Source: [Ruminococcus] lactaris ATCC 29176
GTDB taxonomy: Bacteria; Bacillota; Clostridia; Lachnospirales; Lachnospiraceae
Direction of reading: 5' to 3'
DNA: 64,000 nucleotides
Assembly (NCBI RefSeq): GCF_025152405.1
Contig: NZ_CP102292.1
Span: 1,426,001 to 1,490,000, forward strand
The translations under genes and the position numbers were made by a program. The notes beneath the pieces were generated by a model. The model saw only the letters and a list, made by a program, of their open reading frames with translations. It made no database searches and was not told the origin of the DNA. Below are positions 1-64,000 of this stretch, piece by piece. The first letter of the stretch is position 1. Each line of letters starts with the position of its first letter.

Positions 1-452
1 AATGCGGATACCAGCTTTGTACCCGGTTTCGTCTTCAGGATCTGAAGGCACGGACGAAGTGTATCTGCTGTAGAATGGCATGCTCCTGATACCATACCGT
101 CAGCATCCCCCATCTTCACCATCATTACCCCATAATAAAGGTAATTATTCAGAAGCAGCTCTTTTGCCTGCTCCGGTGTCATACCTTTCTTCTGTCTCAG
201 TTCAACCAGTTTTGCAATATAACCTTCTGTTCTTGCATCTGTAGCAGGATCTACGATCGCAGCACCGGAGATATCATATGTACCTTTATTTTTCTCAATC
301 TCCTCTTTGCTTCCAACAAGCACCAGATCAGCAATTCCTTCTTTTAATACTGCCTCTGCTGCCTTATAAGTTCTTTCGTCCTCTGTCTCAGGGAGAACGA
401 TTGTCTTTTTGCAAGCTTTCGCTCTTGCCTTGATTTCATCAATAAATCCCAT
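1..452 (-). CDS. pta: Phosphate acetyltransferase, N-terminal part (3' end off window)
   Basis: Phosphotransacetylase interconverts acetyl-CoA plus phosphate and acetyl phosphate plus CoA, the first step of acetate formation with ATP yield through acetate kinase, in the cytosol. About 150 codons are visible, starting MGFIDEIKARAKACKKTIVL and continuing through ETEDERTYKAAEAVLKEG and a VKMGDADGMVSGA stretch typical of the Pta/PTB family. The ATG at 452 has an AAGGTGG ribosome site 10 bases upstream. A good sigma-A promoter lies upstream. The remaining half of the enzyme lies to the left of the window. Identity is clear; completeness cannot be judged. Confidence 0.93.
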   Translation of the reverse strand, partial: MGFIDEIKARAKACKKTIVLPETEDERTYKAAEAVLKEGIADLVLVGSKEEIEKNKGTYDISGAAIVDPATDARTEGYIAKLVELRQKKGMTPEQAKELLLNNYLYYGVMMVKMGDADGMVSGACHSTADTLRPCLQILKTKPGTKLVSA

Positions 453-491
453 GACTTTTGTGCCACCTTTCTTTTAATTTCACTGCAATTT

Positions 492-520
492 ATTATAATA
501 CAAAGGTTTTTTGTATACAA
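492..520 (-). promoter_or_regulatory. pta promoter with a GTATAC palindrome in the -35 region
   Basis: On the minus strand TTGTAT (515-520) and TATAAT (492-497) are separated by 17 bases, 40 bases upstream of the pta start codon. The -35 box is part of the palindrome TTGTATACAA (511-520), which is also the core of the perfect operator at 6202-6225 in front of the GntR-type regulator. Promoter assignment is from sequence match; regulation by that GntR protein is inference. Confidence 0.6.
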
Positions 521-651
521 GTGGGTTTCATGTGCATTTTCAAATACAATCTTTCTTTTTTCAGATCTTTTTTTATAGCTTTGTTACATATTTATCAATG
601 TCAGACAAATTGTTCTTCAAAAAGAACAATCTCTGTCTCTTTCACACATTT

Positions 652-2004
652 TCATAGATGAAAAAATGCTGTCACAATATTAAAATAAACCAGAATTGTA
701 CACGTATCCAGTATGGTCGTGATCAACGGTGCCGCCATAATTGCCGGATCAAGCCCTAACTTTTTAGCCAACAGAGGAAGGACACATCCGATACATTTTG
801 CCATCGATACAACAGCGATCATCGTCAGTCCAAGTGCACCTGCGAGCATCACATTCTGATCATACATAATATAGATGCGAAGTCCATTTACAACCGCAAG
901 CATCAGACCTACAACCACAGCTACCCGGATTTCTTTGAAAAGCACCCGGAAAATATCTTTAAACTCAATCTCTCCCACTGCAAGTCCACGGATCACCAAT
1001 GTCGAACTCTGAGAGCCACAGTTTCCTCCTGTTCCCATCAGCATCGGAATAAATGTGATCAATACCGGCATTACTGCCATGGCATCCTCATAATGCCCGA
1101 GTATCTCTCCTGTTACCGTTGCTGACAGCATCAGGAGCATCAACCATAAAGAACGGTTCTTTGCATGCTGAAATACTGAAGTTCCAAAATAAGAATCTTC
1201 ATTCGGACTGACACCCGCCATAATACTGATGTCCTCTGTTGTCTCATCCTGCAAAACAAGCATGGCATCATCAACTGTAACAATTCCCACCATGCAGTCT
1301 TCATGATCCAGGATCGGAATTGCAACAAGTCCGTATTTGTTGATCTGATTGGCCACCTGTTCCTGATCATCCAGCGTTCTTGCATAAATAACATTCTCAT
1401 CCATGATCTCCTCGATCAGCCTGGACTCCCCCGCTGTCAGCAGATCTTTCACATCCACCACTCCGATCAGCTTTCTCTTTTCTGTCACATAACACGTATA
1501 AATCGTCTCACGGTTGATCCCCACCTGCCGGATTTTAAGGATCGCATCTGCAACCGTCATCTCTTTCCGCAGGCTGATGTATTCTATATTCATAATACTG
1601 CCTGCACTGTCTTCCGGATATTGTAACAGAGTATTGATCTGCTTTCTTGTCTCCTCATCCGTTGCCATCAGCAGACGATCCACAACATTGGCCGGCATTT
1701 CCTCCAGTACATCTACTGTATCATCCACATACATCTCATCCATGATCTCTTTTAACTCAGAATCCGTCAATGCTTCAAGCAGTTCTTCCCTCATATCACT
1801 GTTCATATCAGTAAAAACTTCCGCTGCTTCTTCCTTTGAAAGGAGACGGAATACCAGCATTCTCTGCTTCTTATCCAGTTCTTCCATGGCATCGACAAGA
1901 TCCACAGGATGCAGATTTTCCAATTCCTCTTTCAGTTCTTTAAAATTACGTTCTTCTAAAAATTTTATAATCTGATCTGCAGTCAGTTTCTGTTCCTGCT
2001 CCAT
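652..2004 (-). CDS. mgtE: Magnesium transporter MgtE
   Basis: MgtE is a homodimeric inner-membrane Mg2+ channel gated by cytoplasmic Mg2+. At 450 aa it is the usual family length. The order is an acidic N-terminal superhelical domain (about 1-125, with EELLEALTDSELKEIMDEM), a CBS pair (about 130-250), a linker helix and about five membrane segments (about 280-450). The pore-region signature MLMGTGGNCGSQSSTLVIRG is present. The start MEQEQKLTADQ has AAGAAGGTG upstream. The gene is monocistronic, followed by pta on the same strand after a 199-bp gap that contains the pta promoter. The 116-bp leader is too short for an M-box Mg2+ riboswitch, so sensing is presumably by the protein itself. Confidence 0.95.
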   Translation of the reverse strand: MEQEQKLTADQIIKFLEERNFKELKEELENLHPVDLVDAMEELDKKQRMLVFRLLSKEEAAEVFTDMNSDMREELLEALTDSELKEIMDEMYVDDTVDVLEEMPANVVDRLLMATDEETRKQINTLLQYPEDSAGSIMNIEYISLRKEMTVADAILKIRQVGINRETIYTCYVTEKRKLIGVVDVKDLLTAGESRLIEEIMDENVIYARTLDDQEQVANQINKYGLVAIPILDHEDCMVGIVTVDDAMLVLQDETTEDISIMAGVSPNEDSYFGTSVFQHAKNRSLWLMLLMLSATVTGEILGHYEDAMAVMPVLITFIPMLMGTGGNCGSQSSTLVIRGLAVGEIEFKDIFRVLFKEIRVAVVVGLMLAVVNGLRIYIMYDQNVMLAGALGLTMIAVVSMAKCIGCVLPLLAKKLGLDPAIMAAPLITTILDTCTILVYFNIVTAFFHL

Positions 2005-2051
2005 GTCTCTGCACCTTCTTCACTTAAATTTTGACCCTGCTATCTTTTTAT

Positions 2052-2080
2052 AGTATAATAGGTACAAAAATGATATACAA
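2052..2080 (-). promoter_or_regulatory. mgtE promoter
   Basis: TTGTAT (2075-2080), 17-base spacer, TATACT (2052-2057) on the minus strand, about 50 bases before the mgtE start. It lies in the divergent mgtE/tmcAL intergenic region. Confidence 0.55.
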
Positions 2081-2120
2081 GTATTAACTGATAGATATAG
2101 TATTGCAATAGGAGATTTCT

Positions 2121-3407
2121 ATGAAAATTGTTGGTCTGATCACAGAATACAACCCATTCCATAACGGTCATTTATACCATATCCGCGAATCGCTCCGCAT
2201 TACCGGTGCCGATGCTGCTCTTGTTGTTATGAGCGGCGATTATGTTCAGCGTGGTACTCCCGCCATCATGCCGAAACGTCTCCGTACTGAAATGGCTCTT
2301 TATTGTGGAGCTGGAGCTGTTCTTGAACTTCCCGTCTGCTATGCTACCGGAAGTGCTGAATTTTTTGCTCTCGGAGCAATTTCTCTTTTAGACAGTCTCG
2401 GGATCGTCGATTCTGTCTGCTTTGGAAGTGAATGCAGTGATCTTCCTCTGCTGCAGAAGATTGCCGGCCTTTTAGTCGATGAGCCTGAACAATACCGTGA
2501 AATTCTCCGGCATGAATTAAAGCTTGGCAAATCATTTCCTGCAGCACGACAGACAGCAGTCGTTTTCTGCACCGGCGATCCTCGATGTGCCGACATTTTA
2601 AAAGATCCGAATAACATCCTCGGCATTGAATATCTGAAAGCCTTAAAAAAATGCGGAAGTTCTATCCGTCCTTATACAATCCGGCGAAAGGGAGCAGGAT
2701 ATCATAGCAGCCAACTTGACGAACTGTATAGCTCTGCTTCTGCGATCCGTTCCCTCCTGGCATATTCCAGCTCGTCCATTCATACAGAATTTGCAGGAGA
2801 TGATTCCACAGAGCTTTCTTTTTCCGATATTCTCAATGAACTGGGAAATCAGGTTCCAAAAAAGTGTCTGGAACTTCTGTCTGATTTTCATAAGATCCAG
2901 TACCCGGTTTATCAGAATGATTTTTCATTAATCTTAAAATACAAACTTTTGAACAAGCATCCTGAAAGCCTCGTCCGTTATATGGATGTCTCGCCCGAAC
3001 TCGCCGCAAGGATCTGTACCAGTTTAAATGATTTCTTTAATTATAAGCAGTTTGCCGGACTTCTGAAGACAAAGGAACTGACCCAAACCCGTATTAACCG
3101 GGCATTGCTTCATATTATGCTCGGAATCAAAAAAGATTCTGTATCTGAATATATGAACAGCGGATATAACTTCTATGCACGACTGCTCGGATTCAGAAAG
3201 GACTGTTCCCAGATTCTTACCGAAATATCAAAAAAAAGCTCCCTGCCGCTTCTGACAAAGCTTGCTGAAAGCCGGGAACTCTGTGAGCTTGGACAGCGAA
3301 TGCTGCGGGATGATATCCTCGCATCAAATTTATATACTTCCGTTGTGACAGACAAATTTAAGACAGCATTTCTCAATGAATATAAACAGAGGATAATCAA
3401 GATATGA
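2121..3407 (+). CDS. tmcAL: tRNA(Met) cytidine acetate ligase TmcAL (YlbM family)
   Basis: TmcAL activates acetate with ATP and acetylates C34 of elongator tRNA-Met (ac4C34), keeping the Met anticodon from misreading Ile codons. The 428-aa protein begins MKIVGLITEYNPFHNGHLYH, the HIGH-type nucleotidyltransferase motif of this family. It continues with MSGDYVQRG, a FGSEC segment and KDPNNILGIEYLKAL, then a helical tRNA-binding C-terminal half. The ATG at 2121 follows GGAG at 2111. It is divergent from mgtE and convergent with icd. Its TGA stop lies directly at the left end of the structured repeat element. Family assignment is strong; the reaction follows from characterised homologues. Confidence 0.93.
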   Translation: MKIVGLITEYNPFHNGHLYHIRESLRITGADAALVVMSGDYVQRGTPAIMPKRLRTEMALYCGAGAVLELPVCYATGSAEFFALGAISLLDSLGIVDSVCFGSECSDLPLLQKIAGLLVDEPEQYREILRHELKLGKSFPAARQTAVVFCTGDPRCADILKDPNNILGIEYLKALKKCGSSIRPYTIRRKGAGYHSSQLDELYSSASAIRSLLAYSSSSIHTEFAGDDSTELSFSDILNELGNQVPKKCLELLSDFHKIQYPVYQNDFSLILKYKLLNKHPESLVRYMDVSPELAARICTSLNDFFNYKQFAGLLKTKELTQTRINRALLHIMLGIKKDSVSEYMNSGYNFYARLLGFRKDCSQILTEISKKSSLPLLTKLAESRELCELGQRMLRDDILASNLYTSVVTDKFKTAFLNEYKQRIIKI

Positions 3408-4169
3408 AATTTGTAGTTGTTGGGGTGAAAATGTTTCGGCAGCCAGAAAGATTTTAATAGAAGAGCATCCATATCCGCCCTTGCTGTTGCATCGCAGTGC
3501 AGGACCCGCTTTACCTCAGCCCGTTGACAACTTGTAACAGGAACGTGCAAACACTCGTGCAGAGGCACTCCTGTTTATGTTCCTTAACAAGTTGGGCAAA
3601 GTGTCTTCGGAACGCTCCTTGTCAATGCACTGCTCACGCAACAGCAAGGGCGGATATTAGGCTTTTCAAATCAGAAAATTTTCCCTCATGCCAGAACAGT
3701 TTCTCCCAACAAACACGAAATTCCAATAAGAAATAAAGAGCCGGATGGCTATCGACGAAGATAAATGCTCCATCAAATAGTAAATACAATATCTATTATC
3801 TGATATTTACGATCGAGTATCTTAGTCTATAGCCATCCGGCTTTTTTCTATTCTTTTTAAATTTGTATTGTTGAGTGACTACGCTGTGGAGTCAGAAAAA
3901 AACTTCTTACTGTGACTACCAGCGGAAAGCAGGGTGTTCCTGAGCAGGTGCATTAGCGTAGAGCGTTCCGAAGACACTTTGCAGCGTTTGTTAGAGAACG
4001 TAAATCGAGTGCCTTTGCACGAAGATTTCCACTTTCGAGTTACAAACGGTCAACGGGCTGAGGTAAAGCGGGCCTGCACCGCGAAGGAATATCTCTGCTT
4101 TCCGCGTCCGCTCTGCCACATAGAAGTTTTCTGCTTTCCAAGCGTATCCCCCCCAACAAATACAAATTT
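3407..4169. repeat. 763-bp structured inverted-repeat element, copy 1
   Basis: The element is bounded by terminal inverted repeats: AAATTTGTAGTTGTTGGGG at the left, and the complement of AAATTTGTATTTGTTGGGG at the right. It has two arms of about 300 bp (3407-3727 and 3855-4169) that are diverged inverted copies of each other, flanking a 104-nt hairpin (3739-3842). Each arm carries the conserved blocks CTTTACCTCAGCCCGTTGAC and AAGTGTCTTCGGAACGCTC on either side of a local hairpin (3528-3594 and 3985-4048). Small open frames cross the arms but look incidental. It fills the convergent gap between tmcAL and icd, and the icd stop codon lies inside the right terminal repeat. A second copy in opposite orientation is at 57480-58236. 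I do not recognise the family; a MITE-like or structured-RNA repeat is most likely. Confidence 0.8.
3739..3842. terminator. Central bidirectional terminator hairpin of element copy 1
   Basis: AGCCGGATGGCTAT (3739-3752) pairs with ATAGCCATCCGGCT (3829-3842), with a nested GTAAATA/TATTTAC stem inside. A T-run follows on the plus strand and CTCTTTATT on the minus strand. It can end transcripts from tmcAL and from icd. The second element has the same 104-nt design at 57802-57905. Confidence 0.7.
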
Positions 4170-5364
4170 ATAATCTCTTCGCAATCGCCTTAATAAATCC
4201 TTCACTGTTCAGTACGGTTGGATTTTCAAGTGTTGTGATCAGTGCGAGATCTTTCGTCATTTCTCCTGCCTCGATTGTATCAATCGTTGCCTTTTCAAGC
4301 TTATCAGCGAACTCCATCAGTTCTTTATTGCCATCAAGCTCTCCTCTTTTTCTGAGAGCACCTGTCCATGCAAAGATCGTTGCAACAGAGTTTGTAGATG
4401 TTTCCTCACCTTTCAGATGCTTATAATAGTGACGCTGTACTGTTCCATGGGCAGCCTCGTATTCATAATATCCATCCGGAGATACAAGTACAGAAGTCAT
4501 CATGGCAAGAGATCCAAAAGCGGAGGATACCATATCACTCATTACATCTCCATCATAGTTCTTACATGCCCAGATATATCCACCTTCTGATTTCATGACA
4601 CGGGCAACTGCATCATCAATCAATGTATAGAAATAGGTGATTCCTGCTTCTTTGAACTTCTCATCATATTCTGCATCATAAATTTCCTGGAAGATATCCT
4701 TAAATGTATGATCGTACTTTTTAGAGATCGTATCTTTTGTTGCAAACCACAGATCCTGCTTTGTATCCAGTGCATAGGAAAAGCAGCTTCTTGCAAAACT
4801 TTCAATAGACTTATTGATATTATGCATTCCCTGTACGATTCCCGGTCCGTCAAATTCATGTACCAGTTCTTTTGTCTGACTTCCATCTTCTGCTGTATAA
4901 ACCAGCTCTACTTTCCCTGCTCCAGGAATTTTCATTTCAGATCCTTTATATACATCACCATACGCATGTCTTGCGATCGTGATCGGCTTTTTCCAGTTCT
5001 TAACACACGGCTCAATTCCCTTTACAACAATCGGTGCACGGAACACTGTTCCATCAAGAATTGCACGAATTGTTCCATTCGGACTTTTCCACATTTCTTT
5101 CAGGTCATATTCATCCATACGTGCTGCATTCGGAGTGATCGTTGCACATTTTACGGCTACTTTGTATTTCTTAGTCGCAAGTGCTGAGTCAATCGTTACC
5201 TGATCATCCGTCTCATTTCTATGCTCAAGACCGAGATCATAATATTCCGTCTTAAGATCAATGTATGGCTCTAAAAGATTTTCTTTGATCATCTTCCAGA
5301 GAATCCTTGTCATCTCATCTCCATCCATCTCGACCAGTGGGGTTGTCATTTTAATTTTTTCCAT
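4168..5364 (-). CDS. icd: NADP-dependent isocitrate dehydrogenase (eukaryote-like type)
   Basis: Oxidative decarboxylation of isocitrate to 2-oxoglutarate with NADP+, feeding glutamate synthesis in the cytosol. The product is 398 aa, the length of the homodimeric eukaryote-like IDH class. It starts [20 protein letters not shown] and contains the substrate-loop sequence [13 protein letters not shown], then [15 protein letters not shown] and the NADP-site [10 protein letters not shown]. The ATG at 5364 was chosen because AGGAGG stands 9 bases upstream; an in-frame ATG eight codons earlier lacks one. The stop codon lies in the terminal repeat of the 763-bp element. The GntR-type gene ends 101 bp upstream on the same strand, so the two may be co-transcribed. 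Confidence 0.95.
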
Positions 5365-5465
5365 TGTCTGTTTCCTCCTGCTTATCATTTATATTGACTA
5401 TTCATTCGTAGTTATGAATGAGTAATTCACGGATCCGATTTTCTGCCAGGCTATAACTCAGTTTT

Positions 5466-6122
5466 CTAATAGCCCTGCCTTTTCAAATTTTGTATTACAT
5501 GTAAAATATGTTCATCAGCTAATTGTTCTGCCTGATCGGCATCTCTTTCTTTAATTGCCTGAAGGATCTGCTTATGCTCCCGAATTGATTTTCTCGCCCG
5601 TTCTTCCGACACGATTGAATCTTTTCTTGCCGACTGGACATATTCATGGAAATCTGATAAAACTCTCGCAAGCATACGACTGCCTGATGCCTCATACAAA
5701 ATTGTGTGAAACCGTCCGTCCAGCCCTGTCACCTGCTCTGTATTAAAAGCATTTCCTTTCTTCATTTGAAATTCTGATAACAGAATCGTCTCTTCCAGTC
5801 TGTCAATCTGTTCCTCTGTGATATTCTCCACAGCCCATCTTGCACAAAGCCCCTCTAATGTAGACCTCATATAATAAATATCCCAGATATCTTTTTTCGA
5901 GATGCCATTAACATAAGCTCCTCTGTTCGGCACGATTGAAACCAGTCCCTCCAGTTCCAACTGACGAAGTGCTTCTCTGACCGGAGTTCTGCTGACTCCA
6001 AGCTCTTTCCCCAGCGTTGCTTCTTTCAATTCATCATTCTGCTTATATTTCCCTTTCAGAATATCTTCACGGATTCTCTGGAAAACTCTTCCTCCGAGCG
6101 AATGTTCCTGATGCTCTTCCAT
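5466..6122 (-). CDS. GntR-family transcriptional regulator with FCD domain
   Basis: A 218-aa regulator. The N-terminal winged helix-turn-helix (about 12-75) carries the family signature LGVSRTPVREALRQLELEGL. The all-helical FCD ligand domain (about 85-215) has metal-site histidines in DGRFHTILYEASG and REHKQILQAIKERD. FCD members bind carboxylic acids such as lactate, gluconate, citrate or fatty acyl-CoA; the ligand here cannot be told. The start at 6122 has GAGGAG 6 bases upstream. Upstream in-frame codons run into the promoter and operator, so they are unlikely starts. Position before icd suggests control of TCA/acetate genes (inference). Confidence 0.88.
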   Translation of the reverse strand: MEEHQEHSLGGRVFQRIREDILKGKYKQNDELKEATLGKELGVSRTPVREALRQLELEGLVSIVPNRGAYVNGISKKDIWDIYYMRSTLEGLCARWAVENITEEQIDRLEETILLSEFQMKKGNAFNTEQVTGLDGRFHTILYEASGSRMLARVLSDFHEYVQSARKDSIVSEERARKSIREHKQILQAIKERDADQAEQLADEHILHVIQNLKRQGY

Positions 6123-6201
6123 TTTGTCTCCTCTCATCCTTTTTCCCACAGCGGGCAATGCACTGACCAACGATACATTCCAGTATCTCTTTTTGCATTC
6201 T

Positions 6202-6236
6202 TGTATAATTGTATACAATTATACATCTTTTGTCAA
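6202..6236 (-). promoter_or_regulatory. Autoregulatory promoter/operator of the GntR gene
   Basis: Minus-strand promoter TTGACA (6231-6236), 17 bases, TACAAT (6208-6213). A perfect 24-bp palindrome (6202-6225, core AATTGTATACAATT) covers the -10 box and most of the spacer, the expected layout for repression by the gene's own product. GntR/FCD operators commonly contain GTATAC cores. Confidence 0.75.
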
Positions 6237-6299
6237 GTTTCGATTCGAGAAATTCATTTATCCAGATTTTTCAAAAACATTCATTGTCTTAAGAAACCC

Positions 6300-7217
6300 C
6301 AAGTGAACTGCTTCCCGTCAAGTAGACAATCAAAAAAACAAAAACTATTTCTGCCACCAGATGCGAAAAACTGGTGGCAGTTTTATGCCGCCAACATATA
6401 CTGTTCGTGTTTTTCAAACGGAGTTAATACTCCAAGATTTCTTTGTAACCGTTTCGTGTTGTAATACTCAATGTAATCTTCGATCATAGTAATAAGAGAT
6501 TCTCGATCAGTAAATTTTTTGCCGTAATAGCGTTCTCTCTTTAGGATTCCCCAAAACCCTTCCATTGGACCATTGTCAATACATTTTGCAACTCTGGACA
6601 TACTTTGAGTTATTCCTGCAGCTTCTAATTTTGCGTGAAAAGTACGACTTGTGTATTGGTAACCTCTATCAGAATGACACAATGGATGAGCATTCGGATT
6701 ACTTTCAATAGCTTTGTCAAAAGTATCAAATACTAACGCATTATTATTGCTGTCTCTAATTACGTAGGATACAATCCGTCTATCATAAAGATCCAGAATG
6801 GCACTTAGATATACTTTGTGTTTTTCTTGTCCGGTATAATATTTAAACTCTGTAACATCAGTAAGCCATTTTTCGTTTGGAGCATCAGCATAAAATTCTC
6901 GATTCAATACATTTTCAGCTATAAATTGTGGATTTGCAGCCTGACGCGTGCATCCATTGTTTGAGTACTTAATTGTTGATTTGATATTCTTTTTTCTGCA
7001 AATGCGAAGTACTCGTTTATCATTCACTTTTATATCATGATAGCGTTCTAGGTCGTCTCGTATTCTTCGGTAACCTTTGTCTGGAGAGTCTGTATGTATT
7101 TGTTCAATCGTTTCTGCAATACGCTCATTTTCTATCTCATTAGTCGGAATTTCCCTATTTAACCACTTGTAATAGGCTGCTCTACTTACATTTCCCAATT
7201 TACAAAGAGCACTAATT
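6300..7217 (-). mobile_element. IS3-family element, left-end remnant (copy 1)
   Basis: The left end, TGAACTGCTTCCCGTCAAGT at about 6303, closely resembles the left end of copy 2 at 7217. Only the 3' part of orfB remains. At about 7217 the sequence changes abruptly from orfB coding into the left end of copy 2. The rest of copy 1 (start of orfB, orfA, right end) is not found beyond the right end of copy 2, so it was lost after copy 2 inserted or through recombination. Confidence 0.75.
6383..7217 (-). pseudogene. IS3 transposase OrfB, 5'-truncated
   Basis: The frame encodes the C-terminal ~278 residues of an IS3-family integrase-type transposase. The start region is SALCKLGNVSRAAYYKWLNR, then HTH_21-like DKGYRRIRDDLERYH, then the rve catalytic core with DDE residues in WLTDVTEF, HSDRGYQYT and MEGFWGILKRERYYG. 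Its normal N-terminal lead-in (present in copy 2 as EAGLSLIRHEHIYQAIKEEH) is cut off at the junction with copy 2, and no orfA precedes it. It is very probably inactive by itself, although the catalytic triad is intact. Confidence 0.85.
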
Positions 7218-7298
7218 GGATGAACCGCTCCCCGTCAAGTAGACAATTGAAAAAATATAAATTTTTCCTGCCAGCAGATAAATTTCTACTGGCAGTTT

Positions 7299-8711
7299 TT
7301 ATGCAGCTTGCAAGTAAATTTCGTATTTTTCCATTGGCGTTAAAATTCCGAGATTCCTTTGCAAGCGTTTATTGTTGTAGTAATCTATATAATCTTCGAT
7401 CATTTTTACGAGAGTACATCTATCAGTGAATCGTTTTCCATAATATCGCTCTCTCTTCAGAATTCCCCAAAAGCCTTCCATTGGCCCATTGTCGATACAT
7501 TTAGCAACTCGCGACATGCTTTGTGTTATTCCAGCATTTACAAGTTTTGTATGAAATGTCCTGTTCGTATATTGGAATCCCCTGTCACTGTGAAACAGCG
7601 GCTGCGCACCAGGGCTTCCTTTGGGCAGGATACGACGTATCAATTCATGGTTGACTTCACAGGCTCCTTTTTGATAAGGAGCACTTGGATCGCAATAAAA
7701 TATCTTTGTTCTATTGCATGGAATGGTGCTACGTTTTTCTATTTCCTTTGGATTTGAAAACTCACTTCCGTTATCTGTCAGAATAACCGGAAACAAGCTG
7801 TTAAATGTTTTTGCCCCAAGAACTTCATCCAATAAGTTTATGATCTCTATTACAGAAGCTGATGTATTTGCATCCCGCAAAAAAGCCAGCATGAGACTGC
7901 TTTCTACAAAGTGTATGGTAAGAAGACATTTTCCTCCCACACGACCAATAACGCTATCCATTTGTACAATGGTCGTTTCTGGATGTGCTCCCAGATATTT
8001 TTGAAAGTCAGCGTAACTTCGGTCAATACGGCAGCCTCGGTCAACTTTAAATTCAGGCTTCTTATAACGAGGACGGTATTTCACTTTACGGGGTAGATCA
8101 ATGTTCCTGATATCAAAGAGCTGGGCATCCACATAGTTATACAATGTCTTCTCACTGCACATCAGTTCATCTACATGATCAAGATAGATCTGATGAAGCG
8201 ACTGCCCGTTTTTAACCAAAGGACTGATGATCCCGTTAATTCTTGCAATATCATCTTCGTTGGACATGATACCGGTTCTGGCTTCCGAAACAGCATGATG
8301 TGCTCTCTCATGTGCATCTGCTGGATCATAAATACGCTTTAGTAACGTACATTTCGGCAGCTGACTGCAGCCATTACAAACATAAGGTGGCTTACTTTTA
8401 ACAGAACAGACATCTTCTACAAAATCAGAACAATGTAAGGTGCATTCAGAACATAGGCTACATTTGTAAGCAGATTGGTGTGTACAGCTTGTTCCGCAAA
8501 TCCTTTTTGCTTTGCACGTAGCACGGAATTTACAAGGATTATACGGATATCCAGGACGACCGCTTTTCTTGTCATAGGAATACTTTTTAATCTCCTTGGC
8601 AATGGTTGTACGGTCCTTTCCTAACTCTGTGCCAATTGCCCCAAAAGAGGCATTCTCCTGAAGGCGTTGAGCAATAATCATTCGATCTTCATAAGATAAA
8701 AGCTTTGACAT
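7299..8711 (-). pseudogene. Chimeric IS30-IS3 transposase reading frame
   Basis: One uninterrupted 470-codon frame. The first ~365 residues are an IS30-family transposase. They begin MSKLLSYEDRMIIAQRLQEN with a helix-turn-helix (IGTELGKDRTTIAKEIKKY), a cysteine-rich zinc-like stretch (CGTSCTHQSAYKCSLCSEC) and a DDE core with VQMDSVIG and LTDNGSEF. After HELIRRILPKG (about 7618) it switches in frame to IS3 OrfB (PGAQPLFHSDRGFQYTNRTF to the end, LTPMEKYEIYLQAA). The ATG at 8711 has AAGGAG 7-8 bases upstream. The IS30 C-terminus is replaced by the C-terminal half of the IS3 core, so normal activity is unlikely. Confidence 0.85.
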
Positions 8712-8872
8712 GGTGACTCCTTTCCAGCCGCCAGAAATCAAAGCATAACAGAAAAGAGACCAACTATCCAGTCAGTCTCAATTCATTTGTAAAAGAAAAT
8801 CCATACCTTTCTTTTACACTGATAACTATTAACTTTTACACTTATCCAAGATAGCGGGGATGGAATCTTGGA

Positions 8873-9390
8873 TTACAATTGAGGAACTTTATGCTTTTCC
8901 ATCCCAATATAATAATGGAATTCTGTCACATCAGTGAGCCATTTTTCATTTGGTGCTTTGGCAGTGAACTCCCGATTAAGTATGTTTTCAGCTATATACT
9001 GAGGGTTTGCAGACTGTCTTGTGCACCCGTTGTTAGAATACTTGATAGTTGATTTTATATTAAGTTTACGACAAATGCGTAGCACACGTTTATCGTTTAC
9101 ATCAATACCATGATATCGTTCCAGATCATCTCTGATCCTTCGATAGCCTTTATCCGGTGAGTCTGTATGAATCTTTTCTATCTCGTCGGCAATAAACCTA
9201 TTCTTTCGTTCACTTTTAGGAATTTCTCTGTGTAACCATTTATAATAAGCTGCCCTAGAAACATTACCAAGTTTACAAAGTGCAGCAATTGGATAATTAT
9301 GTTCTTTGTGTTCTTCTTTGATTGCCTGATATATATGTTCATGACGAATCAGGCTTAGTCCCGCCTCCTCTCTATTTCTTCGAGTTTTTT
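8873..9390 (-). pseudogene. IS3 OrfB 5' portion (copy 2), interrupted
   Basis: The frame enters by -1 slippage from orfA and reads EAGLSLIRHEHIYQAIKEEH, KLGNVSRAAYYKWLHREIP, HTDSPDKGYRRIRDDLERYH and APNEKWLTDVTEFHYYIG. It departs from the family after MEKHKV (about 8885) and meets a stop at 8873. The N-terminal HTH and the first catalytic Asp are present; the rest lies fused to the IS30 fragment downstream. There is no ATG near its beginning, which fits expression only as an OrfAB frameshift product. Confidence 0.8.
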
Positions 9391-10032
9391 TAAAAAAGAT
9401 GCCTCCATTTCAGCACGTTCTTTCTCTGCTTTTAAAATTTTAACTTCAGCTCGCAGCTTTTCTAATTCACTCATCTCATCGGGATGTTTTCGTTTGCCAC
9501 GGTTATCTCTTAAAGCTTCCACTCCACCAGCTTCATATTTGACTATATAATTGCGAGCCTGTTGATAGGACACCTGGTATAGTTCTGCTGTTTGGGTATA
9601 ATTATGATCATGTGCGATACAATACTGTACTATTTCAACCCGCTCTTCAAAAGTGGTTTTTCTTCCTTTGGTCATGATAATGTTTCCTCCTGTTCCAGAA
9701 GATTTTAATTCTTCATGACCATTATACTTCTTTATCCAAGTTTGTAACTTACCTTTTGAACGGATTCCATATTTTTTGCAGATATCATCTTGAGAACCAT
9801 AGCCTGCTAAATAATCTAAAACTGCTTGTTGTTTCAATTCTTTGGAATATTTTTTATTCCCTTTCAATGTGAATGCATTTGAGCCCATAGATTCATAGTT
9901 TCTAATCCATTGTTGGACAGAAGCGAGACTTACATCAAACATATGGGCAATTCGCTGTTGGCTTTCTTTTCCATCCAGATATAGATTTACAGCATATATT
10001 TTATCCTCAACAGATACTTTTCTTTTAGACAT
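9355..10032 (-). CDS. IS3-family OrfA (DNA-binding subunit)
   Basis: The 225-aa protein has two helix-turn-helix repeats. The first has QQRIAHMFDVSLASVQQWIR (about 24-45) and the second has YTQTAELYQVSYQQARNYIV (about 144-165). A C-terminal coiled coil (LEKLRAEVKILKAEKERAEM, about 188-220) is of the kind used for OrfA/OrfAB oligomerisation. A TAA ends it 15 bases after a slippery A-run. The ATG at 10032 has AGGAGGGAG upstream, which lies inside a hairpin that can block translation. OrfA looks intact, but its OrfB partner is broken, so the copy is probably immobile unless helped in trans. Confidence 0.88.
   Translation of the reverse strand: MSKRKVSVEDKIYAVNLYLDGKESQQRIAHMFDVSLASVQQWIRNYESMGSNAFTLKGNKKYSKELKQQAVLDYLAGYGSQDDICKKYGIRSKGKLQTWIKKYNGHEELKSSGTGGNIIMTKGRKTTFEERVEIVQYCIAHDHNYTQTAELYQVSYQQARNYIVKYEAGGVEALRDNRGKRKHPDEMSELEKLRAEVKILKAEKERAEMEASFLKKLEEIERRRD
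9385..9391 (-). other. Programmed -1 frameshift site of the IS3 element
   Basis: On the minus strand a run of seven A follows TTTTTT in the last codons of orfA (TTA AAA AAA CTC). Slipping back one base moves the ribosome from orfA into orfB (AAT AGA GAG GCG GGA CTA), bypassing the orfA stop. This is the standard IS3-family route to OrfAB transposase. Confidence 0.7.
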
Positions 10033-10039
10033 AAAATAG

Positions 10040-10094
10040 GCTCCCTCCTAAGTGACAAGTTTTTATTATTTCACTTGTCTACCTAGAAGGGAGC
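10040..10094 (-). promoter_or_regulatory. Right-end hairpin that can sequester the orfA ribosome site
   Basis: GCTCCCTCCTAAGTGACAAG (10040-10059) is nearly complementary to the right-end sequence ending at 10094, with an ~11-base A/T loop. In transcripts reading in from outside, the AGGAGGGAG ribosome site of orfA would be locked in the stem. Transcripts starting inside the loop would escape. This is a known principle in IS elements; function here is inferred. Confidence 0.5.
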
Positions 10095-10160
10095 ATATTA
10101 AATCGTGTTAAAGCGACAGCCCCTTTATTTTCAATGATGATTCTCCTCTGTGAACCCCTC

Positions 10161-13100
10161 TTAAATATTATCTTTGTGCTTTTTTAACTCCCATGCAGCA
10201 AGCAATAACATCGCTGAAATAACAAATAATAAAACTGGTCTTTCTGCATTCAGAGGATCGCCTGTCTTAACCGCTGTATCATCTTTTCCTGAAACTGAAG
10301 CATCCTTATTTCCTAATCCCTGATCTCCATTTGATGATTTATCAGATGTTGATGGCTGATCCGGTTTCGATGGCTGGTCAGGTTTCGATGGCTGGTCGGG
10401 ATTTGATGGCTGATCCGGTTTGGACGGCTGGTCAGGATTATCTGTACCTGCATCATTTTTCTCAAATTCTGCTGAAACACTTACTGCTCCTGCCGGCATT
10501 ACGAATGAATAGCTGTGATCTGCTTCCTCCGTAAGCTCTACCACGGAATCATCTTCCATTACTGCCTTTACACCCTTAAGTTTATATCCGTCATCTGCGG
10601 ATACTATAATGGTGATCTTGTCCCCCTCTTTTGCCTTATCTTCAGAAACCGTCAGACTTCCGTTTTCCGGCTGAACCACTGTAACAGAGTAAGTCTTTTC
10701 CGGCTCCGGTTTTGTACTGTAATTCTGCAACGCTGCAGCCAGCTCTGTTCTTGCATTCTCTGTCTCCTCAAGTGTTGCAAGTTTATTATTTTTCAATGAA
10801 GAAGCATATACGGCTGCTTTTACAAGACTGGATTCGGATGAATCCGTTGACTCAAAATTGAGTCCATCTTTTTTTATTAACTCTTCTGCCTGCTTCAGCA
10901 GTGTATTTAACTGAGTTTTATCAACTGTCTCATATACTTTAAATTCCTGGATCATGTATATTCCTGCAGATGCATTAGATGCAATTCCCTGCATTTTTAC
11001 ATATCTTGCCTCAGTTGGTTCATCAAGGCTTACTGTATTGAAGAAATCACCATTTCCGCGTACTTCTTTTGCAGTTGTCCAGTTCTCTCCGTCATCCGAT
11101 ACAAGAATATTAAAATCTTTTCCTTTTCCACCGTATCTCCACTGAATCTCAACTTCGCTGACTGTTCTGGTCTCTCCAAGATCCACACATAAAGAGCTGT
11201 CTGCATGATAGCCTTTCCAGAATGAATTCATCTCTGAAGTACTTGTATCCGGCTTCGCTGTTGTATCTTCTTTTTCAGTAAATGCATCTCCGTCAAATGC
11301 CTTAAAAGCGACGTTGATTCTTCGTTCTGCATTGTCAACTGCATCTCCTGATTTGTAAGAAGTACCGCCTGCTGCTTTATTCTGTGCAACATTCGTCTTA
11401 ACTGTAGTTTCACTCCAGTCATCTGTATAGTATTCTGCCGCCTCTTCTGCTGACAGAGCCTGATTGTAAACCTGAAGATTTGCCATCTTTCCATGCAGGT
11501 TTTCTCCAATCTTTTCCAGCGGAAGAAGAACCGAAGAATTAAGTGTTGTTATTGCACCGCTTGCCAGTCCGTCTGCATCTGACTTCTGTGAAAGGAAGGT
11601 CTGCAACTGTCCATTTACATAAAGTTTCGTTCCCTGGAATGTTCCTACGAGCATGATCTTTACTGTAGAATCATCGGTCGGTACTGTATAGTTGAAATCT
11701 CGTGTAAAGTAATTTACATTGGCTGATAAATGACCGCTCTCTGTTCCTGCAATCTGAATCTGTCCATCATAACCTGAAAACAGGGAAGATGCGGTTGTAT
11801 TTTTTGCAGCTTCTTCCGAATCTACTTTCAGGTCAAATGCTACTGTATATGGATAAGAAAGTGTCTTAAGCGGAGTTGTCAGTGCTGTACCGTCAAAAGA
11901 CAAATATCCGTCTTCACTGATCTCTGCTCCATTTCCAAGTGTTCCGTTATAGCCGTTACCGCTTGTATCATAAACTGTCTTTCCATCAGAAGATACATTC
12001 TTGAAATCATAATCCAGTACCAGGGAGGAGTCTGAATCCGCCTGCATTGCAATGTCTGTCCCCGGTCCTTCTGCAAGTTTTGCAGCTCTCATCTCATACT
12101 GCTCAAATGTATCTGAATCATCCGTTCCTCCCCAGGTCTTTTCGCTTACAATCGCTGTTGCTCTGAGGACTCTCTGGTGAACATCCTTTTCTGTCATACC
12201 TTCCTGGCTCTGATCTCCCCAGATAGCAGCCTTTGCTCCAAGAAGATTTGGCTCACCTAAAAGTACATTATTTGCTCCAAAAATCGTTGGATTCCAGTCA
12301 TTGAACAAATATTCTGCATTTGGTACATCACGGTTTGTTCTGCCCGGATTTCCATATAAATATGCATCACGGCAGTTTACAATTCCATATCCCTCTGCTG
12401 CACGTGCCTTTGCATTCTCATAATTTGTTGCCCAGATATCCAACTGATAGTTGGACGTAAGATCCACATCAGAAAGTACGGTAGATGCTGTTGAGAACAT
12501 TCCTGTTCCCGCACCCCACATTCTGATCTTTGTATCAGATCCCAAATTGCCCTGAATCGTCTGTCTGAGCTGATCCGCAAACTGTGCGAACTGGTCTTTC
12601 GGGGTATGATCCCAGTATTCATCCGCTCCAATATGTACTACATCTCCTGAAATTGTCGGAGAATTGCCCTCTGTATACTCATTCCATAAAGTCTTTGCAA
12701 AGCGGAGTGCTCTTTCAGCATTTGCCCCCTGCAGATCCAGAAGCTCCAGACCTCCCTTTGTAGTTACATTGGTACTTGTGCTGCGGATTCCTCCCTGCAG
12801 CCAGTCAATGCCATCCGGATTTTCATCTGCATACTTATTATATAAAAGTGAATGTCCCGGAAGATCGATCTCAGTCATCATATGAATCCCGAGACCTGAA
12901 CATGTCTGCTGCAATTCCTTCCACTCTTCCTTCGTGTAGGTCGGATTGCCCTGATAATCTGCATTATTCAGATAATAATCCTCATTCACAAAATTGGACG
13001 GGATTCCCGCGTGCTTCACTTCAGATGTCAGTGACGGAAATTCATCACTCTCCAGCCGATGGAATCCGGCATGTGTCTCATTGCTTGCAAACGCTGTATT

Positions 13101-14636
13101 ACAGTTATCATTATCATTAATGTGGAGATGATATTCGTTCATCTTATACCACAGCATGACCCTGGCATAATCCTGAAGCTGTGACAGTCTGTATGATGTA
13201 CGTGCCACATCCAGCATGATTCCCCGCACCTCGTAAGCCGGATAATCTCTCGTAATACCTTTTGGAACTGTTCTGTTATCCTCTGCCTGATCCAGAATCT
13301 GCTCCACCGTGATCGTTCCGTACAGGCATCCTGTATAGGTTGAAGCACAAATATGGACACCCTCATCATCGGTCTTTAACAGATATCCCTCATCCCCGAC
13401 TCCATATGTATCATCCGTCTGTGACTCAATATAAATATCATTGGAGGAAGATGGTGCATTTCCCTCTTCTACAGTAAGATCCAGTCCTGAAATTTCCTTT
13501 AAATCTTCCTGCATATTCCAGGCTGCTTCGCGGATTCCTACATCTGCAGTATCGTTATAAATAATCTTTGAACTTTCTGTCAGTTCAAAATCCCCCTCAT
13601 ATCCATACCACTCCTGGAGACTTGGTATCACTTCTGGCTTTTCATTCGGAGCTGATACTTCCGGGAAGTTTCCATCCGGATAATTGCCGCTGTGATCCTG
13701 GATCGTTACTTCTATATTCTTCTCCGCATACTCTTCCGGATTCTTTTTATTCTCTACTCTGACAAGCAGTGTCACATTACGGTCACCGATATTATAATCA
13801 CTGATCTGACCATCATTGCTGACTACATTCTCCAGGCTGCTGCCTCTTACATACGCATTCACACCTCTGGCAGTTCCTGTATTTACAGTGATCTGACCAT
13901 CCTCAATCTGTAATGAATCTGCCGTGATGCCAGACAGCGTTCCATTCACATCTGCACTTTCATTCTGGGAAAAGACCTGAATTTCCCGAAGATTGACATT
14001 ATTTCCGACTGCCTGTGCATTTACTTTCCTGATATACATTAAGACATATCTCTTCAGCTTTGCATCCACTGCCAGTGCCGGACTGCTCGTTGTAGTAATT
14101 GTATCCGTATTTGCACTTGTATCAGCGATATTCTGTCCTTCACCATTGGCAACCAGACCATTTGCTGAAGGTCTGCTGACACTGACAAGACTTGTCCAGT
14201 TGTTCAGGTCAACATCCGTGCTTCCCGCTGTCAGTGTTGACTCATCTGCTGTATAAAGCTCATATTCCATCGGCCATACTTTCATGTTGTACCAAAGCCT
14301 GATCGATGAAATATCCTCTTCCTCCGCATCTTCTCCGCGGTCGATCTGAATCCACTGAGCAGTCTGTTCTTCAGAATCCTTGCTGCTTCCTGATGCTGCT
14401 CCCCAGTTCTTCATATCTGCCGAATTCCACTGAACTGCCTCTGAAGTAACTCCATCCACAGCGTATTCCGGTCCATAACCGTTCGCTGTAGACGAGGCGA
14501 TCGTCGTCTTGCCCTGGACAAGATTCTCCATCTGCACATTTTCTTCCGCATAAACTCCTGTCGGAACATATGTGGCTGCACCTGTAAATACAAGTGAAAA
14601 TGCTGCAATAAGAGAAAGCAGTCTCTTCTCTTTCAT
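10161..14636 (-). CDS. Secreted multi-domain GH20 beta-N-acetylhexosaminidase
   Basis: A 1491-aa surface enzyme. Signal peptide 1-30 (LLSLIAAFSLVFTGAAT). F5/8-type/CBM32-like module about 35-225, a cadherin-like linker to about 320, GH20 N-terminal domain about 330-460. GH20 TIM barrel about 465-830 with the catalytic pair D672-E673 in HIGADEYWD. LamG/concanavalin-like domain about 870-1065, second CBM32-like module about 1080-1237, FIVAR-like helices about 1240-1305, Ig-like repeat about 1315-1395. Then six PDQPS-type repeats (1401-1430) and a C-terminal KTGD (1457-1460), hydrophobic segment and KKHKDN tail resembling a sortase signal without LPXTG. It should release terminal GlcNAc/GalNAc from host glycans by substrate-assisted catalysis. 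Exact linkage is unknown. Confidence 0.9.
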   Translation of the reverse strand: MKEKRLLSLIAAFSLVFTGAATYVPTGVYAEENVQMENLVQGKTTIASSTANGYGPEYAVDGVTSEAVQWNSADMKNWGAASGSSKDSEEQTAQWIQIDRGEDAEEEDISSIRLWYNMKVWPMEYELYTADESTLTAGSTDVDLNNWTSLVSVSRPSANGLVANGEGQNIADTSANTDTITTTSSPALAVDAKLKRYVLMYIRKVNAQAVGNNVNLREIQVFSQNESADVNGTLSGITADSLQIEDGQITVNTGTARGVNAYVRGSSLENVVSNDGQISDYNIGDRNVTLLVRVENKKNPEEYAEKNIEVTIQDHSGNYPDGNFPEVSAPNEKPEVIPSLQEWYGYEGDFELTESSKIIYNDTADVGIREAAWNMQEDLKEISGLDLTVEEGNAPSSSNDIYIESQTDDTYGVGDEGYLLKTDDEGVHICASTYTGCLYGTITVEQILDQAEDNRTVPKGITRDYPAYEVRGIMLDVARTSYRLSQLQDYARVMLWYKMNEYHLHINDNDNCNTAFASNETHAGFHRLESDEFPSLTSEVKHAGIPSNFVNEDYYLNNADYQGNPTYTKEEWKELQQTCSGLGIHMMTEIDLPGHSLLYNKYADENPDGIDWLQGGIRSTSTNVTTKGGLELLDLQGANAERALRFAKTLWNEYTEGNSPTISGDVVHIGADEYWDHTPKDQFAQFADQLRQTIQGNLGSDTKIRMWGAGTGMFSTASTVLSDVDLTSNYQLDIWATNYENAKARAAEGYGIVNCRDAYLYGNPGRTNRDVPNAEYLFNDWNPTIFGANNVLLGEPNLLGAKAAIWGDQSQEGMTEKDVHQRVLRATAIVSEKTWGGTDDSDTFEQYEMRAAKLAEGPGTDIAMQADSDSSLVLDYDFKNVSSDGKTVYDTSGNGYNGTLGNGAEISEDGYLSFDGTALTTPLKTLSYPYTVAFDLKVDSEEAAKNTTASSLFSGYDGQIQIAGTESGHLSANVNYFTRDFNYTVPTDDSTVKIMLVGTFQGTKLYVNGQLQTFLSQKSDADGLASGAITTLNSSVLLPLEKIGENLHGKMANLQVYNQALSAEEAAEYYTDDWSETTVKTNVAQNKAAGGTSYKSGDAVDNAERRINVAFKAFDGDAFTEKEDTTAKPDTSTSEMNSFWKGYHADSSLCVDLGETRTVSEVEIQWRYGGKGKDFNILVSDDGENWTTAKEVRGNGDFFNTVSLDEPTEARYVKMQGIASNASAGIYMIQEFKVYETVDKTQLNTLLKQAEELIKKDGLNFESTDSSESSLVKAAVYASSLKNNKLATLEETENARTELAAALQNYSTKPEPEKTYSVTVVQPENGSLTVSEDKAKEGDKITIIVSADDGYKLKGVKAVMEDDSVVELTEEADHSYSFVMPAGAVSVSAEFEKNDAGTDNPDQPSKPDQPSNPDQPSKPDQPSKPDQPSTSDKSSNGDQGLGNKDASVSGKDDTAVKTGDPLNAERPVLLFVISAMLLLAAWELKKHKDNI

Positions 14637-14820
14637 ATAAATTCCTCTCTTCCTTCTATTTATATAACTCTCATATAACTCATTTGTGCAAAATTATACT
14701 ATATTTTTTTGTAAAAATCCAATTAATTTATACATTTTTTCCATAAAGCAGGTCAGATACTCTATTCAAAATACTTATACGCTGCGTAAATATTTTAAAG
14801 AGACTGAATCCGTATATAAA

Positions 14821-14861
14821 AAAGCATCATCCTGTGTAATCTCCACACAGGATGATGCTTT
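14821..14861. terminator. rpsO terminator
   Basis: A 17-bp stem (AAAGCATCATCCTGTGT with its complement) and a 7-base loop. On the minus strand it is followed by T-rich sequence just after the rpsO stop. The A-rich other side could make it bidirectional. The 180 bp to the GH20 start should hold the GH20 promoter, but no convincing boxes were identified. Confidence 0.85.
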
Positions 14862-14881
14862 TAATAACATCCGCTCTGCAA

Positions 14882-15148
14882 TTATTTTCTAAGACCAAGT
14901 TTCTCGATCAAAGCACGATATCTTTCGATATCAATCTTTTTAAGGTATGCAAGAAGTCCTCTTCTCTGTCCTACCATCTTCAGAAGTCCTCTTCTTGAGT
15001 GGTGATCCTTCGGATTAGCCTTGAAGTGATCTGTCAGCTCGTTAATTCTTGCTGTCAGGATAGCAACCTGTACTTCCGGTGATCCTGTATCTCCCTCTGT
15101 TCTTCCAAATTCTTTGATGATAGCCTGCTTCTTTTCTTTTGCGATCAT
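14882..15148 (-). CDS. rpsO: 30S ribosomal protein S15
   Basis: An 88-aa protein starting [20 protein letters not shown], with the family motif [22 protein letters not shown]. It binds the 16S rRNA central domain early in 30S assembly. The ATG at 15148 follows AAGGAGG at good spacing; upstream in-frame codons have no ribosome site. It has its own promoter 100 bp upstream and a strong terminator, so it is separate from the ribF cluster. The ~90-base leader with small G/C hairpins could be an S15 autoregulatory site, which is known in other bacteria. Confidence 0.97.
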
Positions 15149-15247
15149 GTTCTTTTCCTCCTTAAAATTCTTGATATAACCGCCTGGCATTAAGCAATGG
15201 TCGGAGTGATCCGATTACCGAACACCGGCTGATTCATAACCTTTGCT

Positions 15248-15276
15248 AGTATAGCACAGTGGAACATTCTTGTAAA
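15248..15276 (-). promoter_or_regulatory. rpsO promoter
   Basis: TTTACA (15271-15276), 17 bases, TATACT (15248-15253) on the minus strand. The resulting leader (about 15241-15149) contains short hairpins such as CGGATCACTCCG near 15210. Confidence 0.75.
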
Positions 15277-15362
15277 GAACTATTTTCCCGAATCATTTCT
15301 GAATGTAACCTTCCCTGATGAATGATCTCTGAACCCTGTCCCCACAGCTCTATCCTGATCCA

Positions 15363-16271
15363 TCAGCTTTTTTTCAGTGGATGTTCCCGGAAATATTCCT
15401 CACCATATCGCATATCCTGCATCACACACGCCCTCAGTTCTTTCACAGAATCAAATCTTGTCTCTGGACGCTCAAATTCCAGGAACCGGATCGTAATGTA
15501 CTTCCCATATGCATCCCCTTCATAATCATAAACATAAACTTCAAATAATTCTCTCTGTTCCTGCGTTACTGTCGGCTTCACTCCTGCATTTCCCACACCA
15601 CCATACCATTTTCCGTCAATCAGGACCCGGCAGGCATAAACTCCGTACCGCGGAAGAATCTTCCCATCCTGTGGTGCGACATTCATCGTCGGAAATCCTA
15701 AAGTACGCCCCAGTTCCCGTCCATGTTCTACAATTCCCGTCATTTCATAAGGATAGCCCAAAAGTTCCTGTGCCAGCCGGATATTTCCATGGGACAAAGC
15801 CTCCCGTACATAGGTACTGCTGATCTCTCGGTCTCCCAAACGTGCTTTTTCTACCACATCAACAGTATAATCATATTTCTGTGCATATCGCTCCAGCATC
15901 TGATGATCCCCTCGTTTCCGATACCCGAAGGAAAAATCCGAACCAACGACAATATGTGCCGCATGAAGCTTTTCGTAAAGGATTTTCTGAATAAACCGTT
16001 CAGCTTCCATTGTCATCAGATCTCCGGTAAATGGATAATCGATCAGATAATCCACTTTTCCATCCAGTAATTTTTTTCTTTCTTCTTTTGTCATCAGACA
16101 GTTTCTCTGCATATCAAATGCACATACAACACTGACACAGTCGTTTCCCGCATAAGAACAAATCTTTTCGATCAGTTTCTGATGTCCTCTGTGAAGCCCG
16201 TCAAATTTTCCAAGAGTTACGGCTGTTCTTTTTCCCTCTCTGAAAGCATCAATTCCTTTTATATACTGCAT
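15363..16271 (-). CDS. ribF: Bifunctional riboflavin kinase / FAD synthetase
   Basis: A 302-aa cytosolic enzyme that phosphorylates riboflavin to FMN and adenylylates FMN to FAD. The N-terminal nucleotidyltransferase domain (about 15-180) has TLGKFDGLHRGHQKLI and the STYVREAL motif. The C-terminal flavokinase domain (about 185-300) has GRTLGFPTMNV and the FEVYVYDYEGDAYG strand pair. It starts 2 bp after the truB stop and is the last gene of the rimP-nusA-infB cluster, its usual place in Clostridia. rpsO downstream has its own promoter. Confidence 0.96.
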   Translation of the reverse strand: MQYIKGIDAFREGKRTAVTLGKFDGLHRGHQKLIEKICSYAGNDCVSVVCAFDMQRNCLMTKEERKKLLDGKVDYLIDYPFTGDLMTMEAERFIQKILYEKLHAAHIVVGSDFSFGYRKRGDHQMLERYAQKYDYTVDVVEKARLGDREISSTYVREALSHGNIRLAQELLGYPYEMTGIVEHGRELGRTLGFPTMNVAPQDGKILPRYGVYACRVLIDGKWYGGVGNAGVKPTVTQEQRELFEVYVYDYEGDAYGKYITIRFLEFERPETRFDSVKELRACVMQDMRYGEEYFREHPLKKS

Positions 16272-16273
16272 AA

Positions 16274-17188
16274 TTACCTCAATTCTTCCGGGTCAAGGAA
16301 CATCTTTACAAGATGGAACATTTTTCTATCTTCCATATACCGGTAAACCCCGATAAAATGTCCCTGTGCATCATATACTCTGACCTTTTCGCCGGAACAG
16401 AATTTTCCGTCTTCTGATAACTGGTTTTTGAAAAAATCATTTCCATTATAGGCTTTGGAAATATATTTCTCAGCAGGGACAACGGACTGTAATTCACTGA
16501 ACATCTGATCCAGTGGGATCAGTGCATCTTCCAGTCTGCCATTTTGTGCAAGATCACTTAGTTCCTCTAATTTCAGACTGTCTTTCAACTCGAATCTCCC
16601 GACTTTTGTCCTGGTCAGTTCTTCCATACAGCCACCTGTTCCGAGCAGATTTCCTATATCATGACAAAGAGTGCGGATATACGTTCCCTTTGAACATGTC
16701 ACTTCCATCCTTACTCTCGGCAACTGTATTTCTTTGATATGGATCTGATAAATGGTTACTTTTCTGCTTTTACGTTCTACTGTCTTTCCCTCTCTCGCAA
16801 GCTCATACAGCTTTTTCCCATTGACTTTCAGTGCAGAATACATGGGAGGGATCTGATCGTATGTGCCTTTGAAGCTTTCAATCACTTTTGTCACTTCTGC
16901 TTCATTCAGATGGTCTGTCGGCTGTTCTTTCAGTATCGCCCCTGAAATATCCTGCGTATCCGTTGTCTTTCCCAGTAACAGTACCGCCTCATAAGTCTTA
17001 TCGCGGTCTGTCAGAAGATCGCATAACTTTGTTGCACGCCCCAGACAAACAGGAAGCACCCCTGTCGCATCAGGATCAAGGGTGCCTGTATGACCGATCT
17101 TTTTCTGACCGGCAATCTTACGCAGAACGGCAACTACATCATGGGATGTATATCCTTTTTCTTTATATACATTTATAATTCCGTTCAT
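16274..17188 (-). CDS. truB: tRNA pseudouridine(55) synthase
   Basis: A 304-aa enzyme that makes pseudouridine 55 in the T-loop of nearly all tRNAs. The catalytic Asp lies in GTLDPDATGVLPVCLGRATK (about residues 37-56). YSALKVNGKKLYELAREGK and SKGTYIRTLCHDIG are further family motifs. A C-terminal extension carries a PUA-like segment (EKVRVYDAQGHFIGVYRY). It is spaced 2 bp from both neighbours (nrnA upstream, ribF downstream), so translation is probably coupled. Confidence 0.96.
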   Translation of the reverse strand: MNGIINVYKEKGYTSHDVVAVLRKIAGQKKIGHTGTLDPDATGVLPVCLGRATKLCDLLTDRDKTYEAVLLLGKTTDTQDISGAILKEQPTDHLNEAEVTKVIESFKGTYDQIPPMYSALKVNGKKLYELAREGKTVERKSRKVTIYQIHIKEIQLPRVRMEVTCSKGTYIRTLCHDIGNLLGTGGCMEELTRTKVGRFELKDSLKLEELSDLAQNGRLEDALIPLDQMFSELQSVVPAEKYISKAYNGNDFFKNQLSEDGKFCSGEKVRVYDAQGHFIGVYRYMEDRKMFHLVKMFLDPEELR

Positions 17189-17190
17189 TC

Positions 17191-18171
17191 TTAGTCTTCC
17201 TGTTCTATTTTTTCATCTAATTGCTTTTCGATCAATGCTGTCAGATTATTGATGACATCATGGACGGAACCTTTCATCGTCACTCCGGCTGCACGGACAT
17301 GACCTCCGCCACCGAAATATTTTGCGATCCTGCTTACATCAACCCGTTCTTTGGATCTCAGACTCACTTTGAAAGTCTGTGGAGCAGTTTCATGAAGAAA
17401 CATCGCCACCTCTACTCCTTTTGTCTGACGCATCTGGCTGACGATACCCTCAAGATCAGACGGTTTTGCCTGGAAAAATTCCATTTCTTTCAGACGCACC
17501 ACTGAAACAATGCACCGTTGATCCAGCACCATAATGCTTTCCAAAAGTGCCCTTCCAAGAATCTGATTCTGCACATACGTCTTTTCATAATATGTCCGAT
17601 CCGTGATCTTTGCAGTATCGACCCCTTTCCGCATGAGCTGTGCCGCTGCCTCCATCGTCTCCGGGCTGGTGCAGGAATAGCGGAAAATTCCGGTATCATG
17701 AGCAATTCCCATATAAAGAGCCTCTGCCGTCTCAAGACTCATTTTATCATAATCCAGCAGATTATATACCAGTTCAGAAGTAGAACTTGCATCCGGCACA
17801 ATATAATTGACATCTGCAAACGCCTCATTGCTCACATGATGGTCAATGCACGCAGTCTGCTTTGATTCTATGAATAATTTCTGGGAAAATCCAAGACGCT
17901 GCAGATCCCCACAGTCCATACAAATGAATAGATCATAGATTTTCCCTTCAGGGAGCTCACTTTTGACTTCATCGGTATGACGGATCATACTGTAAGCCTC
18001 CGGAACTGATTCCAAATACAGATCTGTCTCAATCTGCGGAAAATTTTCTTTCAGATAAAGATACAGTCCCATCGTAGAACCTACACAGTCGCCATCCGGG
18101 CGGACATGTCCGCCCAGTGCAACACTCTGTTTTCCCTCCAGCAATTCCTTCAGATTAAACATCCTGCTCAT
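17191..18171 (-). CDS. nrnA: DHH-family phosphoesterase, NrnA-like
   Basis: NrnA proteins degrade 2-5 nt RNA fragments and dephosphorylate pAp. The N-terminal DHH domain has GHVRPDGDCVGST (about 18-30), a CMDCGD motif and DHHVSN with metal-binding His/Asp. The C-terminal DHHA1 domain ends in GGGGHVRAAG. The start is uncertain: three nearby ATGs exist (18180, 18171, 18162). 18171 is taken because AAAGG stands 9 bases upstream. The 5' end overlaps rbfA by about 17 bp, indicating coupled translation. Its place between rbfA and truB is conserved in Firmicutes. Confidence 0.92.
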   Translation of the reverse strand: MSRMFNLKELLEGKQSVALGGHVRPDGDCVGSTMGLYLYLKENFPQIETDLYLESVPEAYSMIRHTDEVKSELPEGKIYDLFICMDCGDLQRLGFSQKLFIESKQTACIDHHVSNEAFADVNYIVPDASSTSELVYNLLDYDKMSLETAEALYMGIAHDTGIFRYSCTSPETMEAAAQLMRKGVDTAKITDRTYYEKTYVQNQILGRALLESIMVLDQRCIVSVVRLKEMEFFQAKPSDLEGIVSQMRQTKGVEVAMFLHETAPQTFKVSLRSKERVDVSRIAKYFGGGGHVRAAGVTMKGSVHDVINNLTALIEKQLDEKIEQED

Positions 18172-18538
18172 CAGCTCCATCCTTTAAATCTCTTGTCACT
18201 TCATCGATTTTTTTACTGATATTCACACCATATTCGATTGACTGATCTACGATAAACCGGATTTCCGGTGTATTTCGCATATTGATCGTACGTGCCAGTT
18301 CGCGGCGGATATAGCCTTCCGCACTCTGAAGTCCCCGGATGGTATCCTGCTGGGCTTTCTCATCACCCAGTACACTGATATAAGCCTTGCAGGTCTTCAG
18401 ATCCGGAGCTACCTCCACGGCAACTACAGAAGTCATCGGTGCAACGCGGGGATCCTTGATCCCTGCACGCAGGATATTGCTCAGCTCACGCTGGACTTCA
18501 GCATTGACACGAGTATTTTTAATACTGTTCTTTCTCAT
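18155..18538 (-). CDS. rbfA: Ribosome-binding factor A
   Basis: A 127-aa KH-fold factor for late 30S maturation at the 16S 5' end. It begins MRKNSIKNTRVNAEVQRELS, with the family segment IKDPRVAPMTSVVAVEVAPD and a C-terminal half with ARTINMRNTPEIRFIVDQS. It starts 11 bp after the infB stop and overlaps the nrnA start. The product is of normal length with a short acidic tail. Confidence 0.96.
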   Translation of the reverse strand: MRKNSIKNTRVNAEVQRELSNILRAGIKDPRVAPMTSVVAVEVAPDLKTCKAYISVLGDEKAQQDTIRGLQSAEGYIRRELARTINMRNTPEIRFIVDQSIEYGVNISKKIDEVTRDLKDGADEQDV

Positions 18539-18549
18539 TGCTGCTCCTT

Positions 18550-21276
18550 TTACTTACGCTCAGTCTCGACCATCTTATATGCCTCGACCTGATCGCCCTC
18601 TTTAATATCATTATAATTTTCAAATACAAATCCGCATTCGTAACCTGCTCTTACTTCCTTCACATCGTCTTTGAAACGCTTCAGGGATGCAAGTGGTCCG
18701 TCGAATACTACAATGCCATCACGCACCAGACGTACAGAACAGTTTCTCTCGAAAATACCATCCAGCACATACGCACCTGCGATCGTTCCGACACCGGATG
18801 CCTTGAATGTCTGACGCACTTCTGCATGACCAAGCACTTTCTCTTCAAATACCGGATCCAGCATTCCCTTCATAGCTGCCTCTACATCTTCGATTGCATT
18901 GTAGATAACTCTGTAAAGTCTTAAGTCTACACCTTCGCGTTCTGCAATTTCTTTTGCAGTCGCATCCGGACGTACATTGAAACCGATAATGATCGCATTG
19001 GATGCCGATGCAAGGATGACATCAGATTCGTTGATTGCTCCGACACCACCGTGGATGATCTTTACTACAACCTCATCATTGCTCAGCTTCAGCAGACTCT
19101 GCTTGATTGCCTCTACTGATCCCTGAACATCTGCCTTTACAACGATATCCAGTTCTTTCAGGTTACCCTCCTGGATCTGGTTGAACAGGTCATCCAGTGA
19201 CATTTTGGATTTTGTCTCTTCCAGAAGTTTTACTTTGTTCTGTGAAATAAATGTCTCAGCAAATGCTCTTGCCTCTTTATCAGAAGCACATCCAACAAAG
19301 ACTTCTCCTGCATTCGGCACATCATTCAGACCAAGGATCTCAACCGGCTGGGACGGACCTGCTTCTTTGACACGTCTTCCCTTATCATCCATCATCGCTC
19401 TTACACGGCCATGTGCACTTCCGGCTGCGATAGCATCACCAACATGAAGCGTTCCTTTCTGTACCAGTACAGTTGCAACTGCTCCTTTTCCTTTATCCAG
19501 CTCTGCCTCGATCACAAGACCACGGGCAGCACGGTTCGGATTTGCCTTCAGTTCCATTACTTCTGCTGTCAGAAGGATCATTTCTAGAAGCTCCTGGATT
19601 CCTTCTTTTGTGTGTGCAGATACCGGTACGAAGATCGTACTTCCGCCCCAGTCTTCCGGGATCAGTTCATACTCTGTCAGCTCCTGCTTTACCCGTTCGA
19701 TATTGGCACTTGGCTTATCAATCTTGTTAATGGCAACAATAATCTCGATTCCGGCTGCTTTTGCGTGGTTGATCGCCTCGATCGTCTGCGGCATAACACC
19801 ATCATCCGCTGCTACAACAAGGATCGCGATATCCGTAGAATTTGCTCCACGCATACGCATTGCTGTAAATGCTTCATGTCCCGGAGTATCAAGGAATGTG
19901 ATCTTCTCTCCGTTGATCTCGACAACGGATGCACCGATGTGCTGTGTAATACCGCCGGCCTCACGTCCTGTTACATTACTGTCACGGATCGCATCCAGAA
20001 GAGAAGTCTTACCATGGTCAACGTGTCCCATAACGCAGACAACCGGAGGACGTTTCACCATCAGGCTTTCATCTTCCTCATCCTCTTTCAGGAGTTCTTC
20101 GATTACATCCACGACCTCTTCCTTCTCACACAGAACATCAAATTCCATTGCGATCTCTTCAGCAGTATCGTAATCAATCTCCTGATTTACCGTAACAACT
20201 TTTCCCTGCAGGAACAGCTTCTTTACGATCACAGACGGAACACTCTTCATCTTGTCGGCAAGTTCTTTGATCGTAAGAACTTCTGGAATCACGATCTGCT
20301 TGATCTGCTCTTCCTTCTTTTCTTCCGGCTTATTCTGCGGTTTCTTTACTTCGACCACATTTTTCTGCTTTTTGCCTTTTTTGCCCTTGCCCTCAAATGC
20401 CTCGTCTCTGTATTCTTTCTTCTTATTATCTCTCTCTTTATCTTTCGCCTTATTTCTCTGGCTCTTCTGCTGCTCGACGATTGGAGCTGCGTCTCTGTCC
20501 GCACGGTCATTTCTGCGGTTATCATTTTTTCTGTCAGGACGAGATCCCTGACCATTTCTTCCATCACGGTTATCGCGGCCTCCGAACCCCTGTTCGCGTC
20601 CGCCTCTTGCATCACGGTTGTCACGCGGTCCTCTTTCCTGACGCGGTCCTCTTCCGTCTCCATTCGGACGTCCGCCTCTTGCATCACGGCTGTCACGAAC
20701 CGGACGGTTCTCTCTGTCACTGCCTGGACGCTGTGGTCTGTCATTTCTCTCCTGACGTACCGGTCTTCCCTCTCCGCTGGTACGTCCTGCTGTCTGAGCC
20801 GGTCTTTCTGTGCGTACGGTTCTCTCTGCCCGGTCAGTTTTCTCCTGACGCGTACCTGCCTGAGCCGCTCTCTCTGTACGCACCGGTCTTCCCTCTGCAC
20901 CTGCTGCACGTACCGGACGGTTCTCTCCTCCGCGTGCATTTCCCTGTGCGGCACCTCGTCCCTGGTTTGCTCCCGGACGCTTATTTCCCTGCAGTCTGCT
21001 GCTATTTCTGGAATTCTGCGGACGCACTACAAATGCAAGATTTTTCTTCTTTGGCACTGTGCTGTCCTTTTCTCCTGCTTTTTCTGCTGCCGGTTCTGCC
21101 TTTGCTGGTTCTTCATTTCTTCCGGCATTTTCTCTTCTAATCTCTTCTGCCACGTTATCCTCCACTGTACTCATATGATTCTTAACTTCAACATTTTTCT
21201 TTTTCAACTGTTCCAGGATCTCCTTATTCCCTACTCCCAGCTCTTTTGCAAGTTCATATACCCTCGCTTTCGCCAT
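18550..21276 (-). CDS. infB: Translation initiation factor IF-2
   Basis: A 908-aa GTPase that delivers fMet-tRNA to the 30S and joins the subunits. The N-terminal IF2_N helix domain is about 1-50. A long Arg/Gly/Asp/Gln-rich disordered region spans about 80-310, with repeated GRPVR and RDNRDARGG-type units. A second IF2_N-like domain is about 330-400. The G domain has GHVDHGKTS (417-425), DTPGHEAFT and NKIDKPSAN, followed by domain II and C-terminal domains ending [22 protein letters not shown] precedes the ATG. It is the central gene of the nusA operon. The RG-rich insert makes it longer than B. subtilis IF-2 but is common in Lachnospiraceae. Confidence 0.97.
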
Positions 21277-21299
21277 ATCAAAAAACCTCCTTCAGGCAA

Positions 21300-21611
21300 T
21301 CAAAAACACTCTTTTAATGCTTTTAAAATTCCTTTTGCAAATCCTTCGTCCAATATTGCCAGGGATGCACGGAACTGCTTTCCCATTGCATGCCCCAGAG
21401 TATCTTTATCGCTGTAGAAAATAATGGGAACATCATAAAATTCACACATATCCCGAAACTTCTTTTTCGTATTCTCTGATGCATCCTCTGCCACAACTAC
21501 AAGTCCGGCTCTTCCTGACTTCGTTTCACTCTCTGTCAGGAACTCACCACTTGCACAGCGTCCTGCTTTTGTAGCAAGGCTGATCAGCGAAAGTACTTTA
21601 TCTCTGGCCAA
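21300..21611 (-). CDS. ylxQ: L7Ae-family ribosomal/K-turn protein YlxQ
   Basis: A ~103-aa L7Ae/L30e-fold protein that binds K-turn RNA; its exact partner is not settled. The fold is seen in LISLATKAGRCASGEF, GLVVVAEDASENTKKKF and VPIIFYSDKDTLGHAMGK. The TTG at 21611 is chosen as start because AAGGAG lies 10 bases upstream and the length then equals the family norm. A longer frame extends into ylxR but without a ribosome site. It overlaps the ylxR 3' end by 14 bp in another frame and is followed by infB after 23 bp. Confidence 0.88.
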   Translation of the reverse strand: MARDKVLSLISLATKAGRCASGEFLTESETKSGRAGLVVVAEDASENTKKKFRDMCEFYDVPIIFYSDKDTLGHAMGKQFRASLAILDEGFAKGILKALKECF

Positions 21612-21873
21612 TCTGTTCCATCTCCTTTGCAAGTTTTTCATAAACTTCCTGTGGAATTTCCTGCTTAAAGGAACGCTCCAGTCCATGACTCTTCACTGAC
21701 AGGTCAAAGCATGCTTTACACGGACAAAGGTAAGCACCTCTTCCGTTCTTCTTCCCGGTCACATCAACCAGAAATTCTTCTTCCGTTCTGAGAATCCTGA
21801 TCAATTCTTTTTTTGGTTTCATTTCCCCGCAGCCCACGCATTTACGCATGGGAATCTTTTTATTCACTGCCAA
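21598..21873 (-). CDS. ylxR: YlxR (RnpM), RNase P-associated RNA-binding protein
   Basis: A ~91-aa DUF448 protein. The signature KKIPMRKCVGCGEMKPKKEL is followed by GRGAYLCPCKACFDLSVK. Its homologue RnpM binds RNase P RNA and modulates it, and the rnpB gene itself is also in this window. The start is uncertain: TTG at 21873 has GGAGG 10 bases upstream, whereas GTG at 21882 is only one base from that site. It sits between nusA and ylxQ as in most Firmicutes. Confidence 0.88.
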   Translation of the reverse strand: MAVNKKIPMRKCVGCGEMKPKKELIRILRTEEEFLVDVTGKKNGRGAYLCPCKACFDLSVKSHGLERSFKQEIPQEVYEKLAKEMEQIGQR

Positions 21874-21893
21874 ATGCTTCACTCCTCCGAGTC

Positions 21894-23087
21894 TTATTCT
21901 ACGTCTGTCTCCACAAACTCAATTTCATCGCTGTCTGTCTCATCCACAGCAGCTTCTGTATTCTCTTCTTCCTCATCATATTCACCGACTGTATAGCCTT
22001 CTTCACCGACCATACCCATCTGCTCCATATAATTTTCCGGAAGTTCACCACTTTCGATTGCCTGTGTCTCACTCTTGATATCAATCTTGTAACCTGTCAG
22101 ACGTGCTGCCAGTCTTGCATTCTGACCTTCTTTTCCGATTGCCAGTGACAACTGATAATCCGGTACGATCACACTCGCTACCTTTGCATCCGGGTCAGCC
22201 ATAACAGAAATTACTTTTGCCGGACTCAATGCATTCTCGATCAGAAGTGCCGGATTTTCATCCCAGTTAATAATATCAATCTTTTCACCACGCAGTTCCT
22301 GTACTACTGCATTGACTCTCGCACCGTTCATTCCCACGCATGCTCCGACCGGATCTACATTTGGATCATTGGACCATACTGCCATCTTTGTACGGGAACC
22401 TGCCTCACGGGCAATACTCTTGATTTCTACCGTTCCGTCCTTGACCTCGGCTACTTCTGCCTCAAACAGACGCTTTACAAGCTCCGGATGTGTACGGGAT
22501 ACAAGAATCTTTGGTCCTTTTGTCGTATTCTTTACTTCTACAATATAAAGCTTGATACGCTCTGTCGGCTCAAAATGCTCTCCCTTAACCTGCTCATTCT
22601 CTGTCAGCATCGCATCTGCTCTTCCGAGGTTGATACTGATATTTTTTCCAACATAACGCTGTACAATACCGGTTACAATATCTTTCTCTTTCTCAAAATA
22701 CTGATCAAAGACAACTTTTCTCTCTTCTTCTCTGATCTTCTGAAGGATCAGGTTTTTTGCATTCTGTGTTGCAATACGACCGAATTCTTTTGAATAAACC
22801 GGAACCTGGGCGATATCACCGATGTGCAGGGACGGATTGATCTTTTCTGCATCCTCCAGGCTGATCTCGATTGCCGGATCAAAAACTTCTTCCACAACTT
22901 CTTTTTCTGCAAATACGGAATAGTCACAGGTCTCTCTGTCCATCACGATCTTAATATTATCGGATGTCCCGAAATGGTTCTTACAGGCACTGAGCAGAGA
23001 ATTTTCAATTGCTTCCATCATGACATCTTTGCTGATGTTCTTTTCTTTCTCAAGAATCGTCAGTGCTTCAAGTAATTCTGTATTCAT
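21894..23087 (-). CDS. nusA: Transcription termination/antitermination factor NusA
   Basis: A 397-aa RNA polymerase-associated factor acting at pauses and intrinsic terminators. The N-terminal RNAP-binding domain begins MNTELLEALTILEKEKNISK, then S1 (about 135-200), then KH1 and KH2 with DPVGACVGMNGARVNAVVQE and LAIGKEGQNARLAARLTG. It ends with a ~50-residue acidic tail (EEEENTEAAVDETDSDEIEF). It lacks the extra AR repeats of enterobacterial NusA, as usual in Firmicutes. AGGAGG precedes the ATG; rimP ends 17 bp upstream. Confidence 0.97.
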   Translation of the reverse strand: MNTELLEALTILEKEKNISKDVMMEAIENSLLSACKNHFGTSDNIKIVMDRETCDYSVFAEKEVVEEVFDPAIEISLEDAEKINPSLHIGDIAQVPVYSKEFGRIATQNAKNLILQKIREEERKVVFDQYFEKEKDIVTGIVQRYVGKNISINLGRADAMLTENEQVKGEHFEPTERIKLYIVEVKNTTKGPKILVSRTHPELVKRLFEAEVAEVKDGTVEIKSIAREAGSRTKMAVWSNDPNVDPVGACVGMNGARVNAVVQELRGEKIDIINWDENPALLIENALSPAKVISVMADPDAKVASVIVPDYQLSLAIGKEGQNARLAARLTGYKIDIKSETQAIESGELPENYMEQMGMVGEEGYTVGEYDEEEENTEAAVDETDSDEIEFVETDVE

Positions 23088-23104
23088 TATTTTTTCCTCC
23101 TAAA

Positions 23105-23572
23105 TTAAAAATCCAAAGCAAGGCGGATCAGAGCGATGTCTCCTCTGTCAAATGTCTGCTCTGTATCATCTTCATAAGTGATTGTCACCGTACTGTCATC
23201 ATATGCTTTCAGTAATCCTACAAATTCTTTCTGACGGTCAATCGCACGATACGTGCGGATCTCCACTTCTTCTCCAAGACTCCGTTTAAAATCTTTCTCT
23301 TTTTTCAGAGGTCTTCCAAGTCCCGGAGAACTCACTTCAAATACATAGGAGTCTGCAATGTAATCCTTCTCGTCAAGGATATCTGAAAATCTCCTGCTCA
23401 CTGCTTCACAGTCATCGACAGCAATGCCGCCGGGTTTGTCAATGTACGCTCTTAAATACCACGTACCACCTTCTTTTACATACTCCACATCCACAAGCTC
23501 AAATCCCAGTTCTGTTACGATTGGCTCAAGAAGTGTCTCTGTCTGCTGCTCATATTCTTCTCTTCTGGACAC
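23105..23572 (-). CDS. rimP: Ribosome maturation factor RimP
   Basis: A ~155-aa 30S maturation factor, first gene of the nusA-infB cluster. Family segments: LEPIVTELGFELVDVEYVKE, DDCEAVSRRFSDILDEKD and YVFEVSSPGLGRPLKKEKDF, with a C-terminal SH3-like domain. The GTG at 23572 has AGGGAG 6 bases upstream. A longer frame exists but begins in the structured repeat upstream and has no ribosome site. Confidence 0.94.
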   Translation of the reverse strand: MSRREEYEQQTETLLEPIVTELGFELVDVEYVKEGGTWYLRAYIDKPGGIAVDDCEAVSRRFSDILDEKDYIADSYVFEVSSPGLGRPLKKEKDFKRSLGEEVEIRTYRAIDRQKEFVGLLKAYDDSTVTITYEDDTEQTFDRGDIALIRLALDF

Positions 23573-23590
23573 ACTAAACTCCCTTTCTTT

Positions 23591-23711
23591 AAAATGATAT
23601 GATGTCGGGGGCACCCCCCCCGACTTTGATGCCTACGGATTGCTCCGTGCTACGCACTCCCACAATCCTACCCAATATTCGCATATCGTGGGATTAGCAT
23701 CATGATATTTT
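23591..23711. repeat. Compact hairpin-rich element in the rimP-nusA leader
   Basis: About 120 bp with imperfect terminal inverted repeats (AAAATGATATGATG at 23591, and the complement of AAAATATCATGATGC ending at 23711). It contains a G/C hairpin (GTCGGGGG with CCCCCGAC, 23603-23624), a GTGC-GTA-GCAC hairpin and a TCCCACGAT/ATTGTGGGA stem. It would form the 5' leader of the rimP operon when transcribed on the minus strand. Another 150 bp to 23865 holds an AAGAGTG/CACTCTT hairpin near 23740-23765; no clear promoter was picked. It could be a mobile repeat or a leader regulator. Confidence 0.5.
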
Positions 23712-23865
23712 ACATAAAGAAATCCTTATATCATCAAAGAAGAGTGAACTTTCGTCCACTCTTCTGCCGTTCCCTTTATGTATCTTTTTTAACCTTATCA
23801 CCTTTTTTTTGATAAATCAAGGGTTTTCTTTTATTTTTTGCCGATTTTACTTATTTTTTCCATTT

Positions 23866-26112
23866 TTAACGGGTTTTATTCCCAACACCATCTCTTTTCG
23901 CAGCTTTCAGACGATTTAGAGTCACCGTCTTTTCTCCATAGGTTACTTTCGTCTCTGTTCCTTCTTCAAAAAGATAAGTATGCTCCAGCTCATCCTTTTT
24001 CTGCAGACGGATTCCTCTTACTCCGACTGCCGCCTTCTTTTTCTCAGGTACATCTGCTGCCGGGAATCTTAAGAAATATCCATTTCTTGTCTGCAATACT
24101 AGATTCTGAGTTTCGTTCACCACTTTTACAGAAACCAGCCGGTCATCTTCCTGAAGTTTCGTTGCCACGATCGTACGCTTTGCAACCTGAAATTCTTTTC
24201 CATCCACCCGCTTGATCATTCCCTGTGCTGTGGCAAAGAGGAGTTTTGCAAACCGCATCTGTTCTGCATCACAGATCATCACGATTTCTTCCTCACTGCT
24301 TGTATAATTGCTCACATTATCAATCGGAGTCCCTTTTTCACGGAATTTTCCATAAGGAAGATCCAGTACCTTCACCTGGTGCATCTTTCCGGTATCTGTA
24401 AAGATGCAGAGCTTTCCGGTATTCATACAATGTACAATGTATTTATTTTCAGAATCCGCAGCCTCTTTATTTCTCTCATATACTGCCATATCAACAGTCT
24501 TCGCATAACCAAACCGATCCATCAGGAACACGACTTCCTGTTCTTCCACCTTCTTTTCCTCAAAGACGGCTTCTTCTGCATTTTCGACAACAGTGCGGCG
24601 TTTTCTTCCAAATTCTTTCTTATAAGAATCCAGTTCTTCCATGATGACTTCTGCCATGGAATCATAGTTGTTCAGGATATCTTCATATCTTGCGATATTG
24701 TTCAGTGTCTGCTCATGCTCCTTCTGAAGTGCCTCGATCTCCAGTCCGATCAGACGATAAAGACGCATCTCAAGGATTGCAGTGGCCTGACGCTCTGTAA
24801 ACCGCAGCATTGCTGCCATTTTCTTTGAAATGGAAAATTTAAACCGGATATTCTCCGTCTTTCCTTCAACCAGACAGGCTCTTGCATCCTTCACCGATTT
24901 ACTTCCCCGGAGAATCTCGATGATCAGGTCGATCACATCGCATGCCTTGATCAGTCCTTCCTGAACTTCACTCTTCTCCCGTTCTCTTTCCAGAAGTGTC
25001 GTATACTTTCTCGTTGCAAGTTCAAACTGGAAATCCACATGATGCTCAATGATCTGCTTTAACCCCAGCGTCTCCGGACGGCCGTTCGCAACTGCAAGCA
25101 TATTAACTCCGAACGTATCTTCCAGCCTCGTCTTTTTATAGAGCATATTTTTCAGGTTTTCTACATCTGCTCCACGCTTCAGTTCAATGACGATACGGAT
25201 TCCCTCTTTGGATGACTGATTGGAAATATCTACAATATCTGTCGTCTTTTTTGTCTCTACCAGATTGCAGACATCATTCAGAAATTTTCCGATTCCAGCC
25301 CCGATCATCGTATACGGGATCTCCGTTATGACAAGCTGCTTTTTCCCGCCTTTCAAATCCTCTACTTCCACTTTACCACGGAGCTTGATCTTTCCCTGCC
25401 CTGTCTCATAAATATTCAGCAGATCATCTTTATTGACCACGATCCCCCCGGTCGGGAAATCCGGTCCTTTAATATATTTCATGAGCTGTCTGGTCGTGAC
25501 CCCGTCATTTTTCATATAAGCTTTGACACCATCGATCACTTCACAGAGATTGTGCGTCGGGATACTCGTTGCCATACCAACTGCAATTCCTTCTGCTCCA
25601 TTTACAAGGAGATTCGGTACACGCATTGGGAGAACCACCGGCTCTTTTTCTGTCTCATCAAAGTTTGGTCCAAAATCAATCACATTTTTATCCAGATCTG
25701 AAAGACATACTTCCTGTGTAAATTTTGTCAGCCTTGCCTCCGTATATCGCATTGCTGCCGCACCGTCTCCCTCGATCGAGCCAAAATTTCCATGTCCGTC
25801 TACAAGGATCTGACCTTTTTTAAAATCCTGTGCCATGACTGCAAGTGCATCATAGATCGAACTGTCTCCATGCGGATGGTATTTACCCATGGTATCTCCG
25901 ACAATACGGGCACACTTCCGGTAAGGCTTATCATAACGGATCCCCAGCTCATACATATCGTACAGAGTCCTTCTCTGCACCGGCTTCAGTCCATCCCTGA
26001 CATCAGGAAGTGCCCTGGCGATGATAACACTCATCGCATAGTCGATATAAGATTTTTTCATCAATTCCGAATATTCGGTTCTGATAATCTGAGATTCACT
26101 GTTCATTTTCAT
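23866..26112 (-). CDS. parC: Type IIA topoisomerase A subunit (topoisomerase IV ParC-like)
   Basis: The 748-aa breakage-reunion subunit, working with the adjacent ATPase subunit to pass duplexes and decatenate chromosomes. It has DGLKPVQRRTLYDMYELGI, the quinolone-region motif KYHPHGDSSIYDAL (Ser84 and Asp88, wild-type-like) and catalytic Tyr123 in AAAMRYTEARL. A beta-pinwheel C-terminal domain spans about 500-740 and ends basic. No QRRGGKG-type GyrA box is visible, which favours topoisomerase IV over gyrase. It lies 5 bp after the B subunit, so one operon. Confidence 0.87.
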   Translation of the reverse strand: MKMNSESQIIRTEYSELMKKSYIDYAMSVIIARALPDVRDGLKPVQRRTLYDMYELGIRYDKPYRKCARIVGDTMGKYHPHGDSSIYDALAVMAQDFKKGQILVDGHGNFGSIEGDGAAAMRYTEARLTKFTQEVCLSDLDKNVIDFGPNFDETEKEPVVLPMRVPNLLVNGAEGIAVGMATSIPTHNLCEVIDGVKAYMKNDGVTTRQLMKYIKGPDFPTGGIVVNKDDLLNIYETGQGKIKLRGKVEVEDLKGGKKQLVITEIPYTMIGAGIGKFLNDVCNLVETKKTTDIVDISNQSSKEGIRIVIELKRGADVENLKNMLYKKTRLEDTFGVNMLAVANGRPETLGLKQIIEHHVDFQFELATRKYTTLLEREREKSEVQEGLIKACDVIDLIIEILRGSKSVKDARACLVEGKTENIRFKFSISKKMAAMLRFTERQATAILEMRLYRLIGLEIEALQKEHEQTLNNIARYEDILNNYDSMAEVIMEELDSYKKEFGRKRRTVVENAEEAVFEEKKVEEQEVVFLMDRFGYAKTVDMAVYERNKEAADSENKYIVHCMNTGKLCIFTDTGKMHQVKVLDLPYGKFREKGTPIDNVSNYTSSEEEIVMICDAEQMRFAKLLFATAQGMIKRVDGKEFQVAKRTIVATKLQEDDRLVSVKVVNETQNLVLQTRNGYFLRFPAADVPEKKKAAVGVRGIRLQKKDELEHTYLFEEGTETKVTYGEKTVTLNRLKAAKRDGVGNKTR

Positions 26113-26117
26113 TCTCC

Positions 26118-28040
26118 TTAGATATCAAGTTCTGCCTCCGTTGCATTCTCATAAATAAATGCTTTTCGCGGCGGGACTTCTGTTCCCATCAGCATCTCTG
26201 TAACGCTGGATGCCATTCTCGCATCTTCGATCTCCACCAGCTTCAGAAGACGCCTCTCCGGATCAAGTGTCGTCTCCCACAACTGCTCCGCATCCATCTC
26301 GCCAAGACCTTTGTACCGTTGCAGTGTGAAAGGACCTGTATGGTTTTTCCTGTATTTTTCCAGTGCTTTGTCATCATACAGATATTCCTCTTCTCCTTTC
26401 TTTGGCATGGCTTTATAGAGTGGCGGCATGGCAATATAGACATGTCCTTCATAAATCAGTTCCGGCATGAAACGGTAAAATAATGTCAGAAGCAGGGTCG
26501 AGATATGGGCTCCGTCTACATCCGCATCTGCCATGATAATGATCTTATCATACCGCAGCTTACTGATATCAAAATCATTTCCATATCCTTCCGAAAAGCC
26601 GCATCCGAACGCATTGATCATGGTCTTGATCTCCGCATTTGCAAGTACTTTGTCAATGCTTGCTTTCTCCACATTTAAGATCTTACCACGGATCGGGAGG
26701 ATTGCCTGATAATTTCTGTCTCTGGCAGTCTTGGCAGATCCACCCGCAGAATCTCCCTCAACAATAAAGATCTCGCACTTTTTCGGATCTCTGCTCTCGC
26801 AGTTTGCAAGCTTTCCGTTACTGTCAAAAGAATACTTCTGCTTTGTCAGAAGATTCGTCTTTGCCCGCTCCTCGGTTTTACGGATCTTTGCGGCTTTCTC
26901 CGCACTGGAAAGAACCGTCTTCAATGTCTCGATATTTCGGTCAAAGAACCGGACGATTTCCTCTCCTGTCACTTTTCCGACTGCCTTGGCTGCATCCGGG
27001 TTGTCCAGCTTCGTCTTCGTCTGACCTTCAAATCTCGGATCAGGATGCTTGATCGATATGATCGCAGTCATTCCATTACGGATATCTGCACCGGTAAAAT
27101 TCGCATCTTTTTCTTTCAGCACTCCCAGCTCTCTTGCATACTGGTTCATCACCGTCGTAAAAGTCGTCTTAAATCCCGTGAGATGCGTTCCTCCTTCTGC
27201 ATTATAAATATTGTTACAGAAACCGACCACATTCTCATGAAATTCATTGACATACTGAAGTGCCACTTCTACCCCAATCCCGTCTGCCTCTCCCTTAAAA
27301 TAGATCGGCTCATGCAGTACCTCTTTCTTATGGTTCATATCCGTAATGAATCCGATAATCCCCTCCGGCTCATGGTATTCGATCTTTTCTTCTGATCCCT
27401 GCCTTTTATCTTCAAAAAATATTGTCAGCTTCGGATTCAGATAGGCAGTCTCATGCAGACGGCTCTTGATCTCTTCCGCTTTGAATCTCGTCTTTTCAAA
27501 AATCGTATCATCCGGAAGGAAATTCACCGTCGTCCCGGTCTTTCTCGTCTTTCCGATCTTCGGCAGCAGTCCGTCTTCCAGTTCAATGACCGGGATTCCT
27601 CTCTCATACCGATCATGATGAATATATCCATCACGGCTGATCTTTACATCCATGTAAGCGGAAAGTGCATTTACGACTGAAGATCCGACTCCATGAAGTC
27701 CTCCACTGGTCTTATATGCTGAATCATCAAATTTTCCCCCTGCATGAAGTGTCGTATAGACCAGACGTGCTGCGGAAATGCCTTTCTGATGCATATCCAC
27801 CGGAACTCCTCTTCCGTTGTCAGATACAGTTGCAGAACCGTCTTTTTCCAGCGTGACATGGATTTCCGTACAGAATCCTGCCAGATGCTCGTCCACTGCA
27901 TTGTCCACGATCTCATAAACCAGGTGGTTCAGTCCTTTTGTGGACACGCTTCCGATATACATTCCGGGACGCACACGTACCGCTTCCAGACCTTCCAGCA
28001 CTGCAATACTGCCTGCATCGTATGTAGTCTTTCTTGACAT
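26118..28040 (-). CDS. parE: Type IIA topoisomerase B subunit (topoisomerase IV ParE-like)
   Basis: The 640-aa ATPase subunit. A GHKL ATPase domain spans about 1-225 with YEIVDNAVDEHLAGF, DNGRGVPVD and TSGGLHGVGSSVVNALS. The transducer has QTKTKLDNPDA. A TOPRIM domain has FIVEGDSAGGSAKTARDR and DADVDGAHISTLLLT. The C-terminal TLQRYKGLGEMDAEQLW is the family end motif. It is co-directional with and 5 bp ahead of parC. Assigned as ParE from the partner's lack of a GyrA box; a second gyrase is the alternative. Confidence 0.87.
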   Translation of the reverse strand: MSRKTTYDAGSIAVLEGLEAVRVRPGMYIGSVSTKGLNHLVYEIVDNAVDEHLAGFCTEIHVTLEKDGSATVSDNGRGVPVDMHQKGISAARLVYTTLHAGGKFDDSAYKTSGGLHGVGSSVVNALSAYMDVKISRDGYIHHDRYERGIPVIELEDGLLPKIGKTRKTGTTVNFLPDDTIFEKTRFKAEEIKSRLHETAYLNPKLTIFFEDKRQGSEEKIEYHEPEGIIGFITDMNHKKEVLHEPIYFKGEADGIGVEVALQYVNEFHENVVGFCNNIYNAEGGTHLTGFKTTFTTVMNQYARELGVLKEKDANFTGADIRNGMTAIISIKHPDPRFEGQTKTKLDNPDAAKAVGKVTGEEIVRFFDRNIETLKTVLSSAEKAAKIRKTEERAKTNLLTKQKYSFDSNGKLANCESRDPKKCEIFIVEGDSAGGSAKTARDRNYQAILPIRGKILNVEKASIDKVLANAEIKTMINAFGCGFSEGYGNDFDISKLRYDKIIIMADADVDGAHISTLLLTLFYRFMPELIYEGHVYIAMPPLYKAMPKKGEEEYLYDDKALEKYRKNHTGPFTLQRYKGLGEMDAEQLWETTLDPERRLLKLVEIEDARMASSVTEMLMGTEVPPRKAFIYENATEAELDI

Positions 28041-28084
28041 TTCATCTTCTCCTTTGTCAAATTTTCAGAATAATCCATTTGATA

Positions 28085-29266
28085 CTATAACACTTCACAA
28101 AGCGTATCTGCAAGCACTTCCATTGCATTTTTCATTTCCTCAACAGTATTGGTCTGTGCTCCGGCTTCGATCAGAAGCGATTTTGGGAGAAGATGCAGGT
28201 TGTAGCGATAGGCTTTCAGATAGATATGCCTTACAAAACCCGGATACATCCTTTCTGAGGCAAGCTGCATCTGCAGAGAGAATGCCAGATTATCCTGTAT
28301 GTACGGATTGTAAAGATATGTGATATCCCCATTGGTTCTTGAACGGCTCAATCCATTGAAATACATGATCCTGGCTGTCGGCTTTCCATTGATCTGCGTG
28401 ACAAGATGCGTTGTCTCTGCCACTCCGTCCCGATGAAGGTCAATGGCTACTTCAATGGAAGGATTCGCCTCCAGGATCGGACGGATCGAAGCTTCTGCAT
28501 TTTCATATGCCTCACTCCGATCCAGTTTTCCGTTAATAATATCATAGACACCAAAATCATGGAGTGTAGGGATCCCTTTCGCATTCAGAAGTTCCGTCAG
28601 ATATTGTCCGATTCCCACGATCCCGGTTGAAATATCTCCCGGGACTGAATCTACAAATGTTTCCTGGGAATGGGTATGAAAGATCAGAATTTTCGGTTCA
28701 TTTCCCTCCCGACCGATCTTCATATTTCTTCCAAGCAGATCATCCACATTGAGCTGTTCCGCCCCGATCATCGTAGAACTGTCTACCGTATAAAAATTGC
28801 TCAAAAGGTACTCAAAATCTCTCAGTTTATCAATAGACTGGTCTGCCGCTACCTCGGATGAGACCGGCTGCTGCGGCTCATCCGGCTGACCGATCAGTTT
28901 TCCATTTTCATCGACTGCATTTTCGTCATTCGCCTGACTTTCCAATATTTTTGCGATCGTCTCCTCATCTTCAAGAGACGATCCATACTCTGCATGATCT
29001 TCCACATACTGAACCACTGGAATCCACGCCAGTGCTTTTTGTCTGATCCACTCCCCCGGTCCCGATGAAACCGAATCTTCTTTCCATACAAGAGAAGGCA
29101 CATACATAGCCTGTGCAGACCGGAGAAGATACTGTTGAAGCTGATACTGTAATTGTGCTGCATTTTTTCTGATTCCATTCAGGATCAAAAGCATACTGCA
29201 CACCGACAGAACCAGTACTGCACCTGTCTTCCCCGACTGCCATTTTCTGCTTTTTATCTTCTTCAT
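28085..29266 (-). CDS. spoIIP: Stage II sporulation protein P
   Basis: A 393-aa N-acetylmuramoyl-L-alanine amidase/endopeptidase that works with SpoIID and SpoIIM in septal peptidoglycan removal during engulfment. One N-terminal membrane segment (about 15-35, VLVLSVCSMLLILNG) anchors it, with the catalytic part outside. The zinc-amidase motifs are ILIFHTHSQETFVDS, a Glu in DRSEAYENAEASI and VAIDLHRDGV, with the late Glu in LLIEAGAQTNT. The ATG at 29266 follows a GGGAG site. It comes 47 bp after gpr, the conserved gpr-spoIIP pair, and marks the organism as an endospore former. Confidence 0.95.
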   Translation of the reverse strand: MKKIKSRKWQSGKTGAVLVLSVCSMLLILNGIRKNAAQLQYQLQQYLLRSAQAMYVPSLVWKEDSVSSGPGEWIRQKALAWIPVVQYVEDHAEYGSSLEDEETIAKILESQANDENAVDENGKLIGQPDEPQQPVSSEVAADQSIDKLRDFEYLLSNFYTVDSSTMIGAEQLNVDDLLGRNMKIGREGNEPKILIFHTHSQETFVDSVPGDISTGIVGIGQYLTELLNAKGIPTLHDFGVYDIINGKLDRSEAYENAEASIRPILEANPSIEVAIDLHRDGVAETTHLVTQINGKPTARIMYFNGLSRSRTNGDITYLYNPYIQDNLAFSLQMQLASERMYPGFVRHIYLKAYRYNLHLLPKSLLIEAGAQTNTVEEMKNAMEVLADTLCEVL

Positions 29267-29313
29267 TCTCTTTGCTCTCCCTTCCCGTCCCACGATTCTT
29301 CTGTAGCTTTCTG

Positions 29314-30306
29314 CTATCTTTCTATTATATGAGAGCAAAGAAGGTTCAATGCTTCTGCGATCGTATGGCTGATCTGATGGATCATCTCATCTACATCTTT
29401 TGGTGTCACAAACATTCCATTCAGATGAGGTGCAATCAGCTCTTTCACCAGTTCGTACTTTTCCCCCTGATTATAAGAACGCAGTGTTTCTCCTACACTT
29501 TTCAATGTTTCCGATTCTTCCAGGGCATGAATGAAATTTTCCATCGTATCATTTACGATCGTTGCAGCATCCACAACTGTTGGCACACCGATTCCGATCA
29601 CCGGAACTCCAAGAGATTCTTTTGTCATTCCATTTCTATAATTGCCTACACCTGATCCCGGATGGATCCCTGTATCTGCGATCTGGATCGTCCGGTTTAA
29701 TCGCCTGCTGTTGCGTGCCGCCAGTGCATCTACCGCAATCACAAGATCCGGTCTGGTTTCCCGGACGATCCCTCTGACTATTTCAGTTGTCTCCATCCCG
29801 GTCTGCCCCATCACCCCCGGGACAATGGCACTGACCAGTTTCGCATGTTCCACTCCCATTGCATATTTTCCATATTCCCTGATAATATGTCTCGTCACGT
29901 TCAGATGATCTGCCACACAGGGACCCAGGGCATCCGGCGTTATATTACGGTTTCCCAGTCCGACTACCAGGATAGACAGATCTTCCTCTTCTTTTCCCTC
30001 TTTCGCTTCAAAATTTTTTCTCAACAGTTCACTGATACAATCACGGATCTTTTCTGAGATCCGCATCTGCTCTTCTTCATCCGGCACTGCAAGGGCCGGA
30101 CTTTCCAGTGTCAGATACGTGCCTGCCGGTTTTCCCATTGCCTTTGCTCCATTTTCCGTTTCAATAATCACCCGTGTGATCCTGGTCTCACTGCTTTCAT
30201 CATAATCCTCTTCCAGAATCACTCCCGAAATTTCCACCTGGTCAGATTCAAACCTCTCCCTCTCTTCAAGTGCAAGATCTGTCCTTACGCTGTAATTTTT
30301 TGTCAT
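29314..30306 (-). CDS. gpr: Germination protease GPR
   Basis: A 330-aa aspartic-type protease that degrades small acid-soluble spore proteins at germination. It is made as a zymogen with an N-terminal propeptide (NYSVRTDLALEERERF). Family motifs: LVVGLGNRNITPDALGPCVA, VPGVMGQTGMETTEIVRG, VIAVDALAARNSRRLNRTIQ, DTGIHPGSGVGNYR and GVPVIGIGVPTVVDAATI. It is transcribed with spoIIP. Expression is probably forespore-specific, but no sigma-G promoter could be assigned by eye. Confidence 0.95.
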   Translation of the reverse strand: MTKNYSVRTDLALEERERFESDQVEISGVILEEDYDESSETRITRVIIETENGAKAMGKPAGTYLTLESPALAVPDEEEQMRISEKIRDCISELLRKNFEAKEGKEEEDLSILVVGLGNRNITPDALGPCVADHLNVTRHIIREYGKYAMGVEHAKLVSAIVPGVMGQTGMETTEIVRGIVRETRPDLVIAVDALAARNSRRLNRTIQIADTGIHPGSGVGNYRNGMTKESLGVPVIGIGVPTVVDAATIVNDTMENFIHALEESETLKSVGETLRSYNQGEKYELVKELIAPHLNGMFVTPKDVDEMIHQISHTIAEALNLLCSHIIER

Positions 30307-30373
30307 CGCTTTTTCCTCTCCGTTGCCTGTTATAGTTCCATAATATTATTTTTCTTTTTTATCAAAATATGTA

Positions 30374-30402
30374 TTGACAACGTCTATTTCATGGAATAAA
30401 AT
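30374..30402 (+). promoter_or_regulatory. rpsT promoter
   Basis: TTGACA (30374-30379), 17-base spacer, TAAAAT (30397-30402). The ~90-base leader contains a GACAGA/TCTGTC stem (about 30419-30445) and could host S20 feedback control. Confidence 0.8.
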
Positions 30403-30495
30403 AAATGAGTATGTTTCGACAGAACGTCCGTGTCCGAGTCTGTCCCAACAGAATAACATTTGAAAATCATATGATACATTTTGGAGGTGTACACA

Positions 30496-30759
30496 TTGGC
30501 TAACATTAAATCTGCAAAGAAAAGAATTTTAGTAAACGAGACAAAGGCTGCCAGAAATAAAGCAATTAAGTCTAAAGTTAAGACTGCTGTTAAAAAGGTA
30601 GAGGCTGCTGTTGCTGCAAAGGATACAGAGGCTGCTAAGGCTGCTCTTCATACAGCAATCGTAGAGATTTCCAAGGCTGGAACCAAGGGCGTTTACCACA
30701 AAAAGACAGTTTCCAGAAAGATTGCACGTCTTTCCAAAGCTGTAGACGCTATCGCTTAA
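30496..30759 (+). CDS. rpsT: 30S ribosomal protein S20
   Basis: An 87-aa basic helical-bundle protein that binds 16S helices 9 and 44. It starts at TTG (30496), read as MANIKSAKKRILVNETKAAR, with GGAGGT 8 bases upstream. A longer in-frame reading adds MEVYT but would include the ribosome site. The C-terminal signature is KGVYHKKTVSRKIARLSKAV. It is monocistronic, with its own promoter and terminator and opposite strand to gpr. TTG starts are known for S20 and suit autoregulation. Confidence 0.96.
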   Translation: MANIKSAKKRILVNETKAARNKAIKSKVKTAVKKVEAAVAAKDTEAAKAALHTAIVEISKAGTKGVYHKKTVSRKIARLSKAVDAIA

Positions 30760-30777
30760 TCAGAAATAAAATAATAA

Positions 30778-30816
30778 AAAAGACATCCACTGCCGTCAGG
30801 TGGATGTCTTTTTTAT
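30778..30816. terminator. rpsT terminator
   Basis: AAGACATCCAC pairs with GTGGATGTCTT around a short GC loop, followed by TTTTTT on plus. The A-run on the other side lets it also end the phosphoribosyltransferase transcript from the minus strand. Confidence 0.85.
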
Positions 30817-30845
30817 TTATACGTGCAACCAGCCGGAGCTGTGCT

Positions 30846-31487
30846 TTATAATTCTACAAAGCCAAAACTGTTGATCAGTCCTGTCAGTTTCTGTCCTTCT
30901 TTACAGAGTTCACACTCATGAGAATTATAAACCTGATAATCCGGAAGATCCGCACTTGTAAAGATCGTCTTCACCTCCATGCCTGCCACCTTCGAGATTG
31001 AACTGAACACTGCACAGATGCCGCTGACTCTTCCTCCGTAATAAAGTACAGACTCAATTGCCTGTCTTACAAGAGAACCTGTAGACATGGAATCCGTCAG
31101 TACAAGTACCTGCTTACCTTCGATCATACGCTGGTTATTATCTCTGAAAAGGATCTGTCCTGCCGGATCAAATTCAGGAGTTACAACGGAAATATTATTC
31201 CCCGCACTGACCGATGCATTTCCGCTTCCTGACAGATATTCTGCCATAAACGCTCCGATCACTTCCGTATTTTTCAGGCATACGATTGTTTCTACCGGTG
31301 TATTTGTCATATATTCTTCTGCAAGTGTCTTCGCAGTCTCGCGTGCATTATTATGACGCGTCTTAACTGTTGACATATCAATATAAGTATTCACATGTGA
31401 ATTTTTCGTTGCAAAATGCCCCTTCAGAATCTTAATACGTGCCTTTCCGTTCTTTCCTGACCTCAGGTCCACAAATCTCTTGTCCAT
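30846..31487 (-). CDS. Phosphoribosyltransferase-family protein (orotate PRTase-like)
   Basis: A 213-aa protein with a type I PRTase fold. The PRPP loop is VLVLTDSMSTGSLVRQAIE (about 127-145). A substrate-side N-terminal region contains TNTPVETIVCLKNTEVIGAF, and it ends with CELCKEGQKLTGLINSFGF, similar to the Cys-containing tail of some orotate PRTases. It could be pyrE-like, but pyrBI lies 26 kb away and no other pyr genes adjoin. Another purine or pyrimidine PRTase, or a regulator, is possible. Monocistronic between two terminators. Confidence 0.75.
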   Translation of the reverse strand: MDKRFVDLRSGKNGKARIKILKGHFATKNSHVNTYIDMSTVKTRHNNARETAKTLAEEYMTNTPVETIVCLKNTEVIGAFMAEYLSGSGNASVSAGNNISVVTPEFDPAGQILFRDNNQRMIEGKQVLVLTDSMSTGSLVRQAIESVLYYGGRVSGICAVFSSISKVAGMEVKTIFTSADLPDYQVYNSHECELCKEGQKLTGLINSFGFVEL

Positions 31488-31554
31488 AGCTTTGTTGCTC
31501 CCTTCTGCTGTTGTTCATTTATCTGGCTTCAAGATAGTTTTATTTTAGCACAAC

Positions 31555-31606
31555 AAAAAAGAAATTACAGCAGTTTTTACAAAAAACTTACTGCAATTTC
31601 TTTTTT
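31555..31606. terminator. ilvNC terminator (bidirectional)
   Basis: A hairpin of AAAAAAGAAATTACAG against CTGCAATTTCTTTTTT, with T-runs on both strands. It ends ilvC transcripts just past the stop at 31637. Confidence 0.8.
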
Positions 31607-31636
31607 ATTAACTATTTTTACTATCTCGTATCTGGA

Positions 31637-32668
<1,032 letters not shown>

Positions 32669-32792
32669 CTAAATACATAAAATAATATTCGTAGAAATCT
32701 TCCGGTCTCTGCCGGAGGTATCTATGTATAGTGAAAGGTCCATGCCTCTTACTAACGAATGAAATAAATCCTGTAGATTTTTCTTTTATATT

Positions 32793-33290
32793 TTAGAAAA
32801 ATGCTACATCTTTACTGCCTCTGGATAATCCTGTGATTCCGGTTCTCGCAAGTTCCAGTATCTCGTAATCCTTCAGCAGATTTAAAAACGCTTCCAGTTT
32901 GCTCTTGGTTCCTGTCAGCTCGATCATCAGACAATCTTCTTCGACATCAACGATCTTCGCCCTGAAGATATCCGCCACAGAAATAATCTCACCACGCTGT
33001 GAAGCATCCGCTCTTAACTTCACCATGATCAGTTCTCTGCAGACCGACTCATTTTCTTTCAGCATCTTGATGTCCACTACATCTTCCAGCTTGCGGAGCT
33101 GCTTTTCAATCTGAGATAAGATCAGCTCATCTCCTGATGAGACAACTGTGATTCTTGTAAATCTTGGATCTGCTGTCATACCGGCTGTGATACTGTCAAT
33201 ACTGTAACCACGGCGGCTGAACAGTCCTGCGATTCTGCTAAGGACACCTGGATTGTTGTCCACGAGCAGTGAATAAACCTGACTTCTCAT
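32793..33290 (-). CDS. ilvN: Acetolactate synthase small (regulatory) subunit
   Basis: A 165-aa subunit that stimulates the catalytic subunit and confers valine feedback. The N-terminal ACT domain is VYSLLVDNNPGVLSRIAGLF and RRGYSIDSITAG. A second C-terminal domain contains GTKSKLEAFLNLLKDYEILE. The catalytic ilvB is not in the window, which is unusual since ilvB often precedes ilvN. It forms a transcription unit with ilvC. Confidence 0.95.
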   Translation of the reverse strand: MRSQVYSLLVDNNPGVLSRIAGLFSRRGYSIDSITAGMTADPRFTRITVVSSGDELILSQIEKQLRKLEDVVDIKMLKENESVCRELIMVKLRADASQRGEIISVADIFRAKIVDVEEDCLMIELTGTKSKLEAFLNLLKDYEILELARTGITGLSRGSKDVAFF

Positions 33291-33348
33291 GCGTATCCTC
33301 TCTTTCCAGTTTGAATCTACAAAAACAGAGTGCGTTCTGTTTTCCTTA

Positions 33349-33377
33349 ATATTAACAACTTAACGCGGCTTTGTCAA
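33349..33377 (-). promoter_or_regulatory. ilvNC promoter with +1 hairpin
   Basis: TTGACA (33372-33377), 17 bases, TAATAT (33349-33354). The predicted transcript begins almost at once with the hairpin AAAACAGA-ACGCAC-TCTGTTTT (about 33322-33343). No T-box or leader peptide is visible in the ~50-base leader. Confidence 0.75.
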
Positions 33378-33430
33378 GAGTATTTTTGAATATTTTAGAG
33401 CGGATTCTGTTTTTTATTTTTTCTGTTGTC

Positions 33431-35275
33431 TCACAGTCCCATCTGTTCTGCAAGCTCATTTAAATACATCCACCGTTCCTCTTTTTCTTCCAGTTCTGTC
33501 GCACAATTTTCCTGCTTTTCCATCAGCTCCCGGAGTTTCACTGAATTAGTGGCATTGGCAGTGATCTGCCGTTCGATTGATGCCAGCTTTTCCTCCAGCT
33601 TTGCAATATCTTCATCGATGGTCTCATACTCCCGCTGTTCTTTATAAGTAAATTTCACTTTTTCCTGACGGTTCTGCTTCCAGGTCTTTTTAGAAGCCTT
33701 CTCTTCCTTATTTTCTTCTGTCGCGGTTTCTTCTCCTTTTTTATTTTCTCCCTTCCCTGTGGAACTTCCAGTTTTTATTTTAGAAACCATTGCCGCAGAT
33801 TCCTCCTGCTGTCTTTTTGCATTCAGATAATCGCTGTACCCGCCTTCATACTGACGGATCCCGCCTTTTCCATCCAGTTCAAAAATACGGTCTACGACAT
33901 TATCCAGAAAATAGCGGTCATGGGATACCGTGATCACAATCCCGGTAAAAGAATTCAGGTAGTCTTCCAAAATAGTCAGTGTCGGAATATCCAGATTATT
34001 TCCTGCCTCATCAAACAAAAGTACGTTTGCATTTTCAGCCAGGACACCCAGAAGATACAGCCGTCTTTTTTCTCCTCCCGAAAGCTTTCCGATCGGTGCG
34101 TACTGCATATCCGGCGTGAAAAGAAAACGTTCCAGAAGCTGTGTTGCACTGATCCTGCCATCCTTCGTCGTGATATACTCTGCAATATCTTTTACATAAT
34201 CGATCACTCTCTGGCTGTCATCCATATGCTTCTCTTCCTGTGCAAAATATCCGATCTTTACGGTTTCTCCAATCTCGATGGTTCCACTGTCCGGCTGTAC
34301 GATCCCTGCGATCATTTTTAAAAGCGTGGATTTGCCGCATCCGTTCGATCCAATAATCCCAAGTCTCTGATTTTTCAGCACAATATAATCAAAATCATTT
34401 AAAATCTTCTTTTCTCCAAATGCTTTGCTTACATGATGCAGTTCCACCGTCTTTTTCCCCATTCTTGTCTCAACTGAATCCAGTTCCACCGTCTGATCCT
34501 TCACCGGTGCTTTTCCATTCTTCAATTCTTCGAGACGTTCTAGCCTTGCTTTCTGCTTTGTAGTCCTTGCCCGGCAGCCACGTTTCGCCCATTCCAGTTC
34601 CATCCGCAGTACACTCTGCCGCTTCCGTTCTGTCGCAAGTTCCCTTTCCTCTCTTGCCGCCTTTAATTCCAGAAATCCGGTATAGTCCGCATCATATCCA
34701 TACATCTTTCCGTGACTCAGTTCCAGGATCCGATTTGTCACACGATCCAGGAAATACCGGTCATGCGTTACCATCAAAACAGTTCCTCTGTAGGAACGCA
34801 GATACTCTTCCAGCCAGGTGATCATTTCCTGGTCCAGATGATTTGTCGGCTCATCCAGCAACAGTACATCAAAATGACCGGCAAGGATCTTTGCAAGTAC
34901 AACTCTTCTTTTCTGTCCACCCGAAAGCTGCTCAATTTTCTGATCAAAATCTGTGATTCCAAGTTCTGTCAGATTACTCTCTACCTGCCAGCTCTCATCT
35001 GTCCCACTTTCCAGTGCATAAGAACGGATATCCGCTCCGTCCGGGAAAACCGGGTTCTGCGGTACAAATGCAAGCTTCAGTCCATTCTGCCGTATTACCT
35101 GTCCACTGTCCGGCACTTCTTCACCGGCGATTACTTTCAGTAAAGTCGATTTTCCTGTCCCGTTGATTCCGACAATCCCGATTTTATCTCTCTCCTGTAT
35201 TCCAAAAGAAGCATCCTCAAAAATCACTTTCTCCCCGTAGATTTTATTGATATGTTCCAGATTGATTATATTCAT
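33431..35275 (-). CDS. ABC-F family ATPase (Uup-like, with C-terminal coiled coil)
   Basis: A 614-aa protein with two ABC cassettes in one chain and no membrane segments. Walker A: GINGTGKSTLL (about 36) and GSNGCGKSTLL (about 343). Signatures: QLSGGQKRRVVLAK and KLSGGEKRRLYLLG. Walker B: LLLDEPTNHLD in the first site and LLFDEAGNNLDIP in the second, which is atypical. The C-terminal ~90 residues form a basic linker and coiled coil (KLEEKLASIERQITA). ABC-F proteins act on the ribosomal E-site, in translation control or antibiotic protection. The Uup-like C-terminus favours a housekeeping role; resistance cannot be excluded. Confidence 0.9.
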   Translation of the reverse strand: MNIINLEHINKIYGEKVIFEDASFGIQERDKIGIVGINGTGKSTLLKVIAGEEVPDSGQVIRQNGLKLAFVPQNPVFPDGADIRSYALESGTDESWQVESNLTELGITDFDQKIEQLSGGQKRRVVLAKILAGHFDVLLLDEPTNHLDQEMITWLEEYLRSYRGTVLMVTHDRYFLDRVTNRILELSHGKMYGYDADYTGFLELKAAREERELATERKRQSVLRMELEWAKRGCRARTTKQKARLERLEELKNGKAPVKDQTVELDSVETRMGKKTVELHHVSKAFGEKKILNDFDYIVLKNQRLGIIGSNGCGKSTLLKMIAGIVQPDSGTIEIGETVKIGYFAQEEKHMDDSQRVIDYVKDIAEYITTKDGRISATQLLERFLFTPDMQYAPIGKLSGGEKRRLYLLGVLAENANVLLFDEAGNNLDIPTLTILEDYLNSFTGIVITVSHDRYFLDNVVDRIFELDGKGGIRQYEGGYSDYLNAKRQQEESAAMVSKIKTGSSTGKGENKKGEETATEENKEEKASKKTWKQNRQEKVKFTYKEQREYETIDEDIAKLEEKLASIERQITANATNSVKLRELMEKQENCATELEEKEERWMYLNELAEQMGL

Positions 35276-35450
35276 TTCTACTGACTCCTCTGCTTTTTCT
35301 ATAGAAACTCTGAATTTTATTTTAAAGATTTCAAAATTTGCTTGTTAAATCTCAACAGACATTATATCATGATAAAGTTATTTCTTAACAGTCTTTAATT
35401 AAAAATCTACAGATTAAATCTGTGGATCAATAGAAAGCGAGGGATTTCTT

Positions 35451-36281
35451 ATGAGTCAGAAAAAAGAGTTTGATGATATTTTTGATGATGATTTTGAAGT
35501 TACATATGAAGAAGATCCAGTCTATGATGAGGATGATTTTGATAACGGCAAATTTTATGAAACCGACGATTCTGATGAGGATGATTCTGAGGAAAATTAT
35601 TTTGAAGAGGAATATCCCGGCGATGAATACCCTGACGAAGGTGCAGAAAATGAATATGACGATGCTATCTACAGCCCTTCCGACAGAAAGCGTAAGAAGC
35701 GGCATCCTTCCGAAGAAGAACCGGAATATGAAACCGGAAAAAGAAGTGATCCACGCTCCCGGAAAAGAAGTGGAGTTCCTCTTGCAGCTCCGATAAAAAA
35801 GGGTGGGAAAGCTCTTTCCAGGCTGACCGGTTTCCTGCTCCAGCAGCTCTCAGTCCTTTTGATCCTTGCTACAACTATTTTTGTATTATATAATTTCTGG
35901 CGTGCAAGCACCCCTTATGGCGACATACAGGAATCGATCCGGAAGAAAAGTATTTCTCAGACACTGGCTGCCTACCTGTGTATTGCAGCGATCTTCCTTT
36001 TCTTTGAATTTATCTCCCTGATCTGGACAATGACCCGGGTACGCGTGAGAGAGAACGAACGAACCATAAAAGAAGATACTGGAAGAGGTCTTTTTTCCTT
36101 TCTTCTGGTATTTATCACGTCCTACCTCTGCTTTTTATTCAGTCATTTTCTTCCCGACAGTCCGGAGATCATCTATGGCATCAAAGGTGCTTTCGATGTA
36201 TACGGTTCTCTCCATAACGCATTGCTGGGACTTTGTGCCGCCGGAGTCATTTCCTGCCTGATCCGGCGGCATATGAGCTGA
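35451..36281 (+). CDS. Unknown membrane protein with acidic N-terminal tail
   Basis: I do not recognise a family. Of 276 aa, residues 1-75 are extremely rich in Asp/Glu (FDDIFDDDFEVTYEEDPVYD). A basic stretch follows at 78-120 (RKRKKR, RSRKRSG), then four predicted membrane segments (about 131-149, 170-192, 213-231, 253-271). The N-terminal tail is probably cytoplasmic. A GAGGG ribosome site precedes the ATG. It is a single gene with a terminator 110 bp downstream, divergent from the ABC-F gene. Confidence 0.75.
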   Translation: MSQKKEFDDIFDDDFEVTYEEDPVYDEDDFDNGKFYETDDSDEDDSEENYFEEEYPGDEYPDEGAENEYDDAIYSPSDRKRKKRHPSEEEPEYETGKRSDPRSRKRSGVPLAAPIKKGGKALSRLTGFLLQQLSVLLILATTIFVLYNFWRASTPYGDIQESIRKKSISQTLAAYLCIAAIFLFFEFISLIWTMTRVRVRENERTIKEDTGRGLFSFLLVFITSYLCFLFSHFLPDSPEIIYGIKGAFDVYGSLHNALLGLCAAGVISCLIRRHMS

Positions 36282-36392
36282 TTTTACACGGAGAAATATA
36301 TTCCACAAAGCCCATTGTAGCCGTTGTCAGACTCTCGTACAGGTACGGATTTTCGTGCAGATACGGACTTCCGTCCGTTACCTGCATCATTT

Positions 36393-36467
36393 AAAAAGAC
36401 AGCAGATCCACGGAATCAGAAAATTCTTCTGATCTACTCCCGTCTTTTCGGATCTGCTGTCTTTTTT
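36393..36467. terminator. Large bidirectional terminator hairpin
   Basis: AAAAAGACAGCAGATCC pairs with GGATCTGCTGTCTTTTTT around a 40-base insert that can fold itself. It separates the acidic membrane protein from the convergent cupin gene. The 100 bp before it contain repeats around TACGGA/TCCGT without a gene. Confidence 0.8.
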
Positions 36468-36488
36468 AATCTCGTTACCTGCTGTTAA

Positions 36489-36824
36489 TTAATCAAAAAT
36501 AATCAGTGCCATAAATACAAGATCTGTATCGCCTATATTCTTCATCCCATGTCCTTTTCCATCCGGAGTAAAAGTAACATCTCCTGCTTTTACCGGACGG
36601 ATCACACCATTATCATTATAATCTCCCTCTCCACGCAGGATATAATATGTCTCACTTTCATTATGATGCTCATGATATCCAAGAGAACATCCTGGTTCGA
36701 TCGTCACTTCTGCATATAATCCGCATTTTCCATTTAACTCTTTTTCACCGAGAATATGCTTGATCAGGATATGGCCTTCTCCACCGCACATATTTTCTTT
36801 TCTTTCGACTTTCAGTTCACTCAT
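36489..36824 (-). CDS. Cupin-domain protein
   Basis: A 111-aa single cupin barrel. Metal-ligand motif 1 is GYHEHHNESETYYILRGEG and motif 2 is PDGKGHGMKNIGDTDL. It most likely binds a metal and a small ligand; no substrate can be inferred. It is monocistronic with a promoter at 36909-36937. RBS AGGAGG precedes the ATG. Confidence 0.85.
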   Translation of the reverse strand: MSELKVERKENMCGGEGHILIKHILGEKELNGKCGLYAEVTIEPGCSLGYHEHHNESETYYILRGEGDYNDNGVIRPVKAGDVTFTPDGKGHGMKNIGDTDLVFMALIIFD

Positions 36825-36908
36825 GATTATCTCCTCCTGCTACAGTATTTTATTACGGGACAGGATACCCGTTCTGTATCCCTGCCCCTGCTTTTTTATT
36901 ACTTTTAC

Positions 36909-36937
36909 AGTATAAGCTTGTTGATATTTTTTCGCAA
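36909..36937 (-). promoter_or_regulatory. Cupin gene promoter; rest of the 36825-37184 gap
   Basis: TTGCGA (36932-36937), 17 bases, TATACT (36909-36914). The 360-bp gap has no convincing gene. A hydrophobic 73-codon frame (36853-37074, minus) overlaps this promoter and lacks a ribosome site. Confidence 0.5.
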
Positions 36938-37184
36938 CATTTATCAAAAATTTTAACGGAAGATTTTTCTTTCCTTATCTGAACGCACGCTTTAGAATAT
37001 GCTACTGTCATGACCAGATACATTCCTGCAGCAACAATGATCGCAAGGATTCCTGTATTAAAAAAGAGCTTCAAAATTAATGTCAGAAGAAGTAACAGTG
37101 GAATTTTAACATTGACTCCTGTTCTGAAAGAAACTATACTTTTGTGTAACCTTAATAATAGAATAATTCTGAGGAGATGATTAA

Positions 37185-38456
37185 ATGAATGAAGAACAAA
37201 AAGTGGTTTCTTTTACTATAGAAGATTGCTATCATGTCTGTCGCCTTCTCTATCCTGACAGATCTGAAAAGAAAAAATTAAAACTTGCCCAGAGGCTGCA
37301 CTGGAAATGGCAAAGGAGACCTCCTCTTGAATATCAAATCAACGAGGATTCACTGACCGTATCAGACAAGATTATACTGACTAAAAAGAACCTCCGGAAA
37401 TGTGCCGTCAGTGGAGATTTTTATTTCTTTCAGGTCAAAGACCGGCTGTCACTTGTCCTTTTCAAACCAGCCACTGAAAAACACCGCCAGGCAATGGAAG
37501 ACTTCCTGAGGATCAACGAAATCGAGACACTCCGGGAACTTCCGGCAGAAACATCTACTCTTCCGTGGAATGAAGTTTACAAAATGCGTGTCGGTTCTCT
37601 CTTAAAAAGAGACTTTAAAAAGAGACGGTTTTTTATAATCCATGCCCTTCTGATCCTTCTTCTGACATTTGGCTGCCTTATATGGAATGCTAAGGATTAC
37701 GTTAATTATATTCTCGAAGATGCCGGACTTTCTTCCGCAATCTCCGAACGTATGATGGATACTGTATTTGACTCTCTTCCATCAGATGATATTGAAATTC
37801 TGGGGCAGATCCAGGATAAACTGCAAAATTCTCCTGCTGTAGATGCTCTTGCTGAAAAATATGCCCAGGCTATGGTTCAGGGAATTGCAAGCGGCAAAGA
37901 ATTTGATGAGATCCATGTTGATATCAGCAATGAACTGGTTCAGATTGCCTCCACTGCATTGACCGAAATAAAAAAGCAGATTCCGCTATCCGATGGAATG
38001 GAAAAGCTGATCACTGCTTCTCTTTTATCCGATTCAGCATCTGCCCAGTCGGCGATCAATACTTATGCAGAGGGAATTTATGATGGTTTCAGTAACCGCC
38101 TCGGAGGACTTGTCAACCTATACCGGATCCTGACCTCACAGTTTATGATCCTTTTTATTGCACTTCTGTATATCGGTATGGTCATTGCCTGCATAGTCAC
38201 AACTCCCCTGACCGTTGTGAGATTCAGCTATCCCGCAACTTTTGTACTATTTGGTATTCTCTATTACTTTTTAGTAAATGTCGTCGGAAATACGCTCGTT
38301 GCAAGGCTCAGCAACCGCTTTTTAGGCAGAACAGTATTCCTTGACCCGTCTATGGGATATGCAATGCTTATTGTTGCCATACTGGGAGCAGCCTTTCTCT
38401 TCCTTTGCCTGACTATCAGAATAAAAAGAGAAGAGAAAAAGCTGACTCAGCTCTGA
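37185..38456 (+). CDS. Unknown membrane protein, 423 aa
   Basis: I do not recognise a family. Residues 1-145 are cytoplasmic, basic in the early part (RSEKKKLKLAQRLHWKWQRR) and with a beta-rich PH/YcxB-like look (DSLTVSDKIILTKKNLRKCA). A membrane segment lies at about 149-166. An extracytoplasmic helical domain is about 170-310, with regular amphipathic helices and a QSAINTYAEGIYDGFS segment. Three closing membrane segments are about 318-338, 345-367 and 388-410, with a basic end. GAGGAG precedes the ATG. Single gene, opposite to the cupin. Confidence 0.75.
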   Translation: MNEEQKVVSFTIEDCYHVCRLLYPDRSEKKKLKLAQRLHWKWQRRPPLEYQINEDSLTVSDKIILTKKNLRKCAVSGDFYFFQVKDRLSLVLFKPATEKHRQAMEDFLRINEIETLRELPAETSTLPWNEVYKMRVGSLLKRDFKKRRFFIIHALLILLLTFGCLIWNAKDYVNYILEDAGLSSAISERMMDTVFDSLPSDDIEILGQIQDKLQNSPAVDALAEKYAQAMVQGIASGKEFDEIHVDISNELVQIASTALTEIKKQIPLSDGMEKLITASLLSDSASAQSAINTYAEGIYDGFSNRLGGLVNLYRILTSQFMILFIALLYIGMVIACIVTTPLTVVRFSYPATFVLFGILYYFLVNVVGNTLVARLSNRFLGRTVFLDPSMGYAMLIVAILGAAFLFLCLTIRIKREEKKLTQL

Positions 38457-38603
38457 GATAATACAGGTTTTTAAAAGAATACACTGAAAGTATATCACCT
38501 TTGCTACTACAAGCAATAGGATCAGTATAATTTTCATCTCACCTCGCTTTCGTTTGTCTTGCAAATATTGTGGTTTGTTTAATTAATATCACAAAACATT
38601 TTT

Positions 38604-38655
38604 GTTTATTTTGTAAACTTTATGCATTGACTTCATCTTTCAGTAGTGTTAACAT
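38604..38655 (+). promoter_or_regulatory. XRE gene promoter and candidate operator
   Basis: TTGACT (38627-38632), 17 bases, TAACAT (38650-38655). Immediately upstream is the palindrome GTTTA-TTTTG-TAAAC (38604-38618), a plausible site for the encoded regulator. The rest of the 220-bp gap 38457-38676 shows nothing else. Confidence 0.55.
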
Positions 38656-38676
38656 CAATTCAAGGGAGGTGAGACT

Positions 38677-39051
38677 ATGACACAGGGTGAAAGAGTGCGA
38701 ATGATAAGAAAGCATCCTAATGTCAATCTTACGTTAGAAAAGTTTGGCGAAAAATTAGGAATCAAAAAATCTGCTCTTAGCTTAATTGAAAATGGAAAAA
38801 ATAATTTAACTGAACAAATGGCTAAATCCATCTGCCGTGAGTTCCGAGTAAATTACTTTTGGCTCACCGGAGAAAAAGGAGAGCCTTTCATTAATATCCC
38901 TGATACTGCTTTGGATGATCTTGCCGATGATTACGATCTTGATAATATAGATAAAAAGATTATTCAGAAGTATCTGGAGCTGAGTGCTGATCAGCGTGAC
39001 GTGATTAAAGCTTACCTGAGAAGTCTCTGCGAAGACGAAAAAAGCGGGTGA
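38677..39051 (+). CDS. XRE-family transcriptional regulator
   Basis: A 124-aa protein. An N-terminal helix-turn-helix (about 5-65) has LTLEKFGEKLGIKKSALSLI and the recognition helix followed by ENGKNNLTEQMAKSICREF. A short C-terminal helix pair (DDYDLDNIDKKIIQKYLEL and a segment with LSADQRDVIKAYLRSL) is typical of phage-type repressors in Clostridia. RBS GGGAGGTGAG. The 206 bp after it, up to the Uma2 gene, encode at most a 27-codon frame (MYVLKSGDPDYQ...) that may be a fragment. Confidence 0.88.
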   Translation: MTQGERVRMIRKHPNVNLTLEKFGEKLGIKKSALSLIENGKNNLTEQMAKSICREFRVNYFWLTGEKGEPFINIPDTALDDLADDYDLDNIDKKIIQKYLELSADQRDVIKAYLRSLCEDEKSG

Positions 39052-39257
39052 TTCACCCGTCTTTTCTGATGAAGTACTTATGTATGTATTGAAATCCGGA
39101 GATCCTGATTATCAGCCATCCTGCTCACAGGATGACCTCAGGAAAGAACTCGGATTTTAATTTTGACATAGGTGAATAAATTGTTTAATGACCATTTTCC
39201 CACTTGGGCAAAATGGTGAACACTACTCAGAAACTCGATTAGAAAGGACGTAAGCAT

Positions 39258-39803
39258 ATGCCATTACCAAAATCAAACAACTATACAATTGAAGATATCT
39301 ACTCTCTTCCTGATGGACAGCGTGCTGAGCTGATCGATGGACAGATCTATAATATGGCTCCACTGAGTCCCTTCCACCAGGAACTGGTAATGGAGCTTTC
39401 CGCAACTCTTCGCGATTACATCAAAAAGAACAGCGGACCGTGCAAAGTTTACCCTGCTCCATTTGCCGTTTTTCTTAATCAGGACGACCACAATTATGTA
39501 GAACCAGATATCTCCGTGATTTGTGATCCTAACCGGATTAATGAAAAAGGATGTAATGGTGCTCCTGATTTTATTATAGAGATCGTATCACCAAGCAGCC
39601 AACGCATGGATTACCTCACAAAATTGTTTAAATACCGTACAGCCGGTGTTCGTGAATACTGGATTGTGAATCCAATGAAGCAAACGGTTCAGACCTACTT
39701 CTTTGGTGACGTAGAAGATTCCAATCAATATTCTTTTGATGATGAGATTTCTGTTGGGATCTACGATGATTTGAAGATCTGTATTGCAGATTTACTGAAA
39801 TAA
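39258..39803 (+). CDS. Uma2-family (DUF820) endonuclease-like protein
   Basis: A 181-aa protein with the PD-(D/E)XK nuclease fold of Uma2. It has DGQRAELIDGQIYNMAPLSP, then YVEPDISVICDPNRI and APDFIIEIVSPSS, containing the conserved PD and E-x-S residues, and KLFKYRTAGVREYWIVNP. Such genes are abundant in cyanobacteria and scattered in Firmicutes; their biological role is not established. RBS AAAGGA upstream. Next to an XRE gene, but with 206 bp between and no sign of an operon. Confidence 0.87.
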   Translation: MPLPKSNNYTIEDIYSLPDGQRAELIDGQIYNMAPLSPFHQELVMELSATLRDYIKKNSGPCKVYPAPFAVFLNQDDHNYVEPDISVICDPNRINEKGCNGAPDFIIEIVSPSSQRMDYLTKLFKYRTAGVREYWIVNPMKQTVQTYFFGDVEDSNQYSFDDEISVGIYDDLKICIADLLK

Positions 39804-39943
39804 AAAAAACGCCTCGGTTCTCTTTTTTAAATATTATTATATTATCGACAAATCTCGGTATACAAATAATCGACAAATAATGTGATTTTCACCCGTTTTT
39901 ACTGGTTTTCAAATTAAAACAAATCAATATTTTCACATAAAAG

Positions 39944-39977
39944 AAAAGCCCTTGAAATGTTGTATTTTCAAGGGTTT
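39944..39977 (-). terminator. Ancestral terminator of the GGGtGRT gene
   Basis: On the minus strand CCCTTGAAAAT pairs with ATTTCAAGGG followed by CTTTTCTTTT. It lies just past the right att copy (40002-40036), which is the displaced original 3' end of the GGGtGRT gene. It now also ends hicAB transcription. Confidence 0.7.
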
Positions 39978-40001
39978 TTCCATATTTACTTGATCTATTT
40001 T

Positions 40002-40036
40002 TTAGAACTTACCAGCCTTAGCAGCTTCCTCAACAG
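40002..40036. repeat. attR-like copy of the 35-bp direct repeat
   Basis: Identical to 43413-43447; displaced 3' end of the GGGtGRT gene. The bases just inside the element read on minus as KATVSVEEAAKAGKF, so similarity decays outside the core. Confidence 0.85.
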
Positions 40037-40053
40037 AAACTGTAGCCTTATAT

Positions 40054-40398
40054 TTAAAGTGCCAATTTGTATAACGCTAATTGATTAAGGCTTACGCCTT
40101 CTTTGTCTGCTTCGATTGCTAAACGCTGATGTAATGACTTAGGCAGCCTTACAACAAACTTCCCGCTATAGTTGTTTACTGATTCCGGTACAGGAATTGC
40201 TAAATTATTTTCTAACTTAACTTCTATATATCCTTCCATAGCTTCGTTAAGGCTTTCGTATAATTCGTCTAACGTATCGCCTGTACTTTGGCAGCCGTCC
40301 AGTTCTAAGATTCTTCCGTAAAAGTAATGCCCGCTTTCGTCGTTCATTTCCTGTACTAATCTTGTATATGGCAGCTTCATATAATCTTTAACTTCCAT
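40054..40398 (-). CDS. hicB: HicB antitoxin
   Basis: A 114-aa protein. A partial RNase H-like HicB fold is about 12-70 (YFYGRILELDGCQSTGDTLD, LYESLNEAMEGYIE). A C-terminal ribbon-helix-helix DNA-binding part is about 80-114 (KFVVRLPKSLHQRLAIEADK). It neutralises HicA and represses the hicAB promoter. The ATG at 40398 has AAGGAG 8 bases upstream. It follows hicA after 50 bp and ends 18 bp from the right att core. The pair probably stabilises the element. Confidence 0.9.
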   Translation of the reverse strand: MEVKDYMKLPYTRLVQEMNDESGHYFYGRILELDGCQSTGDTLDELYESLNEAMEGYIEVKLENNLAIPVPESVNNYSGKFVVRLPKSLHQRLAIEADKEGVSLNQLALYKLAL

Positions 40399-40448
40399 TG
40401 CTCGCACTCCTTCCTTCTTACTCTTATATTATATCCATGTTAGGGGAT

Positions 40449-40676
40449 TTACTCCCCTATCCTGTTTAGAATATCTACTATGTACGCTTTCTTTAATGGG
40501 CTTTCCTGTTTGATTGTTGTTAAGTCGCCTGTTTCTTTGTTCAAGTACTGCTTGTGGCTTCCCTTCTGCCTTACTCCTTCATAACCGTAAGCCCTTAATA
40601 CTTTGTCAGCTTCTTCCGGGCGTATTCCGTTTGGCTGTCTTTTCATTTTTTCAATTATCTTTTCTACGCTTGGCAC
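40449..40676 (-). CDS. hicA: HicA toxin (mRNA interferase)
   Basis: A 75-aa dsRBD-like toxin that cleaves mRNA when unbound by HicB. It has the signature GYEGVRQKGSHKQYLN with catalytic His, and a start MPSVEKIIEKMKRQPNGIRP. GTG start with AAAGGAAG upstream. Toxin-first order with hicB after it is the usual hicAB arrangement. Sequence appears intact. Confidence 0.9.
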   Translation of the reverse strand: MPSVEKIIEKMKRQPNGIRPEEADKVLRAYGYEGVRQKGSHKQYLNKETGDLTTIKQESPLKKAYIVDILNRIGE

Positions 40677-40700
40677 TGTGTCACTTCCTTTCTTGATATT

Positions 40701-40729
40701 ATAGTACCATATATAGTACTATTTGTCAA
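40701..40729 (-). promoter_or_regulatory. hicAB promoter with operator palindrome
   Basis: TTGACA (40724-40729), 17 bases, TACTAT (40701-40706). The near-perfect 20-bp palindrome TAGTACCATATATAGTACTA (40702-40721) occupies the spacer, the expected site for HicB repression. The 145 bp to 40874 hold nothing else recognisable. Confidence 0.7.
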
Positions 40730-40874
40730 TGTTTTTATAATAGGCTCTATCATATCTTCTAATAGTGCGTAATATGGTTTTTTATTTCCCGGTGCTGCTT
40801 TCAAGTTTCTTTTGTCTTATTGTTCATCTTTCCACGCCCTTTCTTGCTGCTAACTCACAGTTAATTACGATTTC

Positions 40875-42323
40875 CTATAATGCGTAAAAATCGTCTTCGT
40901 TTATGTATTCCCGTAACTGGAATAGATCAGCCGTAAGAATACCCGTAGCTTCTGCTATATCTACTTCTTCGACTACTGCCGCCTGGCTCTTTTCTACTGC
41001 TTCCTGGATCTGTCTTTCTGCTTTCTTTGTGTCAGATTCTGACACCTTCTTAACCGTCTTCTTTATCGTATTTTTCAGCGTTTCCACTACTCCGAAGTAC
41101 CCGGCTTCTAGCATAGCTTCCAGCAGTTCCATTAGTTCGTAGTCCCTAAGATACTCTTTGTGCTGTTTGTCCTGGCTTTCTACGTTAAATCCCCGGTTAT
41201 CGAAGTACACCGTATACTCTTTTCCTTCATGCTTAAAGCCGTAGTTTCTCTTTCCTGGCTCATACCTTCTGCACTGCACAGATTTATCTACTGCATCAAA
41301 GTTTGTTTTTGCTTCAGCTATTTTAGACGAATCTCCGCCCGCTAGTGCATCATTATATTCTTGCACTGCCTTTGAATAATCACTCATCCACTTCGCAGCT
41401 GTCTGAACCACTCCATTAGTACCTTTATATTGTGTTGAATCAGCAGCTAATTCGGCAGCTTTTGCCTGTTCATACACCTCTTGATATTTATCCAGAATTT
41501 CATTCGCATCTTTCAGACCGCTTTCAGAATTGCTGAATATAGCATCCAGTACATATGCATAATCGCCACCAAGCTCATCTGATGCCTTACGTACATCAGT
41601 CATAAAATCATTCAGAGCAGCTTCTGCTTGTGAAGCATCTCCATTGAAGAAGATCATGTCATTGCTTGATGTGATTAGATCACCATATTTTTCTTGAGAT
41701 GCTGCTAATGCTTTCTTGATTGCTTCTGACGCAGGGTCTACTGCCTCTTCAAAATATTCACCAAGGAAATAATTACGCTGCTTCTCCATTTCCTTTGTTG
41801 CTTTGTTGATGCCTTCTTGATTTTCATTCAGATATTTATTCGCATCTGATTGGCTTAAGTGTTCCATAAGACCAATCTGCTCGCGCAGAGATCCATTTAC
41901 AAGGTCAATACCTTCAGCTTGACTTCCATATGCCTCAGTAAGCATTTCCTGAATTGATAGCAACTCAGATTTTGCTTGATATGCTTCAGATTCTGTTAGT
42001 GACCCAGATGCTAACTGATCACGCAATTCTACGACTCTGTTCTTATATTCTTCGATAGAATGATTAGATTCCTGCCATGCGTTTCCAGCTTCCTGAGCAG
42101 CTTGAACTTGTTCTTGAATATAGTTGTTGTATGCTTTCCATACAAGAAATGCGGCACCGATACCAGCAATCGCAAGTGTGAGAGGACTGATTGCACCAAG
42201 CATACCTTCAAATGCTAATTGAGCCGCAGCACCAGCATCCGCTAAAGATTTTATTCCACTGGCTGCCTTACCAACAGACAATAGACTTATCGGTGATTTC
42301 ATGGTAAAATTGAATAAAATCAA
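40875..42323 (-). pseudogene. Truncated phage tail tape-measure protein fused to an unrelated phage protein tail
   Basis: Residues ~10-350 resemble the middle of a phage tail tape-measure protein: Ala-rich hydrophobic SPLTLAIAGIGAAFLVWKAY followed by long coiled coil with SLTESEAYQAKSELLSIQEM. The N-terminal part is missing; the frame simply opens near 42300. At about 41275 the character changes to CRRYEPGKRNYGFKHEGKEY, with an EYLRDYELMELLEAMLEAGY segment and Lys-rich helices. I cannot assign that part, but it does not look like tape measure. The frame is uninterrupted, so an internal deletion joined two genes in frame. No other tail genes remain. Probably non-functional. Confidence 0.7.
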
Positions 42324-42337
42324 TAGGAGGTGTGGTT

Positions 42338-42856
42338 ATGTCTTTAATAAAATGCCCTGAATGTGGCAAAGAAATTTCTGACAAATCAGTTCAGTGTATT
42401 CACTGCGGATACCCACTTAATAATAAAACTGATATTTCATAGGATGTTATTTATGCCGGATACGAGAGCAATACAGTAAAATATAAAAATCAGACTAAGC
42501 TCATAGGATGTATAAGACCACTTTTAAAGTTAGACTTAACATCATCAAAAAGGATTATTGACAATCCACCGTATACACTTTTTCGCTCAGTTTCAAAAGA
42601 ACAGGCAGACTGGATATTCAATACGTTGAATCCATTTCAGTGTAAAATCATTCTACAAGAGACGTATAATGCAGTCATACCGAACGCAGAATTGGATTCT
42701 TATATTATGAATGGCGGCTCCACAATTATATGCCCGAACTGCGGTTCAAACCAGATTACAACTGGTCAGCACGGATTTTCATTTCTTACCGGATTTATCG
42801 GTAGCGGAAAGACTATCAATAGATGTGGTAAGTGTGGATGGAAATGGGAACCATAA
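42338..42856 (+). pseudogene. Zinc-ribbon protein gene with in-frame TAG
   Basis: The ATG at 42338 (AGGAGG upstream) opens MSLIKCPECGKEISDKSVQC and CIHCGYPL, a zinc-ribbon with two CxxC pairs. After 34 codons comes TAG (42440-42442). The same frame then continues for 138 codons to TAA at 42856, with YTLFRSVSKEQADWIFNTLN and a second zinc-ribbon (CPNCGSNQITTGQ, FLTGFIGSGKTINRCGKCGW, KWEP). The uniform frame on both sides indicates one gene of ~173 codons broken by a nonsense change, or read through. Function unknown; such small ribbon proteins are common in Lachnospiraceae. Confidence 0.75.
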
Positions 42857-42899
42857 TTTGTGTCATCTTACCAACGCAGACACATGCGTACCATGATTA

Positions 42900-43050
42900 T
42901 AGTGGAAGATAAGTTGCCACTACACGAGGACTATACATTAAAAGTCGCTACACTAGGCAGTAGCGGCTCAAAGGGTGGGTAGTCTCTGAAGATGAAGCTG
43001 TGAGTTTTCGTCCGGCTGATGTTATCCTATCTGTAGAAATATTTCTACTA
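42900..43050. ncRNA. Candidate structured non-coding stretch
   Basis: No open frame of note lies between 42857 and 43155, but several nested stems do. AGTGG/CCACT spans 42901-42921. An outer GACTA/TAGTC stem (42929-42933 with 42980-42984) encloses CGCTAC/GTAGCG (42946-42965). A 16-base palindrome GTAGAAATATTTCTAC lies at 43033-43048. It could be an RNA, an IS200/605-type end with guide-like RNA, or a phage control region. No tnpB or other partner is visible. Confidence 0.3.
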
Positions 43051-43155
43051 GGTACTTAGACTTACTATCACCATATACCATCCAATCATTTGTTTCTGCC
43101 TTTCGCAACATTCACGCTTATTGTTTCCAATTACGTTGTAGTATGATTGGTTTAA

Positions 43156-43269
43156 CCAGTTTCCCAGCAATTGGTCGGACACAACATAAAGGATATAACA
43201 GAATCAACTTACACGGTTCGAGACGTAGAATGGCTACGAACAGATTTGGAAAAGTTGGACCAAAAATGA
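43156..43269 (+). pseudogene. Tyrosine recombinase (integrase) C-terminal relic
   Basis: The frame 43156-43269 reads QQLVGHNIKDITESTYTVRD followed by VEWLRTDLEKLDQK and TGA. This matches the end of a phage-type tyrosine integrase: the GH motif and the catalytic Tyr in STYT, then the closing helix. Upstream in this frame is TAA (43153), and the expected catalytic Arg region is only vaguely traceable in shifted frames (around 43095-43130). It therefore looks decayed. It points toward the left att site 140 bp downstream, where an integrase gene is expected. Confidence 0.6.
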
Positions 43270-43299
43270 GGGAATAGCAACAACGCTACTCCCTCTTTT
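43268..43299 (+). terminator. Terminator after the integrase relic
   Basis: GAGGGAATAGC pairs with GCTACTCCCTC around AACAAC, followed by TTTT. Confidence 0.65.
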
Positions 43300-43301
43300 A
43301 G

Positions 43302-43335
43302 TATACACTTTGTGGTATACACTTAATATACACAT
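43302..43335 (+). repeat. Three tandem arm-type repeats beside attL
   Basis: TATACACTT at 43302-43310 and 43316-43324, and TATACACAT at 43327-43335. They are spaced 14 and 11 bases apart, 80-110 bases from the att core. This resembles integrase arm-binding sites. Confidence 0.5.
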
Positions 43336-43412
43336 AGCATATAGATATGCCAGTTTTTATCAAGTTTCGTCAGTTCTCTGCAAGTCTAGAAATGCAATAA
43401 ATACTGGGTTTC

Positions 43413-43447
43413 TTAGAACTTACCAGCCTTAGCAGCTTCCTCAACAG
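43413..43447. repeat. attL-like copy of the 35-bp direct repeat
   Basis: Identical to 40002-40036; it restores the 3' end and stop codon of the GGGtGRT gene after integration. Confidence 0.85.
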
Positions 43448-44423
43448 CTACTGCAACGGCTACAGTCATACCAACCATCGGGTTGTTACCAGCACCGATC
43501 AGACCCATCATCTCAACATGAGCCGGTACAGATGAAGATCCAGCGAACTGTGCATCAGAATGCATACGTCCCATTGTATCTGTCATACCGTAAGAAGCCG
43601 GTCCTGCTGCCATGTTGTCCGGGTGAAGTGTACGTCCTGTACCACCACCTGAAGCAACTGAGAAATATTTCTTTCCAGCTTCAAGACGCTCTTTCTTATA
43701 TGTTCCTGCTACCGGGTGCTGGAATCTTGTCGGGTTTGTAGAGTTTCCTGTGATGGATACATCTACGTTCTCTTTCCACATGATCTTAACACCTTCTACT
43801 ACGTCGTTAGCTCCGTAGCAGTTAACTTTTGCACGAAGTCCGTCAGAATAAGCCTTACGGAATACTTCTTTCAGCTCTCCTGTATGATAGTCAAGCTCTG
43901 TCTCAACATATGTAAATCCGTTGATACGTGCAATGATCTGAGCAGCGTCTTTTCCAAGACCGTTCAGGATAACACGAAGAGGTTTCTTACGAACCTTATT
44001 TGCTTTCTCTGCGATACCGATTGCACCCTCTGCTGCTGCGAATGACTCGTGTCCAGCCAGGAATGCGAAGCACTCTGTATCCTCTTCAAGAAGCATCTTT
44101 CCAAGGTTACCATGTCCAAGACCAACTTTTCTCTGATCTGCAACAGATCCCGGAATACAGAAAGACTGAAGTCCCTCTCCGATTGCTGCTGCTGCGTCTG
44201 CTGCCTTTGTACATCCCTTTTTGATTGCGATAGCTGCACCTACAGTGTAAGCCCATTTTGCGTTCTCAAAACAGATTGGCTGGATTCCCTCGATCATCTT
44301 GTAAACATCAAGACCGGCTGCTTTCGTTACTTCAGCAGCTTCTTCGATGGAGTTGATTCCATACTCAGCAAGTTTTGCAAGAATCTGTTTCTCTCTTCTT
44401 TCATATGATTCAAATAATGCCAT
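43413..44423 (-). CDS. GGGtGRT family protein
   Basis: A 336-aa protein containing the eponymous motif in SVASGGGTGRTLHPDNMAAG. Other segments are GEGLQSFCIPGSVADQRKVG, GHGNLGKMLLEEDTECFAFL and RVILNGLGKDAAQIIARING. The family is conserved in anaerobic Firmicutes next to NifU-like scaffolds, and its biochemical role is not established; involvement in Fe-S or metal handling is inferred from the neighbour. RBS AAGGAGG, 14 bp after the NifU-like stop. The last ten codons are supplied by the att core of the 3.4-kb element. Confidence 0.88.
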   Translation of the reverse strand: MALFESYERREKQILAKLAEYGINSIEEAAEVTKAAGLDVYKMIEGIQPICFENAKWAYTVGAAIAIKKGCTKAADAAAAIGEGLQSFCIPGSVADQRKVGLGHGNLGKMLLEEDTECFAFLAGHESFAAAEGAIGIAEKANKVRKKPLRVILNGLGKDAAQIIARINGFTYVETELDYHTGELKEVFRKAYSDGLRAKVNCYGANDVVEGVKIMWKENVDVSITGNSTNPTRFQHPVAGTYKKERLEAGKKYFSVASGGGTGRTLHPDNMAAGPASYGMTDTMGRMHSDAQFAGSSSVPAHVEMMGLIGAGNNPMVGMTVAVAVAVEEAAKAGKF

Positions 44424-44437
44424 TGAAATAGTCCTCC

Positions 44438-45130
44438 TTACTCTTTTCTCGGGTCAATGATCTTAACAGCATCGTCAACACGTCCATACTGTCCTTTTGC
44501 TTTTTCAAGAGCAACAGCAGGCTCGTCTCCGGCTTTGATGAAATCCATCATCTTGCCAAAGTTTACGAACTGATATCCGATGATCTCATCATCTTCATTC
44601 AGTGCGATTCCTGTTACATAACCATCTGTCATCTCAAGATAACGAGGTCCCTTTTTCAGTGTACCGTACATTGTACCAACCTGTGAACGAAGTCCTTTTC
44701 CAAGGTCTTCCAGTCCTGCTCCGATCGGAAGTCCGTCCTCTGAGAATGCACTCTGAGTTCTTCCGTAAACGATCTGAAGGAACAGTTCTCTCATAGCTGT
44801 ATTGATCGCATCACAGACAAGGTCTGTATTCAGTGCTTCAAGAAGTGTTCTTCCCGGAAGGATCTCAGAAGCCATAGCTGCGGAATGAGTCATTCCTGAA
44901 CATCCGATTGTCTCAACAAGTGCCTCCTGGATGATTCCGTCTTTTACGTTCAGTGTCAGCTTACAAGTACCCTGCTGTGGAGCACACCAGCCTACACCAT
45001 GCGTAAGTCCGGAGATATCTTTGATTTCTTTTGCCTTTACCCATTTAGCTTCTTCTGGAATTGGAGCTGCGCCATGGTTTACGCCCTGGGCTACCGGACA
45101 CATCATTTCTACTTCGTGTGAATAAATCAT
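44438..45130 (-). CDS. NifU/IscU-like iron-sulfur scaffold protein
   Basis: A 230-aa protein. Conserved cysteines lie in HGVGWCAPQQGTCKLTLNVK and ALVETIGCSGMTHSAAMASE, the arrangement seen in the NifU N-terminal-like proteins that accompany GGGtGRT. The start MIYSHEVEMMCPVAQGVNHG at 45130 has GGAG upstream. A longer frame reaching 45277 crosses a terminator-like leader and is rejected. It probably assembles or carries Fe-S clusters in the cytosol. It is first in a two-gene unit with GGGtGRT, behind a structured leader. Confidence 0.85.
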   Translation of the reverse strand: MIYSHEVEMMCPVAQGVNHGAAPIPEEAKWVKAKEIKDISGLTHGVGWCAPQQGTCKLTLNVKDGIIQEALVETIGCSGMTHSAAMASEILPGRTLLEALNTDLVCDAINTAMRELFLQIVYGRTQSAFSEDGLPIGAGLEDLGKGLRSQVGTMYGTLKKGPRYLEMTDGYVTGIALNEDDEIIGYQFVNFGKMMDFIKAGDEPAVALEKAKGQYGRVDDAVKIIDPRKE

Positions 45131-45188
45131 GTTAATACTCCTTTCAATATGTATGATTTTCTTCGTATACGGTACACTTTTTCGCACT

Positions 45189-45294
45189 AAAAAGGGCTCA
45201 GAGAACCCTTTCTTCCTATGCATGATACTCTTCCTGTTCACCGTGGCACACCTGTCTGCCCCGGATGCCTGTACCATAGAAAAAGGTGTGCCAC
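45189..45294 (-). promoter_or_regulatory. Structured leader with intrinsic terminator ahead of the NifU/GGGtGRT unit
   Basis: Read on minus: an 11-bp stem GTGGCACACCT/AGGTGTGCCAC (45284-45294 with 45243-45253) with a ~30-base G/C-rich loop. Then the hairpin AAAGGGTTC-TCT-GAGCCCTTT running into T's (45189-45211), about 60 bases before the start codon. That is the form of an attenuator or riboswitch expression platform. I cannot match it to a known class. A weak promoter (TTGACG at 45354-45359) would give a leader of ~200 bases. Confidence 0.45.
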
Positions 45295-45387
45295 CTGCCG
45301 CACACTTTTCTCATTGCACCATATGTATTTATTTTCGCACAATTTACCTCATTCGTCAATCATTACTTTGACAAGATTTTCACTAAG

Positions 45388-45418
45388 AAATGCCAGATTT
45401 TTTATAAATCTGACATTT
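45388..45418 (-). terminator. Terminator after the cinA-domain gene
   Basis: AAATGTCAGATTT pairs with AAATCTGGCATTT (one G-U pair) followed by TT-rich sequence on minus, just past the stop at 45426. Confidence 0.7.
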
Positions 45419-45425
45419 TCCACCC

Positions 45426-45944
45426 TTACTCTTCTGTAAGCAATCTTTCTTTTAATATTTCAAGTGCCGTTTCTACTGTATGCAGCCGGTTTTCCATCCG
45501 GTTTCCCGTAAACCGGCATTCTTTCACTGTAGTCTTTCCATTCAGATAACAGCCGATATAAACCAGTCCCACCGGTTTTTCCGCTGTTCCGCCTCCCGGA
45601 CCGGCAATCCCGGTGGCACTCAGTGCAGCTTCTGCTTTTGCTGCCCTTGCTGCCCCTTCTGCCATCTCCCGTGCAGTCTGTTCACTGACTGCTCCAAACT
45701 GCCCCAGAGTCTGATGTGAGACCCTCACCAGACGTTCTTTTGCCTCATTGGAATAAGTAACATATCCTTCATTCAGTACCTCCGATGCTCCGGCAACATT
45801 GACCAGAGTGCCTGCGATCATCCCACCGGTACAAGATTCTGCCGTCGTTATATGGAATCCTTTTTCTGCCAGAAGTTCAACCACAGTCTCTTCCAGCGTC
45901 TTTTCTCCTGCAGCCTGCTCCTTTAAATACCATTCCAGATACAT
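45426..45944 (-). CDS. CinA C-terminal domain protein (nicotinamide-nucleotide amidase)
   Basis: A 172-aa stand-alone CinA C-terminal domain (PncC type), which deamidates NMN to nicotinate mononucleotide in the pyridine nucleotide cycle. Motifs: TTAESCTGGMIAGTLVNVAG, the GYVTYSNEAKERL segment and AALSATGIAGPGGGTAEKPV. The N-terminal molybdopterin-binding-like half of full CinA is absent. It lies 3 bp after pgsA in the rimO-pgsA-cinA order typical of Firmicutes (where recA often follows; it does not here). Confidence 0.9.
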   Translation of the reverse strand: MYLEWYLKEQAAGEKTLEETVVELLAEKGFHITTAESCTGGMIAGTLVNVAGASEVLNEGYVTYSNEAKERLVRVSHQTLGQFGAVSEQTAREMAEGAARAAKAEAALSATGIAGPGGGTAEKPVGLVYIGCYLNGKTTVKECRFTGNRMENRLHTVETALEILKERLLTEE

Positions 45945-45947
45945 CTG

Positions 45948-46490
45948 TTACATGCCTCCCTGCGTCAGAACCTGTCTGTTCGTCCATACATAATCAATCA
46001 GTGAAATGATCGTCAGGGCAAGAGCCAGCCAGATCAGGATCTGTCCGATCAGATCAAAAGCTCCTCCAAGATCCGCGATCAGTACAATGATCATCGCCAT
46101 CTGAGATACGGTCTTAAATTTTCCCCAGTAATTTGCTGCGATCACAATTCCGTTGTCTGATGCAACCAGCCGGAATCCACTGATGATAAATTCTCTTGCA
46201 ATGATAACAATCACGATCGCTGTCGGCAGCTTTCCTGAAGGGATCAGGCAGATCATTGCGGAGCATACCAGCAGCTTATCTGCCAGCGGATCCATAAATT
46301 TTCCAAAATTCGTCACAAGATTATACTTTCTTGCAATCTTTCCGTCCAGCATATCTGTCAGACTTGCAATCACAAAAATTGCCAGAGCAATCCACTTATT
46401 TGCCGCCCCTCCTACGTCCGTCAGCATAAAAAACACAAAAAATGGTACCATGATCACCCGTAATACTGTCAGCTTATTTGGTAAATTCAT
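45948..46490 (-). CDS. pgsA: CDP-diacylglycerol-glycerol-3-phosphate 3-phosphatidyltransferase
   Basis: A 180-aa membrane enzyme that makes phosphatidylglycerophosphate, the first committed step to phosphatidylglycerol and cardiolipin. The CDP-alcohol transferase motif D-x2-DG-x2-AR-x8-G-x3-D-x3-D is seen in DMLDGKIARKYNLVTNFGKF and MDPLADK. It has about five membrane helices. The start overlaps the rimO stop by 4 bp, so the two are translationally coupled. Confidence 0.96.
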   Translation of the reverse strand: MNLPNKLTVLRVIMVPFFVFFMLTDVGGAANKWIALAIFVIASLTDMLDGKIARKYNLVTNFGKFMDPLADKLLVCSAMICLIPSGKLPTAIVIVIIAREFIISGFRLVASDNGIVIAANYWGKFKTVSQMAMIIVLIADLGGAFDLIGQILIWLALALTIISLIDYVWTNRQVLTQGGM

Positions 46491-47809
46491 AATAACTCTC
46501 CTATCAAATCATAATCCAAAGCACCTGTTACTTTTACTCTTGCGAAATCACCTGAAAGTAACTCTTCATCTGTATTGATAAAAATCAATCCGTCAACATT
46601 CGGAGCGTCTCTGTAAGTTCTTCCGACATATGCATTTTCATCAGCAACTTTTCCTTCGATCATAACCAGAACCTCTCTTCCGATCATGTCTTCCGCCTTG
46701 TCAAATGCGATCTCCTGCTGCAGTTCCATGATCTCTGCCTGCCGGTCTTCTTTTACTTCTTCTTCGATCTGCTCCGGCATTCCTGCTGCCGGTGTATCCT
46801 CTTCCGGCGAATAAGTAAAGACTCCCAGACGGTCAAACTCCATCTCGTCCACAAACTGCATCAGTTCTTCATGCTGTTCTGCGGTTTCTCCCGGGAATCC
46901 TGTGATCAGTGTTGTACGCAGACAGATATCAGGAATCTCACTTCTCAGCTTTTCCACTATATGAACCAGTTCCTGCTTCGTAGTCCTTCTGCCCATCCGC
47001 TTCAGAATCGTATCATTCGCATGCTGGATCGGAAGATCAAGATAATGGCAGACTTTCGGTTCTTCCTTCATCACCTGGATCAGTTCATCTGTAATCTCTT
47101 CCGGATAACAGTATAAAATACGGATCCATCGGATTCCGCTGATATTACACAATTCTTTGACCAGCTTATGCAGTGACTTTTCTCCATAAAGATCCTTTCC
47201 ATACAGCGTCGTCTCCTGTGCCACAAGGATCAGCTCTTTTACCCCCTGCTCTGCCAGTTCCCTGGCTTCATTCACAAGACGCTCCATCGGAACACTCCTA
47301 TAATTTCCTCTTACTTTTGGAATAATACAATATGTGCAATGCTTGTCACATCCCTCTGCGATCTTCAGATAGGCAAAATGTCCTCCGGTTGTAACAAGAC
47401 GCTTTGTCTCCGGCAGTGGCAGTGCATCAATATCCGAAAGGATCACTTCCTGATTTCCTTCAAGTGCTGCATCTACCGCATCCAGTATTTTATCATATGC
47501 CGTCGTTCCAAGTACTTCGTCTACTTCCGGTATTTCTTCCAGAATCTCATCTTTATAACGCTCTGCCATGCACCCCGTCACGATCAGTGCTTTTACTTTT
47601 CCTTCTTTTTTCAGTTCTGCCATCTCTAGGATATTCTGAATACTTTCTTCCTTGGCATCATGAATAAAGCAGCAGGTATTGATCACGATAATATCCGCTT
47701 CCTGCTCATCATCTGTCATCTCATATCCTTTGGATGCCAGTAATCCCAGCATAACCTCTGTATCAACCAGGTTTTTGTCGCATCCCAGAGAGATAAAAAG
47801 TATCTTCAT
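46487..47809 (-). CDS. rimO: Ribosomal protein S12 methylthiotransferase RimO
   Basis: A 440-aa radical-SAM enzyme that methylthiolates S12 Asp88. The N-terminal UPF0004 domain carries the auxiliary-cluster Cys in SLGCDKNLVDTE, NTCCFI and VTGCMAERY. The radical-SAM CxxxCxxC is in EGCDKHCTYCIIPKVRGNYR. The C-terminal TRAM domain is about 375-440. It is first in the rimO-pgsA-cinA unit. The 99 bp upstream contain the rpoZ terminator. Confidence 0.96.
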   Translation of the reverse strand: MKILFISLGCDKNLVDTEVMLGLLASKGYEMTDDEQEADIIVINTCCFIHDAKEESIQNILEMAELKKEGKVKALIVTGCMAERYKDEILEEIPEVDEVLGTTAYDKILDAVDAALEGNQEVILSDIDALPLPETKRLVTTGGHFAYLKIAEGCDKHCTYCIIPKVRGNYRSVPMERLVNEARELAEQGVKELILVAQETTLYGKDLYGEKSLHKLVKELCNISGIRWIRILYCYPEEITDELIQVMKEEPKVCHYLDLPIQHANDTILKRMGRRTTKQELVHIVEKLRSEIPDICLRTTLITGFPGETAEQHEELMQFVDEMEFDRLGVFTYSPEEDTPAAGMPEQIEEEVKEDRQAEIMELQQEIAFDKAEDMIGREVLVMIEGKVADENAYVGRTYRDAPNVDGLIFINTDEELLSGDFARVKVTGALDYDLIGELL

Positions 47810-47872
47810 ATAAATCTGTAACCTCCATGATGTATCTATTTTTTATTTTCACATCTGCGTTCTGCGTAAAAA

Positions 47873-47897
47873 GAGCAGATACATTTTTCGCATCTGC
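47873..47897 (-). terminator. Terminator after rpoZ
   Basis: GCAGATGC...GTATCTGC hairpin followed by TCTTTTT on the minus strand, 12 bases past the rpoZ stop. Confidence 0.8.
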
Positions 47898-47908
47898 CCC
47901 CGACCTTC

Positions 47909-48157
47909 TTACTCTTCTTCCTCCGCATTCTCAGCCATGATCTTTAATTTACCTTCATTCAGCTCTTCAATCGCTATTGAAAGTGGTTTATCTCCATTCT
48001 TAGCAGGAACTAATGGAAGCTCTCCGGCGATCAACTGTCTTGCTCTTTTGGATGTAGCCATTACGATAGAATAACGGCTGTTGACGATCTTGGATTCTCC
48101 CTCTTCAACGTCTTTGTTCACGACCTTCATCAGGTCTGTATAAGATGGATGCAGCAT
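47909..48157 (-). CDS. rpoZ: RNA polymerase omega subunit
   Basis: An 82-aa protein starting MLHPSYTDLMKVVNKDVEEG, with the conserved SRYSIVMATSKRARQLIAGE segment and an acidic C-terminus. It stabilises the beta' subunit. It starts 2 bp after gmk, the usual yicC-gmk-rpoZ order. Confidence 0.95.
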   Translation of the reverse strand: MLHPSYTDLMKVVNKDVEEGESKIVNSRYSIVMATSKRARQLIAGELPLVPAKNGDKPLSIAIEELNEGKLKIMAENAEEEE

Positions 48158-48159
48158 AT

Positions 48160-48795
48160 TTATTTTTCTCCTTTCAAACTGTTCAGATCTTCTTTGATCT
48201 TTTCCATAAATCCTGTATTTCTGGTACTACGGTGATGCTCGCCACGGATAATCTGATGAACCTCCTCCACACAGGTGTCCAGATCATCATTCACGATCAG
48301 ATAATCGTATTGATCCATTCCTTCTGCTTCTTCACAGGCACGATCCATTCTTGACTCGATCACATCCAGCGTCTCTGTTCCCCTTCCGACCAGACGGCTT
48401 CTCAGCTCTTGTGCTGTCGGCGGAGTGATGAATAAAAGCAACGTATCCGGGAAAGCCTTTTTTACTTTCAATGCCCCCTGAATCTCAATCTCCAGGATCA
48501 CATCCTTTCCGGATTCCAACTGCCTTTCTACATAATCACGCGGAGTGCCGTAGTAATTTTCCACATATTTAGCATACTCTATCAGTTCGCTGTTGGCAAT
48601 CATTTTTTCAAATTCCTCTTTTGAAATGAAAAAATACTCTTTCCCATCTGTCTCGCCTTCTCTTGGCTGCCTGGTGGTTGCCGAAATAGAAAGTGCATAA
48701 TTCTCAGGATATTTTTTCATAAGAGCTTTCATCAGAGTTCCTTTCCCTGAACCCGAAAATCCTGATACAACGATCAATATACCTTTTTTGTCCAT
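48160..48795 (-). CDS. gmk: Guanylate kinase
   Basis: A 211-aa kinase that converts GMP to GDP with ATP. The P-loop is SGFSGSGKGTLMKAL (about 12-26), then SISATTRQPREGETDGKEYF, the GMP-binding signature, and IEIQGALKVKKAFPDTLLLF. It lies between yicC (24 bp upstream) and rpoZ. The remA/DUF370 gene that often stands between yicC and gmk in Clostridia is not present here. Confidence 0.97.
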   Translation of the reverse strand: MDKKGILIVVSGFSGSGKGTLMKALMKKYPENYALSISATTRQPREGETDGKEYFFISKEEFEKMIANSELIEYAKYVENYYGTPRDYVERQLESGKDVILEIEIQGALKVKKAFPDTLLLFITPPTAQELRSRLVGRGTETLDVIESRMDRACEEAEGMDQYDYLIVNDDLDTCVEEVHQIIRGEHHRSTRNTGFMEKIKEDLNSLKGEK

Positions 48796-48819
48796 AATCC
48801 CGTTCCTCTTTTTCTCAAA

Positions 48820-49698
48820 CTACTCTATATTCTGGATCTGCTCCCTGATCTTCTCAATCTCAGTCTTCAGTTCGATTGCTAGATTCGATACTTCCAGATC
48901 ATTGGCTTTGGAAAGAATCGTATTCGCCTCACGGTTCATCTCCTGTGCAATAAAATCAAGTTTCCTTCCGATTCCTTCCTTTTCTTCCAAAGTCGACCTC
49001 ATATGCTGAATGTGGCTTTTCAGTCTCACTACCTCTTCATCGGTACAGATCTTATCTGCAAATAAAATTACCTCTGCTGCGATCCTGCTTTCATCGATCT
49101 GCACATCTTCCAGAAGCTCTTTCACCTTTGCCTCCAGCTTTGCACGATACTCTGCAACGATCTGCGGAGAACGCTCTTCCACTTTTCCTACCTGACATTC
49201 AAGATAAGACAGTTTTTCAAGAAGATCCTTTTTCAGATTCTCGCCTTCTGCTGTCCTGGTTTCAACAAACTGACGGAATGCTCCCTCTAATGCTTCTTTC
49301 AGTCCATTCCACAATTTATCCTCATCCTCTGCCTGCTCTTCCATTGTAAAAACTTCAGGGAAACGTGCAAGTGAAGATACACGGATATCATTCTCCAGAC
49401 CAAATTCTGTCTCCATCTGCTGAAGATACTTCAGATACTCTCCGGCAATTCCTGCATGATATCTGACAGAAACCTGGGACTGCGATGCATCTTCATAAGT
49501 AATAAAAATATCTACTTTCCCTCTGCTCGCATAAGATTTCAGCAGAGTACGGATCGATGTCTCAAAAAAATTCAGTTTCTTTGGCATACGGATATTTACA
49601 TCCAGATAACGGTGGTTCACACTTTTCAGTTCCACGGTAAACTTTCTGTTCTCCTTCTGAACCTCGCATCTGCCAAAACCGGTCATGCTTTTGATCAT
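48820..49698 (-). CDS. yicC: YicC/YloC-family endoribonuclease
   Basis: A 292-aa protein starting MIKSMTGFGRCEVQKENRKF, with the HRYLDVNIRMPKKL segment and C-terminal DUF1732 motif EEKEGIGRKLDFIAQEMNRE with ANTILSKANDLEVSN. Homologues form hexameric Mn-dependent endoribonucleases involved in RNA turnover. It heads the yicC-gmk-rpoZ unit and is divergent from rqcH, with a shared ~200-bp promoter region. Confidence 0.94.
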   Translation of the reverse strand: MIKSMTGFGRCEVQKENRKFTVELKSVNHRYLDVNIRMPKKLNFFETSIRTLLKSYASRGKVDIFITYEDASQSQVSVRYHAGIAGEYLKYLQQMETEFGLENDIRVSSLARFPEVFTMEEQAEDEDKLWNGLKEALEGAFRQFVETRTAEGENLKKDLLEKLSYLECQVGKVEERSPQIVAEYRAKLEAKVKELLEDVQIDESRIAAEVILFADKICTDEEVVRLKSHIQHMRSTLEEKEGIGRKLDFIAQEMNREANTILSKANDLEVSNLAIELKTEIEKIREQIQNIE

Positions 49699-49834
49699 AA
49701 TTATTCATCCTCTGTAATTCTCATTTTTCCCATAAAAGAAACGGTTTAAACGTCTCGTTCAAATCCGTCTGCCTTCATGTCTATAATCTTATTTATTATA
49801 CTCCTACTTTTCCTTATTGGTCAACAGGTCTTTT

Positions 49835-49863
49835 TTGAAGTTTTTCAGATTCTGTGCTATACT
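49835..49863 (+). promoter_or_regulatory. rqcH promoter
   Basis: TTGAAG (49835-49840), 17 bases, extended -10 TGCTATACT (TATACT 49858-49863). The transcript starts about 27 bases before the ATG at 49897, which argues against the longer in-frame reading from 49777. Confidence 0.75.
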
Positions 49864-49896
49864 GATTTCAGACTTATAAGAAATGAGGAATCTGAA

Positions 49897-51636
49897 ATGG
49901 CATTTGACGGAATCGTTGTCGCGAATCTCGCGTATGAATTAAAAGAAAAACTTATAAATGGAAGAATTTCCAAGATTGCACAGCCTGAGACAGATGAACT
50001 TCTTCTCACTGTGAAGTCAGCATCCGGGCAGTATCGTCTGCTGATTTCTGCCGATGCTTCTCTTCCGCTGCTTTATCTTACTGATACCAACAAGCCAAGT
50101 CCTATGACCGCACCTAATTTCTGCATGTTACTGCGAAAGCATATCAGTGGTGGCAGAATCGTCGACATTTATCAGCCGGGACTGGAACGGATCATTCACT
50201 TTAAGATTGAGCATCTGGACGAACTGGGTGATCTCTGCCGGAAGGAATTGATCATAGAGATCATGGGAAAGCACAGCAATATTATCTTTTGTTCAGAGGA
50301 CGGAAAGATCATTGACAGTATCAAGCACGTTTCCGCACAGATGAGTTCTGTACGTGAGGTTCTTCCCGGACGGGATTATTTTGTACCAGACACGATGTCC
50401 AAGGCAGATCCTCTGACCGTGTCCTTTGAAGAATTTTCCTCACATCTGACCAGGAAACCGATGCCTGTGTCAAAAGCAATCTATACAAGCTTTACCGGGA
50501 TCAGTCCGGTCACTGCAGAAGAGATCTGCTCTCTGGCAGAAATGGATTCCTCTATCGCCGCCAAAGAATATTCTGAGGATCTTCTGCTGCATCTTTACAC
50601 GCAGTTTTCTATTTATCTGTCTGCTGTAAAGGAGCATACTTTCACACCGGTTATTTATTTTAACGGATCAGAGCCAAAGGAATTTGCAGCACTCCCTCTG
50701 TCCCATTTTTCCAATTATATGCCGAAGGAGTTTTCTTCGATTTCACAGGTCCTTGAGACCTATTATGCAACCAGGAACCAGCTTACCCGTATCCGCCAGA
50801 AATCCGCAGATCTGCGTCATGTCGTACAGACTGCACTGGAACGGAACCGTAAAAAATACGATCTCCAACTCCGCCAGTTAAAAGATACCGAAAGCCGGGA
50901 TAAGTATAAGGTTTACGGGGAATTGATCAATACTTATGGATACAATGTTGCTCCCGGTGAAAAAAAACTGGAAGCTCTCAACTATTATACAAATGAAATA
51001 GTATCCATCCCGTTAGACCCCGTCAGGACACCGCAGGAAAATGCACAGCGGTATTTTGCAAAATACAATAAGCAGAAACGTACTTTTGAAGCACTGACGG
51101 TTCTTTGCAAAGAGACTGCCGAAGAGATCTCCTATCTCGAATCTGTACAGACTGCACTGGACATTGCCCTGACTGAGAATGATCTCGCTGAGATCAAAGA
51201 AGAACTGACCAATTCAGGATACATCCGCCGCAGATATACAAAAAAGAAAGTCAAAATAAAAAATAAACCGCTCCACTATATCTCCAGTGACGGTTTCCAT
51301 ATCTATGTCGGTAAAAATAATCTGCAGAATGACCAGCTCACTTTCCATTTTGCAGTTGGGAATGACTGGTGGTTCCATGCAAAGCAGGCTCCGGGTTCTC
51401 ACGTCATCGTCCGAACCAATGGAGCTGAACTGCCTGATACTACTTTTGAAGAAGCAGCACGGCTTGCTGCTTATTATTCCAGTATGCGTGGTTCTGACAA
51501 AGTAGAGATCGACTATGTTGAGAAGAAACAGGTCAAAAAGCCTGGTGGAGGCAAGCCCGGATTTGTCGTATATTATACGAATTATTCTATGGTCATCGAC
51601 AGCAACATCAGTCAGATCCGGCTATGTGCTGATTAA
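49897..51636 (+). CDS. rqcH: Ribosome-associated quality-control factor RqcH (NFACT protein)
   Basis: A 579-aa protein that binds stalled 50S subunits and recruits tRNA-Ala to add poly-Ala tails. It starts MAFDGIVVANLAYELKEKLI. The NFACT-N domain is about 1-180, with SPMTAPNFCMLLRKHISGGR and ERIIHFKIEHLDELG. Next come HhH and a long coiled coil (about 290-440) with NRKKYDLQLRQLKDTESRDK. The C-terminal NFACT-R domain contains DGFHIYVGKNNLQNDQLTF and the WWFHAKQAPGSHVIVRT motif. Older annotations call this family fibronectin-binding. The start is supported by the promoter position and GAGGAA site. Confidence 0.93.
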   Translation: MAFDGIVVANLAYELKEKLINGRISKIAQPETDELLLTVKSASGQYRLLISADASLPLLYLTDTNKPSPMTAPNFCMLLRKHISGGRIVDIYQPGLERIIHFKIEHLDELGDLCRKELIIEIMGKHSNIIFCSEDGKIIDSIKHVSAQMSSVREVLPGRDYFVPDTMSKADPLTVSFEEFSSHLTRKPMPVSKAIYTSFTGISPVTAEEICSLAEMDSSIAAKEYSEDLLLHLYTQFSIYLSAVKEHTFTPVIYFNGSEPKEFAALPLSHFSNYMPKEFSSISQVLETYYATRNQLTRIRQKSADLRHVVQTALERNRKKYDLQLRQLKDTESRDKYKVYGELINTYGYNVAPGEKKLEALNYYTNEIVSIPLDPVRTPQENAQRYFAKYNKQKRTFEALTVLCKETAEEISYLESVQTALDIALTENDLAEIKEELTNSGYIRRRYTKKKVKIKNKPLHYISSDGFHIYVGKNNLQNDQLTFHFAVGNDWWFHAKQAPGSHVIVRTNGAELPDTTFEEAARLAAYYSSMRGSDKVEIDYVEKKQVKKPGGGKPGFVVYYTNYSMVIDSNISQIRLCAD

Positions 51637-51715
51637 ATTTTTCAACCGGTTCTATACCGAGATTCTCCGATCTACCATCTGAAGAAGAACATATCCTGGC
51701 ATTTTTCTGCCATAT

Positions 51716-51770
51716 AAAAACCACAGAACAAAATTCCCGGTCTTTCTCCGGGTTCTGTTCTGTGGTTTTA
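51716..51770. terminator. Bidirectional terminator between rqcH and the lipoprotein gene
   Basis: AAAAACCACAGAACA pairs with TGTTCTGTGGTTTTA, with a CCCGG/CCGGG inner stem. T-runs occur on both strands at this convergent junction. Confidence 0.85.
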
Positions 51771-52691
51771 TTCTCCCGCTGCTTCTTTTACTTCCTCAGG
51801 AACTTCAATGGCATCCACCTGATCAAAATCTGTAAACTTCAGATCGATCGAATAAAGATTCACTTTGCTTGTCTCTCCATAGGATTCATAGAGTTCATTC
51901 AGGACATCACTCATATCCACCAGGATCCTTGCCGGCAGCATCTCATCTTTATAAATTTCAAAAATCACCGGGATTTTCAACTCCCTGATTGCATCTTCAT
52001 CCGGAAGTTCTACCAGGTGAAAAGCATTGACCATATCTTTTCCAAGAATGCCCATCAGCTCTGTTCCGGTCACATCCCCGTACATCTGATAACATTCTTT
52101 TCCATCTTCTTTCACAGTCTTCTTTGCAAGATGAAAAGATTCCATTGCTTTGCCTTCCTGCCTGAAAATATCACCGTCCACTCCAAGATGACTCTCGGAG
52201 CTGTCCCCTGTCGTTTCCTTCACCCAGCTATCATTGGTTCTGCTGTACGTTACCGCTTTTCCATCTTCCTGAACCTGATAGATCTCCAGGTCGGCTGAAA
52301 CCTGTGCATTCTTGATCTTTACTTTGGCGGTTCCCTTTGCATATCCGGCAGGTGGCTGTGTCGTATTCTCAAGATCCAGTGCCATATTGACATTTCTTAT
52401 GTCCAGCACATCTTCCATCTGGATCGCTACTTCAACATGATTTGCTGATGACGTGACGTTCTGCATATTTTCTTCCATGTCCGCCAGCAGCCTCTTCGGT
52501 GTCATCCTTCCGCTGCATCCTGCCAGCATCCCGGTCAGTACAAAGAGCAGCAGAATGGCTGCCACTTTGCACCTATATTCCTGTCTGCCTTCGCCTCTGT
52601 ATTCCAGTCTGCCCTCATACCCGGTCTTATATCTGCACTCCCTTTTATATCTTTTGCTGGATACTGGTATTTTTTTGTCTGTCATACTCAC
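51768..52691 (-). CDS. Predicted lipoprotein of unknown function
   Basis: A 307-aa protein. The lipobox LAGC (Cys59) follows the hydrophobic stretch VAAILLLFVLTGMLAGC. The preceding 41 residues are long and very basic (RYKRECRYKTGYEGRLEYRG), unusual for a lipoprotein signal. The mature part looks like a beta-rich DUF6612/LppX-type lipid-binding fold (VEVAIQMEDVLDIRNVNMAL). It is probably anchored to the outer face of the membrane. Its ATG overlaps the stop of the DUF815 ATPase by 4 bp, so co-translation is likely. A later start nearer the hydrophobic stretch is possible, but no ribosome site supports it clearly. Confidence 0.72.
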   Translation of the reverse strand: MSMTDKKIPVSSKRYKRECRYKTGYEGRLEYRGEGRQEYRCKVAAILLLFVLTGMLAGCSGRMTPKRLLADMEENMQNVTSSANHVEVAIQMEDVLDIRNVNMALDLENTTQPPAGYAKGTAKVKIKNAQVSADLEIYQVQEDGKAVTYSRTNDSWVKETTGDSSESHLGVDGDIFRQEGKAMESFHLAKKTVKEDGKECYQMYGDVTGTELMGILGKDMVNAFHLVELPDEDAIRELKIPVIFEIYKDEMLPARILVDMSDVLNELYESYGETSKVNLYSIDLKFTDFDQVDAIEVPEEVKEAAGE

Positions 52692-53980
52692 TCCTGTCCG
52701 GACAGATAATCAATAAACTGCTGAGCTGTTCTTCCTGAAAGTCCTCCATGAGATAACTCCCATTTATTTGCTTCCAGAAGAAGTTCCTCTTCCGGCAGAC
52801 TGATTCCATTTTTAATGGCGAGCGTCCTTACAATCTCCTGAAATGCTTTTTTATCCGGTGAACCGAAATAAATCGTTACTCCGAATCTTGCTACCAGTGA
52901 CAGCTTTTCCTGTACCGTATCATTTGTATGCATGTCTTCATCCCGATCCTGCTTGTCTTTAAATGTCTCGCGAATCAGATGACGACGGTTGGAAGTCGCA
53001 TAGATCAGTACATTTTCCGGCTTTTTTTCAAGGCCTCCCTCGATCACAGCTTTCAGATATTTATATTCAATCTCAAACTCCTCAAAAGAAAGGTCATCCA
53101 TATAAATAATAAACTTGTAGTTTCTGTTCTTGATCTGAGCAATAACATCATTCAGATCCTGAAACTGATGCTTATACACTTCGATCATACGCAGTCCCTG
53201 ATCATAATACTGGTTCAGGATTGCCTTAATTGAAGAGGACTTTCCTGTTCCCGCATCTCCGAACAAAAGACAGTTATTTGCTTTTTTCCCTTCCACAAAT
53301 GCTTTTGTATTATCGATCAGCTTCTTTTTTGCATTTTCATATCCAACAAGATCATCCAGATGCACATGTGCAATATTCGTGATCGGCACGATCTGAACTT
53401 CTTCATGCTCCGGATGCTCCACCCGGAATGCCTTGTGCAGACCCAGTTTACCTACACCAAATTCTTTGTAGAACTGTGTCAGGATCACTTTAAACTCTTT
53501 TTCATCCTGTGCTGTACCAAGGTCGCAGCTCAAAGTGCAGATCCGATCCCGTATCCTGCGGTTAAAAACCTTCCCACCGACATTACATTTCTGATAATCT
53601 AGAATGACCTGCAGACATTCTGCATCCAGACTTTTTTCCATCGCACTGAAATCATAGTCAAATAATTCCTTAAATATTTTAAAATCATGCAATGCAATCT
53701 CATTGATACTTCCTTTTACTTCTCCCACAATCTCACAGGATGTGCTGTATGCATTCTCATCACTGGCAAGAAGAAAGGTAAGATAAGTATGCCAGAGATT
53801 TCCCTCAAATCCATGACTTACTGACAGTTCCAGCAGTTCATTGATACAATCAAATAACAATGCTCTTAAGTCTTCCCTGTTGTAATACTCACTTTCATAA
53901 TGGTCGATCAGAAAGGTAATATCTTTCAGAATCTCACCATATTCCATGTTCTTATACAGCATCAGTTCATTTGTCCGCAT
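52688..53980 (-). CDS. DUF815 AAA-type ATPase
   Basis: A 430-aa protein. The N-terminal helical half is about 1-195. An AAA ATPase (about 200-425) has Walker A LLFGDAGTGKSSSIKAILN, Walker B FIIYMDDLSFEEFE and sensor region VLIYATSNRRHLIRETFKDK. DUF815 proteins are widespread in Clostridia and Proteobacteria and resemble DnaA/IstB-type ATPases; their role is unknown. It overlaps the lipoprotein gene by 4 bp. Confidence 0.88.
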   Translation of the reverse strand: MRTNELMLYKNMEYGEILKDITFLIDHYESEYYNREDLRALLFDCINELLELSVSHGFEGNLWHTYLTFLLASDENAYSTSCEIVGEVKGSINEIALHDFKIFKELFDYDFSAMEKSLDAECLQVILDYQKCNVGGKVFNRRIRDRICTLSCDLGTAQDEKEFKVILTQFYKEFGVGKLGLHKAFRVEHPEHEEVQIVPITNIAHVHLDDLVGYENAKKKLIDNTKAFVEGKKANNCLLFGDAGTGKSSSIKAILNQYYDQGLRMIEVYKHQFQDLNDVIAQIKNRNYKFIIYMDDLSFEEFEIEYKYLKAVIEGGLEKKPENVLIYATSNRRHLIRETFKDKQDRDEDMHTNDTVQEKLSLVARFGVTIYFGSPDKKAFQEIVRTLAIKNGISLPEEELLLEANKWELSHGGLSGRTAQQFIDYLSGQE

Positions 53981-54062
53981 TTTTATAACCTCTTTTCCAG
54001 CTTCCGTCTTTCTTTTGTGTCTCTGTGCTTAAAATAGTATTCTGATCAGCAGGCTCTTTTTC

Positions 54063-55211
54063 TCAGATCTGTCCGTCTATGGAATAATTTCCCAAAATCC
54101 GGAGATTTCTTGCCTCTTCCCGCAGACCTCTGATTGCATTCTTCACTGCCGCATCTTCCAGATTTCCATCAAAATCTACAAAGAAACGGTACTCCCACTG
54201 CTTGCCCTCGACCGGTCTTGACTCGATTTTTGTCATATTCAGATCATTATAAATAAAATGTGAAAGAATGTTATACAGTGAACCGCTTTCATGAGGGAGT
54301 TCAAACTCGATACTGATCTTGCTTGCATCTTTCAGAAAGATCTTCTGGTTTGTAACCACGATAAACCTGGTTGAATTATCTGCCTCATCATTAATCTCAT
54401 CCACCAGTACTTCCAGTCCATGAATTTTCGCTGCATAAGTACTGCACACTGCAGCCTGTGCCTTATCCTGGTCTTCCAGTACTTTTTTTGCTGCGATCGC
54501 TGTATTTACAACACTGATCCTCTGCCAGTCTGAATGGTCATCCAGGAATCGGGTTGTCTGCATCAGTGCTTCTGCCTTAGAATACACCCTCTTAATCTCG
54601 CTTAACCTTGTTCCCGGAAGCCCTGAAAGAGTATGAACAACCGGAAGGATCGTCTCTGCTACAATATAATTTTCAAATTCATCCAGCAGATCATACATCT
54701 CGTTCACCGGACCTGCCGAAGAATTTTCAATCGGAAGAACTGCAAAATCCGCAGAGCCTTCTTCAATTGCCTCCATCGCATCCCGGAATGTCCTTACATG
54801 AAAGCAATTCACATCCTCCCCGAAGAACTGGTTCATTGCAGCCTGCCCGTAAGCCCCCTCTGTTCCCTGAAATACGACTCTTGCATTTTCTTTATCCAGG
54901 GAATGAATCTGAATAAACGGTAACCGCCCTAATGCTCCTGCCTCTACCAGTCTCTGGTACTGAAGTTTCCGGCTCATCGACATCACTTGAGAATACAGTT
55001 CTTTAATTCCCTTCTTATTAAATTCTCCCTGCACTTTTGAAGCCACATCTGCCAGTTTGTCTTTTTCTCTCTGACGGTCATAGACTTTTCTTCCGGCTTT
55101 TACTTTATATTCACCTACCTGCTGGCAGACATCCATTCTCATCTGATATAACTCTGCCATACGGTTATCAATCTCATCAAGCTGGTTTCTCAATTCTTCC
55201 AGTGTTGCCAT
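54063..55211 (-). CDS. pheA: Bifunctional chorismate mutase / prephenate dehydratase (P-protein)
   Basis: A 382-aa enzyme that converts chorismate to prephenate and then phenylpyruvate for Phe synthesis. The AroQ chorismate mutase is about 1-85 (LRNQLDEIDNRMAELYQMRM). The prephenate dehydratase is about 110-285 (FQGTEGAYGQAAMNQFFGED, FAVLPIENSSAGPVNEMYDL). The ACT domain is about 298-378, with GSLYNILSHFIYNDLNMTKI followed by ESRP, the Phe-feedback motif. It is monocistronic. The 270-bp gap upstream contains no T-box. DAHP synthase for the same pathway lies 3 kb away. Confidence 0.96.
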   Translation of the reverse strand: MATLEELRNQLDEIDNRMAELYQMRMDVCQQVGEYKVKAGRKVYDRQREKDKLADVASKVQGEFNKKGIKELYSQVMSMSRKLQYQRLVEAGALGRLPFIQIHSLDKENARVVFQGTEGAYGQAAMNQFFGEDVNCFHVRTFRDAMEAIEEGSADFAVLPIENSSAGPVNEMYDLLDEFENYIVAETILPVVHTLSGLPGTRLSEIKRVYSKAEALMQTTRFLDDHSDWQRISVVNTAIAAKKVLEDQDKAQAAVCSTYAAKIHGLEVLVDEINDEADNSTRFIVVTNQKIFLKDASKISIEFELPHESGSLYNILSHFIYNDLNMTKIESRPVEGKQWEYRFFVDFDGNLEDAAVKNAIRGLREEARNLRILGNYSIDGQI

Positions 55212-55359
55212 ATCTTTCTTCTCCTTTGCACATACTGATTTTTAGTATAATACATTTTTTCTTTAAAATCTACGACAGATTTCTAATCGGAGAATGAACG
55301 TTCCCTGAAATGAGGGAAAATCTCCCCTTATATTCTTTCTCATATACTTTAATTTGCTC

Positions 55360-55388
55360 TTGAAACCACCGCCAATTTAGTATATCAT
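55360..55388 (+). promoter_or_regulatory. Promoter of the nitroreductase-pyrBI region
   Basis: TTGAAA (55360-55365), 17 bases, TATCAT (55383-55388), about 95 bases before the nitroreductase start. Confidence 0.55.
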
Positions 55389-55482
55389 TATACAGAAAAT
55401 AGATCAGATCTTTACAGGTTTCCGCCGTGGATCTCCTGTAACCGGTCACAATGCAATATCAATTAAAAAGGAGGGTTATATT

Positions 55483-56019
55483 ATGAATGTGAATGAATGC
55501 ATTACAACTCGCAGAAGTATCCGAAAATACAAGCCTGATCCCGTCGATCACTCTTTGATCGAATCGATCGTATCTATGGCATCCTATTCTCCTTCTTGGA
55601 AAAATACTCAGATCACCCGTTATATCGCAATTGATGATTCTTCTATTCTTAAAAAAATCGCAGATGATTGTACCCCGGTATATAATTCCAATATCATACA
55701 GCAGTCTCCCATGCTGATTGCCGTTACTTTTATTAAAGGAAGGTGCGGTTTTGAGCGTGACGGTTCTTATTCTACAAAAAAAGAAGACCGTTGGCAGATG
55801 TTCGATACAGGAGCTGCCTGTCAGACTTTCTGCCTTGCTGCAAAAGAGAAAGGGCTTGGCACTGTCATTATGGGCATTTTTGATGAAGACAAGATTACAG
55901 AACTTTTAGAGATTCCAGAAGAACGCGAACTTGCAGCACTCATTGCTGTTGGTTGGCCTGACATCGATCCGGAAGCTCCAAAAAGAAAGAGCGTGGATGA
56001 TTTATTACAGTTCCGATAA
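55483..56019 (+). CDS. Nitroreductase-family flavoprotein
   Basis: A 178-aa FMN-dependent oxidoreductase of the nitroreductase fold. The FMN-phosphate loop is TTRRSIRKYKPDPVDHS, then YSPSWKNTQITRYIAI and the C-terminal EKGLGTVIMGIFDEDKITEL with LIAVGWPD. The natural substrate is unknown; quinone, nitro compound or flavin reduction are options. AAGGAGG site. It lies 42 bp ahead of pyrB on the same strand and may be co-transcribed. Confidence 0.9.
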   Translation: MNVNECITTRRSIRKYKPDPVDHSLIESIVSMASYSPSWKNTQITRYIAIDDSSILKKIADDCTPVYNSNIIQQSPMLIAVTFIKGRCGFERDGSYSTKKEDRWQMFDTGAACQTFCLAAKEKGLGTVIMGIFDEDKITELLEIPEERELAALIAVGWPDIDPEAPKRKSVDDLLQFR

Positions 56020-56061
56020 GATATACATTTTTACAATTCTATGATACAAGGAGGTTTCCTG

Positions 56062-56982
56062 ATGAAACATTTGATAAGCCCACTTGATCTTTCAGTGGAA
56101 GAATTAGACCAGCTTCTTGACCTGGCACAGGACATTGAAGCAAATCCAAAAAAATATGCCCATGCATGCGATGGGAAAAAACTTGCTACACTCTTCTATG
56201 AACCGAGTACCCGTACCCGTCTGAGCCATGAAGCCGCAATGCTGAATCTTGGTGGAAGTGTTATGGGATTTTCCTCTGCCGACTCCAGCTCTGCATCAAA
56301 AGGTGAGAGCGTTTCTGATACCATCCGTGTCATTTCCTGCTATGCAGACATCTGTGCCATGCGTCACCCAAAAGAAGGAGCACCGATCGTTGCAAGCCAG
56401 TATTCTACTATTCCGATCATCAATGCCGGTGATGGCGGACACCAGCATCCAACCCAGACGCTGACAGACCTTTTGACGATCCGCAATTTAAAGGGACGTC
56501 TTAACAATATGACGATCGGTCTCTGTGGAGACCTGAAATTTGGACGCACTGTCCATTCTCTGATCAACGCACTGGTTCGATATGAAGGAATCCGATTTGT
56601 CCTCATTTCTCCGGAAGAATTAAGACTTCCCGAGTATATCCGTCAGGATGTCCTGGACAGACAACAGATCCCATACGAGGAAGTAGTCCGTCTTGAAGAC
56701 GCTCTTCCAAAACTGGATATCCTCTATATGACACGCGTACAGAAAGAGCGTTTTTTCAATGAAGAAGATTATGTTCGTATGAAAGATTTTTATGTATTAG
56801 ATCAGGAAAAATTGGCTCTTGCACCGGAAGATATGTATGTTCTCCATCCACTTCCAAGAGTAAATGAAATTGCTGTTGAAGTCGATGACGATCCGCGTGC
56901 CGCTTATTTCCGTCAGGTACAGTATGGTGTCTATGTGCGTATGGCACTGATCCTTACCCTGCTGGACATTCACGTAGACTGA
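56062..56982 (+). CDS. pyrB: Aspartate carbamoyltransferase catalytic subunit
   Basis: A 306-aa enzyme that joins carbamoyl phosphate and aspartate in pyrimidine synthesis. Carbamoyl-phosphate motif [34 protein letters not shown] and the C-terminal [20 protein letters not shown]. The ATG at 56062 follows AAGGAGG; an upstream ATG at 56041 would include that site. It is followed by pyrI, so this is the class B allosteric holoenzyme. No PyrR-type attenuator is visible upstream. Confidence 0.97.
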
Positions 56983-57028
56983 CCGATTTTACGACTGACA
57001 ACCATACATAATGAAAGGAGTACCTGAA

Positions 57029-57469
57029 ATGGTAGAAAATACATTAACTGTAGGAAAGATTTCCGAGGGATTTGTACTGGATCATATTGAAGCCGGAAAG
57101 AGCATGGAGATTTATAAATATCTTCACCTTGACAAGCTGGACTGTTGCGTTGCTATTATCAAAAATGCAAAAAGTAATAAGATGGGGAAAAAGGATATCA
57201 TGAAGATTGAATGCCCGATCGACTTCATGGATCTGGATATTCTCGGTTTCATCGATCATAATATCACTGTAAATATCATAGAAGATGGAAAGATTATTTC
57301 AAAAAAACCGTTGAAACTTCCGCGTGAGATCAAAAATATCATCCGCTGTAAAAATCCCCGCTGCATCACTTCTATCGAGCAGGGGCTGGATCATATTTTC
57401 GTCCTGACTGATGAAGAGAACCAGGTGTACCGGTGTAAATATTGCGAGGAGAAGTATCAGAGGAATTAA
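57029..57469 (+). CDS. pyrI: Aspartate carbamoyltransferase regulatory subunit
   Basis: A 146-aa subunit that binds CTP/ATP and holds the PyrB trimers together. An N-terminal allosteric domain is about 1-100. The C-terminal zinc site has CKNPRCITS and CKYCEEKY (four cysteines). The ATG at 57029 follows AAAGGAG. It is 46 bp after pyrB, in one operon. Its stop lies 10 bp before element copy 2, which probably provides the terminator. Confidence 0.96.
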   Translation: MVENTLTVGKISEGFVLDHIEAGKSMEIYKYLHLDKLDCCVAIIKNAKSNKMGKKDIMKIECPIDFMDLDILGFIDHNITVNIIEDGKIISKKPLKLPREIKNIIRCKNPRCITSIEQGLDHIFVLTDEENQVYRCKYCEEKYQRN

Positions 57470-57479
57470 ATTGCTCATT

Positions 57480-58236
57480 AAATTTGTAGTTGTTGGGGGG
57501 ATACGCTTGTAAAGAAAAAGACTTCTTTGTGGCGAATCGGACGCAGAAAGCAGGGATATTCCTTCGCGGTGCAAGCCCGCTTTACCTCAGCCCGTTGACC
57601 GTTTGTAACTCGAAAGTGGAAATCTTCGTGCAAAGGCACTCGATTTACTTTCTCTAACAAACGCTGCAAAGTGTCTTCGGAACGCTCCCTGCTAATGCAC
57701 CTGCTCAGGAACACCCTGCTTTCCGCTGACCATCTCGATAAGAAGTTTTTAGCTCCACAGCGTATTCACTCAACAATGCAAATTTAAAAAGAATAGAAAA
57801 AAGCCGGATGGCTATTGACTAAGATATTCGATCGTAAATATTAGACAGTAGATATGATATTTACTATTTGACAAATCCTTTATCCTAGTCGATAGCCATC
57901 CGGCTCTTTATTTCTTATTGGAATTTCGTCTTTGTTGAGAGAAAATGTTCTGGCATGAGGGAAAATTTTCTGATTTGAAAAGCCTAATATCCGCCCTTGC
58001 TGTTGCGTGAGCAGTGCATTGACAGGGAGCGTTCCGAAGACACTTTGCCCAACTTGTTAAGGAACGTAAACAGGAGTGCCTCTGCACGAGTGTTTCCACG
58101 TTCCTGTTACAAGTTGTCAACGGGCTGAGGTAAAGCGGGTCCTGCACTGCGATGCAACAACAAGGGCGGATATGAACGTTTTTTCATCAGATACTTTCTA
58201 CTGCCGAGATATTTTCATTCCAACAAATACAAATTT
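57480..58236. repeat. 757-bp structured inverted-repeat element, copy 2 (opposite orientation)
   Basis: Highly similar to the reverse complement of 3407-4169. Terminal repeats are AAATTTGTAGTTGTTGGGG at the left and the complement of AAATTTGTATTTGTTGG at the right. Arm hairpins lie at 57600-57663 (CGTTTGT/ACAAACG stem) and 58050-58116 (CAACTTGT/ACAAGTTG stem). The central hairpin is again 104 nt. It fills the convergent gap between pyrI and the DAHP synthase gene, whose TAA stop (58235-58237) is partly formed by the right terminal repeat. Confidence 0.8.
57802..57905. terminator. Central bidirectional terminator hairpin of element copy 2
   Basis: AGCCGGATGGCTAT (57802-57815) against ATAGCCATCCGGCT (57892-57905), with inner GTAAATA/TATTTAC and GACTAAGATA/TATCCTAGTC pairings. 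A-run on the left and CTCTTTATTT on the right give terminators for both strands. Confidence 0.7.
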
Positions 58237-59266
58237 AACACTCCTCCGCAATCTTATAGATCAACTGCTCTGTATCTTCCCATCCAAGGCATGGATCTGT
58301 GATAGACTTGCCATATGTCATATGATCTGAGATTTTCTGATTTCCTTCTTCAAGGTAGCTCTCGATCATCACACCTTTCACCATCTTCTTTACATCCTCG
58401 TTATATCTTCTGCTGTGGAGAACCTCGCTTACAATACGGATCTGCTCTTTAAACTGCTTATTTGAGTTAGAATGATTTGCATCAATGATGGCAGCCGGAT
58501 TCTTCAGATTTTTCTGTCCATATACTTCCACAAGTCGGACAAGATCTTCATAATGGTAGTTCGGGATACACGTTCCGTACTTGTCTACTCCTCCACGCAG
58601 GATCACATGTGCCAGATCATTTCCATCCGTTGACACATCCATTCCTCTGTAAATAAAATTATGGGAACTCTGTGCCGCAATCACTGAATTTAACATGACT
58701 GAAAAATCTCCACTGGTCGGATTTTTCATTCCTACCGGGATGTCCATTCCACTGGCTGTCAGACGATGCTGCTGATTTTCAACTGACCTGGCACCGATTG
58801 CTTCGTATGAAAGAATATCATCCAGGTAACTTCTGTTCTCTGGATACAGCATCTCATCTGCTGCCGTCAGTCCGCTTTCTTTCATGGCACGGATATGCAT
58901 CTTTCTGATTGCAATGATTCCTTCTAATAAATTAGGAGCCTGATCAGGATCCGGCTGGTGAAGCATTCCCTTATAGCCCTCTCCTGTCGTTCGTGGCTTA
59001 TTCGTATAAATACGTGGAATAATCATCAAACGATCACTGACTTTCTCATTGACTTTTGCAAGTCGGTCTACATATTCGCATACAGAATCTTCCCTGTCTG
59101 CTGAGCATGGTCCGACAATCACAACAAATTTGTCTGATTTTCCTTCAAATATCGACCTGATCTCCTCATCTCTTTCTGCTTTCAGTTTCACCAGTTCTTC
59201 CGGCAGCGGATATTTTGCCTTCAGATATGCCGGTAAAGGCAGTTCCGTATTGATCTTCATTCCCAT
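58235..59266 (-). CDS. aroF: 3-deoxy-7-phosphoheptulonate (DAHP) synthase, AroF/G type
   Basis: A 343-aa class I alpha enzyme that condenses PEP and erythrose 4-phosphate, the entry to the shikimate pathway. Motifs: VVIVGPCSADREDSVCEY, PRTTGEGYKGMLHQPDPDQA, ARSVENQQHRLTASGMDIPV, GMKNPTSGDFSVMLNSVIAA and ANHSNSNKQFKEQIRI. The N-terminal extension is like the Phe/Tyr-sensitive enterobacterial enzymes; the effector cannot be told. GGAGG ribosome site. The stop is partly formed by the terminal repeat of element copy 2. Monocistronic. Confidence 0.95.
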   Translation of the reverse strand: MGMKINTELPLPAYLKAKYPLPEELVKLKAERDEEIRSIFEGKSDKFVVIVGPCSADREDSVCEYVDRLAKVNEKVSDRLMIIPRIYTNKPRTTGEGYKGMLHQPDPDQAPNLLEGIIAIRKMHIRAMKESGLTAADEMLYPENRSYLDDILSYEAIGARSVENQQHRLTASGMDIPVGMKNPTSGDFSVMLNSVIAAQSSHNFIYRGMDVSTDGNDLAHVILRGGVDKYGTCIPNYHYEDLVRLVEVYGQKNLKNPAAIIDANHSNSNKQFKEQIRIVSEVLHSRRYNEDVKKMVKGVMIESYLEEGNQKISDHMTYGKSITDPCLGWEDTEQLIYKIAEEC

Positions 59267-59396
59267 TGTATCGTCCTCCTGTTGTATTTTATCTGATGAT
59301 CAGAAGTGCCAAGAAAGCACATTCCTGGATTTTGTGCGTTCATCAGTATCCTGCTTTTCTGACAGGATCATCCACTGATCGCCGCTTATGTAAGAA

Positions 59397-59422
59397 AAGG
59401 AGTTTCAAAGCTGAAACTCCTT
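59397..59422 (-). terminator. rnpB terminator
   Basis: AAGGAGTTTCA pairs with TGAAACTCCTT, followed by TTCTT on minus, at the 3' end of the RNase P RNA. Confidence 0.8.
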
Positions 59423-59423
59423 A

Positions 59424-59791
59424 CGTGCCGAGCAAAACGATAAGCCGGGTTATGTCGTTGGACAATCATCTGTCTAGGCATCACGTTACCGCAATGCTCA
59501 AGCGACCTACCTGAAACGTGACGGGCAGCCACATGGTTTCTATCCGGTCTTGCTTCGGATGGGGTTTACATATGCCCTCGCTGTTACCAGAGAGGCGGTA
59601 GTCTCTTACACTGCCTTTCCACCCTTACCACAGAAAAGTGACCTTTACTGTGGCGGTTTATTTCTGTTGCACTGGCCTTGGAGTCACCTCCACCGGACGT
59701 TATCCGGCATCCTGCCCTTTGAAGCCCGGACTTTCCTCGTCTGCAGCCTTTCGGCATTTGCCTCCGCGATTGTCTGTCTTACTCAGCACAT
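59424..59791 (-). ncRNA. rnpB: RNase P RNA, bacterial type A
   Basis: Universally conserved RNase P blocks are visible on the minus strand. GAGGAAAGTCCGGGCTTC lies near the 5' end (about 59745-59728). The complement of GATAAGCCGGGTTATGTCG lies near the 3' end (about 59449-59467), carrying the CCA-contacting region. The ~368-base size fits type A, as in Clostridia. The predicted start from the -10 box (59798-59803) agrees with the 5' end of the fold. It processes 5' leaders of pre-tRNA; its modulator YlxR is encoded at 21.6-21.9 kb. Ends are accurate to a few bases. Confidence 0.95.
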
Positions 59792-59797
59792 CAAATA

Positions 59798-59826
59798 ATT
59801 ATACTAAGAAAGCATTAAAAAGTCTA
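59798..59826 (-). promoter_or_regulatory. rnpB promoter
   Basis: TATAAT (59798-59803) with a weak -35 (TAGACT) 17 bases upstream. About 110 bp further on, a plus-strand TATAAT (59920-59925) may serve the divergent GH20 gene. Confidence 0.6.
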
Positions 59827-60018
59827 TAACTTTTTCACCACTTGCAATTTTGTTCCGAATTATACAATTTTTCCTGCCTGATACAGACAAATCAACAAGA
59901 CCATTCTCCCAATTTCCTATATAATAAAATTAAGTATGTGTTGTTATGAGTAAATATATAACTCTCTCATTTTGCTCATTTCATATCGTACATTCAAAAG
60001 AAAGGAAGGAAGGGTTTT

Positions 60019-63000
60019 ATGAAAAAGAAGAAGGACATGAAAAAGCCTCTGCTCGCAGCAGTTCTTGCCTGCAGTATGGTTCAGATTCCTGCCATTCCCG
60101 TTGCTGCTGCAGCACCGGAAAACCTTGCATTGAATCAGACTGTTACTGCAAGTTCTTATGAACAGCCAACGAATAATCCTGAAAAGACTTCTCCTTCAAA
60201 AGCGGTAGATGGTGACCTCACCACACGCTGGGGAACAGCTCAGAATCTGGCTGCGAATGAATGGATCAATGTAAATCTTGGTTCTTCCAAACAGATCCAG
60301 CAGATCAACATTAACTTTGAGCGAACCGATGACGCTCAGAACATTTTAGGTTATAAAGTTGAAATTGCCAACGGCAACGATACTTATACCGAAATTTACA
60401 GGAAAGAGGAAAAAGCAAAGCAAAAAGAAGTCATCAAACTGACATCTCCGGTCAGTGCTACGGACGTGAAAGTTACCATTCTTTCTGCCGATGCAGGAAC
60501 GATCAACTGGGTCAATGTCGGAATCAATGAAATCGGAATCTACGGTTCTATTAACAACGATTATTCTCTCAGTGATGTAGCCGGTATGATCACCGGTGGT
60601 ACAACCATTGCTGCCGATGTGGCAGATTTTCCAATGCCGACAGTACCTGAAGGATTTAACATCAGAATCAACGGAGCAGATTTTGAGCAGATTATTTCCA
60701 GGGATGGAAAGATTGTTCACCCACTGACAGATAAGACCGTAAAGGTATCCTACGTGATTACCAAAGAGGAAACCGGTGAAGAACTGGTGACAGATGATTT
60801 CACCTACACGATTGCCGGACAGCATACCACAAATGCTGCAAAAAATACAAAGCCATCCATTATTCCTGAAATTGCAGAATGGTATTCTGACAGCACTGAT
60901 TCCGTTGCAACAGACAGTATCACTGCTGTTACTTATGATAATAATGCACTGGAAGATGTTGTTAATGAATTTATTGCTGATTACAAAGATTTCAGTGGCA
61001 TTGAATTACAGAAAGTAAAAGGAAATGCAAAAGCAAATGCATTCAACTTTTCTCTTTCCGCTCCTGACGAACTGCTCGGTGATGAGGGATATACTATGAA
61101 TATTCTTTCTGACCGTATCAATGTAGCTTCTGAAAGCACAGTCGGAAATATGTATGGTATGCAGTCAATCCTGCAAATGTACAAATCCAATCCAGATGCA
61201 TTTTCGATTGGAACAATGCGGGACTATCCAAGATTTTCAACAAGAGGATTTGTTCTGGACGCTGCACGTAAACCAGTCTCCATGGACATGCTCAAAGAAA
61301 TCTCAAGAACCATGCGTTACTATAAAATGAATGACTTCCAGGTGCATTTATCTGACAACTACATCTGGCTGGAAGATTATGGCAAACTGGATCAGGAAAA
61401 TCAGGCATTCGATGCATATGATGCATTCCGTCTGGAATCCAGTCTCACAAATGATGCCGGTGAATCTCCGACAGCGGAAGATTATTCTTTCTCTAAAAAG
61501 GAGTTTAAAGAATTTATTCAGACTGAACGTGCTGTTGGTGTAAATATCGTTCCTGAAATTGATGTCCCTGCCCATGCAAATTCCTTTACGAAGGTATGGC
61601 CGGAACTGAAAGTAACCAATAAGACTTCTTCCACCAGTGCCAACCGGCCTCTCATCGACCATCTGGATATTTCCAAAACGGAAACCGTTCAGAAGATCGA
61701 GGAGATTTTCGATGACTATACTCACGGAAGTGATGCTACTTTTGACAGTGAGACAACCGTTCATATCGGTGCAGATGAATTTCTTGACAATTATTCTGCT
61801 TACCGTAACTTTATCAATACGATCATCCCGTATGTAAAGCAGACCAATACAGTCCGTATGTGGGGTGGTCTTACCTGGATCAAAGACAATCCGATTACTC
61901 AGATCAATGCTGATGCCATCGACGGTGTGGAAATGAATCTCTGGTCGAAAGACTGGGCTGATGGAATCGAAATGTATAATATGGGATATGATCTGATCAA
62001 TACCATTGATGATTATGGTTATATGGTTCCTGATGGAAGTAAAACCCGTGCAAATTCTTATGGAGATCTGTTAAATACAAGCCGTATTTTCAGTTCTTTT
62101 GAACCAAATAAACTGAGATCCTCCAGCGGTTACGTTGCTGTACCTTCCGGTGATGATCAGATGCTTGGTGCTGCTTTTGCATTGTGGAATGATAATATCG
62201 ATAAACGTGCTTCCGGACTTTCTGAATCTGATCTGTACTGGAGATTTTTCGATGCACTTCCATTTTACGCGGAAAAGACATGGGCTGCTACCGGACAGGA
62301 AAAAGGCTCTGCAGATGCTCTCAATACCCTTGCCACATCTATGGGGACAGGTCCGAACACCAACCCATATTATCAGGAGTCTTCTGTAGATAATATTTAT
62401 GAATCTTATGATTTCAACAGTGGTAAAGGACTGGATGATACATCTGAAAATGACAGAGATCTCACACTTGCCTCTGACAGTACTGCAAAAGTACAGAATA
62501 AAGCTCTGGTTCTCTCCGGAGATAAGAGTTATGTAGAAACACCGATCGAACAGCTTGGTAATGGAAATGCACTTTCCTTTGATATCACACTTTCTTCTGA
62601 ACCAGAATCCGGTGACATTCTGTTTGAATCTGACGCAGCATACGGAACTCATGATATCCGTATCATGAGCAACGGAAAACTCGGATTTACACGCGAATTG
62701 TATGATTATTACTTCGATTATACATTACCGGTCGGAGAAAAAGTAAATATCAAGATTGTGACCCAGCAGCAGGTAACAAAGCTGTATGTCAATGGCCAGT
62801 TCGTATCTAACGCGACCGGAGAATTTAACCATAATGGTACAACCAAGAAATCCGGTATTACAAATGCCACATTTGCTCTGCCGCTTCAGCGTATCGGTTC
62901 TGAAACCAATGCGGTTCAGGCAACCATTGATAATGTAAATGTAACCGCAGCAGATATGTATAATAAGTCCAAGTGGACCGGAACAACAAACTCCGAGACA

Positions 63001-64000
63001 ACCTATAACAATGTAGAGGGACTTCTTCGCTATGCGTTCGACAACGATTACACCTCCAGATGGCATTCTAACTGGAAAGGTGCTACCGATAAACTGACAG
63101 GCAGCAATTCGTTCTATGCAGAGATCAACTTTGGTCAGAAATACACGATCAACCAGTTTTCATTTACTCCTAGAACAGATACAGCCAGTGGATATGTCAC
63201 AAAAGCAGACCTTTACATTAAAGCAAACGATTCTGATGAATGGACACTTGTCGCACAGGATCAGACCTTTGCAGCAGATGCAGCTCAGAAGACATTCACT
63301 TTTAATGCACAGGAAGTTCAGTATGTAAAATTCGTTGCTAAAGCTTCCAGTGACGGATGGGTAGCCGTTTCTGAATTCGACATTGCCAATACTGCTCAGA
63401 ATCCGGATCAGCCGGAAGCTGATAAGACGGCTCTTCAGGAACTCGTGAATCAGGCTGTAACTGATTTCACCGGTTATACATCAGAATCCGTAACTGCTTA
63501 CAAAGTCGCTCTCGACAATGCAAAAGAAGTTCTTACAAATGAAGATGCAACCCAGGCAGAAGTTGATGAAGCTATTGCCGCCCTTACAAATGCAGTTCTT
63601 GTAACTGACAAATCTAAGCTTCAGGAGAAGATTGATCAGGCTGTAACTGATTTTGACGGATACACTGCTGATTCTGTAGCCGCTTACAAAGCTGCCCTTG
63701 CAAGACTCAACGAAGTACTTGCCGACACAGATGCTACTCCGGCACAGGTAAGCGAAGCAATCGCCGCTTTTGATCTTGCCAGACTCGTAAAAGACACATC
63801 GGATGATGGCAAGAAAGATGATGACAAGAAAGACGACGATAAGAAAAACGATGATAAGAAAGACGACAATAAAAAAGATGACAGCAAAAAAGAGGATGGA
63901 ACGAACGATAATTCTTCATCCACAAATGGAAAAGCTGATAAGAAAGATACTGCATCAAAAGCTGCAAAGACCGGAGATGCATCCACTGCTCTTCCTTATA
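60019..64000 (+). CDS. Secreted multi-domain GH20 beta-N-acetylhexosaminidase no. 2 (3' end off window)
   Basis: One open frame of 1327 codons that runs past the window. Signal peptide about 1-34 (LLAAVLACSMVQIPAIPVAA). CBM32/F5/8-type module about 36-175. GH20 N-terminal domain to about 400. GH20 barrel about 404-760 with catalytic D586-E587 in HIGADEFLDN. LamG-like domain about 790-980 and a second F5/8-type module about 990-1124. Two FIVAR repeats (about 1134-1195, 1196-1259) and a DDKK-rich linker. Then AKTGDASTALPY, probably the sorting signal start (KTGD 1317-1320). RBS AAGGAAGGAAGGG. Architecture parallels the enzyme at 10.2-14.6 kb, but sequence and linkers differ. Expected to be cell-wall attached and to act on host N-acetylhexosamine glycans; linkage unknown. 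Confidence 0.9.
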   Translation, partial: MKKKKDMKKPLLAAVLACSMVQIPAIPVAAAAPENLALNQTVTASSYEQPTNNPEKTSPSKAVDGDLTTRWGTAQNLAANEWINVNLGSSKQIQQININFERTDDAQNILGYKVEIANGNDTYTEIYRKEEKAKQKEVIKLTSPVSATDVKVTILSADAGTINWVNVGINEIGIYGSINNDYSLSDVAGMITGGTTIAADVADFPMPTVPEGFNIRINGADFEQIISRDGKIVHPLTDKTVKVSYVITKEETGEELVTDDFTYTIAGQHTTNAAKNTKPSIIPEIAEWYSDSTDSVATDSITAVTYDNNALEDVVNEFIADYKDFSGIELQKVKGNAKANAFNFSLSAPDELLGDEGYTMNILSDRINVASESTVGNMYGMQSILQMYKSNPDAFSIGTMRDYPRFSTRGFVLDAARKPVSMDMLKEISRTMRYYKMNDFQVHLSDNYIWLEDYGKLDQENQAFDAYDAFRLESSLTNDAGESPTAEDYSFSKKEFKEFIQTERAVGVNIVPEIDVPAHANSFTKVWPELKVTNKTSSTSANRPLIDHLDISKTETVQKIEEIFDDYTHGSDATFDSETTVHIGADEFLDNYSAYRNFINTIIPYVKQTNTVRMWGGLTWIKDNPITQINADAIDGVEMNLWSKDWADGIEMYNMGYDLINTIDDYGYMVPDGSKTRANSYGDLLNTSRIFSSFEPNKLRSSSGYVAVPSGDDQMLGAAFALWNDNIDKRASGLSESDLYWRFFDALPFYAEKTWAATGQEKGSADALNTLATSMGTGPNTNPYYQESSVDNIYESYDFNSGKGLDDTSENDRDLTLASDSTAKVQNKALVLSGDKSYVETPIEQLGNGNALSFDITLSSEPESGDILFESDAAYGTHDIRIMSNGKLGFTRELYDYYFDYTLPVGEKVNIKIVTQQQVTKLYVNGQFVSNATGEFNHNGTTKKSGITNATFALPLQRIGSETNAVQATIDNVNVTAADMYNKSKWTGTTNSETTYNNVEGLLRYAFDNDYTSRWHSNWKGATDKLTGSNSFYAEINFGQKYTINQFSFTPRTDTASGYVTKADLYIKANDSDEWTLVAQDQTFAADAAQKTFTFNAQEVQYVKFVAKASSDGWVAVSEFDIANTAQNPDQPEADKTALQELVNQAVTDFTGYTSESVTAYKVALDNAKEVLTNEDATQAEVDEAIAALTNAVLVTDKSKLQEKIDQAVTDFDGYTADSVAAYKAALARLNEVLADTDATPAQVSEAIAAFDLARLVKDTSDDGKKDDDKKDDDKKNDDKKDDNKKDDSKKEDGTNDNSSSTNGKADKKDTASKAAKTGDASTALPY

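Follow-up and report, generated by a model that had tools for sequence, protein, structure and literature searches.

The window analysed here, a stretch of 64,000 nucleotides from [Ruminococcus] lactaris ATCC 29176, contains on its minus strand a two-gene operon with a leader of about 194 nt, driven by the promoter at 45359-45331 (Table 1). The first-pass annotation had described the genes as a NifU/GGGtGRT pair. The second half of this label is borne out by the Pfam match of the second gene; to our knowledge, no function is known for GGGtGRT proteins. The first gene product is only weakly NifU/IscU-like (TIGR03419, E = 1.3e-5, below the curated cut-off of NCBIfam), and a Pfam search with it gave no match. 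We place its start codon at the ATG at 45130, and related proteins align from residue 1. Upstream of this codon, the frame continues without a stop across the leader as far as an ATG at 45277 (44438-45277, minus strand), and gene callers may therefore wrongly extend the protein by 49 residues. The NifU-like protein is present in 51 of the 58 genomes of the genus to which the window belongs (Mediterraneibacter) and in 170 of the 200 genomes of a family sample with one genome per genus. Also on the minus strand lie a gene for a HicB-type antitoxin-like protein (40054-40407; PF05534, PF15919) and a frame of 482 amino acids (40875-42323) without a match in a Pfam search. By eye, we take the latter to resemble part of a phage tape-measure protein, and it is possibly a decayed prophage adjoining the operon.

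Table 1. Features of the NifU-like/GGGtGRT operon and its leader, in order of transcription (window positions).
Feature	Position	Strand	Evidence or remark
Promoter TTGACG - 17 nt - GAAAAT, TG-extended -10	45331..45359	minus	Scan, 9/12 matches
P1, 5' strand ATATGGTGCA	45315..45324	minus	MFE, covariation; begins at predicted +1
P2 hairpin, core GTGTGC-GGCAGGTG-GCACAC (45305-45286)	45279..45312	minus	Covariation; terminator-like by scan
11-bp stem, arm 1	45284..45294	minus	Overlaps 3' half of P2
11-bp stem, arm 2	45243..45253	minus	Not in sister leader L032
U-run hairpin AAAGGGTTC-TCT-GAGCCCTTTTT	45189..45211	minus	Possible weak intrinsic terminator
P1, 3' strand TGTACCGTAT	45167..45176	minus	MFE, covariation; P1 paired in 98% of cells of alignment A2
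Shine-Dalgarno sequence GAAAGGAG	45138..45145	minus	In stretch conserved across genus
NifU/IscU-like gene (230 aa), operon gene 1	44438..45130	minus	Weak NCBIfam NifU/IscU match
GGGtGRT protein gene, operon gene 2	43413..44423	minus	PF14057, 623 bits
Terminator-like hairpin 3' of operon	43268..43295	minus	Scan

The promoter elements GATTGACGAAT and ATGNGAAAATA are almost invariant among 49 promoters of the genus, and a looser form of both is recognisable in 59 promoters of the family; the promoter sequence has a single exact copy in its own genome. From the end of the -10 region at 45331, transcription is predicted to start near 45324, about 7 nt further on. Family-wide conservation around the -35 and -10 regions of this operon extends far past both hexamers (GACKAAT, TGNGAAAATA), and G is the first base of the -10 region in the conserved family promoters. 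It is possible that a regulator site overlaps the operon promoter.

The leader as a whole folds with -57.8 kcal/mol (z = -3.27), a value reached by one of 200 shuffled sequences. Its P2 hairpin has a loop of 8 nt containing CAGG and is directly followed by a T-run (CTTTTTC). The first-pass annotation had pointed out a long stem and, about 60 bases before the start codon, a hairpin with a T-run, and both are present. The stem is a perfect 11-bp inverted repeat (45294-45284/45253-45243). Dinucleotide shuffling of the 230-nt region produced such a repeat in only 6 of 3000 sequences, but 13 of the 278 tiles into which the window was divided contain one. Since the 3' arm of P2 doubles as an arm of this stem, the two structures compete. 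The hairpin, which can also be written AAAGGGTTC-TCT-GAGCCCTTT, ends 58 nt before the ATG and carries a T-run of five followed by AG. We also agree that the leader is unlike any named riboswitch class: Rfam 15 gave no match in the leader at the gathering score, and only nonsense families at E <= 10. Sixteen loci of relatives likewise had no Rfam match. The sole match in the window at the gathering score is the class A RNase P RNA at 59425-59785 (minus strand).

For comparison, we read the leaders of 118 loci in addition to the window. Out of these 119, six without a promoter call and two low-scoring ones were dropped, which left 61 leaders of the family (drawn from 29 relatives and 40 further genomes, all among the 170 of the family in which a NifU match was found) and 50 of the genus, the latter from 49 genomes because G232 contributes two. 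For typing the genus leaders, three identical rows were omitted. The 46 distinct genus leaders besides the window comprise 27 of a short type, in which the ribosome site follows after about 90 nt, 11 of a long type (about 155-164 nt), three with a Rex-like site, four that are shorter still, and L041, which has a U-run hairpin of its own. P1 occurs in both the short and the long type and P2 in most of these leaders; the CAGG loop and the covarying stem of P2 are common to most leaders of the genus. The long type contains an extra hairpin, GACAGTCC...GGACTGTC, followed by GG, GA or AG, then TTTTT and GTGCG. This GTGCG pairs back to an upstream CGCAC, and the resulting outer helix CGCACA/TGTGCG is paired in 96% of cells, so that the U-run of the sister leaders sits within a larger helix. 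The U-run hairpin of the window stands at the position of GACAGTCC...GGACTGTC-GGTTTTTGTGCG in its sisters; compared with the sister leader, its stem letters are replaced, while T-run and position are kept.

These helices show compensatory changes. P1 and P2 pair in 89% of cells in the short set of 27 leaders, compared with 22-64% in slid controls, and the four helices of the long set (12 leaders; P1, P2 and two further helices) pair in 96%, compared with 18-53%. Changes on both sides of a pair were found in nine cells of the short set (shuffled mean 1.5) and in ten cells of the long set (shuffled mean 2.6), and none of 500 shuffles was as high in either case. RNAalifold, run unaided, recovers only P1 in the short set and both P1 and P2 in the long set. 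P1 and P2 therefore constitute a conserved structured RNA with compensatory changes, although the numbers are small (9 and 10 cells) and come from one genus. With a covariance model, matches at E <= 3e-5 were obtained in 50 of the 58 genus genomes. Of these 51 matches, 47 lie directly before the NifU gene; the other four are on separate contigs of draft assemblies, where this gene is either broken or was missed by the search. Outside the operon, nothing but contig fragments was detected at this threshold, and the five remaining matches have E-values of 0.06-0.1. Of the eight genomes lacking a match, three (G211, G216, G247) are of the Rex type, and the other five had given no NifU match either. 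The leader is thus a genus-level structured RNA confined to this operon. Weaker matches score partly through the conserved stretch at the ribosome site: L043 still reaches 2e-5, although it and the identical L078 lack the leader structure altogether, which implies that this structure is not essential. The sequence GAAGAAAATCATACATATTGAAAGGAG before the start codon is nearly invariant in the genus, even in L043 (L043:1462-1493). Short frames after an ATG in the leader differ in frame and length among the relatives when compared by eye, and we rejected a leader peptide. We also rejected a dispersed repeat as the carrier of the sisters' U-run hairpin: its exact and one-mismatch copies sit at the NifU leader or on a G215 contig fragment with a leader match, with two one-mismatch matches elsewhere as the exceptions.

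From the arrangement of stem and hairpin, the first-pass annotation had concluded that termination is controlled by a ligand or protein, and this does not agree with the predicted folding. In simulations of the growing transcript of the window, P2 forms first (0.99); thereafter the ratio of P2 to the 11-bp stem is 0.73/0.27, later 0.05/0.95, and 0.87/0.13 in the full leader. The U-run hairpin, in every computed state that contains it, has a probability of 0.998-1.000. Two upstream structures thus compete, but the terminator helix is independent of the outcome, whichever of them dominates, and none of the computed folding states revealed a mutually exclusive terminator and antiterminator. The 11-bp stem was considered as an antiterminator of P2 and rejected, because its 3' arm is made only after the T-run of P2. 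Nor is there a conserved expression platform: a loose screen found a U-run hairpin in just 13 of the 50 genus leaders and in 7 of the 61 family leaders, and the 11-bp stem is missing in L032. By a d-score after d'Aubenton Carafa, the hairpin of the window reaches -3.3 (-34.6 if its stem is extended into the T-run) and the hairpin after the operon -8.7, whereas six long-type sisters score -46 to -54 and L041 -34; these seven are the relatives scored among the 12 that have a U-run hairpin. The hairpin of the window may still stop some transcripts. Like terminator riboswitches and protein-bound attenuators, the leader places a U-run hairpin within a structured RNA before a gene; unlike them, it has an unconserved terminator, no antiterminator that we could find and no Rfam match. 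The first-pass annotation had also stated that its reading would fail if the leader were not conserved upstream of other GGGtGRT operons and premature termination were lacking. On the former point, the leader is indeed not conserved there: other GGGtGRT operons carry a Rex-like operator or unrelated hairpins.

Rex is a repressor that senses NADH/NAD+. Many leaders outside the genus contain GTGTTAAAGTTATAACAA or a near variant 8-15 nt past the -10 region, a palindrome resembling the Rex operators of Clostridia, for which PMC8457756 quotes the consensus TTGTTAANNNNTTAACAA. We scored such sites against TTGTKAANNNNTTMACAA with a threshold of 11/14. A site scoring at least 11/14 was found in 27 of the 61 family leaders but in 4.1% of shuffles, and in a second set in 14 of 37 leaders, among them that of Faecalicatena contorta ET55, but in 4.0% of shuffles. 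This second set derives from 80 loci minus one that was too short, 13 duplicates and 29 without this promoter. When the half-sites were permuted, one of 419 did as well (KTGTTAA, 28), and it is a near-variant of the Rex half-site. In a class-wide set of 40 upstream regions from 66 GGGtGRT genomes (in which L172 is cut by the contig end and has a misplaced start), eight contained sites of at least 12/14, compared with 3.1% of shuffles, which is a weak excess. Within the genus, the site is present in only three of 50 leaders; the other 47, that of the window among them, lack the palindrome, and the best score in the leader of the window is 9/14, equal to background.

The GTTA...TAAC element was at first considered as a possible RNA stem. 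It lies at the expected distance in 26 distinct leaders, 23 from the family and three from the genus, and in 13 of them all four RNA pairs within the palindrome are intact. Because the stem is broken in half of the sites, we read the element as a DNA site. The genome of the window itself contains one rex gene (PF06971). Its best Rex-like site, GTGTTAAATTATTAACAA, has one mismatch and precedes a gene that, judging its translation by eye, we take to be adhE, a usual Rex target. The pattern with three mismatches occurs 195 times per strand, compared with 257 for the reversed-pattern control, so only the best sites are meaningful. Taken together, the relatives appear to carry a Rex operator beyond chance, with the evidence for the regulator coming from the window's own genome, and we infer that Rex controls the operon in those relatives that bear the site. 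A link between Rex and the NifU-like/GGGtGRT pair is apparently unreported in the literature searched; an earlier regulon prediction of it may exist outside that literature.

The two kinds of leader occur in close relatives. In a tree built from 34 NifU genes, the Rex-type L033 and L034 are the lineages nearest to the window and its sister L032, which are both of the long type; the support for this group is 100/100. Leader types require 11 changes on the tree; the root of this tree is arbitrary, and a gene tree need not equal the species tree. Rex-type and structured leaders thus seem to replace each other over short distances, and direct Rex control may have been lost in the lineage of the window. 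Family leaders without a Rex-like site have a median fold z of -2.34 (21 of 35 below -2) with hairpins unrelated to each other, compared with -1.23 (6 of 23 below -2) for those with the site. Of the leaders that lack a Rex site, 42 of 43 in the genus and 28 of 35 in the family have a helix that begins no more than 8 nt from the predicted start, compared with about 60% in shuffles (62% for the family). The same holds for 21 of 23 Rex-type leaders, so that this excess is not specific to Rex-less ones. By eye, Rex-type and window-type leaders seemed to share an ancestral P1, but the pairing of the arms on either side of the Rex-like sites did not exceed that with shuffled partners (141/2000 as low), and we make no such claim.

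How can the leader be explained? We favor, with about an even chance of being right, the view that the leader is a passive stem-loop at the 5' end, possibly combined with some unregulated termination, and that it stands where relatives place the Rex operator. According to this model, RNA polymerase would start at the first base of P1, as suggested by the position of the -10 region, and the finished mRNA would therefore begin base-paired. P1 would close over P2 and, in this species, the U-run hairpin. Such a 5' stem-loop would keep the end of the mRNA structured and thereby slow 5'-end-dependent decay, the U-run hairpin may stop a constant fraction of the transcripts, and the leader would not toggle between mutually exclusive structures. 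Structure that is kept while its sequence drifts fits such a passive role. Stem-loops that stabilise mRNA from its 5' end are known and are cited in PMC3997798, among them the leader of aprE in Bacillus subtilis. With these the leader of the window shares a stem-loop at or near the start, P1 being located at the predicted +1, and a free ribosome site. It differs from them in being longer and in having several hairpins. If the hairpin rather served to set the dosage of the operon as a constitutive partial terminator, stopping a fixed share of transcripts, its stem with TTTTT, a d-score resembling that of the hairpin after the operon, and the retention of T-run and position despite changed stem letters would be accounted for; with a T-run of just five followed by AG, and with the hairpin missing from most of the genus, we consider this unlikely.

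The 8-nt CAGG loop of P2 is over-conserved for a passive stem, and a protein or ligand could therefore bind it. This would suit an attenuator in which binding to P1 or P2 decides whether the U-run hairpin forms, as would the occurrence, within one leader, of two hairpins with a U-run and of an 11-bp stem that competes, and the iron response of the operon elsewhere. Against it stand the constant terminator probability in all computed states, the absence of the 11-bp stem from the sister and of the U-run hairpin from most genus leaders, and the d-scores of the sisters, which are far below those of usual terminators and belong to U-runs inside an outer helix; such regulation is distinctly unlikely. 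To about the same degree we doubt that the leader is a functionless remnant of a lost Rex operator plus insertions. The frequent changes of type on the NifU tree and the two leaders without structure would suit such neutrality, but the compensatory changes in P1 and P2 exceed both shuffles and slid controls, and the fold is more stable than expected from its shuffles. It is very unlikely that a genus-specific RNA sensor, made up of P1 and the CAGG-loop P2, succeeded the Rex operator at the same position; if it did, a redox or iron-sulfur operon would have moved from DNA- to RNA-level control within one family.

The first-pass annotation had further suggested that the leader might report on iron. 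An iron response does exist at the level of the genes: iron raises the level of the GGGtGRT protein of C. pasteurianum 7.1- and 2.2-fold (PMC5395762), and PMC10434189 lists BT0173-74 of B. thetaiotaomicron as reduced 11- to 12.8-fold under iron deficiency. The data from both species have no direct bearing on the leader of the window, and nothing ties the response to it. By itself, the passive leader that we favor would be ordinary, and the Rex-like operator of the relatives is the more useful result. With operator DNA and structured leaders replacing each other at a single site, this operon is a useful case of regulatory rewiring, and the Rex-like operator, together with the published iron dependence, points to a role of GGGtGRT proteins in redox or iron-sulfur metabolism.
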